A stretch of 64,000 nucleotides of DNA, from NCBI RefSeq assembly GCF_020510625.1, contig NZ_CP075191.1, positions 2,580,001 to 2,644,000 on the forward strand, read 5' to 3'. This document shows, one piece after another, positions 1 through 64,000 of this stretch (within the stretch, counting starts at the first letter, position 1; each line of letters starts with the position of its first letter). Source of the DNA: Ferribacterium limneticum (lineage in GTDB: Bacteria > Pseudomonadota > Gammaproteobacteria > Burkholderiales > Rhodocyclaceae). A program made the translations under genes and the position numbers. The notes under the pieces are model-generated. The model saw nothing but the letters and a program-made list of their open reading frames with translations, was not told the DNA's origin and searched no databases.

Positions 1-413
1 GAGTACCAAAATTCATGCGGCGGTTGAGGCCCTGGGTAATCCCTTGCGTTTGCGCCTGACCGCTGGGCAAATCGCCGACATTACCGAAGCAGCCGCTCTC
101 ATCGAGGGGATTGAGGCGCAGAGCGTCATCGCCGACAAGGGCTACGATGCCAACGCATTCGTCGACACCATTGAAGCGCAGGGCGCACAGGCGGTGATTC
201 CGCCACGCGGTAATCGCCTGACTCAGCGTGCCTATGATCGTCACCTTTACAAAGACCGCAACCTCGTCGAACGCTTTTTCTGCCGACTCAAGCAGTTCAG
301 GCGCATCGCCACACGCTACGAGAAGCTAGCGCAGAACTTCATGTCCATGCTCAACCTCGCTTCCGCCTATATCTGGCTGGCATGATCGCCAAAAACCCAA
401 TTGTTAACAGCCC
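1..413 (+). mobile_element. IS5-family insertion sequence, right part (copy 1, cut by window edge)
   Basis: These 413 bases match the right half of the complete element at 7271-8106 (position 1 equals 7694) and I saw no difference by eye. The copy ends in AACAGCCC followed by CTAG at 414-417, the same junction as the complete copy. It holds the C-terminal half of the transposase from base 2 to the stop at 385. The left half lies outside the window. Identity between the copies suggests recent transposition or duplication. Confidence 0.93.
2..385 (+). CDS. IS5-family transposase, C-terminal (orfB) part, partial
   Basis: The frame is open from the window edge and encodes STKIHAAVEALGNPLRLRLT and onward to SAYIWLA. 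It carries the second catalytic aspartate (VIADKGYD) and the glutamate (RNLVERFFCRLKQFRR) of the DDE transposase fold. The ATG at 44 is internal. In the complete copy this frame is joined to orfA by a -1 frameshift, so a separate start should not be annotated here. The N-terminal half with the first aspartate is missing from the window. Confidence 0.9.
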   Translation, partial: STKIHAAVEALGNPLRLRLTAGQIADITEAAALIEGIEAQSVIADKGYDANAFVDTIEAQGAQAVIPPRGNRLTQRAYDRHLYKDRNLVERFFCRLKQFRRIATRYEKLAQNFMSMLNLASAYIWLA

Positions 414-462
414 CTAGGGAGCCAGGCATCGGGTGGGTTAGTGACTGGATGGAAATGAACGA

Positions 463-1419
463 TCAGGCCGCTAGCGCCAGGGCTTTCTGGAGTGCTTTTC
501 CCTTGAGGGTGGCGCCTTGTCCGAACCAGGCGGAGTCGAGTCGATGGTCGGTACTGCGCGCCCGGCGTTCGTGGTCGACATACTGGGTGACAGCATTGAG
601 CAATCCCCAGGCCGTGCCATTGGCCGACGAAAGTTCGGCTCCCCTGCCCTGACCACTGTAGAGCGCATACACCTGTTGCAATCCTTTCTGGTTGGGTTGA
701 TCAGCCAGCGGCAGATTGGGATCACCCAGTACATCGACCAGGAAGTTCATGGCTTCGAATTTGTGGATAGGACGGTCAGCCAGTCGCTTGATGTCGATGA
801 CGAAACGCTCCCAGGAGGACAGGCCAAGGCCCAAAGCTTCCTTGACAGCTTTGGGGTCGAAGGTGGTGCTGTGCGGCACTTTGACCGCACCAGTGGAATC
901 GCCGACGGCCATTTGCAGGGTGTTGTTGCAGACGACGCGGACCGAGGTGAACTGGGCCGTGGTGCACAGGGTGCCGTCGCAACTGGTAGCGAGCAGTAGA
1001 TAGGCACCGACCTGATCGCCGCCCCGCAATTGGGTTTCCTGGCCGGTCTTGGCCAAGGCCCAGAGCTTTCGACCTTCCTTCAGGACACCGGCTGTTTCCA
1101 GGGTGAAACCACCGGCTTCGGTGAGATCGCGGTAGAACTCCAGGACTTCATTGGGTTGGACGACCTTGTAGCGTTTGGAGACGACCGAGAGATGGGCGTG
1201 GGTATCGGAGCGGAACAGGACCTTGCTGTCGGCATTGGCTTTGACGTGCAGGCCGTGCTCACCGGCGACGTTGTAGAGGACCGGCGTTTCGTGGATCTGC
1301 CAGTTCATGCCGGCGGCTTCCTGCCAGGTTTCGAGGGGTGCTTCGGCGGGTAGTAAATGACCGAGACCATGCCAGGGTTCTGCACCGGCATAGGCCATGG
1401 TTTGGACTTCATGGGCCAT
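463..1419 (-). CDS. DUF932 family phage/plasmid-like protein
   Basis: 318 residues. The family (DUF932; TIGR03299 phage/plasmid-like protein) occurs on plasmids, prophages and islands and has no settled function. Typical features are the N-terminal stretch on a WHGLG motif near residue 20, the central LWALAKTGQ and the segment VRVVCNNTL. The start is placed at ATG 1419 because AAAGGAAACACC lies just before it; a longer frame to 1470 lacks such a site and overlaps the preceding gene. It ends about 45 bp from the end of IS copy 1. The preceding gene on the same strand (1467-1841) ends 47 bp upstream, so the two may be co-transcribed. Family is confident, function is not. Confidence 0.85.
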   Translation of the reverse strand: MAHEVQTMAYAGAEPWHGLGHLLPAEAPLETWQEAAGMNWQIHETPVLYNVAGEHGLHVKANADSKVLFRSDTHAHLSVVSKRYKVVQPNEVLEFYRDLTEAGGFTLETAGVLKEGRKLWALAKTGQETQLRGGDQVGAYLLLATSCDGTLCTTAQFTSVRVVCNNTLQMAVGDSTGAVKVPHSTTFDPKAVKEALGLGLSSWERFVIDIKRLADRPIHKFEAMNFLVDVLGDPNLPLADQPNQKGLQQVYALYSGQGRGAELSSANGTAWGLLNAVTQYVDHERRARSTDHRLDSAWFGQGATLKGKALQKALALAA

Positions 1420-1466
1420 GGTGTTTCCTTTACGATTTGAGATCAGACGGGCGATAGGGATAGGGC

Positions 1467-1841
1467 TCAACGGCGGTGCGGTAGTTGTTGTTGCTCATCC
1501 GCCATCTCCTCCGCGGATTGGGTGCTGAAGGTATGACCACAGTTCAGGCAGTGGTTGTTGTCCAGATAGCGTTCATCGATGACTTGGCCGATCTTGGCAC
1601 CGGCGGCACCGCCTGCTGTACCGCCCAGCAGGGCACCGATGATGGCGCCGGCCACACCGCCGACGCCGATTCCGACGGGGCCAATCATGGCACCCACACT
1701 GGCGCCGAGCCGGGCGCCGCTCATGGCACCGGCTGCACCACTGGCCGCGCCGCCGACAACACCGATGGTGGCGCCGGTCTTCTTACCGTAGTCGAGGGTT
1801 TCGAGATTTCTGGAGTTGCATAGAGGGCATTTCAGAGTCAT
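1467..1841 (-). CDS. Small protein with split zinc-ribbon and glycine-zipper segment
   Basis: 124 residues. A CPLC pair lies at residues 5-8 and a CLNC pair near residue 98. Between them lies about 70 residues of alternating Gly/Ala/Ile (GAxxGAxxGA pattern), as in glycine-zipper membrane proteins. The cysteine pairs look like the two knuckles of one zinc ribbon separated by the hydrophobic segment, so a hairpin in the membrane with both ends on the same side would bring them together. That is inference. The start has a good site (CAGGAGAAACCC). It shares strand and probably transcript with the DUF932 gene. No specific function is recognised. Confidence 0.75.
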   Translation of the reverse strand: MTLKCPLCNSRNLETLDYGKKTGATIGVVGGAASGAAGAMSGARLGASVGAMIGPVGIGVGGVAGAIIGALLGGTAGGAAGAKIGQVIDERYLDNNHCLNCGHTFSTQSAEEMADEQQQLPHRR

Positions 1842-2248
1842 GGGTTTCTCCTGGGTTCATTTAGGAAATGCAGACGAGCCAATCGAATTGGCATCGGTCG
1901 GTCGTTGAACTGTTTGGAAAGCGCACATGAAAAAGCCCATTCCGTCAGGGACGGAATGGGCTAAGGATTGATGCGCTGAGACTGGCTAATTTCTGAAGAA
2001 AGAAACAGACCTCTCAGGTTTCCAAGAGAGATGTATATGACCCAAGACTTTTAGGAACAGGATTGGGCGTGTTGGAAGGCTTGTTTCATGGCGTCAGCAA
2101 GGGGGAAACAGGTGTTTTGAGCGTTCAATGGACGAGAAACATACCTGCCATACGACGCATAAAGGATGTGATCTTTCGGGCGCTAGCTGTAACCCAATCC
2201 AGCGGTCGCCGAGTGTCAATGGCATCCAGGGCAATTCATTCACCATGC
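1842..2248. other. Intergenic stretch with a terminator
   Basis: The stretch between the glycine-zipper gene and the end of the cytochrome b5-like gene. It contains a strong hairpin at 1934-1962. Frames overlapping 2063-2248 have no convincing protein-like sequence and look like shadows. Nothing else recognised. Confidence 0.5.
1934..1962 (-). terminator. Rho-independent terminator
   Basis: Perfect 13-bp stem AGCCCATTCCGTC / GACGGAATGGGCT with a 3-base loop. Read on the minus strand it is followed by a T run. It would stop transcripts of the redox operon (4666 to 2249) before the glycine-zipper gene, which must then have its own promoter in the remaining 90 bp. Confidence 0.8.
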
Positions 2249-2617
2249 TCAAGGCGCTTTCGCCAACATCCCGATACGGTATTTCGCCAGCAGTTCGTCG
2301 GCATAAGGCGCGTGCGGGCGACCTTTGGTTTTCGTGTTGTAGGCCTCCGTCGCCTCCTTGCCGCACCAGGGCAGGACGATGTCCGGCGGCGATGGATGGG
2401 CCGGCAGGTAGGCACTGAGGTCATAAACCGACCCGCGAATCGCCATCCAGCAATTTCCCGTCGCGGCATGCTTGGCCAGTTCTGCCAAAGTGATGGTTTT
2501 TCCCTGGGCCTGTGCATCGCCTTGTTCAACAGGATTCCACAGCGCTGAGGTCATGCCCAGCCCGAAAACGACCAGCCAGAAGGCTGTCGTTGAAACGATA
2601 TAGAGTTTGCGTGTCAT
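2249..2617 (-). CDS. Cytochrome b5-like heme-binding protein, membrane anchored
   Basis: 122 residues. One N-terminal hydrophobic segment (residues 5-27) acts as anchor or uncleaved signal. The rest is a cytochrome b5 fold: TLAELAKHAATGNCWMAIRG, VYDLSAYLPAHP and a second histidine in KGRPHAPYADELL. The His of LPAHP and the His of GRPHAP are the expected axial heme ligands. Its start overlaps the stop of the ferric-reductase-like gene by four bases (ATGA), so translation is probably coupled. Inference: it passes electrons to or from that flavoprotein, on the periplasmic side if the anchor is read correctly. Confidence 0.85.
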   Translation of the reverse strand: MTRKLYIVSTTAFWLVVFGLGMTSALWNPVEQGDAQAQGKTITLAELAKHAATGNCWMAIRGSVYDLSAYLPAHPSPPDIVLPWCGKEATEAYNTKTKGRPHAPYADELLAKYRIGMLAKAP

Positions 2618-3882
2618 CGGAAGTCGAAATGCTCAAAATGAATTCGTTCAGTGGGGACACTACGCTCAAGCAGAGTCCGGGAAACAGCGTCGATCAATCC
2701 CGGTGGACCGCAGACGTAGCACTCATGGTTGGCCAGCGCTTCAGCCCTTGGCAATAACCGGTCCAAATTCGGCCCTCCCGTTCCCGTAGCCTCCGCCTGC
2801 AGGACAAGTCTGGGACTGTTTGCCGACAATGTGGTTAGTTCGTCGAGATAAGCCGCATCCTGCTCGTCACGATACAAATAGATCAGGGTCGTTGGTGTCT
2901 CGAGCGGTTGCTGCCGCAGAAAGCCAATAAATGGCGTAATCCCGATCCCGCCTGCCACCCACAACAGCGGGCGAGATGGCAAAGCCTTCAGAAATTCGCC
3001 AAAGGGACCATGTACCCGAGCAGAAACGCCGGGCTCCAGACGCTGCATACGTCGAGTACAGTCGCCCAGAGCCTTCACCCCGATACGCAGCTCGTGCTCA
3101 AGCCCAATACCACTGATGGTAAATGGATGAAATTCGCCACAGCCTTGATAGCTTGGCCCCTTAAAGAATGCGGTCAGGACGAATTGCCCCGGCACAGCGT
3201 CGACCGGTATGGCCAAGGGTTTGAGTGAAACCTCCACCATTGACTGTGCCACCGAGCGCACCGAAGTCACGATATAGGGTTGTGCGGCAGTGCCGAGGTC
3301 AACACGCAGCAGGCGCCAAAGCAGGATCAGGACAGCGGCAGCCAAGGCAAGCAAGCCCCCCGCACTGATCCCGAGTTGCAGGATATGGATAAAGCCAATC
3401 AACACGCCGAGTCCGAGCAAGCTGTGCAGCCATCGCCAAGTGCTGTACGCAAGACGACTCATGAAGGTAGTAGCCAAACCCAGCATCAGGAAGATCAATC
3501 CAGCCCAGCCCAGCCAGACCGGCCAGTTTTCCGAAAACGGTGAGATGACCTGCCATGCCAGATCCGGCGACTCGGACCAGCCGGCGGCGGCAAGGGCCAG
3601 CGGGTGCAACAACAGCAACAGGTATGCAGCCATACCCGTTTGGTGATGCCAGACAGTAATTCGCTCCAGTCCCCCCAGACAATTGGTCAGTTCAACCTCG
3701 CGCACCATTAGCAGCAAATTGAACAAAAGCAGACCTGCCCCCGCCCAGCCGAGAATGATTCCGACCGCACGCCAGAAAGGCAGCCCTTCGGGAAATGCCC
3801 AAAAGACAGGCGCACCAACAAAGAACAAAAGCAGGGTCGGCAACGACAGTGTACGTAGGCGAGACATAGAGGATTCCACCAT
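2614..3882 (-). CDS. Ferric reductase-like transmembrane flavoprotein (FAD/NAD(P)H-binding)
   Basis: 422 residues. The first ~210 residues hold about six membrane segments with histidines (WHHQTG near 80, LHP near 92, a further WLH and FIHI) fitting a ferric-reductase-like heme core. Residues ~215-422 are a ferredoxin-NADP reductase-type domain: GEFHPFTISG (FAD), GGIGITPFIGFLRQ (pyridine nucleotide), CGPPGLI, and an aromatic C-terminus HFEHFDFR. The product would move electrons from NAD(P)H across the membrane; the acceptor is unknown. An internal ATG at 3867 is an alternative start. It is in an operon with the cytochrome b5-like gene (overlap 4 bp) and a secreted protein gene 12 bp upstream. 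Confidence 0.85.
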   Translation of the reverse strand: MVESSMSRLRTLSLPTLLLFFVGAPVFWAFPEGLPFWRAVGIILGWAGAGLLLFNLLLMVREVELTNCLGGLERITVWHHQTGMAAYLLLLLHPLALAAAGWSESPDLAWQVISPFSENWPVWLGWAGLIFLMLGLATTFMSRLAYSTWRWLHSLLGLGVLIGFIHILQLGISAGGLLALAAAVLILLWRLLRVDLGTAAQPYIVTSVRSVAQSMVEVSLKPLAIPVDAVPGQFVLTAFFKGPSYQGCGEFHPFTISGIGLEHELRIGVKALGDCTRRMQRLEPGVSARVHGPFGEFLKALPSRPLLWVAGGIGITPFIGFLRQQPLETPTTLIYLYRDEQDAAYLDELTTLSANSPRLVLQAEATGTGGPNLDRLLPRAEALANHECYVCGPPGLIDAVSRTLLERSVPTERIHFEHFDFR

Positions 3883-3894
3883 GGCTTCGATGCT

Positions 3895-4194
3895 TCAGTT
3901 CGCAGGCTTAAGATGCTCGCAGATATCGCGCCGACCGGATGGCATTGCCAAACCCTTCTCTTTGGCCCGTTGCTCCATCAGGCGGTGATGTTCTTGCTGG
4001 TAGGCCCGGCATTCATCAAGCGTCTTGAAACCACGGACACGCGCCTGATGTTCGACACGGTCCTCCGGTGTCATGAATTGCCAACCCCGGGTATTGTCTT
4101 CACTGGCCCGCCAAGGGCCGCGCGCCTCGGCGGCAAATGCCGCTGCTAGCAGCAACGACCCGGACAGTGTCATCAAGAGCCAACGCGATCTCAT
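3895..4194 (-). CDS. Small secreted protein, function unknown
   Basis: 99 residues with a clear Sec signal peptide (MRSRWLLMTLSGSLLLAAAFAAEA, cleavage near residue 24). The mature part is charged and helical (FMTPEDRVEHQARVRGFKTLDECRAYQQEHH) with two cysteines, in DECRAY and RRDICEHL, that may form a disulfide. The Shine-Dalgarno site AGGGAGG is strong. It lies 12 bp before the ferric-reductase-like gene and is probably its periplasmic partner; that is inference from position only. Family not recognised. Confidence 0.75.
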   Translation of the reverse strand: MRSRWLLMTLSGSLLLAAAFAAEARGPWRASEDNTRGWQFMTPEDRVEHQARVRGFKTLDECRAYQQEHHRLMEQRAKEKGLAMPSGRRDICEHLKPAN

Positions 4195-4215
4195 GAATGC
4201 CTCCCTATTGGTGCC

Positions 4216-4338
4216 TCAGGCCGCGTCCTTGCCCTGCATTTCTTCCGCTGATGCCGCGCGGGCGATGGCAGCGGCTGTCTTGCTGTCGTTGGGCAACGTT
4301 CCCTCGAAAGACGCCAGAATCTGTTTGATCAGTTCCAT
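4216..4338 (-). CDS. Possible 40-residue protein
   Basis: A 40-codon frame beginning MELIKQILASFEGTLPNDSK and ending EEMQGKDAA, 21 bp upstream of the secreted-protein gene and 46 bp downstream of the 93-residue gene on the same strand. The composition is protein-like, acidic and helical. The upstream site is weak (GATGAG). It would fit the operon, but there is no homology evidence. Confidence 0.35.
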   Translation of the reverse strand: MELIKQILASFEGTLPNDSKTAAAIARAASAEEMQGKDAA

Positions 4339-4384
4339 TTCAGTCTCATCTTCTAATTGGTCAGCACCATCATGATGCGCTCAA

Positions 4385-4666
4385 TTAGCCGAACAAGGAA
4401 TGCAAACGGCCTGACCATCCTTGGTTCGCACGTAGGAGCGTGCCCGGAATTTTGTGTTTCCCGAATGTCTGGTATCCAGCAGGCAGCTGGGTTATTCGTT
4501 GCCTCACTTGACTGGCAGTAATGGCCGAAGTGCTGTCAGGGAAAATTCGGTCCGTATGACGTCTCGACTCGATTACCTGCCCTTGGATGATCGAGATGGC
4601 CAACAGCAGGAGCAAGGTCAAAATCACGCAACTAGAAAGATGCGGCAGCGAGCCCCTGTAGGTCAA
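4385..4666 (-). CDS. Small membrane-anchored protein, function unknown
   Basis: 93 residues. One hydrophobic helix (CVILTLLLLLAISIIQGQVI, residues 13-32) is followed by a polar tail with no recognised domain. The start at 4666 is TTG and has no clear ribosome site; a GTG 36 bases further in is possible. It shares orientation with the genes at 4338-2249 and could be the first gene of that operon. No family recognised. Confidence 0.5.
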   Translation of the reverse strand: MTYRGSLPHLSSCVILTLLLLLAISIIQGQVIESRRHTDRIFPDSTSAITASQVRQRITQLPAGYQTFGKHKIPGTLLRANQGWSGRLHSLFG

Positions 4667-4777
4667 TCTAAAGCTGATGAGGACTGGCTTGATGTATCAG
4701 TTCCAGATTGTTGTTAACAACATCGTTAAGCCAGCCTTGCCACCTTTCGAAAGCGCTCTGTGACGCCACAGGAACGA

Positions 4778-5428
4778 CTACCCGCGGCTGAACCCAAAAT
4801 TATGCCGCCCGTCGCCGTACGCCTTCGTCGCAACCTTGCAAAGATAGCTGCTGCGGTAGAAAAAATCTGACAACGAGGAAGGACCATCCCGCCTCAAGAG
4901 GTAACGGGCATCCAAAGGAAATTCAACCAGCCCCCTTACTTCAGGTGCGGGCAATTTCAGGGCGCTGGCCCATGCTTCGTGTAGTCGATTGAACATATTG
5001 GAGCGTTCATACTCAAAGATGCCCAGTGACGAGAAGGCGTCATAGTTCAACAACATCACGAAATGATAGTGCGGCAAGCCGTGCTGCCCGATTTCACGGC
5101 ACCAGACGTATCTCACCTTAGTGTCATGCGCCTGTCGACTCAGTAACTGCGCCTGATTTCGATTGTGCCTGATCTTCGCCTTGAACGAGGCGATGAATCG
5201 CTCGATGTACTGATCGTCATTCAATCCTGAGTGCATGCCCGAGGGAAATCGGAGATCAAAGCGAAATGCAAAAACTCGCCCATAGTCTGCCAACGAAAAG
5301 TCCAGAACCTCTTCCAGACGCTGTAGATAATTTTCTGCTAAAGGGCCGCGAGTAACCTGCACGGGGAATCCCTTGTACTCCGGCCGACAATATAGCGATA
5401 GGTTTGTATTTTCAGGCAGTCGCAACAT
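4778..5428 (-). CDS. Inovirus Gp2-like / YagK-YfjJ family protein
   Basis: 216 residues. It resembles the family annotated as inovirus Gp2 or YagK/YfjJ C-terminal domain (DUF3296), found on islands and filamentous-phage remnants. Seen motifs: FAFRFDLRFP, RYVWCREIGQHGLPHYHFVMLLN (a histidine-hydrophobic-histidine core like the metal site of HUH-type replication proteins) and a C-terminal YLCKVATKAYGDGRHNFGFSRG. A role in rolling-circle type replication is inference from that motif. The gene lies beside AT-rich DNA (5429-6049) and an AlpA-like gene. Confidence 0.75.
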   Translation of the reverse strand: MLRLPENTNLSLYCRPEYKGFPVQVTRGPLAENYLQRLEEVLDFSLADYGRVFAFRFDLRFPSGMHSGLNDDQYIERFIASFKAKIRHNRNQAQLLSRQAHDTKVRYVWCREIGQHGLPHYHFVMLLNYDAFSSLGIFEYERSNMFNRLHEAWASALKLPAPEVRGLVEFPLDARYLLRRDGPSSLSDFFYRSSYLCKVATKAYGDGRHNFGFSRG

Positions 5429-6049
5429 GATTTATCCCCATCCCTTCATACGGTAAAAATGATAGCGGGCAACTCTCACCCACTCTCTAATTCAAATCAA
5501 TTACTTCACGCACTTGTATTGCCAACAATAAAAATAAAAATCCTCAGGCCATCGCATTTAAAACAATCCAAGAGGCAAGCGATCTGCCGATGCCTTAGGA
5601 CACCGATAGTCATATAGAGGAAGACTGGATTTAACAAACACTACAACTGCATTAATACGATATCGAGGACATCAACGCCATCCGACGATTACCAAACAGA
5701 GATCATCAATCAAATTCAATTCTGTTCAATCAGCACTTCTGACCATTCCATTCTTCAGCCCAGAAATTAAATATCAACTCATACGAATATAAGCGCCTTT
5801 ACCATTACCAATGACCATTACCTCCTCAGCTATTACTGCTATCACTAATGATTAATATTAATTATTACTACCATAACCGAAATAACAACATACAGAGCCA
5901 TCCCGACAAAACAACAATTACTCACCCGTACGAATAAAGGTTTTTCTGGCCGGATCAACTCTCGGAATTCATCAAATTAGGTTTGACAAAACTAGACGAG
6001 CAGCCATGATCTTGAATTCAAGATCATGGCTGCTCAATTCCGTTTTAAT
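5429..6049. other. AT-rich non-coding stretch
   Basis: About 620 bp, clearly richer in A+T than the backbone. No convincing gene on either strand. It contains two copies of ACCATTACC at 5801-5809 and 5814-5822, a very AT-rich core near 5840-5890, and the 38-bp palindrome at 5998-6035. Position between a Gp2-like gene and alpA would suit a replication origin or a promoter region; this is not shown. Confidence 0.4.
5998..6035. repeat. 38-bp perfect palindrome
   Basis: The half GAGCAGCCATGATCTTGAA is followed directly by its exact reverse complement, giving 19-bp arms with no spacer. It begins 15 bp after the alpA stop codon. It lacks a following T run on the minus strand (GTCTAGTTTTGTC), so it is not a textbook terminator. 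It may be a protein-binding or recombination site, or a cruciform. Confidence 0.85.
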
Positions 6050-6232
6050 CTAGGCGACACGCTCTTTCGCCCGCTCTTCAATCCACGCAAATATCTCTTG
6101 TTCTAGCCAGCCAACACATCTTGGCCCCAAATGGATCGGCTTTGGAAACATGCCTGCTGCCATGTATTTGTAGAGCGTCGATTTAGCTAATCCTGTCGCA
6201 TCACTAACCCGCTCCACTCGTAAAACTTTCAT
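6050..6232 (-). CDS. AlpA-like transcriptional regulator
   Basis: 60 residues, a MerR-type winged helix typical of AlpA proteins: VLRVERVSDATGLAKSTLYKYMAAGMFPKPIHLGPRCVGW. AlpA proteins activate excision or integrase genes of prophages and islands. The start is set at 6232 because AGGAGCACGGAA lies just before it; the longer frame to 6268 lacks a site. No integrase gene is visible in the window, so its target may lie to the left of base 1 or be lost. Confidence 0.85.
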   Translation of the reverse strand: MKVLRVERVSDATGLAKSTLYKYMAAGMFPKPIHLGPRCVGWLEQEIFAWIEERAKERVA

Positions 6233-6637
6233 TTCCGTGCTCCTGGTTATGTTCCAGAGCATTTGCATGAATGAAATTTTTTTACTGAAATTGACGTTGC
6301 TGTTCGACTCAGTACGGAGAGTGGAAATCGGGAGGTCGATTTGACGTCTGAGTCATCGCCCCCCAAAAGCCCGTTCTATGTCAGGCGTCCTATCAACCCA
6401 CACAAAAAAGGCGAGGGCTGCCTGACCGGCACAGTCGGTCATCGAACCACGTTGAGCGACTTTTAAAGCGAGAGCCAGGAACCCGACAACGACAGTATGG
6501 CCGCGAACAGGTGCCGCGAAGCGATCTAATATTCCCACGCGCAGTGCGTCGGAATTGACTTTTTAAGCCATTGATTTATCGTTGAATGAAAATAAAATGA
6601 TGTACTAGAAATTCTCTAGAGATTGAGGAAAAAATAG
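6233..6637. other. Intergenic stretch, no firm gene
   Basis: Between alpA and the 173-residue gene. One 61-codon minus-strand frame (6353-6538) starts with GTG and lacks a ribosome site. The last 90 bp are AT-rich and probably carry the promoter of the next gene. Nothing else recognised. Confidence 0.4.
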
Positions 6638-7159
6638 ATGAGCTTCGAGCAGCAACGAACATTTCTAAGCACGCGCCAAACCAAAGTTTTCGCCGAATAT
6701 TTTCCTGACGAAGCCATCAGCAATCGGCTGATAAACTGGCTTCACCTAGTCCTAGCCTGGAGGAGTGGAAGGCTCGGAGTTAGTGTTAACTTAGATGTTC
6801 GTACTCGACCAGAACTCCTTATCCATGAACTAAAGTCAAACCACATTTCCCCAGAGCAGGTCAAGGAAGTTAGGCTTGCAAAAATGTATGAAAAATGTCA
6901 CTTCGACTGGTTTGAGGATAGTGATATTTTTTACCATACATTCATGTACAGCATCCATGAACAGAAACTTAAAGTAACTATGCCTGTTCTATTAAAATCC
7001 CGGCGAATAGATGAGTGCATAATGCTGTTTGATGGAATAATCGGCGATAGAGATACAACGGATGTGTTTCTATTGAACGCAAAGCAAAGATGGATCGATT
7101 TCAAGCCGGCTATTGAAATACTCAAATGGGCAAAGAAAGGGGTTGTTGAAAAAATATAG
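6638..7159 (+). CDS. Hypothetical protein, probably the 5' part of a broken larger gene
   Basis: 173 residues, not recognised. Soluble and rich in charged residues (MSFEQQRTFLSTRQTKVFAE at the start). A purine-rich site GAGG precedes ATG 6638. Base use is much richer in A+T than the backbone, suggesting acquired DNA. It stops at 7157-7159 right after six A (7149-7154). In the -1 frame the sequence is open from 7150 to the IS border at 7266 and continues in register on the other side of the IS, so this gene and the one at 8128 may be pieces of one gene of about 400 codons. Confidence 0.55.
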   Translation: MSFEQQRTFLSTRQTKVFAEYFPDEAISNRLINWLHLVLAWRSGRLGVSVNLDVRTRPELLIHELKSNHISPEQVKEVRLAKMYEKCHFDWFEDSDIFYHTFMYSIHEQKLKVTMPVLLKSRRIDECIMLFDGIIGDRDTTDVFLLNAKQRWIDFKPAIEILKWAKKGVVEKI

Positions 7160-7270
7160 ACGCAATAATTTCATCATTCGAGTCGAATGGAGAATTTTTT
7201 CCACGTACATACGAGCATTATTCCGTAGACGATCCATACACAAAATTCATGGTATGGATTTTTTCACTAG

Positions 7271-8106
7271 GGGCTGTTCACAAATGACGAAATTATGTAC
7301 ATTCTCGCTTTTTGGAGTCTGCGAGGATGGACCGGAAGATGTTGCGAGACGACCAATGGCGGCGAATCGAAGCCCTGTGCTCAGGCAGAGCCAACGAGCG
7401 CGGGGTAACTGGGCGCGACAACCGACTCTTTGTCGAAGCGGTGCTATGGATCGCCCGCACGGGCTCGCCGTGGCGCGACCTGCCCACGCACTTCGGAGCT
7501 TGGCACACGACGTACATGCGCTTTTCCCGCTGGAGCAAGAAAGGGGTTTGGGCGCGGATGGCCGAAGCACTCAAGAGCGACGCCGATCTGGAGCAGTTGT
7601 TTGTCGACGCGACCATCGTGCGAGCCCACCAACACGCGACTGGCGCCCAAAAAAAGCGGGCGATCAAGCCATCGGGCGTAGCCGGGGCGGACTGAGTACC
7701 AAAATTCATGCGGCGGTTGAGGCCCTGGGTAATCCCTTGCGTTTGCGCCTGACCGCTGGGCAAATCGCCGACATTACCGAAGCAGCCGCTCTCATCGAGG
7801 GGATTGAGGCGCAGAGCGTCATCGCCGACAAGGGCTACGATGCCAACGCATTCGTCGACACCATTGAAGCGCAGGGCGCACAGGCGGTGATTCCGCCACG
7901 CGGTAATCGCCTGACTCAGCGTGCCTATGATCGTCACCTTTACAAAGACCGCAACCTCGTCGAACGCTTTTTCTGCCGACTCAAGCAGTTCAGGCGCATC
8001 GCCACACGCTACGAGAAGCTAGCGCAGAACTTCATGTCCATGCTCAACCTCGCTTCCGCCTATATCTGGCTGGCATGATCGCCAAAAACCCAATTGTTAA
8101 CAGCCC
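7271..8106 (+). mobile_element. Complete IS5-family insertion sequence (836 bp)
   Basis: The ends are imperfect inverted repeats: GGGCTGTTCACAA at the left, and the reverse complement of TTGTTAACAGCCC at the right, which differ at one base. It is flanked by CTAG repeats and carries one transposase gene in two overlapping frames, as in the IS427 group of the IS5 family. A second copy in the same orientation occupies the start of the window. Confidence 0.95.
7327..8078 (+). CDS. IS5-family DDE transposase made by -1 frameshifting (orfA-orfB)
   Basis: OrfA (MDRKMLRDDQWRRIEALCSG to a stop at 7695) carries the helix-turn-helix-like N-terminus and the first catalytic aspartate (LFVDATIVRAH). OrfB carries the second (IADKGYD) and the glutamate (NLVERFFCRLK). 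They are joined at A_AAA_AAG, 7650-7656, a canonical -1 slippery heptamer in the correct register; after the slip the product reads GDQAIGRSRGGLSTKIHA, restoring the family's usual SRGGLxTKIH motif. The fusion would be about 250 residues, normal for this group. The start ATG 7327 follows GGAG at 7314; a TTG at 7312 is less likely. Confidence 0.92.
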
Positions 8107-8127
8107 CTAGGCATCAAAAAAAATATC

Positions 8128-8682
8128 GTGAAAGGAATATCAACCCACGCCAAAAAAACGATCCGCCAATCACTACCAAGAAAAACAAAAGGAAAGAGCC
8201 AGATCAATGTATCAATATGCAAATCAACGATAGATAATTTAGAAAAGCTTTGCAAAGAAAAAAGCTCATCGAAAGCAAATTTAATAACCGAATTAATTGA
8301 CAATTACAGCACTTACAATAAAGAGATCGATGCCGCAATCCAAAGGGCTAAAACAGTAGTCGTGGAGATGAAATCGATAAACCCTCTGCAGATAATTCAG
8401 TCTATTTCTCCAGCAACACCAAGAGCTTCTGATATAAATCCCAACAAAATATCCACCAAAATAAAAGAAGAAAAAAATCTACCGAATGAATATCCAAAAA
8501 CTCCACGACAACGACCATATGAGACTAGAATTTCTGAAGACAATCTTCCTTCTTCAACAAATCCAAAAAACAACATTGACGGTATAACTATAGTAAGAAA
8601 AAAGAGAATTGAATTTAGGGGCAGAGACCCTAATAAGAATAAATCGATGCCTCCTGAAAGCGGAGCGTCTGATAGCGATTGA
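8128..8682 (+). CDS. Hypothetical protein with ribbon-helix-helix-like segment; probable 3' piece of IS-split gene
   Basis: 184 residues from a GTG that is probably not the native start: the frame is open back through the CTAG repeat, and with the IS removed it joins ATG 7249 and the frame open from 7150. Residues ~25-60 (INVSICKSTIDNLEKLCKEK, then SSSKANLITELIDNYS) fit a ribbon-helix-helix DNA-binding fold: a short strand with two helices. The rest is basic, low in complexity and probably disordered (many Lys, Asn, Pro). Base use is AT-rich. It may be an accessory or partition-type DNA-binding protein, inferred only from the fold guess. Confidence 0.5.
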   Translation: MKGISTHAKKTIRQSLPRKTKGKSQINVSICKSTIDNLEKLCKEKSSSKANLITELIDNYSTYNKEIDAAIQRAKTVVVEMKSINPLQIIQSISPATPRASDINPNKISTKIKEEKNLPNEYPKTPRQRPYETRISEDNLPSSTNPKNNIDGITIVRKKRIEFRGRDPNKNKSMPPESGASDSD

Positions 8683-9175
8683 GTTGCACGCCTCATTGCA
8701 CAGCGACCGTAGCAACTCCCTCACAACAAATCTCAGCGCAAGAGGCAAAAAGTACCCCTAACGGCAAGCCGTAGATTGCAACTCAGGACACAACGGTTAA
8801 ATTGCAGGCGCGGGAAACGAGGGAGCGAGCATGGCGTGATGCCATACAGGCATTGATGTGAGGTTCAGCTTCCGGAGATTTGAGTTGCTAGACAATCGAA
8901 TGGGAAGCGATCAGAGAGGAAAGGCAGCAGTGGAAGCATGCTTAGCGCTTAGAGACCCTTCCTACGAGGACAGCTAACGCCTGTACGTTCGCTCAACCAT
9001 GGGAGGATGCAGCAACCAGCGTTGCGCTCGCGATTGAATTATTGGGACACTCTCAGCATGCTTCACAGATGAGCCCCCATCCAAATCAAGCGCAATTAAT
9101 GCGGGGGGCTGAGTGGTGGGCCAGAAAAAACAACAAACAAAAAAGCCCTTGTTTCCAAGGGCTTAGATGTAAAAC
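8683..9175. other. Non-coding end of the island next to tRNA-Ser
   Basis: About 490 bp without a convincing gene. The final 35 bp hold the tRNA terminator. No copy of the tRNA 3' end was seen elsewhere in the window, so the other attachment site, if any, lies left of base 1. Confidence 0.5.
9143..9164 (-). terminator. Terminator of tRNA-Ser
   Basis: Stem AAGCCCTTG / CAAGGGCTT with loop TTTC, followed on the minus strand by a T run. It starts 12 bp after the tRNA 3' end. Confidence 0.85.
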
Positions 9176-9266
9176 TGGCGGAGGAGGCGGGATTCGAACC
9201 CGCGGTAGGGGATTACCCTACACACGCTTTCCAGGCGTGCGACTTAAACCACTCATCCACCCCTCC
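9176..9266 (-). tRNA. tRNA-Ser (anticodon GGA)
   Basis: 91 bases including an encoded CCA (TGG at 9176-9178 on the plus strand). The acceptor stem GGAGGGG pairs with CTCCTCC, the discriminator is G, the T arm is GCGGGTTCGAATCCCGC, and the anticodon loop CTGGAAA gives GGA. The long variable arm is typical of serine tRNA. Its 3' end faces the accessory region, the usual geometry for integration of islands into tRNA genes. Confidence 0.95.
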
Positions 9267-9301
9267 GGAAGCCGCGCATTGTAGCAGAAGCGCAAAAATG
9301 G

Positions 9302-9571
9302 TCAAACAAACTTTCGGATAAAAGCCAGTCCAATCCAGAGCAGCAGCAGAAGTGCAAAACTGACAACGCCGATCACAATATCGCTTGATGAACGTGGCAA
9401 TAGCGCTGCGACAAGCCGGCGAGGTGCTTTGGTCAGCAAATCAAACAACTGGTAGATGCGATTGTTTGCCCGCCGCTGCCCGGCCAGGATGTAAAGCATG
9501 CCCTGCCCCACAAGGCACAGACCCAGCATCTCGATGATGGCTCTGGCGGCACTGATCAGGAAGAAGCTCAC
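9302..9571 (-). CDS. Small membrane protein of the symporter cluster, unknown function
   Basis: 89 residues with two hydrophobic segments (roughly residues 3-29 and 63-88) and a basic linker (GQRRANNRIYQLFDLLTKAP). It starts 9 bp after the DUF4212 gene and is the last gene of the long minus-strand cluster. Nothing in it names a function; an accessory subunit of the symporter is possible from position only. Confidence 0.65.
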   Translation of the reverse strand: MSFFLISAARAIIEMLGLCLVGQGMLYILAGQRRANNRIYQLFDLLTKAPRRLVAALLPRSSSDIVIGVVSFALLLLLWIGLAFIRKFV

Positions 9572-9580
9572 GACGGGAGT

Positions 9581-9832
9581 CTAGTCCTCGTCCACACCAA
9601 ATTCGGCATCGATCTTTCGCATCTGCCGGTTGTACCACCAGATGATCAGCAGAAAGATCACCAGAGAACCTTGTGCCGCCATGTAGAAGCCGAGCGGAAA
9701 ACCGAGGAACCGGACCGCATTGACTTCACGGGCGAACCAGGTGACGCCGAAGGTCAGGCAAAGCCAGCAAAAAAGCAGGAAAAAGGTCAGTCGCCGAGTC
9801 CGGCGCCAGTAGCTATTGGCTTTTTCCGTCAT
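9581..9832 (-). CDS. DUF4212 family small subunit of sodium/solute symporter
   Basis: 83 residues, two membrane helices (about 15-32 and 42-65), ending RKIDAEFGVDED. The family (DUF4212, TIGR03647) occurs next to VC_2705-type sodium/solute symporters as a small partner. Its start overlaps the stop of the symporter gene by four bases... in gene order it follows 9829, so the two are translationally coupled. Role: likely subunit or stabiliser of the carboxylate transporter in the inner membrane. Confidence 0.85.
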   Translation of the reverse strand: MTEKANSYWRRTRRLTFFLLFCWLCLTFGVTWFAREVNAVRFLGFPLGFYMAAQGSLVIFLLIIWWYNRQMRKIDAEFGVDED

Positions 9833-11865
9833 GATGAAGTGTCATTGCGAAAGCGGATGGCTTTCAGGAAATTAAGCGCTCCGGGCTCGGGTTTGGTCAC
9901 CAGGCTGACCAGAATAATCGTTGCAAAGCCAGCCAGAACACCAAAGAAGCCGCTGGAAGTCGCCTGAATATGGAACCAGGGATCCATGTGAAGGCCGCTG
10001 ATACCCAGCCAGGGAATGCTGTCGAATTCGACACGCACAATGTAATAGATCGATATCAGCACTCCGACAATCATGCCGGCCAGCGCCCCCTGACGTGTCG
10101 CCCGCTCCCAGAAAATACCAAGCACCAGCGCTGGGAAGAAGGCGGAACCGGCTATCGAGAAGGCCCAAGCGACCATGGACAGGATTGTTCCCGGCTTTTG
10201 GGCAGCGACGGTGGCTGCCAGCACGGCAACGACCAGCAACATCGACTTGGAAATGACCAGCCTGAACTGCGTCGAAGCATCAGGACGGAAGATACGGTAA
10301 TAGACGTCGTGGGACAGCGCGCTGGTGATCGTCAGCAACAAGCCATCAGCCGTAGACAGCGCGGCAGCCAAGCCGCCGGCCGCAACCAACCCGGAAACGA
10401 CGTAGGGCATGCCGGCGATTTCTGGCGTTGCCAGCACGATCACGTCCGGATTCAGCGAAAGTTCGGCCAACTGGAGAATGCCGTCAGCGTTGATATCTTC
10501 GATGCTGACCAGCCCGATCTTGGCCCATGCCGCCACCCAACCAGGCAACTTGGCGATGGGTATTTCGGCAAGGTGGGAGAGGACCTCGTATTTGGCAAAT
10601 ACGGCGTAAGCCGGTGCCGTGATATAGAGCAAAAGAATAAACAGCAGCGACCAGAATACGGATTCCCGCGCTTCGCGAACGGATGGCGTCGTGTAATAAC
10701 GCGTCAAAACGTGCGGCAAGGCGGCGGTGCCGACGGTCAGGCAAAAAATCAGGGCGAGAAAATTGATCCGCTGGATATCCTGCTCCTCGACCGTCTCGCC
10801 AGGAAACGCTTCACCATGATGAATCGGCGGCTTGCTGCGATCGGCCGCCGAAAACATGGCGTTTTCCCAACGAATCTTCGCCTGATCGGGATCGTGCGGC
10901 AAATCACGACGTTGCCGTTCGAGCGCGACAATATCCTTCATCTGCGCATCGCTGGCCTTGAGTTGATTGATCTGGGTCGACAGCTGTTCCCGTTCGTGGG
11001 TCAGGGAGTGCGGCAGTTGCATGATCTTCTGGGCGTACAGATCGGCCCGATCCTTGAACAACTGGCGCACCTCAACCTCGGCCGGCGTATCGAACAAACG
11101 ATTTTCGAGTGCCGTCACCTGCTGCAGCACCTGCCCATAGACCAGTTGCGGGATCGGATTGCCGGTCACGTTGTAGGACAGGATAGCCACCGGCGTCACG
11201 TAGGCAACGATCAGGATCAGGTATTGGGCCACCTGCGTCCAGGTAACAGCCTTCATGCCGCCAAGAAAGGAGCAAACCAGAATGCCGGCCAGGCCGACAA
11301 AGACACCGATTTCGAACTGCAGACTGACGAACCGACTGGTGATGACGCCGACGCCATAGATCTGGGCCACCACATAAACGAAGGAAGCGAGGATGGCTGC
11401 GCCAACGGCCACCAGACGAATGGCATTGCCGCCGTAACGCGCCCCCAGAAAATCGGGAATGGTGTACTGGCCAAAACGCCGCAGATAAGGCGCCAGCAAC
11501 AGAGCCACCAACACGAAGCCGCCGGTCCAGCCGATCACATAGGCCAGGCCCTGAAACCCCGAGAGATAGAGTGTTCCCGCCATGCCGATGAACGAGGCCG
11601 CACTCATCCAGTCGGCGCCGGTCGCCATGCCGTTGAAGAAGGCGGGAACCTTTCTCCCGGCGACGTAATACTCGGAAACGTCGGACGTTCGGCTGACGAT
11701 CCCGATCAGGGCATACATCGAAATCGTGAAGAACAGGAAGGAATAGCCGATCCAGCGCGGCGGCATGCCGTGCTGTTCAAGGATCGCCAGCGCACCGATG
11801 AACGCCAGGAAGCAGCCTGTGTAATACAGGTAATAGCGCTGCAGCCTGGTCAGCGAACTCAACAT
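9829..11865 (-). CDS. Sodium/solute symporter, VC_2705-like (acetate/carboxylate type), with inserted loop and EF-hand
   Basis: 678 residues, longer than ordinary SSF permeases (about 550). Membrane helices occupy residues ~10-235 and again ~365-675, with the SSF stretch EYYVAGRKVPAFFNGMATGADWMSA. Between them, about residues 240-360 form a charged, partly coiled soluble insertion (ALENRLFDTPAEVEVRQLF and on). Residues 457-468 read DINADGILQLAE, an exact EF-hand calcium loop (D-x-N-x-D-G-x-L-x-x-x-E). Known family members are paired with DUF4212 proteins and associated with acetate uptake; the substrate here is inferred from linkage to acs. Operon with 9581 (overlap) and 11875 (9 bp). Confidence 0.85.
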   Translation of the reverse strand: MLSSLTRLQRYYLYYTGCFLAFIGALAILEQHGMPPRWIGYSFLFFTISMYALIGIVSRTSDVSEYYVAGRKVPAFFNGMATGADWMSAASFIGMAGTLYLSGFQGLAYVIGWTGGFVLVALLLAPYLRRFGQYTIPDFLGARYGGNAIRLVAVGAAILASFVYVVAQIYGVGVITSRFVSLQFEIGVFVGLAGILVCSFLGGMKAVTWTQVAQYLILIVAYVTPVAILSYNVTGNPIPQLVYGQVLQQVTALENRLFDTPAEVEVRQLFKDRADLYAQKIMQLPHSLTHEREQLSTQINQLKASDAQMKDIVALERQRRDLPHDPDQAKIRWENAMFSAADRSKPPIHHGEAFPGETVEEQDIQRINFLALIFCLTVGTAALPHVLTRYYTTPSVREARESVFWSLLFILLLYITAPAYAVFAKYEVLSHLAEIPIAKLPGWVAAWAKIGLVSIEDINADGILQLAELSLNPDVIVLATPEIAGMPYVVSGLVAAGGLAAALSTADGLLLTITSALSHDVYYRIFRPDASTQFRLVISKSMLLVVAVLAATVAAQKPGTILSMVAWAFSIAGSAFFPALVLGIFWERATRQGALAGMIVGVLISIYYIVRVEFDSIPWLGISGLHMDPWFHIQATSSGFFGVLAGFATIILVSLVTKPEPGALNFLKAIRFRNDTSS

Positions 11866-11874
11866 CCGGCGATG

Positions 11875-12546
11875 CTAGTGGTTGCGCCGCAGGAAACTGC
11901 TCGCCCGCGACTCATCGACCAGATGCGTCGCCGTATCGATCTGCTTGCCTACGGCACGGACCAGCAACATCTGGAAGATGCGGCCGAGCAGCAGCGTATT
12001 GGCCATCGCATCGCGCCGACCGCTACCGGAATCCAGGCCAAAAACGTCGATCCAGTGGTCAAGCGGCATCACGGTATGCCCCTTTTCTTCGAACATCGAA
12101 GGCAGCAGCCAGGCCAGATCAACCCATTGCGGCTGGAAATCGACCCCCAGACGTTCCTTGAAGGCACGCTGCAGAAAGCCACCGACATAAGGCACGTGAT
12201 AGGTCACCAGCGGCGCCTTGGCCGCGAACAGCAGGAAGGCCGCCAGCTGCCGATCAACGGCAGCGCCCTCGCCGTCCAGCGTCGAGAAGTCAATGTAGAA
12301 GGTATCGTCCGGCTGGATGGCTCCTTGCCAGACGCTGCTGGCAGCGATGCCCAGCAGTTGGTCGCTCTCGGGTTGCAGGCCGCTGCTGACGATATCGACG
12401 ACGACATAGCGGGTATGAAAATGCAGATCGTCCAGCGGCGGCGTAGCACTGGCCCGCCAGCCCTCGAGCGAGGCGCGGACATCATCCGGCAGATGAGACG
12501 GTGCGCCACCCCGGAACAGGAATTTCTTGAGGCCGAGCATGGTCAT
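11875..12546 (-). CDS. DnaQ-fold exonuclease-like protein, probably inactive
   Basis: 223 residues with the layout of DEDD exonucleases, but the catalytic positions are changed: the usual DxExT is YVVVDIVSSGL (the Glu lost), the usual HNxxFD is TYHVPYVGGFLQR, and the last motif keeps Asp (GRRDAMANTLLLGRIF) without the expected His. It therefore resembles a nuclease fold kept for binding rather than cleavage. It overlaps the upstream DUF294 gene by four bases (12543-12546) and lies 9 bp before the symporter gene. A nucleotide- or partner-binding regulator is the most reasonable reading; this is inference. Confidence 0.7.
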   Translation of the reverse strand: MTMLGLKKFLFRGGAPSHLPDDVRASLEGWRASATPPLDDLHFHTRYVVVDIVSSGLQPESDQLLGIAASSVWQGAIQPDDTFYIDFSTLDGEGAAVDRQLAAFLLFAAKAPLVTYHVPYVGGFLQRAFKERLGVDFQPQWVDLAWLLPSMFEEKGHTVMPLDHWIDVFGLDSGSGRRDAMANTLLLGRIFQMLLVRAVGKQIDTATHLVDESRASSFLRRNH

Positions 12547-14513
12547 TGCACCTGATAGTCGAGTTTGAGGCGCGTCTGGATCTTGCGGGCCTGACGGAAG
12601 GATTCTTTCAGGATACGGCGATCCAGTTCATTCAAGGTATCCGGATCGATCAGGTTATCGCCCTGCGTTCCCGGCTCGCCTTCCAGATACTGATGCTGCA
12701 GGCGCAGGAGCTGGATGAAATTGAGCCCTTCGAGCACCGCGTTGATTTCATCGCTGCGGATCGACAGGCGCTGCGAGGCCAGGCGCAGGCGCTGGATCGA
12801 ATTGGTGTTGTGCACCCCGCTGGCCATCGCATAGATGCGGGCGACATCGACGAAAATGCGCGAACCGTATTTCTTGAGATCGATCTTGCCCGGATGGTCG
12901 GGTTCAAGATCGGTCAGGAAATCACGAATCTTGCCGAGTGGCGGTTCGACATCAAGCGCATTCTTCGCCATGGCGCGCAGGAACATCGGGTTGGCTGCCG
13001 TCTGGGCCAGCAGGTGGCGGCGCATGGCCTCGGCCAGTTCAGCCTTGCCGAACAAGGCGCGGAAATCGAAGAAGATGGTCGCATTGAGCAGCGCATCCGG
13101 CTGTGGCATGCGAATCCAGTTGGCAAACTGATCCTTCCACTCTTCAAGCGTCAGACACCATTGCGGATTGCTCGCCATGATGTTGCCCTTGCACAGCGGG
13201 AAGCCACAGCGATCAAGGTCGTTGTTGACGTCCAGCGCATAGGCCAGGAAACGCTGCTTGAGCGCATCGACCGAAGCGCCTTCCGGCGGGGCGAAGACAA
13301 TGCCGTTATCCTGGTCGGTACTGAAGGTCTGCTCGTCGCGACCTTCCGAGCCGAAGGCCAGCCAAGCCCACTCGATACCGTCGAAATTATGGTTTTCGAG
13401 GTTGAGCTGGATAACCCGGCGGGTCAGCGCATCGTTCAGCGCCGAAATGAATTGCGTCAATTGTTCGGCACCAACGCCTTGCGCCAGCATGTTGAAGGAC
13501 AGTTGTCGTACGTCGGCAGCCGCCTGTTGCAGCGCCTCGACATTGTGGGCGCCGTCGATGGCCTGACGAATCTGGCGCAGACCGACACGCTGCAACGAGA
13601 ACAGATCGCGCTCGGAAACGACACCAGTCAGCTTGCCTTCGGCATCGGTCACCAGCACGTGGCGAATGCCGTGCGTCGCCATGGCGAACATCGCATCGTA
13701 GGCCGTGGCGTGCTCTTCAATCATGAATGGATTCTGCGACATGGCCTGACCGATCGGCGTCGTCAGCGGCAGATCGGCCAGCACGACACGGTCGAGCAGG
13801 TCGGTACGCGTAAAGACGCCGACGGCCTTGCGATCTTCACCGGCAATAACCAGCGAACCGACACCGGCTTGCGACATCGTTTCGAGTGCCGTGCGCAGGG
13901 GCGTTTCCGGTGCGACGGTAATCGGCGAGCGGGAACCAATGCCGGCCAGCGGTGAATTCAACGTCTGCTGCTCGCTGGCGCGCTGGGCGAACTGGAGCTG
14001 GAGCTGGCGGCGTGACTGGTCGAGCAGGCTGGCAATGTACTTCGTGCAGAACAGGTTGAATTCCGGGCTCGACGACATCAGCACCAGGAAATCCTCGGCC
14101 GGCAACTGGTAGCAGAAGGTATCCTCAACCGCCGTATAGACGTTGGTCGACGGCCGCCCGGCCGTCACCGCGCCGATCGGGAAGCTTTCCCCGGCGCCAA
14201 GACTGAGAACGGAATACTCGGTCACGGTCACTTCGCCGGCCTGGCGCGCCTGCACCTTGCCGGACTCGATCAGGTAGAAGAAACGGACATTGCCGGAATC
14301 CGGTCCGATGATCTCGCTGCCGGCCGGGTAAAACGCGATCTGCGCCTTTTCGGCAAAATGTTGCAGCGCCCCCGGCTGCATCTTGTTGAACGGAGCGTGG
14401 TTACGCAAAAAAGCCTGCGTATTGCCCGCCATGCGGGTGCGGCCTTCCTGGCGCAGCGTCATTTCCACTTGGCCCACGGCCATCTCCTGCCCTGATTGTT
14501 GTTGCGTATTCAC
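12543..14513 (-). CDS. cNMP-binding / CBS / GlnD-like nucleotidyltransferase (DUF294) protein
   Basis: 656 residues. In order: a cyclic-nucleotide-binding-type barrel (about residues 40-165), a CBS pair (about 200-320, with GVGSLVIAGEDRKAVGVFTRTDLLDRVV), a DUF294 nucleotidyltransferase domain with WLAFGSEGRDEQTFSTDQDNG (about 395-415), and the DUF294 C-terminal helical domain ending in RKIQTRLKLDYQ. The GS...DxD pattern is that of polymerase-beta-type transferases such as GlnD. Protein or small-molecule nucleotidylation is expected but the target is unknown. It is followed by the exonuclease-like gene and symporter in one operon, so control of transport by nucleotides is likely. Confidence 0.85.
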   Translation of the reverse strand: MNTQQQSGQEMAVGQVEMTLRQEGRTRMAGNTQAFLRNHAPFNKMQPGALQHFAEKAQIAFYPAGSEIIGPDSGNVRFFYLIESGKVQARQAGEVTVTEYSVLSLGAGESFPIGAVTAGRPSTNVYTAVEDTFCYQLPAEDFLVLMSSSPEFNLFCTKYIASLLDQSRRQLQLQFAQRASEQQTLNSPLAGIGSRSPITVAPETPLRTALETMSQAGVGSLVIAGEDRKAVGVFTRTDLLDRVVLADLPLTTPIGQAMSQNPFMIEEHATAYDAMFAMATHGIRHVLVTDAEGKLTGVVSERDLFSLQRVGLRQIRQAIDGAHNVEALQQAAADVRQLSFNMLAQGVGAEQLTQFISALNDALTRRVIQLNLENHNFDGIEWAWLAFGSEGRDEQTFSTDQDNGIVFAPPEGASVDALKQRFLAYALDVNNDLDRCGFPLCKGNIMASNPQWCLTLEEWKDQFANWIRMPQPDALLNATIFFDFRALFGKAELAEAMRRHLLAQTAANPMFLRAMAKNALDVEPPLGKIRDFLTDLEPDHPGKIDLKKYGSRIFVDVARIYAMASGVHNTNSIQRLRLASQRLSIRSDEINAVLEGLNFIQLLRLQHQYLEGEPGTQGDNLIDPDTLNELDRRILKESFRQARKIQTRLKLDYQVQ

Positions 14514-14532
14514 GACAACCTCATCTTTTTCT

Positions 14533-15588
14533 TCAAAGTGAATAGTTTAACTTGAGACGCTGTTGCAGGCGGCGCGCCTGCTTGAGTGCCTCACGCAGAA
14601 TGGCCCGATCCATCTCATGCAGCGCAGCGGGTTTCAGGCCCCCACCCTCCGCTTCGCCCTTGGCCGAGGCATTCATCTGCTGCCCCAGCCGCAATCGCAA
14701 TATGTGTGAAAAAGCCGCGCTGAGCGCAGCAATTTCGGTCGCCTGCAAACCAATCGCTGCCCCGGCTTCAGTCAGGCGCTCACTGGTATTGACCCCCCTC
14801 GTCCCACTGGTCAGCGCAAAGATACGCGCCGCATCGACAAAGATCCGGCTACCGTATTTCTTGAGATCGACCGCCTGAGCTTCGTCAAGCACCAGTTCGC
14901 CGCGGAAATTGAGCGGCACTTCGGCCTGCAGCGCATTGGCCGCCATCAGGTGCTGAAACGATGGGGTGGCAACGGTCATCGACAGCAGCAAGGTACGCAG
15001 GCGCTCCCCCAATTCGAGTTGACCATACAGCGGCCGCAAATCGAAGAAGATGCTGGCATTGAGCAGCGCCACCGGGTCCGGCCGGCGCACCCAGTCGATG
15101 AACCGTCCTCGCCACTCATCCAGGGAAAGACACCACGCCGGATTACCCGCCATGATCTGGCCACTGCACAGCGCGAACCCGCAGGCGGCCAGTTGCCGAT
15201 TGACGTCCTGGGCAAACGGCAGGAACAGCTCACGCAAGGCAGCCGCCTCCTGATCGCTCGTCGCATTGAAGATCAGGCCGTTATCCTGGTCGGTGACAAA
15301 AGTCTGCTCATGCCGTCCCTCCGAGCCCAGCGCTAGCCAGCACCAGGCCACCGGCGGCAGGCGATGCCGTTGGGCCGTCAACGCGATGACTTTTTCGGTC
15401 AGCCGGTCATTGAAGGCTGAAATCAGGCGCGTCGCGACGCAGCCATCCAGTCCACCACTGATCGCATGCTGCTGAAATGCCCGCAAACGACCGGCCAAGG
15501 CCGGCGCCGCCTCGATATCGAGCAGCGCGTTCAGCGCCGCTGTCAGCTCAAGCTGCTCGGTGCAGGGCGAGAGGATGTCGGGAATCAC
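14533..15588 (-). CDS. Second DUF294 nucleotidyltransferase-like protein (no sensory domains)
   Basis: 351 residues, aligning with the C-terminal half of the neighbour at 12543-14513: WLALGSEGRHEQTFVTDQDNG, NPAWCLSLDEWRGRF, DLKKYGSRIFVDAARIFAL and a final RRLQQRLKLNYSL. It has the transferase and helical domains but not the cNMP and CBS domains. It looks like a tandem duplicate that lost, or never had, the sensor part. The transferase motif is intact. It starts 7 bp after the exonuclease-fusion gene and ends 19 bp before its larger paralogue. Confidence 0.82.
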   Translation of the reverse strand: MIPDILSPCTEQLELTAALNALLDIEAAPALAGRLRAFQQHAISGGLDGCVATRLISAFNDRLTEKVIALTAQRHRLPPVAWCWLALGSEGRHEQTFVTDQDNGLIFNATSDQEAAALRELFLPFAQDVNRQLAACGFALCSGQIMAGNPAWCLSLDEWRGRFIDWVRRPDPVALLNASIFFDLRPLYGQLELGERLRTLLLSMTVATPSFQHLMAANALQAEVPLNFRGELVLDEAQAVDLKKYGSRIFVDAARIFALTSGTRGVNTSERLTEAGAAIGLQATEIAALSAAFSHILRLRLGQQMNASAKGEAEGGGLKPAALHEMDRAILREALKQARRLQQRLKLNYSL

Positions 15589-15595
15589 ACCAGTC

Positions 15596-17767
15596 TCAGT
15601 ATTTCACCCGGGCGAAATAGGTCTTCTCGGCTGCTTCGAGGGCCTGGCGAACGGTGACGATGCCCTGATCCTCCAGCAGCTTGACTAGCTTCAGGAAAAC
15701 CTCGCCGGTCGCCAGCGCATCTTCGAGGGCGTTGTGCCGCTTGCCGATGGTGATGCCAAGCCGCTCCAAGATAACGTCGAGCTTGTGCGATTCCTGATTC
15801 GGATGGACAACGGCGGAAAGCAGCAAGGTATCGAGCACCGGCTGGGTGAAGCGAATATTGGTCCGGTCCTCCTTGAGTTGGAGGAAACGCATGTCGAAGG
15901 CCGCATTGTGGGCAATCAGCACGGTGTCTTCGCAGAACTCGTGGAAAGCCGGCAGCACGACATCGATGTTCGGCTGGCCGCGCACCATGTCCTCGGTAAT
16001 GCCGTGAATCGGGATCGACTCCGGCTTCAGCGGAATTTCGGGGTCGACGATCTGGTTGAAGGTTTCCTGCCGCAACAGGCGGTTATTGACGATGCGGGCG
16101 GCGCCGATCTGGATGATCTCGTCGCCGTTGGACGGTTCCAGCCCGGTCGTTTCGGTATCGAAGACGGTATAAGTGAGTTCGGACAGCTTGCGGTCGAGGT
16201 CGATCGATTTGTCTTCGAACTTGAAAAGGTCGAAGTCATAGTATTCCGGACGCCCCTTACCCCGGGTACGCTCTTCCTGATCCTGTTCGACTTCGGGCGT
16301 CGCCACCGGCAACACGAAGCGGAAGTAGGCACGATGCGCCGCCTTTTCGCGCTGATACCAGATCTCGCCACCGTGCCGATCGATCACATCCCGCAGGGTC
16401 AGTGGCGAGGTTTCGCTGCCGATCTGCATGGCCTCCATTTCCCACGTATAGAACGTTTCCGACGACATAGCCGGCCCGGCCCAGATCAGGTCGAGATAGG
16501 CCAGTTTGCCGGAGGAAGTCAGGCGGAAGCGCAATTCGCGTGGATCGTAGTGATCCTGCAGCTTCGAGGCGAGACAGACCAGCGCGAAGACGAGCGAAAA
16601 ACTGTCGGCCTTGATCCACAAGGCATCATCCATTTCTTCAGTCTTGCTCGGCAGTTTGAGCTTGTCATCGATACGGCGCTGGGCGGCAGCGATGATGTCG
16701 ATGCCGAGAATGTCTTCAAGCGGCCAGCGCGTCTTGATCGCATCGGAAAACTGGCTCATGGTCTGGTCGATGACCTGGCTGCGCTTGGCCACTTCGTCGT
16801 CGATCACGTGCAGAAAGCGCTCACGCAACTCGGCTTCCATGTCCGGATAATCGAGCAGATTGGCAACCGCTGCGCGGATGTTGCCAATCGAGGAACGGCT
16901 GCCCTGGGTCAGCGTGTGCAGCGCCTGATCCCGGCGTTCTTCTTCCTCGATGCTGCGGGTAATGTTTTCGACGGTCAGCACGTAGCCCGACATCGAGGCT
17001 TCAGTGGCCTCACCGGAGGTCGCCAGCACCGGCACCATCTGGATGCGCAACAACTGGCCACCGCGCGTTGTCGTGATGAAGTTCGAAATCGCCGTCTTGC
17101 CGGCAACCAAACGCTGGTGAATGACTTCGCGGGCATGCTCGATCTGCCCTTTTTCGAGAATCGAGAAAATCGAACGTCCCAGGCCGATCAGCGCGCCGCC
17201 CGCCACCGAGGTCGGGCCTTGCGACAGTGCCTTGAACTGCAGGCGAGCCCGGTTGTTGTAGAGCAGGATGCGACCATCGAGATTGCAGACGACAACGGCC
17301 TGGGCCAGTTCCGACATCAGCGCCGCCAGCCGGTTTTTCTCTTCCTCGACGGAGGCCTTGGCCGTGGCTATCTGCGCATCGACATCGTCCATCAGGGCAT
17401 CGCGCTGTTGGGCAAGATCGTTTGCCGCCTGCGCCAGTTGCATCACTTCCGGCGGACCTTCGATCGTCACCCGGAAATTGCGGTTGGCCCCCAGCATCAG
17501 GCGCAGGGTCTCCGCCATGCGCAGCAAACCCTCGACGTATTGCTTGAACAGCTTGTGCAGAACCAGCACGCCAATGACAAAACCAAACAGCGTCATCATG
17601 GTTCCAACCGGCAGTCGCGACAGCAACAGCCCGGTCAGCATGCTGCGCTCGGCTTCCTTCATGTCCAGCCAGACCAGCAAGGAAGTCACGACAAACGGAC
17701 CGGTCATCAGCAGACCGAGAACAACCACGGCAATGATTAAACGATGTTTGGCCTTCATGGCACGCAT
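15596..17767 (-). CDS. Membrane histidine-kinase-like protein fused to DnaQ-type 3'-5' exonuclease
   Basis: 723 residues. Two membrane helices (about 9-33 and 52-72), a coiled linker, a PAS-like domain (about 150-270), a DHp-like helix pair whose expected histidine is missing (TLTQGSRSSIGNIRAAVANL), and an ATPase-like domain without clear N and G boxes. The C-terminal ~190 residues are an intact DEDDh exonuclease: VFDTETTGLEP, IAHNAAFDMRFLQ, KRHNALEDALAT. So a dead kinase scaffold carries a probably live nuclease at the membrane. It lies between the receiver gene (17827) and the DUF294 genes. Target nucleic acid or nucleotide is unknown. Start at 17767; ATG 17758 is also possible. Confidence 0.85.
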   Translation of the reverse strand: MRAMKAKHRLIIAVVVLGLLMTGPFVVTSLLVWLDMKEAERSMLTGLLLSRLPVGTMMTLFGFVIGVLVLHKLFKQYVEGLLRMAETLRLMLGANRNFRVTIEGPPEVMQLAQAANDLAQQRDALMDDVDAQIATAKASVEEEKNRLAALMSELAQAVVVCNLDGRILLYNNRARLQFKALSQGPTSVAGGALIGLGRSIFSILEKGQIEHAREVIHQRLVAGKTAISNFITTTRGGQLLRIQMVPVLATSGEATEASMSGYVLTVENITRSIEEEERRDQALHTLTQGSRSSIGNIRAAVANLLDYPDMEAELRERFLHVIDDEVAKRSQVIDQTMSQFSDAIKTRWPLEDILGIDIIAAAQRRIDDKLKLPSKTEEMDDALWIKADSFSLVFALVCLASKLQDHYDPRELRFRLTSSGKLAYLDLIWAGPAMSSETFYTWEMEAMQIGSETSPLTLRDVIDRHGGEIWYQREKAAHRAYFRFVLPVATPEVEQDQEERTRGKGRPEYYDFDLFKFEDKSIDLDRKLSELTYTVFDTETTGLEPSNGDEIIQIGAARIVNNRLLRQETFNQIVDPEIPLKPESIPIHGITEDMVRGQPNIDVVLPAFHEFCEDTVLIAHNAAFDMRFLQLKEDRTNIRFTQPVLDTLLLSAVVHPNQESHKLDVILERLGITIGKRHNALEDALATGEVFLKLVKLLEDQGIVTVRQALEAAEKTYFARVKY

Positions 17768-17826
17768 CCCGACAAAATGGGTTTGGATTTCGACCTGCTC
17801 AGGCCGTCGCCCCGGAAAATCGGCGA

Positions 17827-18198
17827 TCAGGCAACCCCGAGCATGGTCTTGACCTTGGCGACCAGATCCTTGGTCGAAAACGGCTTGGTGACGTAGGCAT
17901 CAGCCCCGATCGCCAGGCCTTTGGCCACCTCGGTATCGCGTCCCTTGGCGGTCAGCATGACAATCTGCAAACCCGTTCTGGCGGGGTCGGCGCGCAAGGC
18001 TTCGCAGACTTCAAAGCCGGATTTCTTCGGCATCATCACGTCGAGCAGAACGAGGTCGGGGCTGAAGCTCGCCACCTTGGCCAGAGCCTCTTCACCGTCG
18101 ACGGCGACGGCGACATCGAAGCCCTCTTTTTTCATCAAGAACTCAAGCGAGATGACGATATTCGGTTCGTCATCGACGATAAGGATTTTTTTGGTCAT
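17827..18198 (-). CDS. Receiver-only response regulator next to CrbS-like kinase
   Basis: 123 residues: MTKKILIVDDEPNIVISLEF, phosphoacceptor in LVLLDVMMPKKSGFE, conserved Thr/Lys in MLTAKG and YVTKPFS. All receiver residues are intact. There is no output domain, whereas CrbR, the partner of CrbS in Vibrio and Pseudomonas, has a LuxR-type DNA-binding domain. The start at 18198 has AGGGAG just upstream; the longer frame to 18297 would overlap the kinase gene deeply. It begins 17 bp after the kinase gene ends, and likely signals by protein contact. Confidence 0.9.
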   Translation of the reverse strand: MTKKILIVDDEPNIVISLEFLMKKEGFDVAVAVDGEEALAKVASFSPDLVLLDVMMPKKSGFEVCEALRADPARTGLQIVMLTAKGRDTEVAKGLAIGADAYVTKPFSTKDLVAKVKTMLGVA

Positions 18199-18214
18199 AT
18201 GTTTGTCTCCCTTG

Positions 18215-20926
18215 TTATTCCTCCGATGCCGGTAAGGGCACCGTGAAAATGAAATTCGCACCCTCGCCCGGGTGGCTTTCAACCCAAAGCTTACCACCGA
18301 AATATTCGATGATCTGCCGACTGATCGGCAAGCCCAGACCCGTGCCTTTAGGCTTGCCGGTCAGGGTGTTTCCACCCTGCCGGAATTTCTCGAAAATGAC
18401 ATCGCACTCTTCATGCGTCAAACCCGGTCCGTTGTCCTTGACCTCGACCCGAACCATCTGGCCATCGACGCCAACCTTGACCTGAACACAGCCAAGCTCC
18501 CCCGGCACGAATTTGACGGCATTCGACAACAGGTTGATCAAAACCTGCGTCAAGCGATCACGATCAGCCAGTACGATCGGCCCGCTGGCGGGAATATCGC
18601 CCTCCAGCAGCACGCCCTTCTCACGGAACAACTGGCCGACCGAATCCATGGTCTCGCGGGCAATCTCGCCGAGATCGACTTCGCCGGTCGTCCATTCCGC
18701 GCGCCCAGACTCCAGCTTGGCCATATCGAGAATCTGGTTGATCAGCCGAGTCAGCCGCTCGGCTTCACCGACGATGATGCCGAGAAATCGCGTCCGGTCA
18801 GCCAGCTCCAGCCGCGGGTCTTCATGCAGCATTTCGGACAAGGCCCGAATCGATGTCAGCGGCGTGCGCAGCTCATGCGTCACGGTCGAGATGAAATCGT
18901 CCTTCATGCGGTCCAGTTCGCGCAGACGTTCATTCGCCTCGCGCAGCTCACTCGTTGCCGCTTCGAGCTCACGCTGCTTGGCTTCCAGTTCGCGGCTGTG
19001 GGCCCGTACCTGGGTCGCCTCGTCGAGAATATCGAGCACCTCTTCCAGGCCGAGATCTTCTTCCTGCGCCACCGAAGCCACCATCACCCGGGCACTGGCC
19101 GAACCAATCGCCCCGGCCAGCTCGGCTTCGGCAAACTGCACGAACTGCGCGTCGACAGGCAGGCTGCGCCAATCAGCCAGCCCCCTGCCCTGGGCATAGA
19201 GGCTCAATTGCTGGTGCGCCCGCGACGCCCCCAAAAATCGTTCAAGCAGGCCGACCAGGGCGTCCAGCGAAGCTTTGCCACGCCACAGCCTGGCCTCGGC
19301 CTTGCGTGGATCAAAGCGAAAGACATCGACGAAACGTTCTGCCTGGCTAGCCTCCACGGCATCCGGCGTCGAGTTCAGCGATACCGCCACATAAGCACCA
19401 ATATTGGCCAGCATGCTCCACCACAGGCAATGCGATATTTCGTCCAGTCCGCCCAGGCCAAACAAGGCCTGCGCCTTCAGCCAGCCGATGCCGAACAGGC
19501 CATGCTCGACAAAGCCGCTCGCCATCCAGCCGGACTTGGCAAACGACGGCAGCAACAAGGTGTAAAGCCAGATCGCAAAGCCGGCTGATAACCCGGCCAC
19601 GGCGCCGGCCCGCGTGCCCTGCTTCCAGTACATGCCACCGAACATGGCCGGGGCAAACTGGGCAACCGCCGTAAATGAAATCAGACCGATACCAACCAGC
19701 GCATAGGCTTCGCCAGCCGCCCGGAAATAGATATAGCCAAGGAGCAGGATCAACGCGATGGCGACGCGCCGGATGCCAATCAACAAGCCGGAAAGATCCT
19801 GTCGTTTTTCTGCCTGCAACCAGGGCGAGCGCAACAGCCAGGGCATGACCAGATCGTTGCAGACCATGGTCGACAGGGCGATGGTTTCAACGATCACCAT
19901 GCCGGTCGCCGCCGACAGGCCACCAATGAAAGCGAGCAGCGCCAGCGCCTCGGCGCCACGCGCCAGAGGCAGCGTCAACACGAAGGTATCCGGATTGAAT
20001 CCCTGCCCGCCAAAATGCAGCAGGCCACCGAGCGCCAGCGGCAGCACGAAGATATTGATCAGCAGCAGATAAAGCGGAAAGAGCCAGACAGCGCGCTTGA
20101 GGTGGGACTCATCGACGTTTTCAACCACAATGATCTGGAACTGGCGTGGCAAGAAAATGATCGCCAGGCCGGAGAGCACGATCAGCGCAGTCCACGTTCC
20201 GGCCCGACTCGAATCCAGTTGCAGGAGACGGCCCAGCTCCGGACTCGCCGCTGCCCGTTGGAACAGATCGCCCAGTCCGCCAAACATGCCATAAGTCACA
20301 AACAGGCCGACCGCCATGAAGGCGATGAGTTTGACCACCGACTCGAAAGCCACGGCGGCTACCATGCCCTCGTGCCGCTCCGTCGCATCGAGATGGCGTG
20401 TTCCGAACAGGATGGAGAAAAGTGCGAGAACGGCGGCAATCAGAAACGTTGAATCCAGCCCCCAGAACTGCACGGAACTGCCGGAGTGCGCCAGCAGGAC
20501 ATCAAGACTGGCCGCCATCGCCTTCAATTGCAGCGCAATGTAAGGCACCACACCAATGACTGCGATGACCGTAACCATGCCGGCCAGCAACTGGCTCTTG
20601 CCGTAGCGCGAGGCGATGAAGTCGGCAATCGAGGTAATGCGCTGCGCCTTGCTGATGCGGATCATCTTGATGATGACGCCGACGCACAGCAGCATCAGGG
20701 TCGGGCCGAGATAGATGGTCAGGAAGGAGAGCCCGCCCGAGGTTGCCCGTCCGACACTGCCGTAGAAAGTCCAGGAAGTGCAATAAACGGCCAGCGACAG
20801 CGCGTAGACATTGGCGGAAATAATCGACTTGCCGGCATCGGCCCGCGCGTCGCCAAAACGCGCCACACCGAACAACAGGCCAAGATAGGCCGCCGCCAGC
20901 AGGGCGATGAACCATCCGGACAGCAT
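18215..20926 (-). CDS. CrbS-like sensor: SSF transporter fused to histidine kinase
   Basis: 903 residues. Residues 1 to ~500 form about 13 helices of a sodium/solute symporter fold (ANVYALSLAVYCTSWTFYGS near the start). A linker of about 130 residues and a coiled coil follow (SRELEAKQRELEAATSELRE), then HisKA with DDFISTVTHELRTPLTSIRA (about 675) and a complete HATPase (NLLSNAVKF, DNGPGL, GTGLGLPISRQIIEYFGG). CrbS proteins of this type control acs and acetate use; linkage to acs here supports the same role. Its ATG directly follows the stop TAA of the small membrane gene upstream (20927), so translation is coupled. Confidence 0.88.
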   Translation of the reverse strand: MLSGWFIALLAAAYLGLLFGVARFGDARADAGKSIISANVYALSLAVYCTSWTFYGSVGRATSGGLSFLTIYLGPTLMLLCVGVIIKMIRISKAQRITSIADFIASRYGKSQLLAGMVTVIAVIGVVPYIALQLKAMAASLDVLLAHSGSSVQFWGLDSTFLIAAVLALFSILFGTRHLDATERHEGMVAAVAFESVVKLIAFMAVGLFVTYGMFGGLGDLFQRAAASPELGRLLQLDSSRAGTWTALIVLSGLAIIFLPRQFQIIVVENVDESHLKRAVWLFPLYLLLINIFVLPLALGGLLHFGGQGFNPDTFVLTLPLARGAEALALLAFIGGLSAATGMVIVETIALSTMVCNDLVMPWLLRSPWLQAEKRQDLSGLLIGIRRVAIALILLLGYIYFRAAGEAYALVGIGLISFTAVAQFAPAMFGGMYWKQGTRAGAVAGLSAGFAIWLYTLLLPSFAKSGWMASGFVEHGLFGIGWLKAQALFGLGGLDEISHCLWWSMLANIGAYVAVSLNSTPDAVEASQAERFVDVFRFDPRKAEARLWRGKASLDALVGLLERFLGASRAHQQLSLYAQGRGLADWRSLPVDAQFVQFAEAELAGAIGSASARVMVASVAQEEDLGLEEVLDILDEATQVRAHSRELEAKQRELEAATSELREANERLRELDRMKDDFISTVTHELRTPLTSIRALSEMLHEDPRLELADRTRFLGIIVGEAERLTRLINQILDMAKLESGRAEWTTGEVDLGEIARETMDSVGQLFREKGVLLEGDIPASGPIVLADRDRLTQVLINLLSNAVKFVPGELGCVQVKVGVDGQMVRVEVKDNGPGLTHEECDVIFEKFRQGGNTLTGKPKGTGLGLPISRQIIEYFGGKLWVESHPGEGANFIFTVPLPASEE

Positions 20927-21121
20927 TTACTTGCCCCGCCGCTCGGCCACCCAGGCGGCCAATGCAATCAGCCCGGCCCAGACACCGAAGAGATAGAGAT
21001 AGCTTGCCGGAATGCCCCCCAGGCTGCCATCAGGCAAACTGAGCAAGGGATAGGTCAGCAGCGGCACACCGAGCAGGCTGAGCGCAGCCAGTCGTTGCCG
21101 GATCGGATTTGCTCGTTTCAC
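20927..21121 (-). CDS. Small two-helix membrane protein preceding the CrbS-like kinase
   Basis: 64 residues from a GTG at 21121 (KRANPIRQRLAALSLLGVPL, then a second helix SYLYLFGVWAGLIALAAW). The GTG is chosen because GGAGGG sits a few bases before it and because a longer frame to 21157 would read through a terminator hairpin (21146-21176). The stop is joined to the kinase start (TAAATG). Similar small proteins often precede SSF-kinase genes, but I do not recognise a family; a partner subunit is possible. Confidence 0.7.
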   Translation of the reverse strand: MKRANPIRQRLAALSLLGVPLLTYPLLSLPDGSLGGIPASYLYLFGVWAGLIALAAWVAERRGK

Positions 21122-21145
21122 CCCCGACCCTCCGCACAAAATAAA

Positions 21146-21176
21146 AACGGCCGGCACGCCAAGCGTGCCAGCCGTT
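21146..21176 (-). terminator. Terminator between acs and the CrbS-like operon
   Basis: Arms 21146-21159 and 21163-21176 (one mismatch, 3-base loop), followed on the minus strand by TTTTTATTTTG. It ends about 25 bp before the small membrane gene, leaving too little room for a full promoter downstream of it; read-through from acs or a promoter overlapping the hairpin is needed. Confidence 0.8.
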
Positions 21177-21323
21177 CGGGAATGTGGCCAGATGCGTCCA
21201 CACGGGAGGCCACCTTATGGGCGACCATTGTCTCCTCCTTGCCCCTTGTTCGATAGAAACGGCCAGGCAAGTGCGCCATTTCCTTTTGACTGTACTGCAC
21301 GGACAACCCGAAGACTGTCCGCT

Positions 21324-21362
21324 GGCAACCGGGTTTTGCCTGTTGGGGCGAAACCCGGTGCC
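21324..21362 (-). terminator. Hairpin directly after acs
   Basis: Long interrupted stem (GGCAACCGGGTTTTGCC against GGCGAAACCCGGTGCC) starting about 8 bp after the acs stop. No T run follows on the minus strand, so it may protect the mRNA 3' end or act as a weak terminator. On the plus strand it is followed by a T run. Confidence 0.5.
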
Positions 21363-21369
21363 ATTTTTC

Positions 21370-23334
<1,965 letters not shown>

Positions 23335-23606
23335 ATTCTTCTCCTCTGCGGTACTTCGCAATTTATGTTGAAACAACCGATTGGATCTCGGGCTTGACCC
23401 CGGGACTGTGTAAAGCCGCGCAAGCTGGAGAACACTTCAATCCCCTCGCCAGCGTTGATGCGGCATTAGACGTCGATATTCTTACAAAGGCCTTACGAAA
23501 TCACGCTGCGCCGCAGCAATTCGGTAACATTTCATGCCAATGACTACCCGCCCGCGGCTCGGCAATTTGGCGTGGTAAACTTCTGGTCCCCCAACCCCAC
23601 CCATAG

Positions 23607-24146
23607 ATGATGCGCTCGCCAATCAAACACCTCGAATCGTTCATCTTCGCCAGTCGCTGGATACAGGCCCCGCTGTATCTTGGCCTGATCGTTGCCCAGG
23701 TCGTCTATTGCTGGCTGTTCATGGTCGAACTGAGCCATTTGGTTCATAACGCCATCGACGCCGCACACATCAGTGAAGCCGAGATCATGCTGTCCGTGCT
23801 TGGCCTGATTGACGTCGTGATGATTGCCAATCTGCTGGTCATGGTAATTGTTGGCGGCTACGAAACCTTCGTCTCGCGCCTCGACCTCGAAGACCATCCG
23901 GATCAGCCGGAATGGCTTTCCCACGTCAATGCCGGCGTGCTCAAGATCAAGCTGTCGACGGCTATCATCGGCATCTCGTCGATCCACCTGCTGAAGAGCT
24001 TCATCAATGCCGCCAACCTGTCCGAGCACACCTTGATGTGGCAGGTCGTCATTCACGTCGTATTCCTTTTCTCCGCCCTGGCCATGGCGCTTGTCGACAA
24101 GACCATGACCCAGACCCTTGCCCTGCAACATCAAAAAAACCACTGA
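23607..24146 (+). CDS. UPF0114 (YqhA-like) membrane protein
   Basis: 179 residues, four membrane helices (about 20-45, 60-82, 108-130, 136-158 by hydrophobicity). It matches the YqhA/TIGR00645 family: [57 protein letters not shown]. Function of the family is not established. It ends 14 bp before the fumarase gene on the same strand, so they may be co-transcribed. Divergent from acs over a 272-bp gap that must hold both promoters. Confidence 0.88.
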
Positions 24147-24159
24147 CCCGGAGTTGCGC

Positions 24160-25692
24160 ATGACCGCCATCAAACAGGAAGACCTGATCCAGTCCGTCGC
24201 CGATGCTTTCCAGTACATCAGCTACTACCACCCGCTGGATTACATCAAGGCATTGGGTGAAGCCTATGAGCGCGAAGAATCCCCCGCTGCCAAGGACGCC
24301 ATTGCCCAGATCCTGACCAACTCCCGGATGTCCGCCGAAGGTCACCGCCCGATCTGCCAGGACACCGGTATCGGCATGGTCTTCATCAAGGTCGGTATGC
24401 AGGTCACCTGGCCGGATGCGACGATGAGCATCCAGCAGATGATCGACGAAGGCGTTCGCCGCGCCTACGGCAACCCGGACAACCCGCTGCGCGCCTCGGT
24501 GCTGGCCGACCCGGCCGGCGCCCGCAAGAACACCAAGGACAACACCCCGGCCGTCGTCCATTTCGAAATTGTTCCCGGCCATCACGTCGAAGTGATCTGT
24601 GCTGCCAAGGGCGGCGGCTCCGAAGCCAAGTCCAAGTTCGCCATGCTCAACCCGTCCGACGATCTCGTCGACTGGGTACTCAAGAAGATCCCGGAAATGG
24701 GCGCCGGCTGGTGTCCGCCCGGCATCATCGGCATCGGCATCGGCGGCACGCCGGAAAAGGCGATGCTGCTGGCCAAGGAATCGATCATGGCGCCGGTCGA
24801 CATCCATGAACTGAAAGCCAAGGCCGCCACCGGCACCAAGCTGACCCGTCCGGAAGAACTGCGCCTTGAACTGATGGAAAAGATCAACGCCCTGGGCGTC
24901 GGCGCCCAGGGCCTGGGCGGCCTGACCACCGTGCTCGACGTCAAGGTGCTGGATTATCCCTGCCACGCCGCCAACCTGCCGGTTGCCCTGGTCCCGAACT
25001 GCGCCGCAACGCGTCACTGCCATTTCCATCTGGACGGCTCCGGCCCGGCCAAGCTCGAAGTGCCGAAGCTGGAAGACTGGCCGGCCGTCACCTGGACGCC
25101 GGACCTCAAGTCGGCGACTCAGGTCAACCTGAACACGCTGACCAAGGAAGAAGTTGCCGCCTGGAAACCGGGCCAGAAGCTGCTCCTCAACGGCAAGATG
25201 CTGACCGGCCGCGATGCCGCCCACAAGCGGATTTCCGACATGCTGGCCAAGGGCGAAAAGCTGCCGGTCGACTTCACCAACCGCGTCATTTACTACGTCG
25301 GCCCGGTCGATCCGGTGCGTGACGAAGTCGTCGGCCCGGCCGGCCCGACCACCGGCACCCGGATGGACAAGTTCACCCGCATGATGCTCGAGCAGACCGG
25401 CCTGATCTCGATGATCGGCAAATCCGAACGCGGCCCGGTCGCCATCGAGGCGATCAAGGACAACAAGTCGGCTTACCTGATGGCCGTCGGCGGCGCCGCC
25501 TACCTGGTCGCCAAGGCTATCAAGTCGGCCAAGGTCGTCGGCTTTGCCGATCTGGGCATGGAAGCCATCTACGAGTTTGATGTCGAGAACATGCCGGTGA
25601 CCGTTGCGGTCGACTCCTCAGGCATCAGCGTGCATGAAACCGGCCCGAAGGAATGGCAAGTCAAGATCGGCAAGATTCCGCTCAAGGCCTGA
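24160..25692 (+). CDS. fumA: Class I (iron-sulfur) fumarate hydratase
   Basis: 510 residues, a fused alpha-beta class I fumarase. It interconverts fumarate and malate in the TCA cycle using a [4Fe-4S] cluster and is oxygen-sensitive. Seen: HRPICQDTGIGMVFIKVG, CAAKGGGSEAKSK, CHFHLDGSGPAK, GPTTGTRMDKFT and the final beta-domain DSSGISVHETGPKEW. Cysteines in QDTGIG-adjacent PICQ and in other conserved positions are likely cluster ligands. The start at 24160 has CCGGAG before it; the frame to 24118 overlaps the upstream gene. A strong terminator follows at 25707. Confidence 0.95.
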   Translation: MTAIKQEDLIQSVADAFQYISYYHPLDYIKALGEAYEREESPAAKDAIAQILTNSRMSAEGHRPICQDTGIGMVFIKVGMQVTWPDATMSIQQMIDEGVRRAYGNPDNPLRASVLADPAGARKNTKDNTPAVVHFEIVPGHHVEVICAAKGGGSEAKSKFAMLNPSDDLVDWVLKKIPEMGAGWCPPGIIGIGIGGTPEKAMLLAKESIMAPVDIHELKAKAATGTKLTRPEELRLELMEKINALGVGAQGLGGLTTVLDVKVLDYPCHAANLPVALVPNCAATRHCHFHLDGSGPAKLEVPKLEDWPAVTWTPDLKSATQVNLNTLTKEEVAAWKPGQKLLLNGKMLTGRDAAHKRISDMLAKGEKLPVDFTNRVIYYVGPVDPVRDEVVGPAGPTTGTRMDKFTRMMLEQTGLISMIGKSERGPVAIEAIKDNKSAYLMAVGGAAYLVAKAIKSAKVVGFADLGMEAIYEFDVENMPVTVAVDSSGISVHETGPKEWQVKIGKIPLKA

Positions 25693-25706
25693 TTGCCACC
25701 CAGTCC

Positions 25707-25740
25707 AAAAAGAAACCCGGCTTCGGCCGGGTTTCTTTTT
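25707..25740 (+). terminator. Terminator after fumarase
   Basis: Perfect stem AAAAAGAAACCCGGC / GCCGGGTTTCTTTTT with a TTCG tetraloop and a T run, 14 bp after the stop codon. The A run on the other side would let it work in both directions. Confidence 0.93.
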
Positions 25741-25878
25741 GGGGAGCGCCGCTTAACCAGCTTATGCCCTTCAAGAGCAGGCAGGTGGTATGCGATATGA
25801 TTGCAATATCGATTGAGGGCTACCAGAAGAAACATGAACCTCCGTCAAATGTTTGGCGGTGGCTAACCAGTAAAAAAT

Positions 25879-26670
25879 ATGTTCCGCAAATTCCGCATCC
25901 TGATCCTGCTGCTCATCCTTGCCACCGTTGGCCTTAGCGCATGGCGTTCAAACTCCCGGCTGACGGCCTGGGAGCACACGATTCATGTGGCGATCTACCC
26001 GATCGCAGCCGACAACTCGCCAGCCACCACCAGCTACGTCAATAGTCTGAACAAGGACAGCTTTGAGGAGATTGCCCAATGGATGCAGGCACAAACGGAC
26101 AAGGCGGGCCTTTCGGTGCTGCAGCCCATTGCCCTGAACGTCGCGCCGACAATCACCGAGCAGCCACCAATGCCCCCCCGCCAGCCGAGTGTGCTGGATG
26201 CCATCCTGTGGAGTCTGAAATTTCGTTGGTGGGCTTCGCAGCATGATCAGATTGCCGGGCCAAAGCCGCATATTCGGCTATTCGTGCTGTTTCACGATCC
26301 TGAACGAAACGGCGTGGTGCCGCATTCGACGGGCCTTTCCAAAGGGCAGATCGGCATCATCCACGCTTATGCCAGCCGCCAGCAGCGCCGGCAAAACAAC
26401 GTGGTGATTGCCCATGAACTGCTGCACACCTTCGGCGCCACGGACAAATACGACCTCAGCACCCTGCAGCCGATCTATCCGCAGGGTTACGCCGAGCCGG
26501 AGCGCAACCCTCGCCTACCGCAAGCCATGGCCGAAATCATGGGTGGCCGCACCCCGATTGAGGCGAACTCGTCCGAAATCCCGGACGGGCTGGCCGATAC
26601 GCTCATTGGCCCCGAAACGGCGCAGGAAATCGGCATGCTTCGAACTGCAGCCAACCCACACAAAAACTGA
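25879..26670 (+). CDS. Membrane-anchored zincin-type metalloprotease
   Basis: 263 residues. One N-terminal hydrophobic helix (RILILLLILATVGLSAW, residues 7-23) anchors or exports it. The core has VVIAHELLHTFGATDKYD, a HExxHxxGxxD zinc motif as in metzincin-like peptidases, followed by a loop rich in Pro and by IMGGRTPIEANSSEIPDGLA. The glutamate of HELLH is the expected catalytic base and the final Asp a possible third ligand. Substrate is unknown. It stands alone between the fumarase terminator and a convergent CorA-like gene. Confidence 0.78.
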   Translation: MFRKFRILILLLILATVGLSAWRSNSRLTAWEHTIHVAIYPIAADNSPATTSYVNSLNKDSFEEIAQWMQAQTDKAGLSVLQPIALNVAPTITEQPPMPPRQPSVLDAILWSLKFRWWASQHDQIAGPKPHIRLFVLFHDPERNGVVPHSTGLSKGQIGIIHAYASRQQRRQNNVVIAHELLHTFGATDKYDLSTLQPIYPQGYAEPERNPRLPQAMAEIMGGRTPIEANSSEIPDGLADTLIGPETAQEIGMLRTAANPHKN

Positions 26671-26691
26671 AATGATTGGCGGGCGAGCGAA

Positions 26692-28377
26692 TCAGCGCTC
26701 GGTCCGCCCCACCACACCCCACAGCGCGCGAAATTTGCCCAGCAGCGTCAGTCTTTCATCCGACATGGCTTCGAGGAAATCCGAAAGCCGTTTTGACTTG
26801 GCGACGGCAAACAGCACCAGGGCGATGAAAATGGACGTCGCGACCAGGCCGTGTACGGCACGCTCCAGTAAGGAACCTTCGCCGAACGGGATGATGTTCA
26901 TGCCGAAGTAGCCAGTCGTCACGGTCGCGATCAAGCCGAGAATGGTGATCACGGTCAGCCTGACAACGGTGTTGGACTGCCGGCGCTGTGAATCGCTATC
27001 GAGGTAGTGACTCATTTCGCGAATTTCGTCGCGGACATCGTCGTACATCTCATCGTTGCGCAAATGGTTTGCACACAGCCGATACATCGCCTGAACGTGC
27101 GGCCGTTCGGACAGTTCATGGAACCAGTAGCGGTGCGTGAAGCGCAGGAAGGTTTCGAAATTGGCCCGGATGCGCCGCTTGAAACGACGGACCGAAACGT
27201 CGTTGCGAATATCGAGGTCATTGACCGCATCGACCAGCACTTCTGAGAAAGCCAGCAACGATGCCCGGTGCAGATGGGCAATCAGGAAGACCAGAAAATA
27301 CTGGTGACGGAACTGGGCCAATACCCCGCGTTCACCGTCCATAAAGAAAGGAAACGCCGCATCGCCAACCACCGTAAAGGCGTTGCCGGTGCACATGAAG
27401 CGGGTATTCGGCCCGGCCTCACTGTCGGTCCAGAAACGATCCTGACAGAACCGCTTTTCGAATTCGATGACCATCGGCTCGTTGATCGGCAAGGTCTCGT
27501 TCGGGTGCAACATGGTTGCCAGGCCTAATCGCACCCAGTCCTCGCGGCTCAGGGCGCGCGGCTGATCGACCGCCAGGAAGGCCATGACCGGCATGCGCTG
27601 ATATTCGATCAGGCGGTAACGCAGATCCCCTGCCTCATCGGAATGCGCCAGCACCATCGGACGCAGCAGGCTGGCCCAATGCTCAGAAATACAGGGGCTG
27701 CGATGCTCGCAGACGTAACTGAGATATTTCTCCCGCTTTTCGGCGTCGGAGCGGGCGATGACCTGACCATCAAGTCCGATCCACTCGGCGAGATAGACGT
27801 TGTGAAGCCCCTCGCCGCCCTCCTCCCAACCCGACGGATAGGCTCGACCAAAGCGGAAGAGGATGTCACGAACCGTCGCCAGCGGCAGATCGTTGCCGCG
27901 AACCTCCAGATTGAGCTGCACCACATCGAGATCGTGGAAAAAATAAAGGTCAAGATGAACGATGTGCAACTCGATCGGCGCCTGCCCTTTGCGCAGCGTC
28001 AGGCGCAAGCGGGCAATATCCTTGCGCCGGAATACGTGCATCGGCGAATTGCCTGGCGGATCATCCGGCAAGGACTTGCGCGACCGACCCTCACCATAGA
28101 GAAAGCGCTGGACATAGGGCAGGAAGGAGACGAATTCCCGGTAATGACGCTCCTTGAACTGGCTGGCATCGGCCGTGAATTCATCATCGATCCTTTGCCA
28201 CGGGTGAATATTCGAGCGCGACTCGAACAGCTCCCAATGCCGACCATCGCTAGCATCGACGGCCAGCGGTTCAAGCTGCAACGGCCAGACCAGGCTGGCG
28301 TGAAACAGCCGGACGTAAGCGCAACTCTTTTCGTCCTGCGTTGAAGTGCTTCGGGATTCGCCGTTTGCCATACTCAT
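26692..28377 (-). CDS. CorA-like membrane protein with long cytoplasmic domain
   Basis: 561 residues from the ATG at 28377 (28371 also possible; the longer frame to 28419 has no clear site). The C-terminus has two membrane helices, the first ending in TGYFGMNIIPFG, a variant of the GMN signature of CorA-type Mg2+ channels. Before it lies a long helical stretch (VRDEIREMSHYLDSDSQRR) as in CorA stalks. The first ~350 residues are larger than a normal CorA N-domain. Transport of a divalent ion is likely but substrate is open. Flanked by a bidirectional terminator at 28461. Confidence 0.72.
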   Translation of the reverse strand: MSMANGESRSTSTQDEKSCAYVRLFHASLVWPLQLEPLAVDASDGRHWELFESRSNIHPWQRIDDEFTADASQFKERHYREFVSFLPYVQRFLYGEGRSRKSLPDDPPGNSPMHVFRRKDIARLRLTLRKGQAPIELHIVHLDLYFFHDLDVVQLNLEVRGNDLPLATVRDILFRFGRAYPSGWEEGGEGLHNVYLAEWIGLDGQVIARSDAEKREKYLSYVCEHRSPCISEHWASLLRPMVLAHSDEAGDLRYRLIEYQRMPVMAFLAVDQPRALSREDWVRLGLATMLHPNETLPINEPMVIEFEKRFCQDRFWTDSEAGPNTRFMCTGNAFTVVGDAAFPFFMDGERGVLAQFRHQYFLVFLIAHLHRASLLAFSEVLVDAVNDLDIRNDVSVRRFKRRIRANFETFLRFTHRYWFHELSERPHVQAMYRLCANHLRNDEMYDDVRDEIREMSHYLDSDSQRRQSNTVVRLTVITILGLIATVTTGYFGMNIIPFGEGSLLERAVHGLVATSIFIALVLFAVAKSKRLSDFLEAMSDERLTLLGKFRALWGVVGRTER

Positions 28378-28460
28378 TGCTACGCCTATCGAAAGCCATG
28401 GAAGAGCCAGCCCGGACAATCACCGTCAGTTGGCAGCCCTGCCATTATGAACAGATTCGC

Positions 28461-28498
28461 CAAGTAGAAAAGCCGGCATTGGCCGGCTTTTCTACTTG
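28461..28498. terminator. Bidirectional terminator
   Basis: Stem CAAGTAGAAAAGCCGG / CCGGCTTTTCTACTTG with a short loop. It starts 13 bp after the stop of the receiver-GGDEF gene on the minus strand. Confidence 0.85.
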
Positions 28499-28510
28499 GG
28501 AGACAAATGG

Positions 28511-29812
28511 TCAGGTCACCATTCGTTCGGCTCGCGCCCTGTCCCACAAGCGCTTGTTCATTTCGTCGATCGGCAGGCCGAAACGGAAACTTCTTTCGAG
28601 TTCCTTTAGGATAGGCATCAGTTGCAGGCCGACATTCCCCAGACACGGCCTTAAAACGGCCGGATCCACCGTAGCCAGAAGCTCCTTCAATTGCGGCACG
28701 AAGGCGTCACAACTACCCATTCCGGACCCTTGGTAGTCCGAACTGGCCGCAACCCGGTTGCCACCGGCACGTCTGGCAAGCTCCAGACGCTCATAGGCCA
28801 GTTGCAGCAGTTCCTGCCCCGACAATACGACGCCATCATCAGGAACAAGTGCGATACCAACGCTGACCGTCAGATCGATACGCTTGCCGCGAACCGATAT
28901 CTGAGCCGCCGCCATTGCCTTGCAGATTCGATTGGCAAATCCGGCACAAACGGGCGATGTCGTCGAGTGCGCCACAATGACGACCAGGCCATTGGCGAGC
29001 TGGCCGATACAGTCCTCCGGCCTGATTTTTCTCGCCAGCATGAAGGAGAATTTCTGCGCGGTTCTCGCTGCCAGTTCGGCGCCATAGCGCGAAACCAGGG
29101 CGTCATAGCCATCCAGACCAAAGGCCAGAATGCCCACCCCGTGGCCTTCTATGGCATGCGGCAAGCGCTTCGCCAGGCATTCCTCAAGCTTTTCCTGGGC
29201 CAGAACGGCATCTTCGTTGCAATAGACGTCATCAGAGACATCGGTATCCGTTTTCTCTTCTTCCTCAAGCCCGGCCAGCCCGCCAAGCTGCCCCATGATG
29301 TCGCTGACCCCAACGTCGGTCCGCACCCCGACATCATCGAGTACATCATCGGCCGGCGGCACGGTATCGTGTTGGAAGACGCCGGAAACACGATCCACAA
29401 AGCCCCCGAGCACCTCGGTCTCTTCACCCCGAAATTCCTGCAGCGAGGCAATGAGACCTTCCAGCGAAAGATTGCTGGCATCCTTGGAGATGAAGTCCGT
29501 TACGCCGCAATTCCGCGCATGTGCCCGGTCTTCTGCCGAAAAGGAACTGGAAACCACCAGAAAAAAAGGCACATTTTTCAAACGCGATAGTTTGCTGGCC
29601 CGAATGCGTTCGACAAGGCCAAGCCCATCCAGCCGGGTCAGGCTCAAGCCTGAAACGACGGCAACAATGGCACTGTCGAGAACGAGCGTCTGCCATGCCG
29701 ACTCTCCACTTGCTTCCTCTCGCACTTCAAAATGCTCAGCCAGTTGCTTGGTCAGCGAGGCACGAACTACTTTCGATGCATCAGCCACCAGAACCTTGCG
29801 TTTATTCGTCAT
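28511..29812 (-). CDS. Degenerate receiver plus degenerate GGDEF protein
   Basis: 433 residues. Residues 1-125 are a receiver fold (NKRKVLVADASKVVRASLTK) in which the phosphoacceptor is lost: the position reads VAVVSGLSLTRLDG with Ser where Asp is expected. A linker of about 90 acidic residues (GLEEEEKTDTDVSDDVYC) leads to a GGDEF fold (about 230-365) whose signature is replaced by QLANGLVVIVAH, so no cyclase activity is expected. The last ~70 residues are helical. It probably works by protein contact. The first gene of its own transcript; divergent from the MASE3 kinase at 30065 across a 250-bp gap. Confidence 0.8.
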   Translation of the reverse strand: MTNKRKVLVADASKVVRASLTKQLAEHFEVREEASGESAWQTLVLDSAIVAVVSGLSLTRLDGLGLVERIRASKLSRLKNVPFFLVVSSSFSAEDRAHARNCGVTDFISKDASNLSLEGLIASLQEFRGEETEVLGGFVDRVSGVFQHDTVPPADDVLDDVGVRTDVGVSDIMGQLGGLAGLEEEEKTDTDVSDDVYCNEDAVLAQEKLEECLAKRLPHAIEGHGVGILAFGLDGYDALVSRYGAELAARTAQKFSFMLARKIRPEDCIGQLANGLVVIVAHSTTSPVCAGFANRICKAMAAAQISVRGKRIDLTVSVGIALVPDDGVVLSGQELLQLAYERLELARRAGGNRVAASSDYQGSGMGSCDAFVPQLKELLATVDPAVLRPCLGNVGLQLMPILKELERSFRFGLPIDEMNKRLWDRARAERMVT

Positions 29813-30064
29813 GTCTAGTCCGATTTTCCAGCCGTTTCAAACGGTTGAATGTCATATTTCGTCAGATCGAGAGTTTAAGCGAGGCACCGCCTTGGCAGTC
29901 AAGCAAAAGACACGCAAATATTTGTTAATAATAGAAAAAGCGGCAACCGTATCAATAAAACCCTGGTTTTTTACAGACCGAAATACCAATGCCATACTGA
30001 AAGTGCTAAGGTGTGCCCCCTGGAAAATCGCTCAGTGACAACAACATGGGGAGAAGCACTGTAA

Positions 30065-32524
30065 ATGCTGGGAAACAAGGACATTGGGGAACACTTGTTC
30101 CCCACCTATCTGGTCGTTGCCTTGACCTTGCTTCTCGCACTGGGCAATACCCTGCCGCCGACCAAATTCTTCGCCTCACCGGAACACTACCTTCCGCTGC
30201 ATAGCGTTCTCGAGTTCCTTGCTCTGACCATTTCGGCAATGGTTTTCAGCCTGGCCTGGAACCTGAGAACACAGCCCCGGAGCAGCAACAACCTGCTCAT
30301 GGGGATTGGCCTGCTGGTGGTCTGCCTGATCGATCTGGCCCATACCCTGTCGTACAACGGGATGCCAAGCCTGGTAACGCCCAGTTCCCCGGAGAAAGCG
30401 ATCAATTTCTGGCTGGCCGGCCGGTTTATTGCAGCGCTGACGCTTCTCGCCTTCGCAACCTTGCCGGAAAGAACATGGTCAGCCCTAACTTCCGGGCTGA
30501 TGTTGTCTGGCGGGCTTGTGGTTGCCGCACTGGTTTGGTGGGTCGGTCTATTTCATGCGGACATTTTGCCCCGCACATTTGTACCGGGGGAAGGCCTGAC
30601 CCTCTTCAAGATTGCCGCCGAATACAGTTTGAGTTTTATCTACGGTAGCGCAGCCCTGCTCCTGTATTTTCGCAGCAAGAAAACCCATCGCCCGGAGCTT
30701 GGCTGGATTGCTGCTGCAGCCTGGATACTCGGCCTGGCCGAGATGTTCTTTACGCTTTACGTGGATGTCACGGACCTTTTCAATCTCCTTGGGCATGTCT
30801 ACAAGGCCCTTGCTTACTGGATGATTTATCGGGCCCTCTTCGCCGAAGGTGTACGCGCGCCCCAACGTACGCTCAGCCGGCAGGCGCAGCGCCTGGCCGC
30901 CATTCTGGACGGCACCAACGTCGGCACGTGGGAGTGGAATGTTCAGACCAGCACGGTCATTTTCAATGAACGCTGGGCCAACATCATCGGCTATGAACTG
31001 GCTGAACTTCAGCCGGTGAATTTCGAGACCTGGATCCGCTTTGTCCATCCGGACGATATTCAGACATCGCGATTTTTGCTTGAACAGCATTTTTCCGGCG
31101 AGATCCCCTATTACGAATGCGTTGTCCGCATGCGCCACAAGGATGGCCACTGGGTGTGGGTACTCGATCGGGGTCGCGTTGCGACTTGGGCTGCTGATGG
31201 CAAACCGCTCTGGATGTTTGGCACTCACCAGGACATCACGGCGCAAAAAATGGCCGAACAGGAGTTGTTATCCCATCGCGACCATCTGGAAGAACTGGTG
31301 AGTGTCAGAACACATGATCTGTCCATTGCCAAGGAAGCGGCCGATGCCGCGAGTCGGGCAAAAAGTGCCTTCCTGTCCAACATGAGTCACGAACTGCGAA
31401 CGCCACTGCACGGCATTCTCGGCCTGGGCAACATTTTAAAAGGCAAGCTCAATGACCCAAAATGCCAGTTGCTGCTCGATAAATTACTGGCCACCGCTTC
31501 ACACATGAAAGACGTGGTTAATAACGTCCTCGACCTGGCCCGCATCGAGGCAGGCCGATTTGTGATCGAAAATGCGGTTTTCTCGACCTCAACGCTGAAG
31601 GAAAAACTGGACTCGATCTGTGGCACCAACGCCCAGGCCAAAGGATTGGCATACCAGGCAGATTTCAATCTGCCGCCCCAACTTCACGGTGACTCGGTGC
31701 AGATTCTCCAGGTACTGATCAACATCGTCGGCAATGCAGTCAAATTTACCGAACAGGGCAGCATCAGCGTCCGCGCCTTCGTTCTCTCCGATGAGGGCTC
31801 CCGCCTGCGGCTGTGTTTTGAAGTCCGTGATACCGGCATCGGCATTCCACCGGAAAAGCTGGAAAGCATATTTGAAGATTTCGAACAGGCCGATGGCGGT
31901 ATCAACCGGAAATACGGGGGTTCCGGCCTGGGCCTCGCCATCACCCGCCGACTGGTGCAATTGATGGATGGGAAAACACAGGTTGAGAGTCAGTCTGGCG
32001 TTGGCAGCGTCTTCCGCTTTGAAATCAATGTCGGAAAAGTGCCGGGCCAGAATGCCGGCGCGCCCCCGGAAGCTTCATCGACACGATCCGAGAGTCTCAA
32101 GGGGGCTCGCATACTGGTCGTCGATGACGAACCGCTGAATAGCATGATCCTGACCGAGATACTGTCCGAGCTTCAGGTCAGCGTATCACTGGCAGAAAAT
32201 GGCCAAAGCGCCCTTGATCAGGCCAAGGCGGAACTTTTCGATCTGATCCTGATGGATATGCAGATGCCCATCCTGAATGGGTTGGACGCAACCCGACAAA
32301 TTCGCCGTATCGCGGGGTATGAAGAAATCCCCATCATCGCCCTGACGGCCAATGTCCAGCCAGAGCACAAGGCGCAAGCCAACGAAGCCGGAATGAACGA
32401 TTTCCTGGGAAAACCATTCAATTTCGATGACTTGCTGGCAAAAGTCAGCTACTGGCTGCAAGCGACAGGCTGGCCAGAGAACAGCATTCCGGAGACCCAG
32501 CGCCAGCCGGCTTCAATCGCCTGA
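30065..32524 (+). CDS. MASE3-PAS hybrid sensor histidine kinase
   Basis: 819 residues. About seven helices in residues 12-265 form a MASE3-type sensor (LIDLAHTLSYNGMP, AGRFIAALTLLAFATLP). Then PAS/PAC (about 275-390, ending MFGTHQDITAQKMAEQ), HisKA with FLSNMSHELRTPLHGILGLG, HATPase (NIVGNAVKF, DTGIGIPPEKL, GSGLGLAITRRLVQLM) and a C-terminal receiver (ILVVDDEPLNSMILTEIL, phosphoacceptor in LILMDMQMP). All catalytic motifs are intact. No output gene is adjacent; the degenerate GGDEF protein is divergent. The ligand of MASE3 is not known. Confidence 0.9.
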   Translation: MLGNKDIGEHLFPTYLVVALTLLLALGNTLPPTKFFASPEHYLPLHSVLEFLALTISAMVFSLAWNLRTQPRSSNNLLMGIGLLVVCLIDLAHTLSYNGMPSLVTPSSPEKAINFWLAGRFIAALTLLAFATLPERTWSALTSGLMLSGGLVVAALVWWVGLFHADILPRTFVPGEGLTLFKIAAEYSLSFIYGSAALLLYFRSKKTHRPELGWIAAAAWILGLAEMFFTLYVDVTDLFNLLGHVYKALAYWMIYRALFAEGVRAPQRTLSRQAQRLAAILDGTNVGTWEWNVQTSTVIFNERWANIIGYELAELQPVNFETWIRFVHPDDIQTSRFLLEQHFSGEIPYYECVVRMRHKDGHWVWVLDRGRVATWAADGKPLWMFGTHQDITAQKMAEQELLSHRDHLEELVSVRTHDLSIAKEAADAASRAKSAFLSNMSHELRTPLHGILGLGNILKGKLNDPKCQLLLDKLLATASHMKDVVNNVLDLARIEAGRFVIENAVFSTSTLKEKLDSICGTNAQAKGLAYQADFNLPPQLHGDSVQILQVLINIVGNAVKFTEQGSISVRAFVLSDEGSRLRLCFEVRDTGIGIPPEKLESIFEDFEQADGGINRKYGGSGLGLAITRRLVQLMDGKTQVESQSGVGSVFRFEINVGKVPGQNAGAPPEASSTRSESLKGARILVVDDEPLNSMILTEILSELQVSVSLAENGQSALDQAKAELFDLILMDMQMPILNGLDATRQIRRIAGYEEIPIIALTANVQPEHKAQANEAGMNDFLGKPFNFDDLLAKVSYWLQATGWPENSIPETQRQPASIA

Positions 32525-32644
32525 GCGGCAACCCCAGGCCTCTCCCCTATTCCGGCAATTTGAAAAACTGTTTATGACAGAGTGTGGAATTTGCCACGGA
32601 TACCCAAACAACATTGCAGTAACGTATGTGCAGGAGGTATTGAT

Positions 32645-32905
32645 ATGACAATTAGTGCAAACATTGTGCTGTTCAAGAACGAATTCGTTGCATCGTTAAG
32701 CGATGGTCGCCACATTGAGCAGTCTGATCTCCGTGAAATGGCCAATGTCTTACATCGGGCCGGGGTATTAGCCAGCGACGTCCAGTTCGACTGGAGCGGG
32801 AGCGCCGGGCAGCGCATGATCACGGCTGGCCAGCAAGTCGCCCTGCGTGCGGAAATGCGCCGCTTGGCAAACGTTAAAGTCAATGGCCTGGCCATCGCAG
32901 CATAG
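32645..32905 (+). CDS. Small hypothetical protein
   Basis: 86 residues starting MTISANIVLFKNEFVASLSD. A very strong site GCAGGAGGTATTGAT precedes ATG 32645, which is why this start is chosen over 32582. The second half is alpha-helical and ends VNGLAIAA. Not recognised. It stands 120 bp after the MASE3 kinase gene and is followed by a hairpin. Confidence 0.65.
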   Translation: MTISANIVLFKNEFVASLSDGRHIEQSDLREMANVLHRAGVLASDVQFDWSGSAGQRMITAGQQVALRAEMRRLANVKVNGLAIAA

Positions 32906-32963
32906 AGCGATATTGCCCGCCAAGATTCTAAAAACAGTGCATCAGACCCCGTGTACCAACTTG

Positions 32964-32999
32964 ATCAAGCCCAATAACCCTGTTGTTAATGGGCTTGAT
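32964..32999 (+). terminator. Probable terminator of the 86-residue gene
   Basis: Arms ATCAAGCCCA and TGGGCTTGAT with a 16-base partly paired loop, followed by TTTCAGTTTT. Confidence 0.55.
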
Positions 33000-33059
33000 T
33001 TTCAGTTTTGACTCAGCGATAGTTAGCCCTCTTCTAAATTTCACGAATCCCAAATCCGC

Positions 33060-33173
33060 ATGAACGCTGCCCGTACTGCCCACCGCTCCAACACTGCCCG
33101 CGCAGTGCTGCCGGTCGTCGTACGCGTAGTCGTCGTAGGCGTCGTTACGGACACGCCGTCGCGGATCGGGTAA
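33060..33173 (+). CDS. ivbL: Valine-rich leader peptide of ilvBN (IvbL-like)
   Basis: 37 residues from ATG 33060 to TAA 33171. The sequence around residues 16-29 is VLPVVVRVVVVGVV: ten Val codons, one Leu, close to the VVVVRVVVV core of the E. coli IvbL leader. It ends 22 bp before a terminator hairpin and about 100 bp before ilvB. Stalling at Val/Leu codons when charged tRNA is scarce would prevent the terminator from forming. A -35-like TTGACT at 33008 precedes it. No good ribosome site is visible. Too short for most automatic gene calls. Confidence 0.82.
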   Translation: MNAARTAHRSNTARAVLPVVVRVVVVGVVTDTPSRIG

Positions 33174-33195
33174 GCAGAAGCAGCACAAAATTCCC

Positions 33196-33232
33196 AACCC
33201 CCGCCGGCGCAAACCGGCGGGGGTTTTGTTTT
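33196..33232 (+). terminator. Attenuator of the ilvBN leader
   Basis: Stem AACCCCCGCCGG / CCGGCGGGGGTT with loop CGCAAA, then TTGTTTT. It lies between the Val-rich leader peptide and ilvB. A competing antiterminator pairing was not worked out. Confidence 0.85.
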
Positions 33233-33272
33233 GGAGCCCGCCGGTTGCGCCACCAACCGAAAGGAAAGCTCC

Positions 33273-34943
33273 ATGACAGAAACCCTTACCGGCGCCCAGA
33301 TCACCATCCGCCTGCTCGAACGCCAGGGCATCCGCACCGTTGCCGGCATTCCCGGCGGCGCCATCCTGCCGATCTACGATGCACTTGGGCAGTCGACCGC
33401 CATCCACCATGTGCTGGCCCGCCACGAGCAGGGAGCTGGCTTCATGGCTCAGGGCATGGCACGCGCTACCGGTCAGCCGGCCGTCTGCCTCGCATCCTCC
33501 GGCCCAGGTGCGACCAATCTGCTGACGGCCATCGCTGACGCCAAGCTCGACTCGATCCCGCTGGTTGCCATCACCGGGCAGGTACCCAAGGCGATGATCG
33601 GCACCGATGCTTTTCAGGAAGTCGACACCTACGGCCTTTCCATCCCGATCACCAAGCACAATTTCCTGGTTTCCTCAGCCGAAGAACTGCTCGCCGTGAT
33701 TCCCCGCGCCTTCGAGATCGCCGCCTCGGGCCGGCCCGGGCCAGTACTGATCGACATCCCGAAGGACGTGCAGACCCAGGCGATCGAAATCAGCGAATGG
33801 CCGGAACCCGGCCGTGCCCAGCCCGCTGCTCCGGCCGACCCGGTGCTGATTGCCGAGGCGGCAAGCATGATCAATGCAGCCGAGCGGCCGATCCTCTATC
33901 TGGGCGGAGGTGTCGTGCACTCAGGCGCGGCAGAGAGTGCGGTCGAGCTTGCCGAAAAAGCCGGCTTGCCGACCGTGATGACGCTGATGGCACTCGGCAC
34001 CATGCCGGTCGATCACCCACTGGCCCTTGGCATGCTGGGCATGCATGCCGCACGTTACACCAACCTGGCACTCGAAGAATGCGACCTGCTGATCGCCATC
34101 GGCGCCCGCTTTGACGATAGAGCGACCGGCAAGGTGGCTGCTTTTTGCCCGCAGGCGAAGATCATTCATATCGACATCGACCCGGCCGAACTCGACAAGA
34201 TCAAGACGGCACACATCGCTATCACCGCTGATGTACAGGAGGCGCTCAACCAATTGCTACCAAGCGTGACTCAGACAAACCGAACGCTCTGGGTTGAGCG
34301 CAGCAATGCCTTGAAGGCTGAATTTCCGTTCGATATGTCCGGCAGCGACAACCCGCGTTCGCACTTCGGGCTGATCCGCACCGTTGCCGCCTGCCTGGAC
34401 AATGAAGCGACCATCACCACCGACGTGGGCCAGCACCAGATGTGGGTGGCCCAAGCCTACCCACTGCGCCGGCCTCGCCAGTGGCTGACTTCCGGCGGCC
34501 TTGGCACCATGGGCTTCGGCGTACCGGCAGCTATCGGCGCCGCCCTGGCCGAGCCACAGCGCACCGTAATCTGCTTCACCGGCGACGGCTCCATCCTGAT
34601 GAATATCCAGGAACTGGTCACCGCCGCCGAGGAAAACGTCAATATCAAAATCGTGCTGATGGATAACGCGACGCTCGGTCTGGTGCACCAGCAGCAGACG
34701 CTGTTCTATGGTGAACGACTATTTGCCTCACAGTTCAAATCGTCGCCGGACTTCATCAAGATCGCGCAGGGCTTCGGCATTGCTGCCATCGACCTCGATC
34801 AGGCGGCCAACCCGTGCGCCGCATTGATGGAAGCCATCGCCCGCCCGGGTCCCTGCCTGATCCACGTCAGCATTGATGCCGAGCAGAAGGTCTACCCCAT
34901 GGTGCCGCCGGGTGCCGCCAACCGCGACATGATTGGAGCCTGA
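33273..34943 (+). CDS. ilvB: Acetolactate synthase, large (catalytic) subunit
   Basis: 556 residues, a ThDP-dependent enzyme joining two pyruvates (or pyruvate and 2-oxobutyrate) at the first common step of Val/Leu/Ile synthesis. Seen: N-terminal GIRTVAGIPGGAILPIYDAL, the catalytic Glu region HVLARHEQGAGFMAQGMAR, the FAD-binding GARFDDRATGK, and the ThDP motif GDGSILMNIQELVTAAEENV. The start at 33273 follows GAAAGGAAAGC. It is preceded by a valine-rich leader and an attenuator and is followed by ilvN after one base. It is named ilvB from the leader and the short small subunit. Confidence 0.93.
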   Translation: MTETLTGAQITIRLLERQGIRTVAGIPGGAILPIYDALGQSTAIHHVLARHEQGAGFMAQGMARATGQPAVCLASSGPGATNLLTAIADAKLDSIPLVAITGQVPKAMIGTDAFQEVDTYGLSIPITKHNFLVSSAEELLAVIPRAFEIAASGRPGPVLIDIPKDVQTQAIEISEWPEPGRAQPAAPADPVLIAEAASMINAAERPILYLGGGVVHSGAAESAVELAEKAGLPTVMTLMALGTMPVDHPLALGMLGMHAARYTNLALEECDLLIAIGARFDDRATGKVAAFCPQAKIIHIDIDPAELDKIKTAHIAITADVQEALNQLLPSVTQTNRTLWVERSNALKAEFPFDMSGSDNPRSHFGLIRTVAACLDNEATITTDVGQHQMWVAQAYPLRRPRQWLTSGGLGTMGFGVPAAIGAALAEPQRTVICFTGDGSILMNIQELVTAAEENVNIKIVLMDNATLGLVHQQQTLFYGERLFASQFKSSPDFIKIAQGFGIAAIDLDQAANPCAALMEAIARPGPCLIHVSIDAEQKVYPMVPPGAANRDMIGA

Positions 34944-34944
34944 A

Positions 34945-35256
34945 ATGAACGCAATCGCGAAAAACGAACAAAACGCCCTTGCCCGCGCCGTGCTGGAAAT
35001 CGACGTCAACAATCATCCCGGCGTGATGTCACACGTTGTCGGCCTGTTCTCCCGGCGCGCCTATAACGTCGAAGGCATCCTCTGCCTGCCAGTCGGCGAT
35101 GGCAGCCAGAGCCGCATCTGGCTGATGCTCATTGAAGATCAACGTTTACCGCAGATGATGAAACAGGTGGAAAAACTAGAGGATGTCATCGCCATCCGCC
35201 GGCACAACGCGGACCATGCTGTGTTTCAGGATCTGGAGAGCTTCTTCCGACCCTGA
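34945..35256 (+). CDS. ilvN: Acetolactate synthase, small (regulatory) subunit, short type
   Basis: 103 residues with one ACT domain: LEIDVNNHPGVMSHVVGLFSRRAYNVEGILCLP. IlvN of E. coli is about 96 residues, while IlvH is about 160, so this is the IlvN type. It binds the large subunit and mediates valine feedback. It starts one base after the ilvB stop and shares its transcript and attenuation. Confidence 0.93.
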   Translation: MNAIAKNEQNALARAVLEIDVNNHPGVMSHVVGLFSRRAYNVEGILCLPVGDGSQSRIWLMLIEDQRLPQMMKQVEKLEDVIAIRRHNADHAVFQDLESFFRP

Positions 35257-35264
35257 ACATCCAA

Positions 35265-35642
35265 TCAGGAAGCTGCCGGGTTTTCCCGGCACTTCCGCTT
35301 GTATTCGCGGATCAGTTCCAGCTCATCGTCACTGATCGACTCGAAGCGCAGACCGACCAGGCGCCGCTCGCCCATGCGGCGGATCCGCATCACGCTGACG
35401 TAGGCCTCGATCGTACCGCCCAGGTCCGGCGAGTCAATCCGGCAGACGCCCACTTCGCCACTCGGCTTGGATCCCAGAATGGCAGCGTCAATCAGCACAC
35501 CGACGCCAGACACCGATATATCCGCCGCCGGCAACTCCAGCATGTGCCCGCCAATACTCAGACTGACGTGACCTTTCAGATAAACACGGGGGGCGCGACG
35601 ACGTTCTCTCACGATAAATTTCCAGCGGACTATCGAGTTCAC
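35265..35642 (-). CDS. PilZ domain protein
   Basis: 125 residues, a single PilZ domain with both c-di-GMP motifs: RRRAPR near residue 16 and DISVSGVGV near residue 42. It should bind c-di-GMP. No effector domain is attached, so it likely works through a partner. Convergent with ilvN, 8 bp apart. GGDEF genes lie at 28511 (dead) and 54926 (intact motif). Confidence 0.88.
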   Translation of the reverse strand: MNSIVRWKFIVRERRRAPRVYLKGHVSLSIGGHMLELPAADISVSGVGVLIDAAILGSKPSGEVGVCRIDSPDLGGTIEAYVSVMRIRRMGERRLVGLRFESISDDELELIREYKRKCRENPAAS

Positions 35643-35969
35643 ATTTTCCCACGCTCCGCTTCGTCACGCACAGGTAAAACTCAGACAGCATGGTAAAGCG
35701 GCGTTAAGGAAAAATCAGCGATCGATGATGGACAAAAACATGGCGCTTTTTGAAGCGGCCTTCTCCGAAGCTTTTGACCCAGATCAATATAGCCACTATC
35801 CAAGTAATGGAAAGTGACGCCTATTTTCCGTTAACACTGTTTCAAAAACCGGGGCCAGAAAACCAGTAGCGTCAATGGAGCACCCGGATAGAACTTCTCG
35901 ATTCAGACAAAAAATCAGAAACAAAGCGCACACGGACGCCACTACACATTCGATTCATGGAGAACAGAA
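35643..35969. other. Divergent promoter stretch between PilZ and hemerythrin genes
   Basis: About 330 bp without a gene. It contains an FNR-like box at 35774-35787. Nothing else is recognised. Confidence 0.5.
35774..35787. promoter_or_regulatory. FNR/Anr-like box
   Basis: TTGACCCAGATCAA matches the FNR consensus TTGAT-N4-ATCAA with one change. It is about 180 bp before the bacteriohemerythrin gene, which would fit oxygen-responsive control, though the distance is large. Confidence 0.45.
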
Positions 35970-36452
35970 ATGCCAATTACCTGGGATAGCAGGCTGGACA
36001 CTGGGATTGACGTCATCGACGCCCAGCACAAAAGAATCGTCGATTACATCAACGATCTTGAAATTGCCAAGATCAAGGGCAACAAAGCGCTGACGATGGA
36101 AGTGATTGAACAGTTGATCGACTACACACAGTCACATTTCGGTTTTGAAGAATCAATGCTCGAGGAAGCTGGTTACAAATTCCTCAAGCCGCACAAGAAG
36201 GTGCACGAACTGTTCATCAAGCGGGTCACCGAATTCACCATGCGGGCAGCCAAAGGTGAAGACATTGCCGACGAACTGCACTCCATGCTGGCCAAATGGC
36301 TGCTCAACCATATCGCCAACGAAGACCGGGATTATTCTGACACGGTCAAGAATATGGTCGGCGCAGAGGCGGCGCACCACGAAAACAATGCGGTGATACC
36401 CGCTGCCCGCTCCGGTTTCATTTCCGGCTTGCTGGGACGCTTCTTCCGCTGA
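35970..36452 (+). CDS. Bacteriohemerythrin
   Basis: 160 residues. Four-helix hemerythrin fold with the diiron ligands in order: VIDAQHKRIVDY (His), YTQSHFGFEESML (HxxxE), FLKPHKKVHELF (HxxxH), WLLNHIANEDRDY (HxxxxD). It binds O2 reversibly and in related bacteria delivers oxygen to enzymes or senses it. The C-terminal ~30 residues after NMVGAEAAHHEN are an extension ending in SGFISGLLGRFFR, possibly amphipathic and membrane-associated. It is a single gene. Confidence 0.93.
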   Translation: MPITWDSRLDTGIDVIDAQHKRIVDYINDLEIAKIKGNKALTMEVIEQLIDYTQSHFGFEESMLEEAGYKFLKPHKKVHELFIKRVTEFTMRAAKGEDIADELHSMLAKWLLNHIANEDRDYSDTVKNMVGAEAAHHENNAVIPAARSGFISGLLGRFFR

Positions 36453-36605
36453 TCCTGCCAGCCGCTGAGAGCCCATCGGCATTACCCGATTGGCTCTCCC
36501 TGCTGCAAGCTGACTTCGCAGGCAAGCAGTGAGCTGCGAGGCACATCAAATCAGGCAAGCCCTGCCGGCGCTATACTTCGGGCCATTGCAACCCAATGCC
36601 GAATC

Positions 36606-37430
36606 ATGACCCACAGCATCCGCTGGCAGAGCGCCCACACCTATTCCGACATCCTCTACGAAACCTCTGAGGGGATTGCCAAGATCACCATCAACCGGCC
36701 CGAGCGGCGCAATGCCTTCCGTCCGGAAACAGTCAGTGAATTGATCGACGCCTTCCACCGCGCCCATCACGACAATGCCATCGGTGCCATCATCCTGACC
36801 GGTGCCGGCAACGAAGCCTTCTGCTCTGGCGGTGACCAGAAGGTGCGCGGCGAAGAAGGCTATATCGACGAAGGTGGTACCCCCCACCTCAATGTGCTCG
36901 ACCTGCAAATGCAGATTCGCCGACTGCCCAAGCCGGTGGTAGCCATGGTCGCCGGCTATGCGATCGGTGGCGGCCATGTGCTGCACCTGGTTTGCGATCT
37001 CTCCATCGCGGCCGACAACGCCCGCTTCGGCCAGACCGGACCCCGTGTCGGCAGTTTCGATGCTGGCCTCGGCGCTGGACTGATGGCCCGCACCATCGGT
37101 CTGAAACGTGCCAAGGAAGTCTGGTTGCTCTGCCGCCAGTACGACGCCGCCACAGCACTCGACTGGGGCTTGGTCAACGCCGTCGTTCCCGTCGAAAAAC
37201 TGGAAGCCGAAACCGTTGCCTGGTGCCGCGACATGCTGCAACTGTCGCCAATGGCGCTGCGCATGATCAAGGCCGGCTTCAACGCCGATACCGATGGGCT
37301 GGCTGGCATTCAGGAACTGGCCGGCAATGCCACCGGCCTGTTCTACATGAGCGAAGAAGGCCAGGAAGGCCGTAACGCCTGGCTCGAACGCCGCCCACCC
37401 GATTTCGGCAAGTACCGCAAACGGCCGTGA
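36606..37430 (+). CDS. menB: 1,4-dihydroxy-2-naphthoyl-CoA synthase
   Basis: 274 residues, a crotonase-fold enzyme that closes the ring of o-succinylbenzoyl-CoA in menaquinone synthesis. Diagnostic MenB features are [50 protein letters not shown] and the C-terminal [19 protein letters not shown]. It overlaps menC by four bases (GTGA), which confirms the pathway. Menaquinone implies anaerobic or low-oxygen respiration. No strong ribosome site is seen. Confidence 0.95.
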
Positions 37431-38380
37431 ACATCGTTGCAGCCGACTGGCTGCCCTACACCCTCTCGCTGAGAGCCCCTTGGCAAACCAGCCAGGGAGC
37501 ATTCAGCGAGCGTAGCGGCCGCCTGCTGCGATTGCAGGCAACAGAAGGACTAAGCGGCTGGGGTGATGCCGCCCCGCTGCCCGAATTCGGCATCAGCGAA
37601 GCAGCAGCTACGGCCTTCGCCGACGAAACGGCACGCCTTGATCTCATCGCTCAAAAAGATGGGCTGCCGCTCAACGCCTGGCTGAGCGGCGAGCTACCAA
37701 TAACCAGCCTCGGGGTCAATGCCAATCTGGGAGCGATTGCCACCATCACCAGCAATGCCCTGAAAAGCGCTGCCGATGCCGGTTTCTCTATCGTCAAGAT
37801 AAAACTTGGTCAGCAAGCCGTTGCCAAGGAAATCACCTTGCTGCGACAACTCTGCCTTGAGCTTCCAGCAACGCTGACGCTACGCCTCGACGCCAACCGG
37901 GCCTGGCATTTTGCCGAGGCAAAAATCTTCGTCGAGGTCTGCACCGGCCTGCCCATTGAAGGGCTGGAAGAGCCGCTCACCGAGGCAGATCCAGTCGCTC
38001 TCGCTCAATTGCAGTCGGCCGCAAACTTTCCGCTCGCTATCGACGAATCCATCCACTTGCTCGACGCTCACTTCTTTCAGTATCCACCGGTGCGCCGCAT
38101 CGTCATCAAACCGGCCCGCCAGGGCGGCCTGCTGGCCAGCACCGAACTCGCCTTGCGCGCCCGCGCCTCAGGTATCGAAGTCATCATCACTTCCAGCCTG
38201 GAAAGCGCCTGCGGCCTGCTCGCCTGCGCCCATCTGGCAGCAGCAGTGGCACCGGATTCCATCCATGGACTGGGAACAGCCGATTGGTTTTTGCAGGATA
38301 CCGGAACAGCACCGGCCATCCGCAGTGGCCGGTTGCAGCTACCGGGCACTCCCGGTCTGGGTTTTCAGCCTGCAGGCTGA
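37427..38380 (+). CDS. menC: o-Succinylbenzoate synthase (enolase superfamily)
   Basis: 317 residues starting at GTG 37427. It dehydrates SHCHC to o-succinylbenzoate. The superfamily residues are visible: KIKLG (the KxK base), LRLDAN, EGLEEPL and IDES (three metal ligands), and [10 protein letters not shown] (the second base). N-terminal capping domain [12 protein letters not shown] and [11 protein letters not shown]. Co-translated with menB. No other men genes are in the window. Confidence 0.92.
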
Positions 38381-38430
38381 AAAGCATCCTATCAAGCTTC
38401 CTGAACCATGATTGGCCTCAGCGACAGGCT

Positions 38431-38562
38431 TCAGCTGCAAACGCTCAGCCAGAGCAACAAAGTCGCATAAAGGACATACGGATTGACCGGTTTGGGAATG
38501 AAATCGCTCATGCCGGCAACCAGGCAACGGGCGTAATCTTCGGCATAAAGCCTCGTCAGCAT
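38431..38562 (-). pseudogene. Relic of a response-regulator receiver domain
   Basis: A 43-codon frame reading MLTRLYAEDYARCLVAGMSD then FIPKPVNPYVLYATLLLWLS. This is the C-terminal third of a receiver domain, including the conserved Lys-Pro (IPKPV). The N-terminal part with the phosphoacceptor is absent upstream. It is most likely what remains of a hybrid kinase or regulator after deletion. Confidence 0.7.
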
Positions 38563-38748
38563 TCATTGCCTCAGCAAAACATGGCGGCCAAAGCCCATGA
38601 AAAACCGCTTCGCTTGTTGCTGTTCAACGGAGGGCGGATTGGATGACACCCAAGCTTTTATTGTCGAACAGTAGCCGGCAGGCGAAGGGAAAGCACATCC
38701 GCCAGAGCTGCATGCTTTGCGACAGTCTTTGACTGATTCAAAGCACAG

Positions 38749-38769
38749 GCCTGAGTCATACTCAGGCCA
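38749..38769 (-). terminator. Hairpin after phaR
   Basis: Perfect stem GGCCTGAGT / ACTCAGGCC with a 3-base loop, 7 bp after the phaR stop. Only a weak T run follows. Confidence 0.55.
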
Positions 38770-38775
38770 AACGGA

Positions 38776-39336
38776 TTACTTCTCGTCTTTATCCGACGGA
38801 TTGAGCAAACCGGTAATGAACATGTTCCGCGTCTGGCTTTGCAGTTGATCCTGCATCGACTGGAACATCTTCTTGGACTGATCCATGTAGGTAGTCATCA
38901 TGCTCTGCATCGCCGGCTGCTGAAAATTCAGGAACTGGTTCCAGAAATCTGCCTGCATGTGAGCGTTGTCACCACCGTTCGGGCCGCCCATGGTGCGCGA
39001 CTGGTCCTGCAGTTTCTGCTGGAAATCAACGAAGGTCTTCATGTTGTTTTCCAGATACTTGCCGAGCATGCCCTGCATCGTGCTGCCGTAGAAACGGACA
39101 AAACCCGAGAGCAGCTCGCTTGAGAACAGCGGCACGCCGCCGGTTTCTTCTTCAAGAATTATCTGGAGCAGGATGCTGCGGGTCAGGTCGTCGCCAGTCT
39201 TGGCATCGACGACCTTGAAAACTTCAAACTTGAGGACCAGGTCCTTCACATCACCCAACGTGATATACGCACTCGTCTTGGTATCGTAAAGACGACGGTT
39301 GGGGTATTTCTTGATCAGGCGTACCGGTTCCGACAT
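38776..39336 (-). CDS. phaR: PHA synthesis repressor
   Basis: 186 residues. The N-terminal DNA/PHB-binding domain is diagnostic: RLIKKYPNRRLYDTKTSAYITLGDVKDLVLK. A regulatory PHB-accumulation domain follows, and the C-terminus is a long amphipathic region (MQSMMTTYMDQSKKMFQSMQ). PhaR binds both DNA and PHA granules, repressing phasin and its own gene until polymer appears. GAGGATCGCCGC precedes the start. TGC-rich DNA lies 30 bp upstream (39363-39375). Confidence 0.95.
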   Translation of the reverse strand: MSEPVRLIKKYPNRRLYDTKTSAYITLGDVKDLVLKFEVFKVVDAKTGDDLTRSILLQIILEEETGGVPLFSSELLSGFVRFYGSTMQGMLGKYLENNMKTFVDFQQKLQDQSRTMGGPNGGDNAHMQADFWNQFLNFQQPAMQSMMTTYMDQSKKMFQSMQDQLQSQTRNMFITGLLNPSDKDEK

Positions 39337-39384
39337 GCGGCGATCCTCAATACAAAGTTTTAGTGCAGTGCAGCATTATAGCGT

Positions 39385-39411
39385 AAAAAAAAGGCGCCCG
39401 GAGGCGCCCTT
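39385..39411 (-). terminator. Terminator between phaB and phaR
   Basis: Stem GGCGCC / GGCGCC with loop CGGA, extended by AA/TT; eight T follow on the minus strand. It separates the phaC-phaB-phaB transcript from phaR. Confidence 0.85.
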
Positions 39412-39440
39412 CCTTGTTGCATTGCAAAAGTTCAGCAATA

Positions 39441-40184
39441 TTACTGGTAGTACAAACCGCCGTTGATGTTCATCGTGGCGCCAGTCATGAAGGCTGCCAG
39501 ATCGGAAGCCAGGTAGGCGCAGGCGCCACCGATTTCTTCCGGCTTGGCCAGACGCTTCATCGGCACGGTGTCGATGATGGACTGCAGCACTTCCGGTTTG
39601 ATCGCCATGACCATCTTGGTGGCGACATAGCCCGGGCAGATGGCGTTAACGGTCACGCCCTTGGCGGCCAGTTCGGCAGCCAGTGCCTTGGAGAAGCCGA
39701 TCACGCCAGCCTTGGCAGCGGAGTAGTTGGTCTGGCCAGCCTGACCCTTGACGCCGTTGACGGAGGAGATGTTGATGATGCGACCCCAGCCGCGCTCGGC
39801 CATCTTGGCGGAGACTTGCTTGGTCATGTTGAACAGCGAGGTCAGGTTGGTGGCGATCACGGCATCCCAGCCATCCTTTTCCATCTTGGCGAACATGCGG
39901 TCACGGGTAATACCGGCATTGTTCACGAGGATGTCGACCTGGCCGCAAGCAGCTTCAGCATCGGCAACCATCTTCTGACAATCTTCCAGCGAAGACACGT
40001 CACCAGCGACACAGACGAAATCGTTGAAACCGGCGGCTGCCATTTCCTTCAGCCACTCATCCTTGTTGTCGAATTGCGGGTGGTAAGAAGCGACCACCTT
40101 GTGGCCAGCCTTGGCCAGTTCCTGACAGATTGCGGTTCCAAGACCACCCATAGCGCCGGTAACGAGAGCAACACGTTGAGTCAT
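39441..40184 (-). CDS. phaB: Acetoacetyl-CoA reductase, paralogue 1
   Basis: 247 residues, an SDR enzyme reducing acetoacetyl-CoA to (R)-3-hydroxybutyryl-CoA with NADPH. Seen: cofactor motif TGAMGGLGTAICQEL, NNAGITRD, catalytic Ser-Tyr-Lys (NISSVNGVKGQAGQTNYSAAKAG). It lies downstream of a second phaB, 50 bp away, with a good ribosome site (AGGAAGGA). The two differ clearly in sequence, so the duplication is not recent. Confidence 0.93.
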   Translation of the reverse strand: MTQRVALVTGAMGGLGTAICQELAKAGHKVVASYHPQFDNKDEWLKEMAAAGFNDFVCVAGDVSSLEDCQKMVADAEAACGQVDILVNNAGITRDRMFAKMEKDGWDAVIATNLTSLFNMTKQVSAKMAERGWGRIINISSVNGVKGQAGQTNYSAAKAGVIGFSKALAAELAAKGVTVNAICPGYVATKMVMAIKPEVLQSIIDTVPMKRLAKPEEIGGACAYLASDLAAFMTGATMNINGGLYYQ

Positions 40185-40234
40185 AGTTATTCCTTCCTGT
40201 TGTTAAATTAGAGCGGGGTAAAAAATCACGGTGG

Positions 40235-40975
40235 TCAGTACATGTGCTGACCGCCGTTGATGGAAATATTGGCCCCAGTCACGAACGCCGCTTCGTCGGA
40301 AGCGAGGTAAGCAACCAGGCCAGCGATTTCTTCCGGTTTGCCCAGGCGATTGACCGGGATCTGCGGCAGAATTTTTGAATCGAGAATTTCCTGCGGGATC
40401 GCCGTCACCATCTTGGTCCCGATGTAGCCAGGCGAAATGGTATTGACCGTCACGCCCTGCTTGGCCACTTCCAGCGCCAGCGCCTTGGTGAAACCGTGCA
40501 TACCGGCCTTGGCCGCCGAATAGTTGGTCTGCCCGAAGGCGCCCTTCTGACCGTTGACCGATCCAACGTTGATAACGCGCCCCCACTTGCGCTCGATCAT
40601 GCCGTCCATGACCTGCTTGGTCATATTGAAGACGGAATCGAGGTTGGTGTGAATGACGGCGTCCCAATCGTTCTTGGTCATTTTCTTGAAGGTCATGTCG
40701 CGCGTGATGCCGGCATTGTTGACCAGCACGTCGACCGGGCCGACTTCCTTGCTGACCGTTTCGACGCACTCGCGGGCCGAATCAAAATCGGTCACATCAC
40801 ACGGGTAGGCCTTGAAGCCATACCCCATGTTGTTCATTCCCTTGAGCCAATCCTGAACCTTGGCATTACCCGGTGAATAGGTGGTCACCACCTTGAAACC
40901 CAGTGCGGCCAGCTTGATACAGACAGCCTCGCCAAGACCGCCCATTCCTCCAGTAACCAGTGCAACTCGCGACAT
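40235..40975 (-). CDS. phaB: Acetoacetyl-CoA reductase, paralogue 2
   Basis: 246 residues. Same SDR layout: TGGMGGLGEAVCIKL, NNAGITRDMTFKKM, VGSVNGQKGAFGQTNYSAAKAG, and a C-terminus GANISINGGQHMY closest to classical PhaB. The start at 40975 follows GGAG; the frame to 41059 would overlap phaC. It begins 22 bp after phaC, so it is in the same transcript. No phaA thiolase gene is in the window. Confidence 0.93.
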   Translation of the reverse strand: MSRVALVTGGMGGLGEAVCIKLAALGFKVVTTYSPGNAKVQDWLKGMNNMGYGFKAYPCDVTDFDSARECVETVSKEVGPVDVLVNNAGITRDMTFKKMTKNDWDAVIHTNLDSVFNMTKQVMDGMIERKWGRVINVGSVNGQKGAFGQTNYSAAKAGMHGFTKALALEVAKQGVTVNTISPGYIGTKMVTAIPQEILDSKILPQIPVNRLGKPEEIAGLVAYLASDEAAFVTGANISINGGQHMY

Positions 40976-40997
40976 TTTTTGTCTCCGTGAGAAGTTC

Positions 40998-42779
40998 TTA
41001 TACCGCGCGTTCCTTGACGTATCTGCCTGGTGCCGGTTCGATCGGCTTGTATTTGGCATTCCCCGGTTTGCGCGGTGCCCGCTGTTCTCCAGACAACGGT
41101 TTCAGCCAGCCAGCCCAATCGGCCCACCAGCTGCCCTTCTTCTCTTCTGCCGCAGCCAACCAGCCCTCGGCTTCATTTTTTACATCTTCATTAATCCAGT
41201 AGCTGCGCTTGTTCTTGCTGACCGGGTTGATCACGCCGGCAATATGACCGGATGCACCCAGCACGAAGCGGACCTTGCCGCCGAGAATACGCGTGCTCTG
41301 GTAAGCCGATTGCCAGGGAACGATATGATCTTCGCGCGTCGCCAGCAGGTAGACTGGCATATCAAGCTTGCCGAGATCGACCTTGGTCCCACACATGGCC
41401 AGTTTGCCCGGCACGCGCAGGTTGTTTTCGAGATACATGTTGCGCATGTACCAGCAGGCGAACGGCCCCGGCAGGTTGGTCGAATCGGAATTCCAGTAGA
41501 GCAGATCGAAAGCCTGCGGCTTCTGGCCCTTCAGGTAGTTGCCGGTCACATAGTTCCAGACCAGATCATTGGCACGAAGAAATGAGAAAGTGTTCTGCAG
41601 ATCGCGGGCCGGCAGCAGGCCACCTTGGCCGATCGTGCCTTCGCGGGTGGCAACACCCTGCTCATCAATGAACAGTCCGATTTCGCCAGTATCCGAGAAA
41701 TCGAGCAAGGTCGTCAGCAGCGTCAGTGAAGCAACGGGATCCTCGCCGCGTTCCTTGAGCACGGCCAGCGCCGAGGTCAGGATAGTGCCGCCGACGCAGA
41801 AGCCGAGCGCATTGACCTGCTTGACCTTGGTAATTTCCCGCACCACATTCAATGCGGCGATCGGGCCATGCTCGACGTAATCGTCCCAACCCAGATGCCC
41901 CTGCGCTTCCTGCGGATTGCGCCAGGAAACCAGAAAAACCGTATTGCCCTGATCAACCATGAAGCGGATCAGTGAATTATCCGGTTGCAGATCCATGATG
42001 TAGAACTTGTTGATACATGGCGGCACGACAACCAGCGGACGCGTTGCGACCTTGGGCGTCAGCGGCGAGTACTGGATCAACTGCATCAACTCGTTTTCAT
42101 AGACGACCGCACCTTCGGTCGTCGCGATGTTCTTGCCGACCTCGAATACCGACTCATCGGTCATCGAGATGCGACCCTTCTCGAAGTCCTTGATCAGGTT
42201 GTTGATACCGTCAGTAATGCTCTGGCCCTTGGTTTCCATGGCCAGCTTGATAAATTCGGGATTGGTTGCGGCAAAGTTGGACGGTGCCATCGCATCGGCG
42301 ATCTGGCGAGCCAGGAAGCGCATGCGTTCCTTGGCTTTCTCGTCCTCCGCCGGAATGACCTCGACCACTTGTTTCAGATACTGGGTATTGAGCAGATAGG
42401 CCTGATGCAAGTAATCATAAATCGGGCTCTCCTTCCACTCCGGTGCCGAAAAGCGGCGATCGCCGGGCTCCGGCGCAACCTTAAATGCAGGCTCCTGCCC
42501 CTGTTGTTTGCCCAGCACCGACTGCCAGAGCGACATCTGCTGATCCATGAACTGCTTTTGCAGTGCCGTCATGGCCTGCGGGTCAACCGCCGGGGGAGGA
42601 ACCTTGGGGGCAGAATTGCCTGCCTTGCCGAGATAATCCATGAACTGCTGCATCATGTTCTGGCCGGCCTGCATGAACTGCGAGGCAGAACCCATGAATG
42701 CGTCGTTATCGTTCGGTCCCTGCGCCATGAGAAGACTCGTATCTGTTGTTATCGGGGTTTGAGCTTTTGGATTCTCCAT
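40998..42779 (-). CDS. phaC: Class I poly(3-hydroxyalkanoate) synthase
   Basis: 593 residues, typical for class I PhaC. It polymerises (R)-3-hydroxyacyl-CoA on granules. The lipase-like box is GFCVGGTILTSAL with the active cysteine; Asp and His partners are in the C-terminal third (REDHIVPWQSA, LGASGHIAGVINP). The N-terminal ~120 residues, rich in Met and Gln, are the usual variable domain. First gene of phaC-phaB-phaB. An inverted repeat 68 bp before its start (42847-42880) may be an operator. Confidence 0.95.
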   Translation of the reverse strand: MENPKAQTPITTDTSLLMAQGPNDNDAFMGSASQFMQAGQNMMQQFMDYLGKAGNSAPKVPPPAVDPQAMTALQKQFMDQQMSLWQSVLGKQQGQEPAFKVAPEPGDRRFSAPEWKESPIYDYLHQAYLLNTQYLKQVVEVIPAEDEKAKERMRFLARQIADAMAPSNFAATNPEFIKLAMETKGQSITDGINNLIKDFEKGRISMTDESVFEVGKNIATTEGAVVYENELMQLIQYSPLTPKVATRPLVVVPPCINKFYIMDLQPDNSLIRFMVDQGNTVFLVSWRNPQEAQGHLGWDDYVEHGPIAALNVVREITKVKQVNALGFCVGGTILTSALAVLKERGEDPVASLTLLTTLLDFSDTGEIGLFIDEQGVATREGTIGQGGLLPARDLQNTFSFLRANDLVWNYVTGNYLKGQKPQAFDLLYWNSDSTNLPGPFACWYMRNMYLENNLRVPGKLAMCGTKVDLGKLDMPVYLLATREDHIVPWQSAYQSTRILGGKVRFVLGASGHIAGVINPVSKNKRSYWINEDVKNEAEGWLAAAEEKKGSWWADWAGWLKPLSGEQRAPRKPGNAKYKPIEPAPGRYVKERAV

Positions 42780-43101
42780 ACCCGCTTCGGCGCTGTCAAT
42801 GCATTTGCATGCATATTAGGGCAGCCTTGAAACACCCGAATATGTACATTGTTGCAATTGGCTGGCGTAGTGCAACAATGGGATCACCCACGAAAGACCT
42901 CCCGGAAATGATCGCCACGTCAATCGTTGCTGTTGTCATCTTCGACGAAATATTCATCCCGCAGTGCAATTCGAGTCCGGGAGACAAGTGGCACGATGAC
43001 GCGACGGCCAAGTACGAATACGCGAGAGCGAAATACTGACCACCATAGAACCTGCCAAGCGCGGGCTTCTATTTTCGGGGTGACACGAAATACAATGCAC
43101 C
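42780..43101. other. Promoter stretch upstream of phaC
   Basis: About 320 bp. Several short frames exist on both strands but none has family resemblance or a good start. It contains ATGCATTTGCATGCAT near 42800-42815 and the inverted repeat at 42847-42880. Confidence 0.45.
42847..42880. promoter_or_regulatory. Inverted repeat upstream of phaC, possible operator
   Basis: Perfect 10-bp arms CATTGTTGCA (42847-42856) and TGCAACAATG (42871-42880) with 14 bases between. TTGTTGCA recurs at 39414-39421 between phaB and phaR. TGC-rich targets are known for PhaR, so PhaR binding is possible. Confidence 0.5.
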
Positions 43102-43320
43102 ATGCCCTTCGCCATCATTATCGTCATCGGCTGGCTTTACGTGACTGTCCTGGTCGCCGCCAATGAACCGACCATCATCGCCGGGATCATTTCGTTCCTG
43201 TTCTACGGCTCCCTCCCTTGCGGAATCATCCTGTATCTGAGCGGGTCGAACATTCGCAGGCAGCGCAAGCGTTTCCGGGAAATGTCAGCGGAAAGAAACA
43301 AAGAAAATGACGCTGGCTGA
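43102..43320 (+). CDS. Small membrane protein, unknown function
   Basis: 72 residues with two hydrophobic helices (AIIIVIGWLYVTVLVAA and IIAGIISFLFYGSLPCGIILYL) and a basic tail (RRQRKRFREMSAERNKEN). Family not recognised. No clear ribosome site. A single gene. Confidence 0.55.
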   Translation: MPFAIIIVIGWLYVTVLVAANEPTIIAGIISFLFYGSLPCGIILYLSGSNIRRQRKRFREMSAERNKENDAG

Positions 43321-43481
43321 AAGCTGACAGACCAGTCTGTGTGGTGACTGGCTCCAAGCAATATTGTCCGCCCCTCAAACCAAGCGTTACTGAGGGTATC
43401 GTTTCCTTCTATTCATGGGCTGCCGCCCTATTTGCTGTTTCTTTGGCCGAACCCCGGCATCAACACCGGGCTCAACACAGA

Positions 43482-44291
43482 TCACTCGCCAACCAGCGCC
43501 TGAACGATGGCGATCGAAGCGATGCCCGACCCGATCAACAGGACCTGCAGAACAGATTCCTTGAGGGCCGTGCGTTTATGCAACCCGGGGATCAGGTCAG
43601 CCACTGCCACGTAGATCATGCTGGCTGCGCCAAGCGCCAGCAATGATGGTATCCACTCGGTCAGCTCGGCCAAGGCAAAATAAGCCAGCATGGCACCAAC
43701 CAGCGTCGCCAGACTGGAGAGCAAATTGAAAGCCAGGGCGCGAACCTTGCTGTAGCCGGAGTGGAGAAGGATCAGGTAATCGCCAACTTCCTGCGGAATT
43801 TCGTGGGCGATAATCGCCAGCGCTGTAACAATGCCAAGTTCGGTATTTTCGAGAAAGGCTGCGGCAATCAGGATGCCATCAACAAAATTGTGGAAGGTAT
43901 CGCCAACCAGGATAAGCAGACCGGAACGCCCGTGGTCATGGGCTGGCGCATGGGCATCGTGCGCCTCGCAATGGTCATGATGGCAATGCCGCCAGAGCAC
44001 CAGCTTCTCCAGCACGAAAAACGCCAGAATCCCGAACAGGACGGTTGCTGCCGTCCGGTGCGTATCGCCATGCTCCAGCGCATGCGGCAATATTTCCAGG
44101 AAGGCTGCCCCGAGCAGGGCACCAATCGCATAGGAAATCAGCATGCTGATACGGTGCGCTCCCAGAGCAATGCTCACTAACGCCGCGGCAATGACGCTCA
44201 ATGCGCCGCCGGCCAGCGATACGACAATGATCCAGGAAAGAGTGCTCACGGAAATCAGTTCAATGAAAAGCCGCGGATTATACGCCGTCAC
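43482..44291 (-). CDS. ZIP-family metal transporter
   Basis: 269 residues, about eight helices. The metal-site motifs of ZIP proteins are present: DTFHNFVDGILIAAAFL (helix 4) and AIIAHEIPQEVGDYLIL (helix 5). A His-rich loop, CHHDHCEAHDAHAPAHDHG, links helices 3 and 4. Zinc or another divalent metal is imported to the cytoplasm. It overlaps the end of the pgeF gene by 14 bp; a GTG start at 44249 is an alternative that would avoid the overlap. Confidence 0.88.
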   Translation of the reverse strand: MTAYNPRLFIELISVSTLSWIIVVSLAGGALSVIAAALVSIALGAHRISMLISYAIGALLGAAFLEILPHALEHGDTHRTAATVLFGILAFFVLEKLVLWRHCHHDHCEAHDAHAPAHDHGRSGLLILVGDTFHNFVDGILIAAAFLENTELGIVTALAIIAHEIPQEVGDYLILLHSGYSKVRALAFNLLSSLATLVGAMLAYFALAELTEWIPSLLALGAASMIYVAVADLIPGLHKRTALKESVLQVLLIGSGIASIAIVQALVGE

Positions 44292-45015
44292 CCGTCAGCC
44301 AGATCAGCGTGGCCATGCGTCCGGTCACGCCATCCCTGCGATAGGAAAAGTAACGTTCAGGTTCGCTGACAGTACATGAACCTCCGCCGTAGATGTTTTC
44401 GATACCGCTGCGCTGCAGGCGGCGACGGGCCAGGGCATAAATATCAGCCAGCCACTTGCCGGAAACTGATGGCATAAATGCCTCACCCGCCTCGGGATCA
44501 TCAGCCAGAAAAGCGGCACGCACCTCGTCACCAACCTCGAAACACTGCGGACCGATCGCCGGCCCCAGCCAGACAAGCAGTTCTCCGGCTGGCACCGCCA
44601 TATTATGGATCGTTGCTTCCAGCACGCCAGCCACCAACCCGCGCCAGCCGGCGTGAGCGGCAGCGACCACCGTTCCGGCGCGATCACAGAAGAGCACCGG
44701 CAAGCAGTCAGCTGTCATCACGGCACAAACGGTATCGGTTCGCCGGGTAAATGCGGCATCGGCTTCAAGTGATTTTGGCAAAAGTCCGGCATCGACTGCT
44801 GCAATGCCATGCACCTGCTTCAACCACAGCGGTTCGCTCGGCAGATAGGCGCGCAAGCACGCCCGATTGGCCAAAACGTGAGCTGGATCATCACTCACGT
44901 GGTCACCCAGATTAAAGCTATTCCACGGTGCCACACTGCAACCACCAGTGCGCAGGGTTTGCCAGGCGCGAACCCGCGCTGGTGCCGGCCAGTCGGGGAC
45001 CAGCAGATCAGCCAT
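44278..45015 (-). CDS. pgeF: Laccase-domain protein (purine nucleoside/peptidoglycan editing, YfiH)
   Basis: 245 residues of the YfiH/PgeF (CNF1-laccase) family. Motifs: HGIAAVDAG, MTADCLPVLFCDRAGTVVAAAHAGWRGLVAGVLE (a zinc-site His and Cys), and GPAIGPQCFEVGDEVRAAF. Members edit peptidoglycan precursors or act on purine nucleosides; older annotation is polyphenol oxidase. It overlaps rluD by 8 bp, the same order as in E. coli. Confidence 0.92.
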   Translation of the reverse strand: MADLLVPDWPAPARVRAWQTLRTGGCSVAPWNSFNLGDHVSDDPAHVLANRACLRAYLPSEPLWLKQVHGIAAVDAGLLPKSLEADAAFTRRTDTVCAVMTADCLPVLFCDRAGTVVAAAHAGWRGLVAGVLEATIHNMAVPAGELLVWLGPAIGPQCFEVGDEVRAAFLADDPEAGEAFMPSVSGKWLADIYALARRRLQRSGIENIYGGGSCTVSEPERYFSYRRDGVTGRMATLIWLTGDGV

Positions 45016-45964
45016 AGCGCAGGTTGTCGAGCAGGTTGCGCATATCTTCCGGCATCGGCACTTCCCACTGCATTTTCAGACCGGTGAGCGGATGAACCAG
45101 GCCGAGGCGGGTGGCGTGCAAGGCCTGCCGGGGAAATTCCGGCAACTTTGGATTGTGCTTGCCATAAACCTGATCACCGACCAGCGGATGATGAATCGCC
45201 GCCATGTGCACGCGGATCTGATGCGTCCGACCGGTTTCCAGCGAGCATTCGACGAAAGTGGTGTAGGTAAAGGCTTCGAGAATGCGGATGTTCGTGATTG
45301 CCGGCTTGCCACCCCGGTTTTCCGGCACGATGGCCATCTTGATGCGCTGCGACGGATGCCGGCCGATCGGCTCGTTGACCGTACCTTCGTGCTTCATCGC
45401 CCCCGCTGCCAGCGCCAGATAAACACGCCGTACCGTCCGTGCCTGCAACTGGCGCACAAGATCGGTCTGAGCTTCCAGGGTCTTGGCAACGACCAGCAGG
45501 CCACTGGTGTCCTTGTCCAGACGATGCACGATACCGGCTCGTGGCACCACCTCGATACCCGGCACATGATGGAGCAGCGCATTCATCAAGGTACCGCTCC
45601 AGTTACCGCTCCCCGGATGGACCACCAGCCCGGCCGGTTTGTTGATGACAAGTAGCGTCTCGTCCTCGAAAACGACATCGAGCGGGATATCTTCAGGCAG
45701 TTCCGGTTGGTTGCGGATATCTTCCGGCTCGCTGACCAGCAGCTTTTCACCGCCCATCATCTTGCGCTTGGGCTCGCTTTCCGGCTTGCCATCAACCTGC
45801 ACACAACCCTCGCGGACCCATCCCTGCAGACGGTTGCGCGAATGCTGCGGTAACAAGTCGGCCAGCACCTGGTCAAGACGGCGACCGTAGCTGGCGTCAG
45901 GAACGGTCAGGCGGACCGGTTCAGTTCGGCTATAATCGCCGGCATCTTCAATAGGATCATTCAT
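45008..45964 (-). CDS. rluD: 23S rRNA pseudouridine synthase RluD
   Basis: 318 residues. An S4 domain at the N-terminus (YGRRLDQVLADLLPQHSRNR) and the RluA-type catalytic motif VPRAGIVHRLDKDTSGLLVVAKT with the nucleophile Asp. It modifies helix 69 of 23S rRNA. The start ATG (45964-45962) overlaps the ATG of bamD (45963-45965) on the other strand. Upstream frame to 46102 would run through bamD and is rejected. Confidence 0.94.
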   Translation of the reverse strand: MNDPIEDAGDYSRTEPVRLTVPDASYGRRLDQVLADLLPQHSRNRLQGWVREGCVQVDGKPESEPKRKMMGGEKLLVSEPEDIRNQPELPEDIPLDVVFEDETLLVINKPAGLVVHPGSGNWSGTLMNALLHHVPGIEVVPRAGIVHRLDKDTSGLLVVAKTLEAQTDLVRQLQARTVRRVYLALAAGAMKHEGTVNEPIGRHPSQRIKMAIVPENRGGKPAITNIRILEAFTYTTFVECSLETGRTHQIRVHMAAIHHPLVGDQVYGKHNPKLPEFPRQALHATRLGLVHPLTGLKMQWEVPMPEDMRNLLDNLRYG

Positions 45965-46790
45965 GATGCGAAGTTTACCCGCATTCCAGTTATTCCCCGC
46001 CCTCTTCCGTTTGCTGATGGCCGTTTTCGTTGCTGGTTTTATTGCCGGTTGCGGCTCGACCAGCGAAAAATTCGACGAAACCAGCGGTTGGTCTGCCGGC
46101 AAACTCTACAGTGAGGCCAAGGATGCCCAGGCTGACCGTAACTGGGAACAGGCAGCAAAGTATCTGGAAAAACTCGAAGCCCGTTTCCCATACGGCCGCT
46201 ACGCGCAACAGGCTCAGCTTGAACTTGGCTACGTCTATTGGAAGGGCAACGAACCCGGTTCGGCACTGGCCGCCTGTGACCGCTTCATCAAGTTGCACCC
46301 CAGTCACCCGACCGTTGATTACGCTTATTACCTGAAGGGCCTGATCAACTTCAACGAAGATCTCGGCCTGACTGCCTATATCAGTTCGCAGGACCCCACC
46401 GAACGCGATCCCAAGGCCGCGCGTGAAGCCTTCGATTCCTTCAAGGAACTGGTCACCCGCTTCCCCGCAAGCAAATATGCACCGGATGCCAGCCTGCGCA
46501 TGAACTATCTGGTCAACGCGCTGGCCTCACTGGAGGTTCATGTCGCCCGCTATTACGTCAAGCGTGGCGCCTATATCGCCGCCGCCAACCGGGCCCAGTT
46601 TGCCGTCAAGACCTACCCGCAGGCCCCGGCGATTGAGGAAGCCATGTTCATTCTGGTCAGTTCCTACGACAAGATGGGCATGAACGACCTGCGCGATGAC
46701 GCTGAGCGGGTGATGAAGAAAAACTTCCCGAACAGCCGCTATTACACGGATGGACTGGAGCGCAAGACTGCCTGGTGGAAGCTCTGGTAA
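45963..46790 (+). CDS. bamD: Outer-membrane assembly lipoprotein BamD
   Basis: 275 residues. Signal peptide with lipobox FIAGCGST (Cys near residue 30). Five TPR-like repeats (LYSEAKDAQADRNWEQAAKY, RYAQQAQLELGYVYWK, and so on) typical of BamD, the essential partner of BamA. The sequence has two adjacent ATG codons (45963 and 45966); AGGATC lies upstream. Divergent from rluD, as in E. coli. Confidence 0.94.
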   Translation: MMRSLPAFQLFPALFRLLMAVFVAGFIAGCGSTSEKFDETSGWSAGKLYSEAKDAQADRNWEQAAKYLEKLEARFPYGRYAQQAQLELGYVYWKGNEPGSALAACDRFIKLHPSHPTVDYAYYLKGLINFNEDLGLTAYISSQDPTERDPKAAREAFDSFKELVTRFPASKYAPDASLRMNYLVNALASLEVHVARYYVKRGAYIAAANRAQFAVKTYPQAPAIEEAMFILVSSYDKMGMNDLRDDAERVMKKNFPNSRYYTDGLERKTAWWKLW

Positions 46791-46811
46791 GTGTGACTGA
46801 ACCAATTCCCG

Positions 46812-46837
46812 AAAATACCCGCTGAAGCGGGTATTTT
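46812..46837 (+). terminator. Terminator after bamD
   Basis: Stem AAAATACCCGC / GCGGGTATTTT with loop TGAA, followed by a T run. It lies about 20 bp after the stop. Confidence 0.92.
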
Positions 46838-46919
46838 TTTGTCCGCCAAAAAGCTTGAATCAAGAAGGTTGCTGCTGGCACCAGCATGAGCTTGAGCCAT
46901 GCTGCGTTGGCAGATTGCC

Positions 46920-49295
46920 TCAGGAGCCTTGCTTGATCGCCAGGACGGCCTGGTTGCGCAATGTCCGCAGCAACTGCAATTCTTTCTCCGGAATTGAAAT
47001 CCCGCCCGGTTCATCACGATCTGCATAGATCAACGCGACCGGACTGCCCTTGATATTCAGCGGAAACAGCACGAATGAATGGGCTGGAACGGCCTTGCGA
47101 TACCAGTCGGGAATGCGGCCGGCGATCTTCGGGTCGTTGATGTCACTGATCAACAGGTCAACTCCCTTCGAGGTCGCGGCATGGAAGATGTCCGGCGTAA
47201 AGCTCAACGGAAAACGAAAAGACCGGGCGATCTCGTTGGCATTCGGACCAAAACCAAAGCGCCCCTGCATGACGCCGGCCTTGGCATCGCGGATACACAA
47301 CACGACCCGCTTGAAGCCCATGGCCCGATACATCGTCTCAAGAATGATGCGCAGGATGTCATTCAACTGGAAGCCATCAATCAGCGTGTTGCTGATGTCC
47401 TGAATGCCTGCCGTCAAGACAGCCTGAGCATCCACAACCTGCTGCCCAGCTTCACCATCGACAGCCCCCAGCGGATCGCTCTCGCCAAGGATGGTGCCAT
47501 CCAAGGAATCCCCGGTACCATCATGCTCATCACCTTCAACTGCACCGCCTTTTGCGAACAGGCGCATCTGTTTGCCAAAGCTTGTCTGCTGCAGGTTGAG
47601 GTGAATGACCCGGGCAAAATCGGCCACTTCCTCAATGGCCCGTTGCACAGTCTGGTGCACATCCTTCGGGTCGAGTTCAACGGCGTCAGCAAAACGTGCC
47701 ATCGCTTTTTTCAGCTCACGATCACGCACCTCCGGTGTCGCCAGGGCAATGGCGTCGCACAGCTCGTTGGAAAACCCGGAGAGCACCCGCAACCTGTCTT
47801 CCTGCTGGGCCGGCTTCTTGACCTGCCCGGTTGGCAATTTGCGCATCGAACTGACAATCAGCGGCGGGAAACCCCACTGACGGGCAATGGCCATGCCCAT
47901 GTCTTCCAGGGAAATACCCAGCACCTGCAGTGCCGCATTTTCTTCGCTGCAGCTCTTCTGGGCCATCACACGCCGAATCTCGTCCGATTCCTCGGGGAAG
48001 TAAAACTGTGACAGCAGGCGACCCAGACTATGAAATAGCGAGCAAATGAAGGACTGCTCAAGATCTCGCATCTTCGCCGTAGCACCGATATCCTTGGCCA
48101 GAACGCCGGCCAGGTTGGCACGCAGGAAGTCCTCCTTCAGCTGGTTGGCATTGCCCTTGTTCTGCAGATGTTCGAACAGCAACACGGTGATGGCGATATT
48201 GCGGACTGCCTCAAAGCCAAGCACGATCACGGCCCGCGACACGGTGCTGATGCTGCCGCCCCCGGCCGGCCTGAAGTAGGCAGAATTGACCAGGCGCAGC
48301 AACTTGTTGGTCAGGGCAAAATCCTTGAGGATGGTATTGGAGAGCTTGTCGATGCTCTCCGTTTCGCTGTTGGCGATCTTGTTGATGGCGCTGACCGATT
48401 CGGACAAAGCCGGAAAATCGCTCTTGTGCCGCATGCGGCGCAGCAGGAACTCCAGCGTTGACTGACGGCCACCACCAGTAAACCCAATCTCGTCTTCCGG
48501 ATTCAGATAGTTTTCCAACGCTTCGGCAAACTGCGCCGCCGTCTGAAAACGGACCGACGGATCACGCGCCACCGCCTTGTTCACAATGCTGCTCAAACGA
48601 GCATCAACCGCAGCCTCTTCGGGCAAAAGCAGATCCTCCCTGGACACCCGCTGCATGATCTGCGAGACGTCGTTACCAGCAAATGCCCGGCGGCCGGTCA
48701 GCATCTCGAACAGGATGACACCGGCCGAAAAAACGTCGGAACGTTCGCTCAGTTCGCGCTTCAGAATGTACTCGGGCGACATGTAGGCGGGCGTCCCGGT
48801 GATCCGGTCGGAACCTTCATTCACACCATCAATACGCGCCGCGATACCGAAATCCATGACCCGTGGGGTGCCATCATCGTCGAGCAGAATATTGGACGGC
48901 TTCAGGTCGCGATGGATGATGCCCTGGGCGTGGGCATGAGCCACGGCATCAAGCACCTTGCCCAGGATGGTCACCGCCTTGACTGGCGGCAAGGCGCCGC
49001 TCTGGCGCAAGAATTCAGCGAGGTTCTTTCCGGGCACGTACTCGAAGACGAGATACAGGTCGCCGCCTTCCTCACCGGCCTCGAAAATCGGCACGATGTT
49101 GGGGTGGCGCATCTTGCTGACGGTCCGGGCCTCATCAAGCAAAACCCGGTTCTGGGCAGGATCCGGCCGCGAGAAATGCAGGGTCTTGATGGCAATTTCG
49201 CGCTGCAACTGCGGATCGAAACCGAGATAGACCACACTTTGCGCGCCGCGCCCCAACTCACCACGGACTTCGAAACGGCCGATTCTTTTGCTCAT
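46920..49295 (-). CDS. Ser/Thr protein kinase fused to HDOD and GAF domains
   Basis: 791 residues. Residues 7-270 are a complete Hanks-type kinase: GRGAQSVVY (P loop), IAIKTL, IIHRDLKPSNILLD, RVMDFGIAA, GTPAYMSPE. About 285-480 is an HDOD domain (FALTNKLLRLVNSAYF, LFHSLGRLLSQFYFP). A linker follows, then a GAF domain (about 640-785, with FGFGPNANEIARSFRFPLSF and LIYADRD). No transmembrane segment. It likely integrates a ligand with phosphorylation of an unknown target. Its start overlaps the DUF3293 gene by four bases. Last gene of a four-gene operon. Confidence 0.9.
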   Translation of the reverse strand: MSKRIGRFEVRGELGRGAQSVVYLGFDPQLQREIAIKTLHFSRPDPAQNRVLLDEARTVSKMRHPNIVPIFEAGEEGGDLYLVFEYVPGKNLAEFLRQSGALPPVKAVTILGKVLDAVAHAHAQGIIHRDLKPSNILLDDDGTPRVMDFGIAARIDGVNEGSDRITGTPAYMSPEYILKRELSERSDVFSAGVILFEMLTGRRAFAGNDVSQIMQRVSREDLLLPEEAAVDARLSSIVNKAVARDPSVRFQTAAQFAEALENYLNPEDEIGFTGGGRQSTLEFLLRRMRHKSDFPALSESVSAINKIANSETESIDKLSNTILKDFALTNKLLRLVNSAYFRPAGGGSISTVSRAVIVLGFEAVRNIAITVLLFEHLQNKGNANQLKEDFLRANLAGVLAKDIGATAKMRDLEQSFICSLFHSLGRLLSQFYFPEESDEIRRVMAQKSCSEENAALQVLGISLEDMGMAIARQWGFPPLIVSSMRKLPTGQVKKPAQQEDRLRVLSGFSNELCDAIALATPEVRDRELKKAMARFADAVELDPKDVHQTVQRAIEEVADFARVIHLNLQQTSFGKQMRLFAKGGAVEGDEHDGTGDSLDGTILGESDPLGAVDGEAGQQVVDAQAVLTAGIQDISNTLIDGFQLNDILRIILETMYRAMGFKRVVLCIRDAKAGVMQGRFGFGPNANEIARSFRFPLSFTPDIFHAATSKGVDLLISDINDPKIAGRIPDWYRKAVPAHSFVLFPLNIKGSPVALIYADRDEPGGISIPEKELQLLRTLRNQAVLAIKQGS

Positions 49296-49723
49296 TGTTC
49301 GCTTGCTTCTACCCAGACAAGATGCGGCACACCATCGACACCGCCGCAGATCACTGCATTCTGCCCGTAATCCTCGGCCAATGCACAGGCATCCTCGGGC
49401 GTCAGATCAGGGACGAAACAGCTTTCCTCGATCGGCCATGTTTCGTTATCCGGTATGTTCTGACCGGCATAGGGCTCGTAGTTGCCCTCCAGCAGCTCAC
49501 ATTCCAGTTGTGCCTGGCGTTCCGCGTTGATCGCCTCGTCCGTCAATTGCGAAGCGGGATTGTGTGCGGTGATGATTGCAAACTGCCGACAGCCGGCTGT
49601 TTCCAGCCAGCAACGCAGCGTTTCACTAGCTTGACCAATGCGCAGATCGCAGATTCCGCCGGACAGATACACCCGGAAGGTCGTTGCCTTGTAGGCCACT
49701 TCAAATTCACTCGTCTTCGCCAT
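49292..49723 (-). CDS. DUF3293 family protein
   Basis: 143 residues. Matches the family by FAIITAHNPASQLTDEAINA and YEPYAGQNIPDNETWPIEESC. Function unknown. It overlaps rmuC at its start by 17 bp and the kinase at its end by four, so all are translated together. Confidence 0.8.
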   Translation of the reverse strand: MAKTSEFEVAYKATTFRVYLSGGICDLRIGQASETLRCWLETAGCRQFAIITAHNPASQLTDEAINAERQAQLECELLEGNYEPYAGQNIPDNETWPIEESCFVPDLTPEDACALAEDYGQNAVICGGVDGVPHLVWVEASEQ

Positions 49724-51044
49724 CTAAATCCACCACACCAATCAATTGTTCAGATTCTGCCGCCGGCAGCGCCTCGACTTCCTTCAGCTTGCGCGACAGT
49801 TGCCGGGTCCGCGTTTCCGCCTTGGCGATGCTGTTGCTCGCCTCATCCAGCTTTTTCCGGGTATGCGCCAGCGCCTCGCCAAACTTGCCGAACTCTGTCT
49901 TCACCGCGCCAAGCACGGCCCAGACCTCGGCCGAGCGTTGCTCGATGGCCAGCGTCCGGAAGCCCATCTGCAGGCTGTTAAGCAGTGCGGCCAAGGTCGT
50001 CGGCCCGGCCAGACTGACCCTAAAGTCGCGCTGCAGCGTCTCGGCCAGCCCCGGACGACGCAAACCCTCGGCGTAGAGGCCTTCGAGCGGCAGGTAGAGC
50101 ATCGCAAAATCGGTCGTGTGGGGCGGCGAGACGTATTTCTCATGAATGCTCTTCGCCTCATTCTTCAGCCGTGTTTCGATGGCGCGTGAGGCTTCTTCGA
50201 CCGCCACCGGATCGGCCCGCTCCTGGGCATCGAGCAGACGCTGGTAGTCTTCGATCGGATACTTGGCGTCGATCGGCAGCCAGACCACGGCACCGTCGTC
50301 CTTGCCCGGCAGGCGGATGGCGAAATCGACGCGTTCGTTGCTGCCCGGCCGGGTCACCACATTCGAGGCAAACTGGTCAGCCGTCAGCAACTGTTCGAGC
50401 AAGGCCGAGAGCTGGACTTCGCCCCAGGTACCGCGCGTCTTGACGTTGGTCAGCACACGCTTCAAGTCGCCCACACCGGCAGCCAGCGTCTGCATTTCGC
50501 CGAGACCGCGATGCACCTGCTCCAGTCGGTCGCTGACCAGCTTAAACGACTCGCCCAGACGCTGCTCCAGCGTCGCATGCAGCTTCTCATCGACGGTGCG
50601 GCGCATCTCTTCGAGCTTGTTGGCGTTGTCCATCTGAATGGCGGTCAGCCGCCCTTCGACGGTCAGCTTCAGGCGTTCGAAACGCTCGTCGAGACCGAGC
50701 GAAAAACGGTTCAATTCGCGCGCAAAAGCTTCCAGACGTTCGGCCTGCAAGGTGCCGAACTGGCCAACCTGCGTCGTCACCGCCTGACTCAACAAATTCG
50801 ACGACTGCGCCCGCTCCTCGCGGTCACGAAAGGCCTCTTCGGCATCCTCGCGCCGGCCGCGCGCCAGCTCCTCGCGCAGTTCGCGCTCAAGGCGCATCAA
50901 GCCTTTTTCCTGCGCCTCCTGCAGCACCCGGAAGCGCTCTGCATCATCCTGTTTCCGATTGCCCCGCAGCAGCAAGGCCACCTGCAGCAGGATGATGACC
51001 ACCGTGCCGACTGCCAGGGCCAGCCCCATCGTTTCACTCATCAA
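49707..51044 (-). CDS. rmuC: DNA recombination protein RmuC
   Basis: 445 residues. One N-terminal hydrophobic helix (GLALAVGTVVIILLQVALLL), a long coiled coil (about 30-170), then the RmuC core: RGTWGEVQLSALLEQLL, RVDFAIRLPG, WLPIDAKYPIEDYQRLL, FAMLYLPLEGLYAE. The fold is related to restriction nucleases. In E. coli loss of RmuC raises inversion frequency at short repeats. It starts 4 bp after the DUF748 gene ends. Confidence 0.92.
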   Translation of the reverse strand: MMSETMGLALAVGTVVIILLQVALLLRGNRKQDDAERFRVLQEAQEKGLMRLERELREELARGRREDAEEAFRDREERAQSSNLLSQAVTTQVGQFGTLQAERLEAFARELNRFSLGLDERFERLKLTVEGRLTAIQMDNANKLEEMRRTVDEKLHATLEQRLGESFKLVSDRLEQVHRGLGEMQTLAAGVGDLKRVLTNVKTRGTWGEVQLSALLEQLLTADQFASNVVTRPGSNERVDFAIRLPGKDDGAVVWLPIDAKYPIEDYQRLLDAQERADPVAVEEASRAIETRLKNEAKSIHEKYVSPPHTTDFAMLYLPLEGLYAEGLRRPGLAETLQRDFRVSLAGPTTLAALLNSLQMGFRTLAIEQRSAEVWAVLGAVKTEFGKFGEALAHTRKKLDEASNSIAKAETRTRQLSRKLKEVEALPAAESEQLIGVVDLDGEDE

Positions 51045-51048
51045 ACAC

Positions 51049-54000
51049 TTACCTCAAGGAAAAATCGGCGCGGCTACCCTTGCCCTTGTCGTCACGCTCG
51101 ACTTTCGGTGGCAACAGGAAAACGCGCTCCGGCGGTACCTTGCCCTGCTCGACCAGCCAGCCCTGCACTGCCTCGGCACGACGCGTCGCCAGGGCCTTGA
51201 TGTCGTCGTCGCTGGCCGGGAAATTGGCCAGCATCAGCTTTTCCATTTCCTCGACCGGCAGCTCTTTCTGCAGGCCGACCATGTTGCGCGGCTTCGGAAA
51301 TTTGGCTTCCTTGTAGGCCCGTGTCAGGTAGGTTTTGGTTTCTTCCGGCGCAATTTCTATATCTTCCAGCGACATCCCCTCGCCGGCTTTCTTGAGGTCC
51401 TTAAGCTTTTCGGCCTTCATCGCACGTTCAATGGCGACGCGCTTGACGCCTTCCTTGTCCGTTTCCGGATCGGCCCGGCCGGTAATTTCCAGTTTCAGCG
51501 AATTGCGCTCGACCAATGCCTTGGCCAGATTTTCCAGCTTCTTGGTCCCCGCACCGTCGATCCCGGCGCGACCGACGGCAAATTCGACGTTCGACAATTC
51601 CTCACCACTGCCAAACATCGAGCCGAGCAGTGCAAACGGCGAAGTCACCGCCTTGACGAACAGGTTGACGATGACCTTGATGATCAGGCCGCCGATCGAG
51701 AACTGCGGATCATCGAGCGAGCCGGCAATTGGCAGATTGAGGTCAATCTCGCCGCGGTTATTCTTGAGCAGCGAAATTGCCAGGTTGACCGGCAACTTGG
51801 TGGCATCCGGGCTATCGATCTTTTCGCCGAAGGTAAACTGGTCGATGAACAAGCGGTTTTCCGCCGCCAACTGGTTGTTTTCCAGCTTGTAGGCCACACT
51901 CAGTGACAGCTTGCCCTTCTCGATCGCATAGCCGGCATACTTGCCCGAATACGGCGAGAAGCCGGTCAGGTCGACGCCGGTAATGTCGGCTTTGAGATCA
52001 AGGAAAGACTTGGCCGCCAGCGGGTTCAGCTTGGCCAGGATTTGCACTGGTGCCGAGTTGGCGTACTTGCCGCGCACATCCATGTCAGCCACGGTGTCGG
52101 CGGCCGATGACAGACCGCTGATACGCCCCCCCAGCTTGGTCAGGTTGACCGTGTAATTCGGCTTGACGAAGAAATCGGAGAAATTGACCGTCCCGTTCTG
52201 CAGCGTGATCTTGCCAATCTTGATCGGCACGGGCGGCTTGGCAGGCCCTGTTTCCTTGCTCGCCACCTTCGCTTCAAGCTTGCTCTCGGCAGGCTTGCTT
52301 TCGCCCTTGGCGACGACCGTCTCGCCTTCCGACTTCTTGACGATATCCGCCACGTTGAGCCGGCCCTCCTTGTTGAGGATCAGGCGCGAGTAGAAGTCGG
52401 TCAGCGCGATCTCCCCAATATTGATCGCCATTGGCTCAAGACGGAAATCGATACCGCCGAAATAGAGCGATTTCCATTTGACGAAATCGGCGCTGTTCAG
52501 CTTGTCAACCGCGACAAAATCACCCAGCGTGAAAGAACCCTTGTAGCCTGCCTTCAAACCGCCGGTATCGAGTTTCGCCGTTGCCTCACCCTTGTTCGAC
52601 ACCATGCCGCGCGTCAGGGAAATATTCAAAAATTGCCCGAGATACGGCTCCAGCGGCATCAGCGGAACGGCAACCGTATCAACCTTGACCGCCACATCCA
52701 GCGGGAACACCTGCAAGCTGCCATCGACATTGAGGCTGCCCTTCTTGTTGATCCTGCTCTTCAGGGCAATCGTTCCCTTCTGGTTGGGCTCGTTGGTCAG
52801 GCCTTCGCCATGCAGATTGAACCCGTCAATTTCCTGCACGGCCACAGGCTGCAAAGACTGATCCTCGAAGCGGAAGCCAAGGTCTTCGACCGCCAGCTTG
52901 CCAACTTTGCCAATCCACGGCTTTTCATCCTTGGCCTTGGCATCGGTCGCCCGGATGGTCTTCAACACCGGCGAACTGACCCATTCAATCTTGCCCGCCT
53001 TGTTGCGCAACATCCGGGCACGGGCACCGGTATTGGTCACCTCGGCAATATCGACACGGTGAGCCGGAAGGTCCAGACGGATACCTTTGACGGCCATTTT
53101 CTCGACACGGAAGCGCTCGCCAAGATCAACCTGATAGCTGACCTCGTTGATCTCGATCGGCTCGACCAGCTTGCCATCGACCTTGCCGACGCTGACCAGC
53201 AGATTGCGCACCTCGCCGTCGACCGGTACCGGATTCGACTCATCCTTCCAGCGCAGCAGGCCGTTGCTCAATGCGAATTCGCCAAGCGTCCATTCGAACG
53301 GCTTGGCTGATTCAGGCTTCGCTGCTGGCTCAGCCGCCCCCGGCTTGGCCAGTTTGTCGAGCAGACGCAGCACGTTGAACTCGCCCTGCTTGTTCACGGC
53401 CAGACTGACATCCAGCCCATCGAGAGCCACCCGCTTGACCGCAGCTTTGCGATTGAGCGGGTCGACGCTGTCGAGTTCCACATCCAGCCGCTTCCAGCCG
53501 ACTAGCGGCTGACCGTCGCTTTCCGCCACGGCCAGCGTGGAAACATGCGCCGCACCGACGATCGTCACCGAATAAACCTTATCCGACACCTCCTTGAACA
53601 TCGCCTTGATTTCGGTATCGAGCGTTCCGGCATTGAGGCGGAACGGCAGAGATTCAGGCAGGTAGGGCTGCAGCACCGCCAGGTCGAAACGATCCAGATC
53701 GAGGTTGAGCTGGCTTTCGTGAGTAGTCGAGAACGGCTTGCTGTCGCCGGTCAGGGCCAGCGGCGAACCGTTGATATTGGCCGAAAAGGATGGCTGGATC
53801 AGCACCTCGGCCTGATAAGGCAGGCTGGAAACAAAAGGCACGGCCAGATTGATGTCGCTAATCGTATGGACCTTGCCCTTGGGCTGGTCATCGAAAACGA
53901 CCTTGGCATTGATCAGCTGGATATTGTTCAGCGAGAACCGCGGCGTCGGCTTCTCCGGCTCATCCTTGGGTTTCATCCACTCGTCGAGCAGATCGGAAAT

Positions 54001-54414
54001 ATCGTAGCGCCCTTCAGCCACCCGGGTCACGGCAAGACGCAGCCCCTGGAGACGTATTTCATCGACGACAGCCGCCAGCTTGAATAGCGAAGCCGAAGAG
54101 AGGTTGATGAACAATTCGTCGAAACCGGCCACTTCCTTGCCAGCCTCAGCCTTGATCGACAAACCGTTGACCTTGGCGGTCAAGGCGTAGGGATTGATGG
54201 CAATCTGTTCAATGCTGACTTCGCGGTGCAACTGCTGCGAGAGTTGCTTCTGCAAAATTGATTTAAGCAGCGGTGGCGCCGCCAAAAAGCCTAAAACGCC
54301 AATAAGCAGCAGAAATATCCCCAACCATTTGCCGAGCTTCATGCTGCGAGAGGATTTCAGCGCGGTAGAAAGACGTGACATTGATACTGATTTATTTGCC
54401 GTCTGCTCTGCCAT
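51049..54414 (-). CDS. Large AsmA-like DUF748 protein with OmpA-like C-terminus
   Basis: 1121 residues from ATG 54414 (the 54456 start lies in a divergent promoter). One membrane helix (LGKWLGIFLLLIGVLGFLAA), then repeated beta-rich stretches typical of AsmA/DUF748 envelope proteins (ALTAKVNGLSIK, LNNIQLINAKVVFDDQ). The last ~120 residues (GTKKLENLAKALVERNSLKL and RRAEAVQGWLVEQGKVPPER) resemble an OmpA-like domain. Proteins of this type are thought to bridge the periplasm and move lipids. Four-gene operon leader. Confidence 0.82.
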   Translation of the reverse strand: MAEQTANKSVSMSRLSTALKSSRSMKLGKWLGIFLLLIGVLGFLAAPPLLKSILQKQLSQQLHREVSIEQIAINPYALTAKVNGLSIKAEAGKEVAGFDELFINLSSASLFKLAAVVDEIRLQGLRLAVTRVAEGRYDISDLLDEWMKPKDEPEKPTPRFSLNNIQLINAKVVFDDQPKGKVHTISDINLAVPFVSSLPYQAEVLIQPSFSANINGSPLALTGDSKPFSTTHESQLNLDLDRFDLAVLQPYLPESLPFRLNAGTLDTEIKAMFKEVSDKVYSVTIVGAAHVSTLAVAESDGQPLVGWKRLDVELDSVDPLNRKAAVKRVALDGLDVSLAVNKQGEFNVLRLLDKLAKPGAAEPAAKPESAKPFEWTLGEFALSNGLLRWKDESNPVPVDGEVRNLLVSVGKVDGKLVEPIEINEVSYQVDLGERFRVEKMAVKGIRLDLPAHRVDIAEVTNTGARARMLRNKAGKIEWVSSPVLKTIRATDAKAKDEKPWIGKVGKLAVEDLGFRFEDQSLQPVAVQEIDGFNLHGEGLTNEPNQKGTIALKSRINKKGSLNVDGSLQVFPLDVAVKVDTVAVPLMPLEPYLGQFLNISLTRGMVSNKGEATAKLDTGGLKAGYKGSFTLGDFVAVDKLNSADFVKWKSLYFGGIDFRLEPMAINIGEIALTDFYSRLILNKEGRLNVADIVKKSEGETVVAKGESKPAESKLEAKVASKETGPAKPPVPIKIGKITLQNGTVNFSDFFVKPNYTVNLTKLGGRISGLSSAADTVADMDVRGKYANSAPVQILAKLNPLAAKSFLDLKADITGVDLTGFSPYSGKYAGYAIEKGKLSLSVAYKLENNQLAAENRLFIDQFTFGEKIDSPDATKLPVNLAISLLKNNRGEIDLNLPIAGSLDDPQFSIGGLIIKVIVNLFVKAVTSPFALLGSMFGSGEELSNVEFAVGRAGIDGAGTKKLENLAKALVERNSLKLEITGRADPETDKEGVKRVAIERAMKAEKLKDLKKAGEGMSLEDIEIAPEETKTYLTRAYKEAKFPKPRNMVGLQKELPVEEMEKLMLANFPASDDDIKALATRRAEAVQGWLVEQGKVPPERVFLLPPKVERDDKGKGSRADFSLR

Positions 54415-54497
54415 GGTATTCTGCCTTGAGTACTGTATATCGACTAAATTTAGCACACCGGCGCCACGCCAATATCAGCAAAATCAGCAAAAAGCTT

Positions 54498-54896
54498 ATG
54501 AACTGGATAATCGACGACATCTACAGCGCCATTGTGCAACTCAAGCGCTGGCAAACCTGGCTGGTGATTGGTCTGATCGGCATTTTTTCCGGTCTGGCTT
54601 ATCTGCTGGTCACTTTTGCCTTCAGAACCGATGCCATCCTGATTTTCCTCCATCGCACAGCGGGCGCCTGCCGTGAGCTGACTAATGGCACCATCATTGC
54701 CATGTTCTGTGGAATGATCTTCTTCTTATTTACCGCGCTGCTTACGCTCGGCGAATTTCAGCGCTATTTCCAGTTTAAGCAACAGGCCGCTCACCATCAG
54801 ACGCGCCAGGCGCTGACCTGGGGGATCGTCTGGGGAATCGCGGCCGTGGGCATTGCCGTTGGTGCGCTGGTTTTCTTCAGCAGTTATTGCCGTTAG
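54498..54896 (+). CDS. Small membrane protein, unknown function
   Basis: 132 residues, three hydrophobic helices (about 22-42, 65-87, 107-128): LVIGLIGIFSGLAYLLVTFA, TIIAMFCGMIFFLFTALLTL and WGIAAVGIAVGALVFFSSYC. No domain recognised. It ends 29 bp before the receiver-GGDEF gene and may share its transcript. Divergent from the DUF748 operon. Confidence 0.65.
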   Translation: MNWIIDDIYSAIVQLKRWQTWLVIGLIGIFSGLAYLLVTFAFRTDAILIFLHRTAGACRELTNGTIIAMFCGMIFFLFTALLTLGEFQRYFQFKQQAAHHQTRQALTWGIVWGIAAVGIAVGALVFFSSYCR

Positions 54897-54925
54897 ACTG
54901 AGCAGATCGAGTTCGTGTCGCCACC

Positions 54926-55867
54926 ATGAAAATTCTCGTCGTTGAAGATAGTCGCTCCAGCCTTGCCACACTGACCAAGTACGTCGAACACTTCGGCGCA
55001 ACTGCCATTCCAGCCGAAAATGGCGAAATGGCGCTTGACCTGTTTTCGCACAACCGCCCCGATCTGGTCCTGCTCAACATCGCGCTACCGGATACCGATG
55101 GATTTGCTGTTGCCCAGCGTATCCGGGCCATGGAAAAACCGGGCGACTGGACACCAATCATTTTTCTTGCGTCGCTTGGCCTGGATGCCGATATCGAGCA
55201 AGGCATTGCTGCCGGCGGTGACGACTATCTGCCCAAACCAGTCAGCGAAATCGTGCTCGGGGCAAAGATTCGCACCATGCAGCGCATCGTCCTGATGCGC
55301 GCCTCGCTGCTCGCTGTCACGCGAAAGCTCGACGCAGCCAATCAGGAGCTGATCCGGATTTCGTCCAGCGATGGACTGACCGGCGTGGCCAACCGACGCT
55401 ATTTCGATGAGGCCATTTCCGTTGAATGGCGCCGTGCCCGCCGGCATTCGAACAGCATCGCCGTTTTGATGTGCGACATCGATCATTTCAAGCTTTTCAA
55501 TGACGCCTACGGACACCAGGCCGGGGATGAATGTCTGCGCAAGGTTGCGGCTGCCATCAGCCGCCACACCGAGCGCCCATCCGACACGGTAGCCCGCTTT
55601 GGCGGTGAGGAATTTGCCGTCATCCTGCCGGAAACCAGTATCGCTGGCGCCTTGATGGTGGCCGAGAAAATTCGCCACGCCATCCGTGAGCTGAACATCG
55701 TTCACGCCACCTCACCCACCGGTCAGGTGGCCCTGAGTATCGGCATTGCCTCAGCAGCCCCCGGTTTCGACAACCCGCCCGATGATCTGATCCTTGCTGC
55801 TGACAAGGCGCTTTACCGGGCCAAGCAAGAAGGTCGTGATCGCGTCTGCCGCGCCGACGCCACCTAG
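54926..55867 (+). CDS. Receiver-diguanylate cyclase with altered phosphoacceptor
   Basis: 313 residues. The receiver (1-125) reads LVLLNIALPDTDGF: Asn where the phosphoacceptor Asp is expected, though the acidic pair (VVEDSRSS) and Lys (YLPKPVSE) are kept. The GGDEF domain (155-310) is intact: ARFGGEEFAVILPET, with DGLTGVANRR at its start. It should make c-di-GMP but is probably not switched by phosphorylation. 13 bp before a CheY-like gene. Confidence 0.88.
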   Translation: MKILVVEDSRSSLATLTKYVEHFGATAIPAENGEMALDLFSHNRPDLVLLNIALPDTDGFAVAQRIRAMEKPGDWTPIIFLASLGLDADIEQGIAAGGDDYLPKPVSEIVLGAKIRTMQRIVLMRASLLAVTRKLDAANQELIRISSSDGLTGVANRRYFDEAISVEWRRARRHSNSIAVLMCDIDHFKLFNDAYGHQAGDECLRKVAAAISRHTERPSDTVARFGGEEFAVILPETSIAGALMVAEKIRHAIRELNIVHATSPTGQVALSIGIASAAPGFDNPPDDLILAADKALYRAKQEGRDRVCRADAT

Positions 55868-55880
55868 ACCCCGACAAATC

Positions 55881-56273
55881 ATGGCCAGAAGACGCATTTC
55901 CGTCATCATCGTTGACGACAATGACATGATGCGCAGCATCCTTCGCGGCATGTTGCGCGGCGAGGAATACGACGTCGTCGGCGAGGCCCGCAACGGTGTG
56001 GCTGCCATCGATCTGGTCGAACGCTTGAAGCCTGACATCGCTTGCATGGATGTCATGATGCCGGAAAAGAACGGTATCGAAGCCTTGTGCGAAATCAAGG
56101 CAACCTACCCAGCGACAGAGGTCATCATGGTGACCAGCAATTCGGACCCGGATACGGTTCAGGAAGCAATCCAGAACGGAGCGAGCGGCTTCATCATCAA
56201 GCCCTTCAATGCGGCTCGTGTGCTCGACACCCTGGAAAAGGTCAGCGGACGAGTCCGCCAGAAAAAATCCTAG
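55881..56273 (+). CDS. CheY-like response regulator
   Basis: 130 residues, one receiver: VIIVDDNDMMRSILRGML, phosphoacceptor in ACMDVMMPEKNG, VTSNS and IIKPFN. All switch residues are present. The start at 55881 is chosen for position after the GGDEF stop; a longer frame overlaps that gene. The stop overlaps the gloB stop on the other strand (56270-56273). A pair with the upstream receiver-GGDEF protein is likely. Confidence 0.88.
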   Translation: MARRRISVIIVDDNDMMRSILRGMLRGEEYDVVGEARNGVAAIDLVERLKPDIACMDVMMPEKNGIEALCEIKATYPATEVIMVTSNSDPDTVQEAIQNGASGFIIKPFNAARVLDTLEKVSGRVRQKKS

Positions 56274-57067
56274 AAGTTGTTTCGCCAGCTGCGGATAGCC
56301 GTAAAAATCGCCGTTTTTGAACGATCACCGGCGTCTGTAGCTTGCGCAATATCATTGCCGACCAGACTTGGCCCGGCATGCCGCAAACCGGCCTCGACCA
56401 CGGCCGGCTCCTGGCAGCGCAGGAAGGGATTGGTCGCTTTTTCCTCGCCCAATGTCGACGGCACGCTTGGCATACCGGCAGCACGCAGCGCAGCCACTTT
56501 GGCCACACGTGCCAGCAATTCCGGATTATCCGGCTCCACCGCCAGTGCGAAACGCAGGTTCATCTCGGTGTATTCGTGCGCACAGTAAATCAGTGTGTCA
56601 TCGGGCAAGGTAGCAATACGGTCCAGAGAGGCTGACATCTGGGCCGGTGTCCCTTCGAACAAGCGCCCGCAACCGGCACCAAACAGTGTATCGCCACAGA
56701 AAAGCGCCCCCGGCGTGTAATAAGCCAGATGCCCCAGCGTGTGGCCGGGAACGGCGATCACGGTCACGTTCTGCCCGAGTACATCGATGCTTTCGCCACC
56801 ACTCAGGGGACGAGTACAGCCTGTGATAGACTCGTTGCCCGGTGCATGAACCTCGGCTTGCCAGCGCGCTTTCAGGTCGGCGACGCCCCCCTGATGATCG
56901 GCGTGGTGATGGGTGATCAGGATGCCTTCCAGCGTCAAGCCGTCAGCTTCCAGCCTTGCCTGTACAGGCGCAGCATCGCCGGGATCGACGACGAAGGCAC
57001 GCTTGCCCCGGGTCAGCAGCCAGATGTAATTGTCTTTGAATGCGGGAATGAAAGAGATATCGAACAT
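56270..57067 (-). CDS. gloB: Hydroxyacylglutathione hydrolase (glyoxalase II)
   Basis: 265 residues, a metallo-beta-lactamase fold enzyme hydrolysing S-lactoylglutathione. Motif ILITHHHADHQGGV gives the binuclear metal site; GHTLGHLAYY, FCGDTLFGAGCGRLFEG and AHEYTEMNLRFAL follow. The last 15 or so residues (TAIFTAIRSWRNNF) fit the substrate-binding C-terminus. Divergent from the methyltransferase gene. Confidence 0.94.
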   Translation of the reverse strand: MFDISFIPAFKDNYIWLLTRGKRAFVVDPGDAAPVQARLEADGLTLEGILITHHHADHQGGVADLKARWQAEVHAPGNESITGCTRPLSGGESIDVLGQNVTVIAVPGHTLGHLAYYTPGALFCGDTLFGAGCGRLFEGTPAQMSASLDRIATLPDDTLIYCAHEYTEMNLRFALAVEPDNPELLARVAKVAALRAAGMPSVPSTLGEEKATNPFLRCQEPAVVEAGLRHAGPSLVGNDIAQATDAGDRSKTAIFTAIRSWRNNF

Positions 57068-57095
57068 ACCGGAACTATCGAGCGACGCGCCCCGG

Positions 57096-57812
57096 ATGTC
57101 AATTCCCGGGCTGGACGCTTGGCTGGCCTCGGCTCCCGGCCACTATGTACTGGACTGGGAACAGCGCCAGCTCGATGGCATCGTCGCCGACATTTTCGGT
57201 TTCAACGCGCTTCAACTGGGCCTGCCGCAAGGTGACTTCCTGCGTGCCAACCGCATCCCGCTGCGCCAGCGAGGCGGCGAACACGGCCCGGTCGATGTGC
57301 AGTGCAACTACACGGCCCTGCCCTTCGCTTCGAACAGTATCGACCTTGTCGTTCTGCCGCATATTCTCGAATTCAGTGACGAACCGCACCAGATCCTGCG
57401 TGAAGTCGAACGCATCCTGATCCCCGAGGGCCAGGTCATCATCGTTGGCTTTAATCCGCTATCGCTGTGGGGCCTCAAACGCAAACTGGACCGCAGTGGC
57501 GAGTTCCCGTGGAACGGCAGCTACCTGTCGATGAATCGCCTGAAAGACTGGATGAAACTACTCGGTTTCGAGGTCGACCGTGGCCATCTGGGATGTTACG
57601 TCCCCCCCGTCGATCAACTGAAATGGCTGCAGAACTGGCGTTTCATCGAGAACGCCAGTAAGCGCTGGTGGAATTTCTCCGGTGGCGTCTATGTGCTGCG
57701 CGCCATCAAGCGCACGCACAGCATGCGCCTGATCACCCCAAAATGGAAAACGCAGGGGGTGCGTGCCAAGGCACTGCGCCCGATTGCTCAAAAGGAAGGC
57801 CATGACCGCTGA
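57096..57812 (+). CDS. SAM-dependent methyltransferase-like protein (YafS-like)
   Basis: 238 residues from ATG 57096; ATG 57048 is an alternative that overlaps the gloB start. The fold is class I methyltransferase: [20 protein letters not shown] and [23 protein letters not shown]. The N-terminal SAM loop is weak. E. coli has the same order gloB/yafS/rnhA/dnaQ, which supports YafS. Substrate unknown. Its last 11 bases overlap rnhA. Confidence 0.85.
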
Positions 57813-58254
57813 AGAAACCGTTGAAATATTTACCGATGGCGCCTGCAAGGGCAATCCCGGCCCGGGCGGCTGGGGGGCGATCCTGCGCCTTGGGCCACAT
57901 GAGAAGGAACTGTGGGGCGGCGAGAAGGAAACGACCAACAACCGCATGGAACTGACCGCAGCCATTCGCGCTATCGAAGCGCTCAAGCGCCCGATTGGCG
58001 GCAAGATCTACACCGACTCGCAATATGTGATGAAGGGCATCAACGAGTGGATTCACGGCTGGAAGAAGAACGGCTGGAAAACCTCGGACAAGAAGCCGGT
58101 CAAGAACGCCGATCTCTGGCAACTGCTCGATGCCCAGGTCAAGCGCCACAAGCTCGAATGGGTTTGGGTCAAAGGGCATTCCGGCCATCCGGAAAATGAA
58201 CGCGCCGATGCACTGGCCAATCGCGGCATCGACGAGTTGGTGCTCAGTCGCTAG
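57802..58254 (+). CDS. rnhA: Ribonuclease HI
   Basis: 150 residues. Removes RNA from RNA-DNA hybrids. The DEDD residues are present: [18 protein letters not shown] (Asp), [15 protein letters not shown] (Glu), [12 protein letters not shown] (Asp) and [15 protein letters not shown] (Asp). The basic handle [17 protein letters not shown] is intact. Start at 57802 follows AAGGAAGG. Confidence 0.96.
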
Positions 58255-58314
58255 TCATTAGTTACTAGCGCAAACCCTGCTAACAACCAGTAACTGACAA
58301 CCAGTGACCAAATA

Positions 58315-59031
58315 ATGAGACAGATTGTCCTCGACACCGAAACCACCGGCCTCGACCCGCGCTCGGGTCACCGCATCATCGAAGTGGCATGCATCGAGAT
58401 GGTCAACCGCCGCTTCACCGGCCACCACCTGCACAAATACATCAACCCGGAACGAGAAATCGACGCCGGCGCTCAGGCGGTCCACGGCATTACCCTTGAG
58501 TTCCTGGCCGACAAGCCGAAATTTGCCGACATCGCCGATGAATTCCTTGAGTTCATCAACGGTGCCGAGCTGATCATCCACAACGCGCCTTTCGACATCG
58601 GCTTCCTCAATGCCGAACTCGACCGCCTCGGCCGGGTTCCGGTCGGCACCATCTGCAATGGCGTCATCGACACCCTGCGCATGGCCAAGGAACTGCACCC
58701 CGGCAAACGCAATAGTCTCGATGCGCTGTGCGAACGCTACGAAATCGATAATTCGACCCGCACCCTGCACGGCGCGCTGCTCGATACGGAATTGCTGGCT
58801 GACGTCTTCCTGGCCATGACTCGCGGCCAGAACAGCCTGATGATCGAACCCGACGCTGCGCCACGTCCCAACATCGGTGCCGACGGCCAGGTCCGCGAAC
58901 GCAAGCCACTCAGCGTACGCCGCGCCTCGCCGGAGGAAATCGCCGAGCACGAAACGGTATTGGCGGCGATCGACAAGGAATCCAAAGGCGCCTGCATCTG
59001 GCTGCCCAAGCCTGAAACCGAAGCGGCCTGA
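58315..59031 (+). CDS. dnaQ: DNA polymerase III epsilon subunit (proofreading)
   Basis: 238 residues. Exonuclease motifs IVLDTETTGLDPRSGHRIIE, IIHNAPFDIGFLNAEL and HGALLDTELLADVF are all intact. The C-terminal ~50 residues (QNSLMIEPDAAPRP on) are the flexible part that binds the alpha subunit. It starts 60 bp after rnhA. The gap holds small repeats of AACAACCAGT/GACAACCAGT before the start. This is the replicative copy, separate from the two DnaQ-like genes at 11875 and 15596. Confidence 0.95.
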   Translation: MRQIVLDTETTGLDPRSGHRIIEVACIEMVNRRFTGHHLHKYINPEREIDAGAQAVHGITLEFLADKPKFADIADEFLEFINGAELIIHNAPFDIGFLNAELDRLGRVPVGTICNGVIDTLRMAKELHPGKRNSLDALCERYEIDNSTRTLHGALLDTELLADVFLAMTRGQNSLMIEPDAAPRPNIGADGQVRERKPLSVRRASPEEIAEHETVLAAIDKESKGACIWLPKPETEAA

Positions 59032-59038
59032 TCCCGAC

Positions 59039-59917
59039 ATGCTGCCAATTTCCCTACTCATCTGGATCGCTTTGGAAATATCCGGCTACCTCTACATCGG
59101 TCGCCATTTCATGCAACTCGACTGGCCGCTCGCCATCGTCGGCGCCATCAACTGCCTGCTCGGCCTGCGCTTCTGGATGAACGCCACGACCTGGACATTC
59201 GGCATGGCCTTCGCCTCGCCGGCGCCGCGCCTCGGCTTTGCCAAGCGGCTGGCGATCATGCTTGGCGAATACCTCGCCTTCCTGCTCACCTTCCTGCTCG
59301 TCATTCCTTTCGAGCTGCTGTGGATGCCGGCCGACCGCCTGCCCGCCGGCAGCCGGCCGATCCTCCTCGTCCATGGTTACGGCTGTAGCCGTGGCATCTG
59401 GTGGCTACTCCGCCGGCGCCTGGAAGCCGCGGGACATACGGTCGCCTCGGTCAGCCTGATCCCGCCCTATACCAGCCTGGGCAAGCTCGTCCCGCAACTG
59501 AATCAGCGTATCGAGGAGGTCTGCGCCATGACGGGCAGCAAGCAGGTCACGCTGATCGCCCACAGCATGGGCGGCCTGATCTGCCGCTCCTACCTGGCTC
59601 GCCACGGTTCCGATCGGGTCGACCGGCTGCTGACATTGGCCACCCCGCATCAAGGTTCGGCGCTGGCCCGCATCGGCATCGGCAAGAATGCCCGTGAAAT
59701 GCAGCCGGGCTCACTGTGGCTGCGCGACATGGCGAGCGAGGCGGTGACAATTCCGTTCATCAGCCTGCGCAATGCCTACGACAACTACGCCATGCCGCAG
59801 GACAACCAGCGCCTGCCCGGGGCGCGCGATGTCGAACTTCCGCCTGTCGGCCACATCGCCATGCTTTATGATAAAAGCATCGCTAATCTGCTGATTGAAT
59901 TGTTGAAACAGAAATAA
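59039..59917 (+). CDS. Membrane-anchored alpha/beta hydrolase, lipase-like
   Basis: 292 residues. N-terminal helices (LPISLLIWIALEISGYLYIG, LAIVGAINCLLGLRF, MLGEYLAFLLTFLLVIPFEL) are followed by an alpha/beta hydrolase: ILLVHGYGCSRGIWWLL (oxyanion region) and VTLIAHSMGGLICRSYL (nucleophile Ser). The Asp and His partners are probably in DNQRLPGARDVEL and VGHIAM near the end. Lipid or polyester turnover is possible. 7 bp after dnaQ. Confidence 0.83.
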   Translation: MLPISLLIWIALEISGYLYIGRHFMQLDWPLAIVGAINCLLGLRFWMNATTWTFGMAFASPAPRLGFAKRLAIMLGEYLAFLLTFLLVIPFELLWMPADRLPAGSRPILLVHGYGCSRGIWWLLRRRLEAAGHTVASVSLIPPYTSLGKLVPQLNQRIEEVCAMTGSKQVTLIAHSMGGLICRSYLARHGSDRVDRLLTLATPHQGSALARIGIGKNAREMQPGSLWLRDMASEAVTIPFISLRNAYDNYAMPQDNQRLPGARDVELPPVGHIAMLYDKSIANLLIELLKQK

Positions 59918-59919
59918 CC

Positions 59920-61224
59920 ATGAACATTCCCGATACCGCCCGTGCCCAGGCCCAGGACCTGCTCGACTTCATCGATGCCAGCCCCAGCCCCTGGCATGCC
60001 GTACAAACCTGTGAAACCCGGCTGCAGGCCGCTGGCTTCAGCCGGCTTGAAGAAGTCGATCGCTGGACGCTGAGCGCCGGTAGTCGCCACTACGTGGTGC
60101 GTGGCGGATCGTCGATCATTGCCTTTATCGTCGGCCAGCAATCGGCTGCCGAGACCGGCCTGCGGATGATCGGCGCCCATACCGATTCGCCGGGCCTGCG
60201 CCTCAAGCCGAAGCCGGCCGAAGACGCGGCTGGCATGGTAAGGCTCGGCGTCGAGGTCTACGGTGGCCCCATCCTCGCCACCTTCGCCGACCGCGACCTG
60301 TCGCTGGCCGGGCGCGTCAACGTTCGTACGCCGGGCGGTTTCGCAACCCGGCTGGTGCACTTTGCCGAACCTCTGCTGCGCCTGCCCAATCTCGCCATCC
60401 ACATGAATCGCGAGGTCAATGAGAGCGGCCTGAAGTTCAACAAACAGACCGAACTGCCTCTGCTACTGGGCGTTTCCGAAGACGGTACGAAAGCCGAGGC
60501 GCGCTTCCGCCAGCCGATTGCCGGGGCGCTCGGCGTCGAACCCGGCGATCTGCTGACCTGGGAACTGAACGCCTACGACACACAAAAAGGCAGCTTCTGG
60601 GGCGTAGATCGCGAGTTCATCGCCAACAGCCAACTCGATAACCTGGCCTCCTGCCATGCCGCATTGAGCGCCCTGCTCGCTACCAAAGAACCGCAAGCCA
60701 CCTGCCTGTGCGCCTTCTTCGACCATGAAGAAGTCGGCAGCGAGAGCGCTGCCGGCGCCGGCGGCAGTTTTGTCTCCGACGTGATCAGCCGGCTGGCCAC
60801 CAGTGCCGGCCTCGATGGCGAGGACCAACGCCGGATGCTAGCGCGAAGTTTCTTCATCAGCGCCGACATGGCCCACGGCTGGCATCCCAACTTCCCGGCT
60901 GCCTACGAGCCCTGTCACCACGCGACAGTAAATGCCGGGCCGGTCATCAAGAGCAATGCCAACCAGCGTTACAGTACCAACGCCGATACCGCCGCCCGTT
61001 TCATGGCCATCTGCGCCAAAGCCGGGGTGCCCTGCCAACAGTACGCCCACCGCACCGATCTCGGCTGCGGCAGTACCATCGGCCCCATCGTCGCCTCCCG
61101 CCTCGGCATTCCCAGCGTCGATGTCGGTTCGCCGATGTGGGCCATGCACAGCATTCGTGAGAGCGCCGGTGTCCTTGATCACACCTACATGATTTCTGCC
61201 CTGACCACGAGTTTCACGGACTGA
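59920..61224 (+). CDS. M18 family aminopeptidase
   Basis: 434 residues. Metal-site motifs of M18 are seen: MIGAHTDSPGLRLKPKP, ACLCAFFDHEEVGSES-like CAFFDHEEVGSESAAGAGG, FISADMAHGWHPNFPAAYEP and HRTDLGCGSTIGPI. It removes N-terminal residues from peptides in the cytoplasm. The start ATG is 2 bp after the hydrolase stop. One base before the next gene. Confidence 0.94.
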   Translation: MNIPDTARAQAQDLLDFIDASPSPWHAVQTCETRLQAAGFSRLEEVDRWTLSAGSRHYVVRGGSSIIAFIVGQQSAAETGLRMIGAHTDSPGLRLKPKPAEDAAGMVRLGVEVYGGPILATFADRDLSLAGRVNVRTPGGFATRLVHFAEPLLRLPNLAIHMNREVNESGLKFNKQTELPLLLGVSEDGTKAEARFRQPIAGALGVEPGDLLTWELNAYDTQKGSFWGVDREFIANSQLDNLASCHAALSALLATKEPQATCLCAFFDHEEVGSESAAGAGGSFVSDVISRLATSAGLDGEDQRRMLARSFFISADMAHGWHPNFPAAYEPCHHATVNAGPVIKSNANQRYSTNADTAARFMAICAKAGVPCQQYAHRTDLGCGSTIGPIVASRLGIPSVDVGSPMWAMHSIRESAGVLDHTYMISALTTSFTD

Positions 61225-61225
61225 T

Positions 61226-61774
61226 ATGAGTGATCCAATCCTTTTCCTGCTCGGCACGCTGCTGGTCGTCTGGCTGTCGCGCAAACCGCTGCGCAAACCG
61301 GGCAGTCACGGCTTCTACCGTTTCTTTGCCTGGGAGGCCATTCTCGGCCTGATCGTGCTCAATCATGGCGTCTGGGGGACGGACCCCTATTCGCCACACC
61401 AGTTCACCTCGTGGCTATTGATGCTGCTCAGCATCTTTCTGGTGGCCGAAGGCACGCGCACCCTGCGCCGTCACGGTGCCGCCAATGAAAAACGCGATGA
61501 CGGCTCGTTCTACGAATTCGAGAAGACCACCCAACTTGTCTCCCACGGCATCTTCGGCCACATCCGCCATCCGATGTACGCCTCGCTGCTGGCGCTGGCC
61601 TGGGGTGCCTATTTTCAGGATCCAAGTACGATCGGTACGATCATCGTCGGAATCGCCTCATTCTCTCTTTGGCTGACGGCGGTTACCGACGAGCGGGAAT
61701 GCCTGGCCTATTTTGGCCCCGCCTACGCCGATTACATGCAGCGAACCAAGCGCTTCATCCCCTTCCTACTCTGA
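61226..61774 (+). CDS. Isoprenylcysteine-carboxyl-methyltransferase-like membrane protein
   Basis: 182 residues with about four helices and the ICMT/PEMT signature at the C-terminus: LVSHGIFGHIRHPMYASLLALAWGA and TDERECLAYFGPAYADYMQRTKRFIPF. It likely methylates a lipid or thiol using SAM. Starts one base after the aminopeptidase stop; convergent with the next gene over nine bases. Confidence 0.85.
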   Translation: MSDPILFLLGTLLVVWLSRKPLRKPGSHGFYRFFAWEAILGLIVLNHGVWGTDPYSPHQFTSWLLMLLSIFLVAEGTRTLRRHGAANEKRDDGSFYEFEKTTQLVSHGIFGHIRHPMYASLLALAWGAYFQDPSTIGTIIVGIASFSLWLTAVTDERECLAYFGPAYADYMQRTKRFIPFLL

Positions 61775-62101
61775 AGCGGTGCTTGATCTCATCATTTCGT
61801 TGCAGGTCGCCCGGCCGAAGGTCTCAGCCTTCTTCGGGCTGGAAATCTGCGGCTCCTCATAGACACGCTTGATGATGTAGTTGGTGATTCGCGCTCCGTC
61901 GCTGCCATCCTCATCGAACAGCTTCATCGGCCGACCCCGGTCACGGTTGTAGAAGGCCTGCAAGGCATGATCGCGAACGCGTTCGCAAAAGCGGATTTTC
62001 TGGGCGTCAGGCATGCTGTCGTCGATGGGTCCCGGATGGCCATGTGCCCAAGCACCGGAAACAGCCAGCAAGGCCAGCAGGGACAAACTGAATCGCTTCA
62101 T
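61766..62101 (-). CDS. Small secreted protein, unknown function
   Basis: 111 residues with a Sec signal (MKRFSLSLLALLAVSGAWAHG, cleavage near residue 19). The mature part has two cysteines (IRFCERVRDHALQAFYNRDR and ATCNEMM). It follows the cytochrome gene directly (overlap four bases), so both are exported together; a helper of the cytochrome is possible. Family not recognised. Confidence 0.68.
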   Translation of the reverse strand: MKRFSLSLLALLAVSGAWAHGHPGPIDDSMPDAQKIRFCERVRDHALQAFYNRDRGRPMKLFDEDGSDGARITNYIIKRVYEEPQISSPKKAETFGRATCNEMMRSSTASE

Positions 62102-62760
62102 TCCTTGGGTTCCTGAATTGAGGTGAGATAAGCCAGGATATCCTGAATATCCTGCGCCTTCAGGCCGTTGAGCACACCGACCGTACCCTCTTCGTCATGC
62201 GGCCGATCGCCCTTCAGGTAGAGATCCACCTGGCGCTGCAGGTAATTCGTGTATTGCCCGACCAGCATCGGGAACATGCCACGGCCCTTGCCTGCCTTGC
62301 CATGACAGGCGGCGCACTGCTTCTGGTAGATCTTCCCGCCATTGTCCAGATCACCCTCGGCCCGCGGAATGATCATCACCTTTTCCGCCATCAGCAGCTT
62401 GGTCAGCGCATCTTCCTTGCCGGTATAGGTCGGCATCTTGGTGTCGAGTTCGATCCCGGTCAGATAGGCGGCAATATCCTTGATGTCGGCATCAGAAAGC
62501 TCCCGCTCCTGCGTATAGGGGAACATCGGGATATTGACCCGGGTCCGTGCCCGGAAATTTTTCAGCTGGCTCTCGATGTATTTAACCTGCTGGCCGGCAA
62601 TGCGCGGGTACTCGCCCTTCTTGCCCCCCTGCCCGTTATCGCTGTGGCAAGCGGCACAGGTACCGTTGATTTCCTTACCTTTTTCAAGGTCGACCGCAGC
62701 AACGGGCAGGCTCGCCATCAAGGCGGCCAGCAATAGAGGAATCTGTATGTAACGCAGCAT
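62098..62760 (-). CDS. Diheme cytochrome c4
   Basis: 220 residues. Signal peptide (PLLLAALMASLPVAAVDLE) and two heme sites: CAACHSDNGQGGKKGEYPRI near residue 35 and CAACHGKAGKGRGMFPMLVG near 135. Two similar halves each with a distal Met (IPMFPYT and the second YLTSIQ area). It carries electrons in the periplasm to terminal oxidases. An FNR-like box lies in the gap to the divergent RegB-like gene. Confidence 0.92.
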   Translation of the reverse strand: MLRYIQIPLLLAALMASLPVAAVDLEKGKEINGTCAACHSDNGQGGKKGEYPRIAGQQVKYIESQLKNFRARTRVNIPMFPYTQERELSDADIKDIAAYLTGIELDTKMPTYTGKEDALTKLLMAEKVMIIPRAEGDLDNGGKIYQKQCAACHGKAGKGRGMFPMLVGQYTNYLQRQVDLYLKGDRPHDEEGTVGVLNGLKAQDIQDILAYLTSIQEPKE

Positions 62761-62817
62761 GAAATGGCAACTCCGAATTTAGCTGCGGCGAATTGTCGCA
62801 TCTTCCAAGCGACTGAA

Positions 62818-62833
62818 AATTGACACAAATCAC
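62818..62833. promoter_or_regulatory. Weak FNR-like box between cytochrome c4 and regB
   Basis: TTGACACAAATCAC at 62820-62833 fits TTGAT-N4-ATCAA with one change in each half. It lies between the divergent starts (62760 and 62848), only 88 bp apart, so it could act on either. Confidence 0.35.
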
Positions 62834-62847
62834 GCATAATCCCCCCC

Positions 62848-64000
62848 ATGGCAACAACGCCCTGTACCACCGAGAATTCCGAGAATCTGGCCAACCTGCG
62901 TCGACTGGTCGCTGGCCGCTGGTTCGTACTCGCGGCATTGACGCAGCTTATCCTGATCGTACCCGGCCTGCTTGACATCCCGGTACCGCAGCTTCCCCTC
63001 CTCGGCATCGTTGCCATCGCCGGCATCTTCAATGCGATGGCGCAATGGCGAGTAATCAGGTCAAAAACTGCCAGCACCTGCGAACTGTTCGTCCAGCTGC
63101 TTTTCGACATCGGCGCACTGACGGCGATCGTCTTCTTCAGCGGCGGCGCCGCCAACCCGCTGGTTTCTCTGCTCCTGCCGCCCGTCGCCATCGCCGCCCT
63201 GACGCTGCCGGCGCGCTTCGCGGCCATCGTCAGTGCAGTCGCCATCGCCGCCTACTCCCTGCTGATGGTTTTCTACCTCCCACTGCCGATGCCGGATGCG
63301 ACACGCGCCACCCGCCTGCACCTGATCGGCATGTGGCTGATTTTTGTCCTGTCGGCGGCCATGATCGGCTGGATCATCGTCCGCATGACTCGCCAGATTC
63401 GCGAACGCGATGCCGAACTGGCTACGGCCCGCGAGCAGGCATTGCGCGACGAACGGGTCATGGCCATGGGCACACTGGCCGCCGGCGCGGCTCACGAACT
63501 GGGTACACCACTCGGCACCATGGCCTTGCTCGCCGGCGAACTGGCCAACGACCCAAGCCTGAGCGAGCCCGTACGTGAAGATATCGCGCTGCTCCGCCAG
63601 CAAATCGGCGTCTGCAAGGAAATCATCACCAGCCTGTCGCGCCGCGCCGGGGCCGAACGCCTGGAAAATGCCCCGCTCGAAGCAGCCAATCGCTGGCTGG
63701 ACAGCCTGCGCCAGCGCTGGCATGCGGCACGCCCGCAAGCCAGCAGTCGGCTGATCGTTGCCAGCGATGGCGCGCCTCCCGAAATCCTGGCCGATCCACG
63801 GCTGGAACAGGCCATCCTCAACCTGCTCAACAACGCCGCCAACGCAACGCCCAGCCCACTGGAAGTCCGTCTTGCCTGGTGCACGGACACCCTGGGCATC
63901 GATATCCGCGACCACGGCCCCGGTTTCCCGCCAGAAGTGCTGGAACAGGGCGGGCAAACCAGCTTCCCGGCCCACGAACGCGGCAGCGGTGTCGGCCTGA
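62848..64000 (+). CDS. regB: RegB/PrrB-like redox sensor histidine kinase, partial
   Basis: At least 384 residues, cut by the window edge. About six membrane helices in residues 17-180 with SGGAANPLVSLLL, close to the RegB quinone-binding heptad GGxxNP. The H box MGTLAAGAAHELGTPLGTMA is the RegB type. A cysteine in IGVCKEIITSL lies exactly 40 residues after the His, the spacing of the redox-active Cys265 to His225 in RegB. The ATPase domain is seen to ERGSGVGL. It should sense quinone or oxygen and phosphorylate RegA, which would be just past the edge. Confidence 0.88.
   Translation, partial: MATTPCTTENSENLANLRRLVAGRWFVLAALTQLILIVPGLLDIPVPQLPLLGIVAIAGIFNAMAQWRVIRSKTASTCELFVQLLFDIGALTAIVFFSGGAANPLVSLLLPPVAIAALTLPARFAAIVSAVAIAAYSLLMVFYLPLPMPDATRATRLHLIGMWLIFVLSAAMIGWIIVRMTRQIRERDAELATAREQALRDERVMAMGTLAAGAAHELGTPLGTMALLAGELANDPSLSEPVREDIALLRQQIGVCKEIITSLSRRAGAERLENAPLEAANRWLDSLRQRWHAARPQASSRLIVASDGAPPEILADPRLEQAILNLLNNAANATPSPLEVRLAWCTDTLGIDIRDHGPGFPPEVLEQGGQTSFPAHERGSGVGL

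What the first reader, a model, noticed from the sequence alone, without database searches (positions are those of the whole stretch)
15596..17767. Dead histidine-kinase scaffold fused to an intact 3'-5' exonuclease in the membrane
The DHp-like helix lacks the phospho-accepting His (TLTQGSRSSIGNI) and the ATPase lacks clear N/G boxes, while all DEDDh residues of the nuclease (DTETTGL, HNAAFD, HNALEDA) are present. A membrane PAS protein with nuclease output is an unusual signal-transduction design.
Basis: partly seen in the sequence, partly recalled or inferred. Interest (0 to 1): 0.72.

Follow-up and report, generated by a model that had tools for sequence, protein, structure and literature searches.

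The report
Dead sensor kinase joined to exonuclease
A membrane protein found in many Pseudomonadota carries a histidine-kinase core that can no longer act as a kinase, fused to an apparently working DNA/RNA-trimming enzyme, and its gene usually sits beside a working sensor kinase and a free phospho-receiver, which suggests a two-component signalling circuit that ends in a nuclease rather than in gene regulation.

Summary
The ORF 15596-17767(-) encodes 723 aa: two TM helices, coiled coil, PAS, a histidine-kinase-like DHp-CA core, and a DEDDh exonuclease. The core has the fold of DHp-CA kinases, but the phospho-His is absent in 107 of 107 aligned relatives, and the N, G1 and G2 boxes are gone. 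The nuclease residues are intact in 106 of 108. The design is not an oddity of this genome: it occurs in beta-, gamma- and alphaproteobacteria, usually in a cassette of SLC5/CrbS-like histidine kinase, receiver-only response regulator (RR), this fusion, and DUF294 nucleotidyltransferase, near actP/acs. The core resembles the neighbouring kinase more than any of about 70 others in the genome. Known RR-contact positions of DHp helix 1 are selectively conserved (p=0.0003; control in active neighbours p=0.32). Best reading: a DivL-like repurposed kinase that docks the phosphorylated receiver and gates a membrane nuclease within acetate/pyruvate uptake control. Anatomy is shown; docking is inferred; gating and substrate are unknown. 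Public records call it only 'exonuclease domain-containing protein', and I found no paper describing it. In Pseudomonas, a solo exonuclease beside CBS-DUF294, under the CrbS-type system, is needed for normal growth on pyruvate (PMC9927547).

The parts
15596..17767 (-). Fusion protein, 723 aa: TM - coiled coil - PAS - dead DHp-CA - DEDDh exonuclease
   Evidence: ORF and translation; same architecture in relatives
17543..17746 (-). Two transmembrane helices (residues about 8-35 and 47-75) with a short loop
   Evidence: hydropathy, helices in the model
16964..17317 (-). PAS-like domain (residues 151-268)
   Evidence: PAS_4 match E 0.003, below the curated cut-off
16730..16963 (-). Dead DHp-like helical hairpin (residues 269-346); Gln288 at the phospho-His position; Arg291 (H+3) kept
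   Evidence: profile alignment, conservation, model and fold match
16298..16729 (-). Dead CA-like (ATPase fold) domain (residues 347-490) without N, G1 and G2 boxes
   Evidence: CA part superposes on PrrB ATP-binding domain, Z 16.9, rmsd 2.3 A, 134 residues
15599..16186 (-). DEDDh exonuclease domain (residues 528-723), D537 E539 D625 H678 D683
   Evidence: RNase_T E 6e-35; residues intact in 106 of 108
17827..18198 (-). Receiver-only response regulator, 123 aa (ATG at 18198)
   Evidence: Response_reg E 4e-29, no output domain; single-domain in all relatives
18215..20926 (-). SLC5-type sensor histidine kinase (CrbS-like) with intact HisKA and HATPase_c
   Evidence: conserved next to the fusion
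14533..15588 (-). DUF294 nucleotidyltransferase-like protein, starts 7 bases after the fusion
   Evidence: PF03445 E 2e-44, PF10335 E 6e-34
12543..14513 (-). cNMP-CBS-DUF294 nucleotidyltransferase-like protein
   Evidence: PF03445 E 1e-47, CBS E 4e-24
11875..12546 (-). DnaQ-like protein with degenerate catalytic residues
   Evidence: weak DnaQ-family match, alignment
9829..11865 (-). ActP-type sodium:solute symporter
   Evidence: SSF E 9e-63
21370..23376 (-). acs-like acetyl-CoA synthetase, separated from the kinase gene by terminator-like stems
   Evidence: ORF translation, homologues in syntenic loci, stems; named by similarity, no family search run on it

Best explanation
The protein is a repurposed histidine kinase that works like DivL. 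The neighbouring SLC5-type kinase (intact) senses a monocarboxylate such as acetate or pyruvate and phosphorylates the receiver-only response regulator encoded between the two genes. The phosphorylated receiver docks on the retained face of the dead DHp helices of this membrane protein instead of on DNA, and this docking, with the PAS domain as a second input, opens or closes the attached DEDDh exonuclease. The nuclease then acts locally at the membrane on a nucleotide substrate that controls uptake or use of the acid, together with the DUF294 proteins. Shown here: domain anatomy, loss of kinase residues, intact nuclease residues, conserved cassette, selection on every domain, selective conservation of the docking face. 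Inferred: receiver docking and direction of information flow. Unknown: sign of the regulation and the substrate.
For: DHp-CA fold: the top 50 Foldseek rows are all histidine kinases or kinase-core proteins, including DivL 4q20 (E 1e-9) and HK853-RR468 complexes (Z 13-17). Profile match to the neighbouring kinase, 99.6% probability. In this genome the pseudo-kinase profile finds the neighbour first (E 2e-10), the next of about 70 HisKA kinases only at 6e-4. His absent in 107/107, while DHp alpha-1 positions known to touch receivers (H+3, 7, 8, 11, 12, 15, from PMC4211667 and the HK853 rewiring entries named) are selectively conserved (mean 2.61 vs 1.56 bits, permutation p=0.0003); no such bias in the active neighbouring kinases (3.51 vs 3.36, p=0.32). 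The H+3 Arg, whose DivL counterpart R553 is needed for DivK binding, is kept in 53 of 55 dereplicated sequences. Cassette kinase-receiver-fusion recurs in beta-, gamma- and alphaproteobacteria; receivers are all single-domain. Loci with the pseudo-kinase part: 38 with and 13 without an adjacent receiver; loci lacking it: 1 with, 5 without (Fisher p=0.01, not corrected for relatedness). Nuclease intact in 106/108. A solo exonuclease (PP_0353) under the homologous MxtR/ErdR system is needed for normal growth on pyruvate (PMC9927547).
Against: No binding or activity data. In L164 the pseudo-kinase part is deleted although kinase and receiver remain, so it is not always needed. 13 loci with the pseudo-kinase lack an adjacent receiver (some lie at contig ends). 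H+7 and H+12 differ from the active kinase, so the docking face is similar but not identical. Conservation of alpha-1 could also reflect dimer packing. Only alpha-1 was tested, with contact positions taken from other proteins.
Confidence: 0.5

Rival explanations
1. The dead kinase core is only a dimerisation and signal-transmission spacer. The PAS domain (and membrane part) sense the signal and pass it through the coiled DHp helices to the nuclease; the receiver next door has another target.
For: PAS and helices are conserved; L163/L164 work with PAS joined straight to the nuclease, so PAS-to-nuclease signalling without the core must be possible; 13 loci have the core but no adjacent receiver.
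Against: Receiver-contact positions are selectively conserved; the CA-like domain, useless for a mere spacer, is under purifying selection as strong as PAS; core and receiver tend to co-occur; the core is closest to the kinase that presumably uses the same receiver.
Confidence: 0.25
2. The core acts on the active SLC5 kinase rather than on the receiver: it forms heterodimers with it or titrates its receiver, so the fusion is a regulator of the two-component system, and the nuclease is a separate activity tethered to it.
For: The core's DHp resembles that of the neighbouring kinase best and the genes are adjacent; kinase heterodimers and receiver sinks are known principles (general knowledge).
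Against: The nuclease is intact in 106 of 108, which a pure titration role does not explain; the receiver would still have no output of its own.
Confidence: 0.12
3. The nuclease domain is the eraser of a nucleotide mark or signal made by the neighbouring DUF294 nucleotidyltransferases; the kinase-like part sets its activity.
For: DUF294 was found in the stretch in 39 of 57 loci with the exonuclease, also where the kinase core is absent (L190-L193); PP_0353/PP_0354 are one operon in Pseudomonas putida (PMC9927547). Compatible with the best explanation as its enzymatic end.
Against: 18 of 57 stretches show no DUF294 gene (some truncated); PP_0353 but not PP_0354 deletion affects pyruvate growth, so the two are not simply a pair; no activity of either is known.
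Confidence: 0.13

Closest known systems
DivL of Caulobacter crescentus (PMC4211667)
   Same: PAS protein with a DHp-CA core lacking the phospho-His; partner is a single-domain receiver (DivK); reads the phosphorylated receiver through the DHp docking face; H+3 Arg kept.
   Different: DivL keeps N, G1, F and G2 boxes and has no attached nuclease; here these boxes are lost, the H+0 residue is mostly acidic (Gln here) rather than Tyr, and a nuclease follows. Not claimed as an orthologue.
CrbS/CrbR (MxtR/ErdR) acetate two-component system of Vibrio and Pseudomonas (PMC5715377, PMC8402216, PMC9927547)
   Same: SLC5-type sensor kinase; genes for acs, actP, a CBS-DUF294 protein and an RNase_T exonuclease are linked to it or controlled by it.
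   Different: CrbR/ErdR activates transcription directly; here the receiver encoded beside the kinase has no output domain, and the exonuclease is fused to membrane, PAS and dead-kinase parts.
PP_0353 / PP_0354 of Pseudomonas putida (putative exonuclease and CBS-domain protein, PMC9927547)
   Same: RNase_T exonuclease in one operon with a CBS-domain protein in the acetate/pyruvate regulon; loss of PP_0353 slows growth on pyruvate.
   Different: The paper reports only an RNase_T hit for PP_0353 and no membrane, PAS or kinase part; I did not have its sequence. A solo exonuclease beside a DUF294 gene in L141 scores only 51 bits against the fusion's nuclease profile, against about 280 for the fusion in the same locus.
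DnaQ/PolC-type DEDDh exonucleases
   Same: Complete DEDDh motif; PolC exonuclease is the nearest solved relative by sequence.
   Different: Fused C-terminally to a signalling module; no polymerase or helicase part.

Membership tests
DEDDh 3'-5' exonuclease (RNase_T, PF00929) | family profile match above cut-off | tested here: met
   121.6 bits, cut-off 24
DEDDh 3'-5' exonuclease (RNase_T, PF00929) | five catalytic residues D, E, D, H, D | tested here: met
   D537 E539 D625 H678 D683; 106 of 108 sequences
DEDDh 3'-5' exonuclease (RNase_T, PF00929) | metal-dependent 3'-5' exonuclease activity | not testable with these tools
   needs a bench assay
Histidine kinase (HisKA + HATPase_c) | DHp-CA fold | tested here: met
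Histidine kinase (HisKA + HATPase_c) | phospho-accepting His in the H-box | tested here: not met
   Gln288 here; His in 0 of 107
Histidine kinase (HisKA + HATPase_c) | N, G1 and G2 nucleotide-binding boxes | tested here: not met
   N-box Asn residues become Cys398/Lys402, G1 Asp becomes Trp429, G2 not recognisable
DivL-type pseudo histidine kinase | phospho-His replaced, DHp-CA fold kept, PAS in front | tested here: met
   (PAS match is below the curated cut-off)
DivL-type pseudo histidine kinase | single-domain receiver as partner | tested here: inconclusive
   genomic adjacency in 38 of 51 loci with the core; no binding data
DivL-type pseudo histidine kinase | N, G1, F and G2 boxes retained as in DivL | tested here: not met
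   DivL description. So it is not filed as a DivL, only as working like one
CrbS/CrbR two-component system | SLC5-type sensor kinase with intact transmitter | tested here: met
   18215-20926: HisKA 4e-18, HATPase_c 8e-29. The SLC5 part did not reach Pfam SSF; it is named by similarity to symporters and layout, STAC domain not tested
CrbS/CrbR two-component system | response regulator that itself activates transcription (DNA-binding output) | tested here: not met
   the neighbouring regulator is receiver-only

The most novel reading that the evidence does not exclude
The DUF294 nucleotidyltransferases and the exonuclease are writer and eraser of the same nucleotide mark or small nucleotide signal (for example an NMP on a transporter or enzyme, or a short oligonucleotide messenger), and phosphorylation of the receiver sets the balance through the dead kinase. 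A two-component system would then end in a reversible nucleotidylation switch for acetate/pyruvate uptake, comparable in logic to GlnD but with an unrelated eraser.
Probability: 0.12. Interest if true: 0.85.

Novelty: new variant of a known kind. Interest (0 to 1): 0.64.

Why it matters
Two-component systems normally end in transcription, second-messenger turnover or motility. A conserved branch that ends in a nuclease, read out through a dead kinase, would add an output class and a further example, beside DivL, of a histidine kinase turned into a module that reads a receiver. The cassette is present in Paracoccus denitrificans PD1222 (PDEN_RS25395-25415), so it is testable in a well-known laboratory organism. 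It may also help explain why an exonuclease is needed for normal pyruvate growth in Pseudomonas putida.

Tried and rejected
Full-length structure prediction gave low confidence, including in the nuclease part (mean pLDDT 61.7, pTM 0.30), probably because only closely related sequences could be used; the core alone was good (81.1). Relative orientation of DHp and CA in that model is not trusted (whole-length rmsd mostly above 7-10 A, while CA alone fits at 2-3 A). Pfam finds no HisKA or HATPase_c in the window protein; 10 of 20 relatives give sub-threshold HisKA (best E 0.0026). A chance fusion or frameshift artefact was rejected: the same architecture is found in several classes of Pseudomonadota. 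A kinase with a shifted His was rejected: no His at H-1 to H+1 in 107 sequences. Literature searches for PAS/pseudokinase/exonuclease, DUF294/exonuclease, SLC5/STAC/exonuclease and single-domain regulator/nuclease found no description; subscription papers are mostly not held, so this is not proof of absence. One row of alignment A2 carries a typing slip of a few residues at its start (used); searches use clean sequences. Receiver-core covariation was not attempted because too few diverse pairs are available. The sigma-70 promoter scan found nothing.

Full report
What is in the sequence. The minus-strand ORF 15596-17767 encodes 723 residues. Two hydrophobic helices lie at about residues 8-35 and 47-75, followed by a long helix/coiled coil, a PAS-like domain (PAS_4 E 0.003, below the curated cut-off), a stretch with no Pfam match (269-490), a variable linker, and an RNase_T exonuclease domain (534-690, E 6e-35; nearest solved relative by sequence the PolC exonuclease, 2p1j, E 6e-31). 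The DEDDh residues D537, E539, D625, H678 and D683 are present.

Is the middle a histidine kinase? Yes by descent and fold, no by chemistry. A profile of 41 family members aligns end to end with a profile of the neighbouring kinases at 99.6% probability. In that alignment the phospho-His is Gln288, the N-box Asn residues are Cys398 and Lys402, the G1 Asp is Trp429 and the G2 stretch is not recognisable, while the terminal 'HGGEIW...FRFVLP' signature survives. A model of the core alone (mean pLDDT 81) matches histidine kinases in the PDB; its CA part superposes on the PrrB ATP-binding domain at Z 16.9, rmsd 2.3 A over 134 residues. DivL is among the matches in both lists. Over 107 aligned relatives no His occurs at H-1, H+0 or H+1. 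All domains are under purifying selection: median dN/dS 0.12 (nuclease), 0.15 (CA-like), 0.22 (DHp-like), against 0.37 in the linker. So the dead core is a maintained part and not debris.

Surroundings. Downstream on the same strand come a DUF294 protein (7 bases away), a cNMP-CBS-DUF294 protein, a DnaQ-like protein that has lost its catalytic residues, and an ActP-type symporter. Upstream come a receiver-only response regulator of 123 aa with intact phosphorylation residues (17827-18198) and an SLC5-type sensor kinase with intact HisKA and HATPase_c (18215-20926); acs lies beyond terminator-like stems. Paracoccus denitrificans PD1222 (an alphaproteobacterium) carries DUF294 protein, a small hypothetical gene, kinase, receiver (121 aa) and fusion in one row, with the last three genes overlapping. 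Its fusion reads TELTEASRASLANM in the H-box and has all DEDDh residues. Public annotation is 'exonuclease domain-containing protein' or 'DNA polymerase III subunit epsilon'. Frequency: 31 of 399 genomes of the order at E 1e-60 and 50 of 398 of the phylum at E 1e-45; these counts include short forms without the core.

How it most likely works. A receiver without an output domain must act by touching another protein. Three results point to the dead DHp as that partner. First, searching this genome with the pseudo-kinase profile, the neighbouring kinase is by far the best other match (E 2e-10; next 6e-4, among about 70 HisKA kinases), as expected if both bind the same receiver or the core arose from such a kinase. 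Second, the positions of DHp helix 1 known to contact receivers (H+3, H+7, H+11, H+12 and H+15 in DivL-DivK, PMC4211667; H+8, H+11 and H+15 in the HK853 rewiring entries listed) are more conserved than the rest of the helix in the family (2.61 vs 1.56 bits, p=0.0003), although the His, its following Glu and the Thr-Pro have decayed. In the active neighbouring kinases the same positions do not stand out (3.51 vs 3.36, p=0.32). The H+3 Arg is kept in 53 of 55 dereplicated sequences; its DivL equivalent R553 is needed for DivK binding. Third, core and receiver tend to occur together: 38 loci with both, 13 with core but no adjacent receiver, 1 with receiver but no core, 5 with neither (with L209 reassigned to 'core present' after reading its sequence; Fisher p=0.01, not corrected for relatedness, and some loci lie at contig ends). 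The short forms without core or adjacent receiver (L190-L193) are still membrane-anchored nucleases next to CBS-DUF294 and actP, so membrane nuclease plus DUF294 looks like the common element and core plus receiver plus SLC5 kinase like a control layer. That order of events is inference.

What the nuclease does is open. In Pseudomonas putida the putative exonuclease PP_0353, in an operon with the CBS-domain gene PP_0354 and controlled by the SLC5-type MxtR/ErdR system, is needed for normal growth on pyruvate but not acetate; its authors suggest mRNA degradation but leave the mechanism open (PMC9927547). The Pseudomonas fluorescens counterpart of the CBS protein is described as having a nucleotidyltransferase domain (PMC5715377). 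DUF294 lay within the fetched stretch in 39 of 57 loci, which makes an opposing writer/eraser pair conceivable; nothing here tests it.

Limits. Docking, gating and enzyme activity are not shown. L164 keeps kinase and receiver but has lost the core, so other wiring exists. L134/L135 have lost the nuclease residues, and the gene upstream of the L134 fusion is a degenerate receiver, so one genus seems to have dismantled the output. The literature library lacks most subscription papers.

Noticed in passing
11875-12546 (-): DnaQ-like 223-aa protein in the same operon with catalytic positions lost (DIV for DTE, HVPYVGG for HNAAFD); conserved as such in relatives (L069, L075, L089, L099, L103, L122): a pseudo-exonuclease encoded near an intact one.
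   Followed up: partly
L134 7270-9746 and L135 509-2737: One genus has a version of the fusion whose nuclease residues are also lost; in L134 the gene just upstream is a degenerate receiver that has lost its acidic pair.
   Followed up: partly
L164 3234-4910 and L163 7636-9324: About 560-aa versions in which PAS joins the nuclease directly, with the dead kinase core deleted; L164 still has the SLC5 kinase and receiver, while a species of the same genus (L161) has the core.
   Followed up: partly
L190, L191, L192, L193: Short membrane-anchored exonucleases (474-512 aa open frames, no kinase core) next to CBS-DUF294 and actP, three of the four also near acs, with no receiver or SLC5 kinase nearby.
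   Followed up: partly
15596-17767 (-), residues about 506-515, and relatives: A motif YDFDLF (YDFxL) precedes the nuclease in most members read, including those lacking the kinase core; its role is unknown.
   Followed up: no
14533-15588 and 12543-14513 (-): Two DUF294 nucleotidyltransferase-like proteins in tandem, one without the cNMP/CBS part; in most more distant loci only one DUF294 gene is seen.
   Followed up: no
L131/L144 and L132/L143: Two genomes carry two copies of the fusion: one beside the SLC5 kinase and receiver, one beside only an actP-like gene.
   Followed up: no
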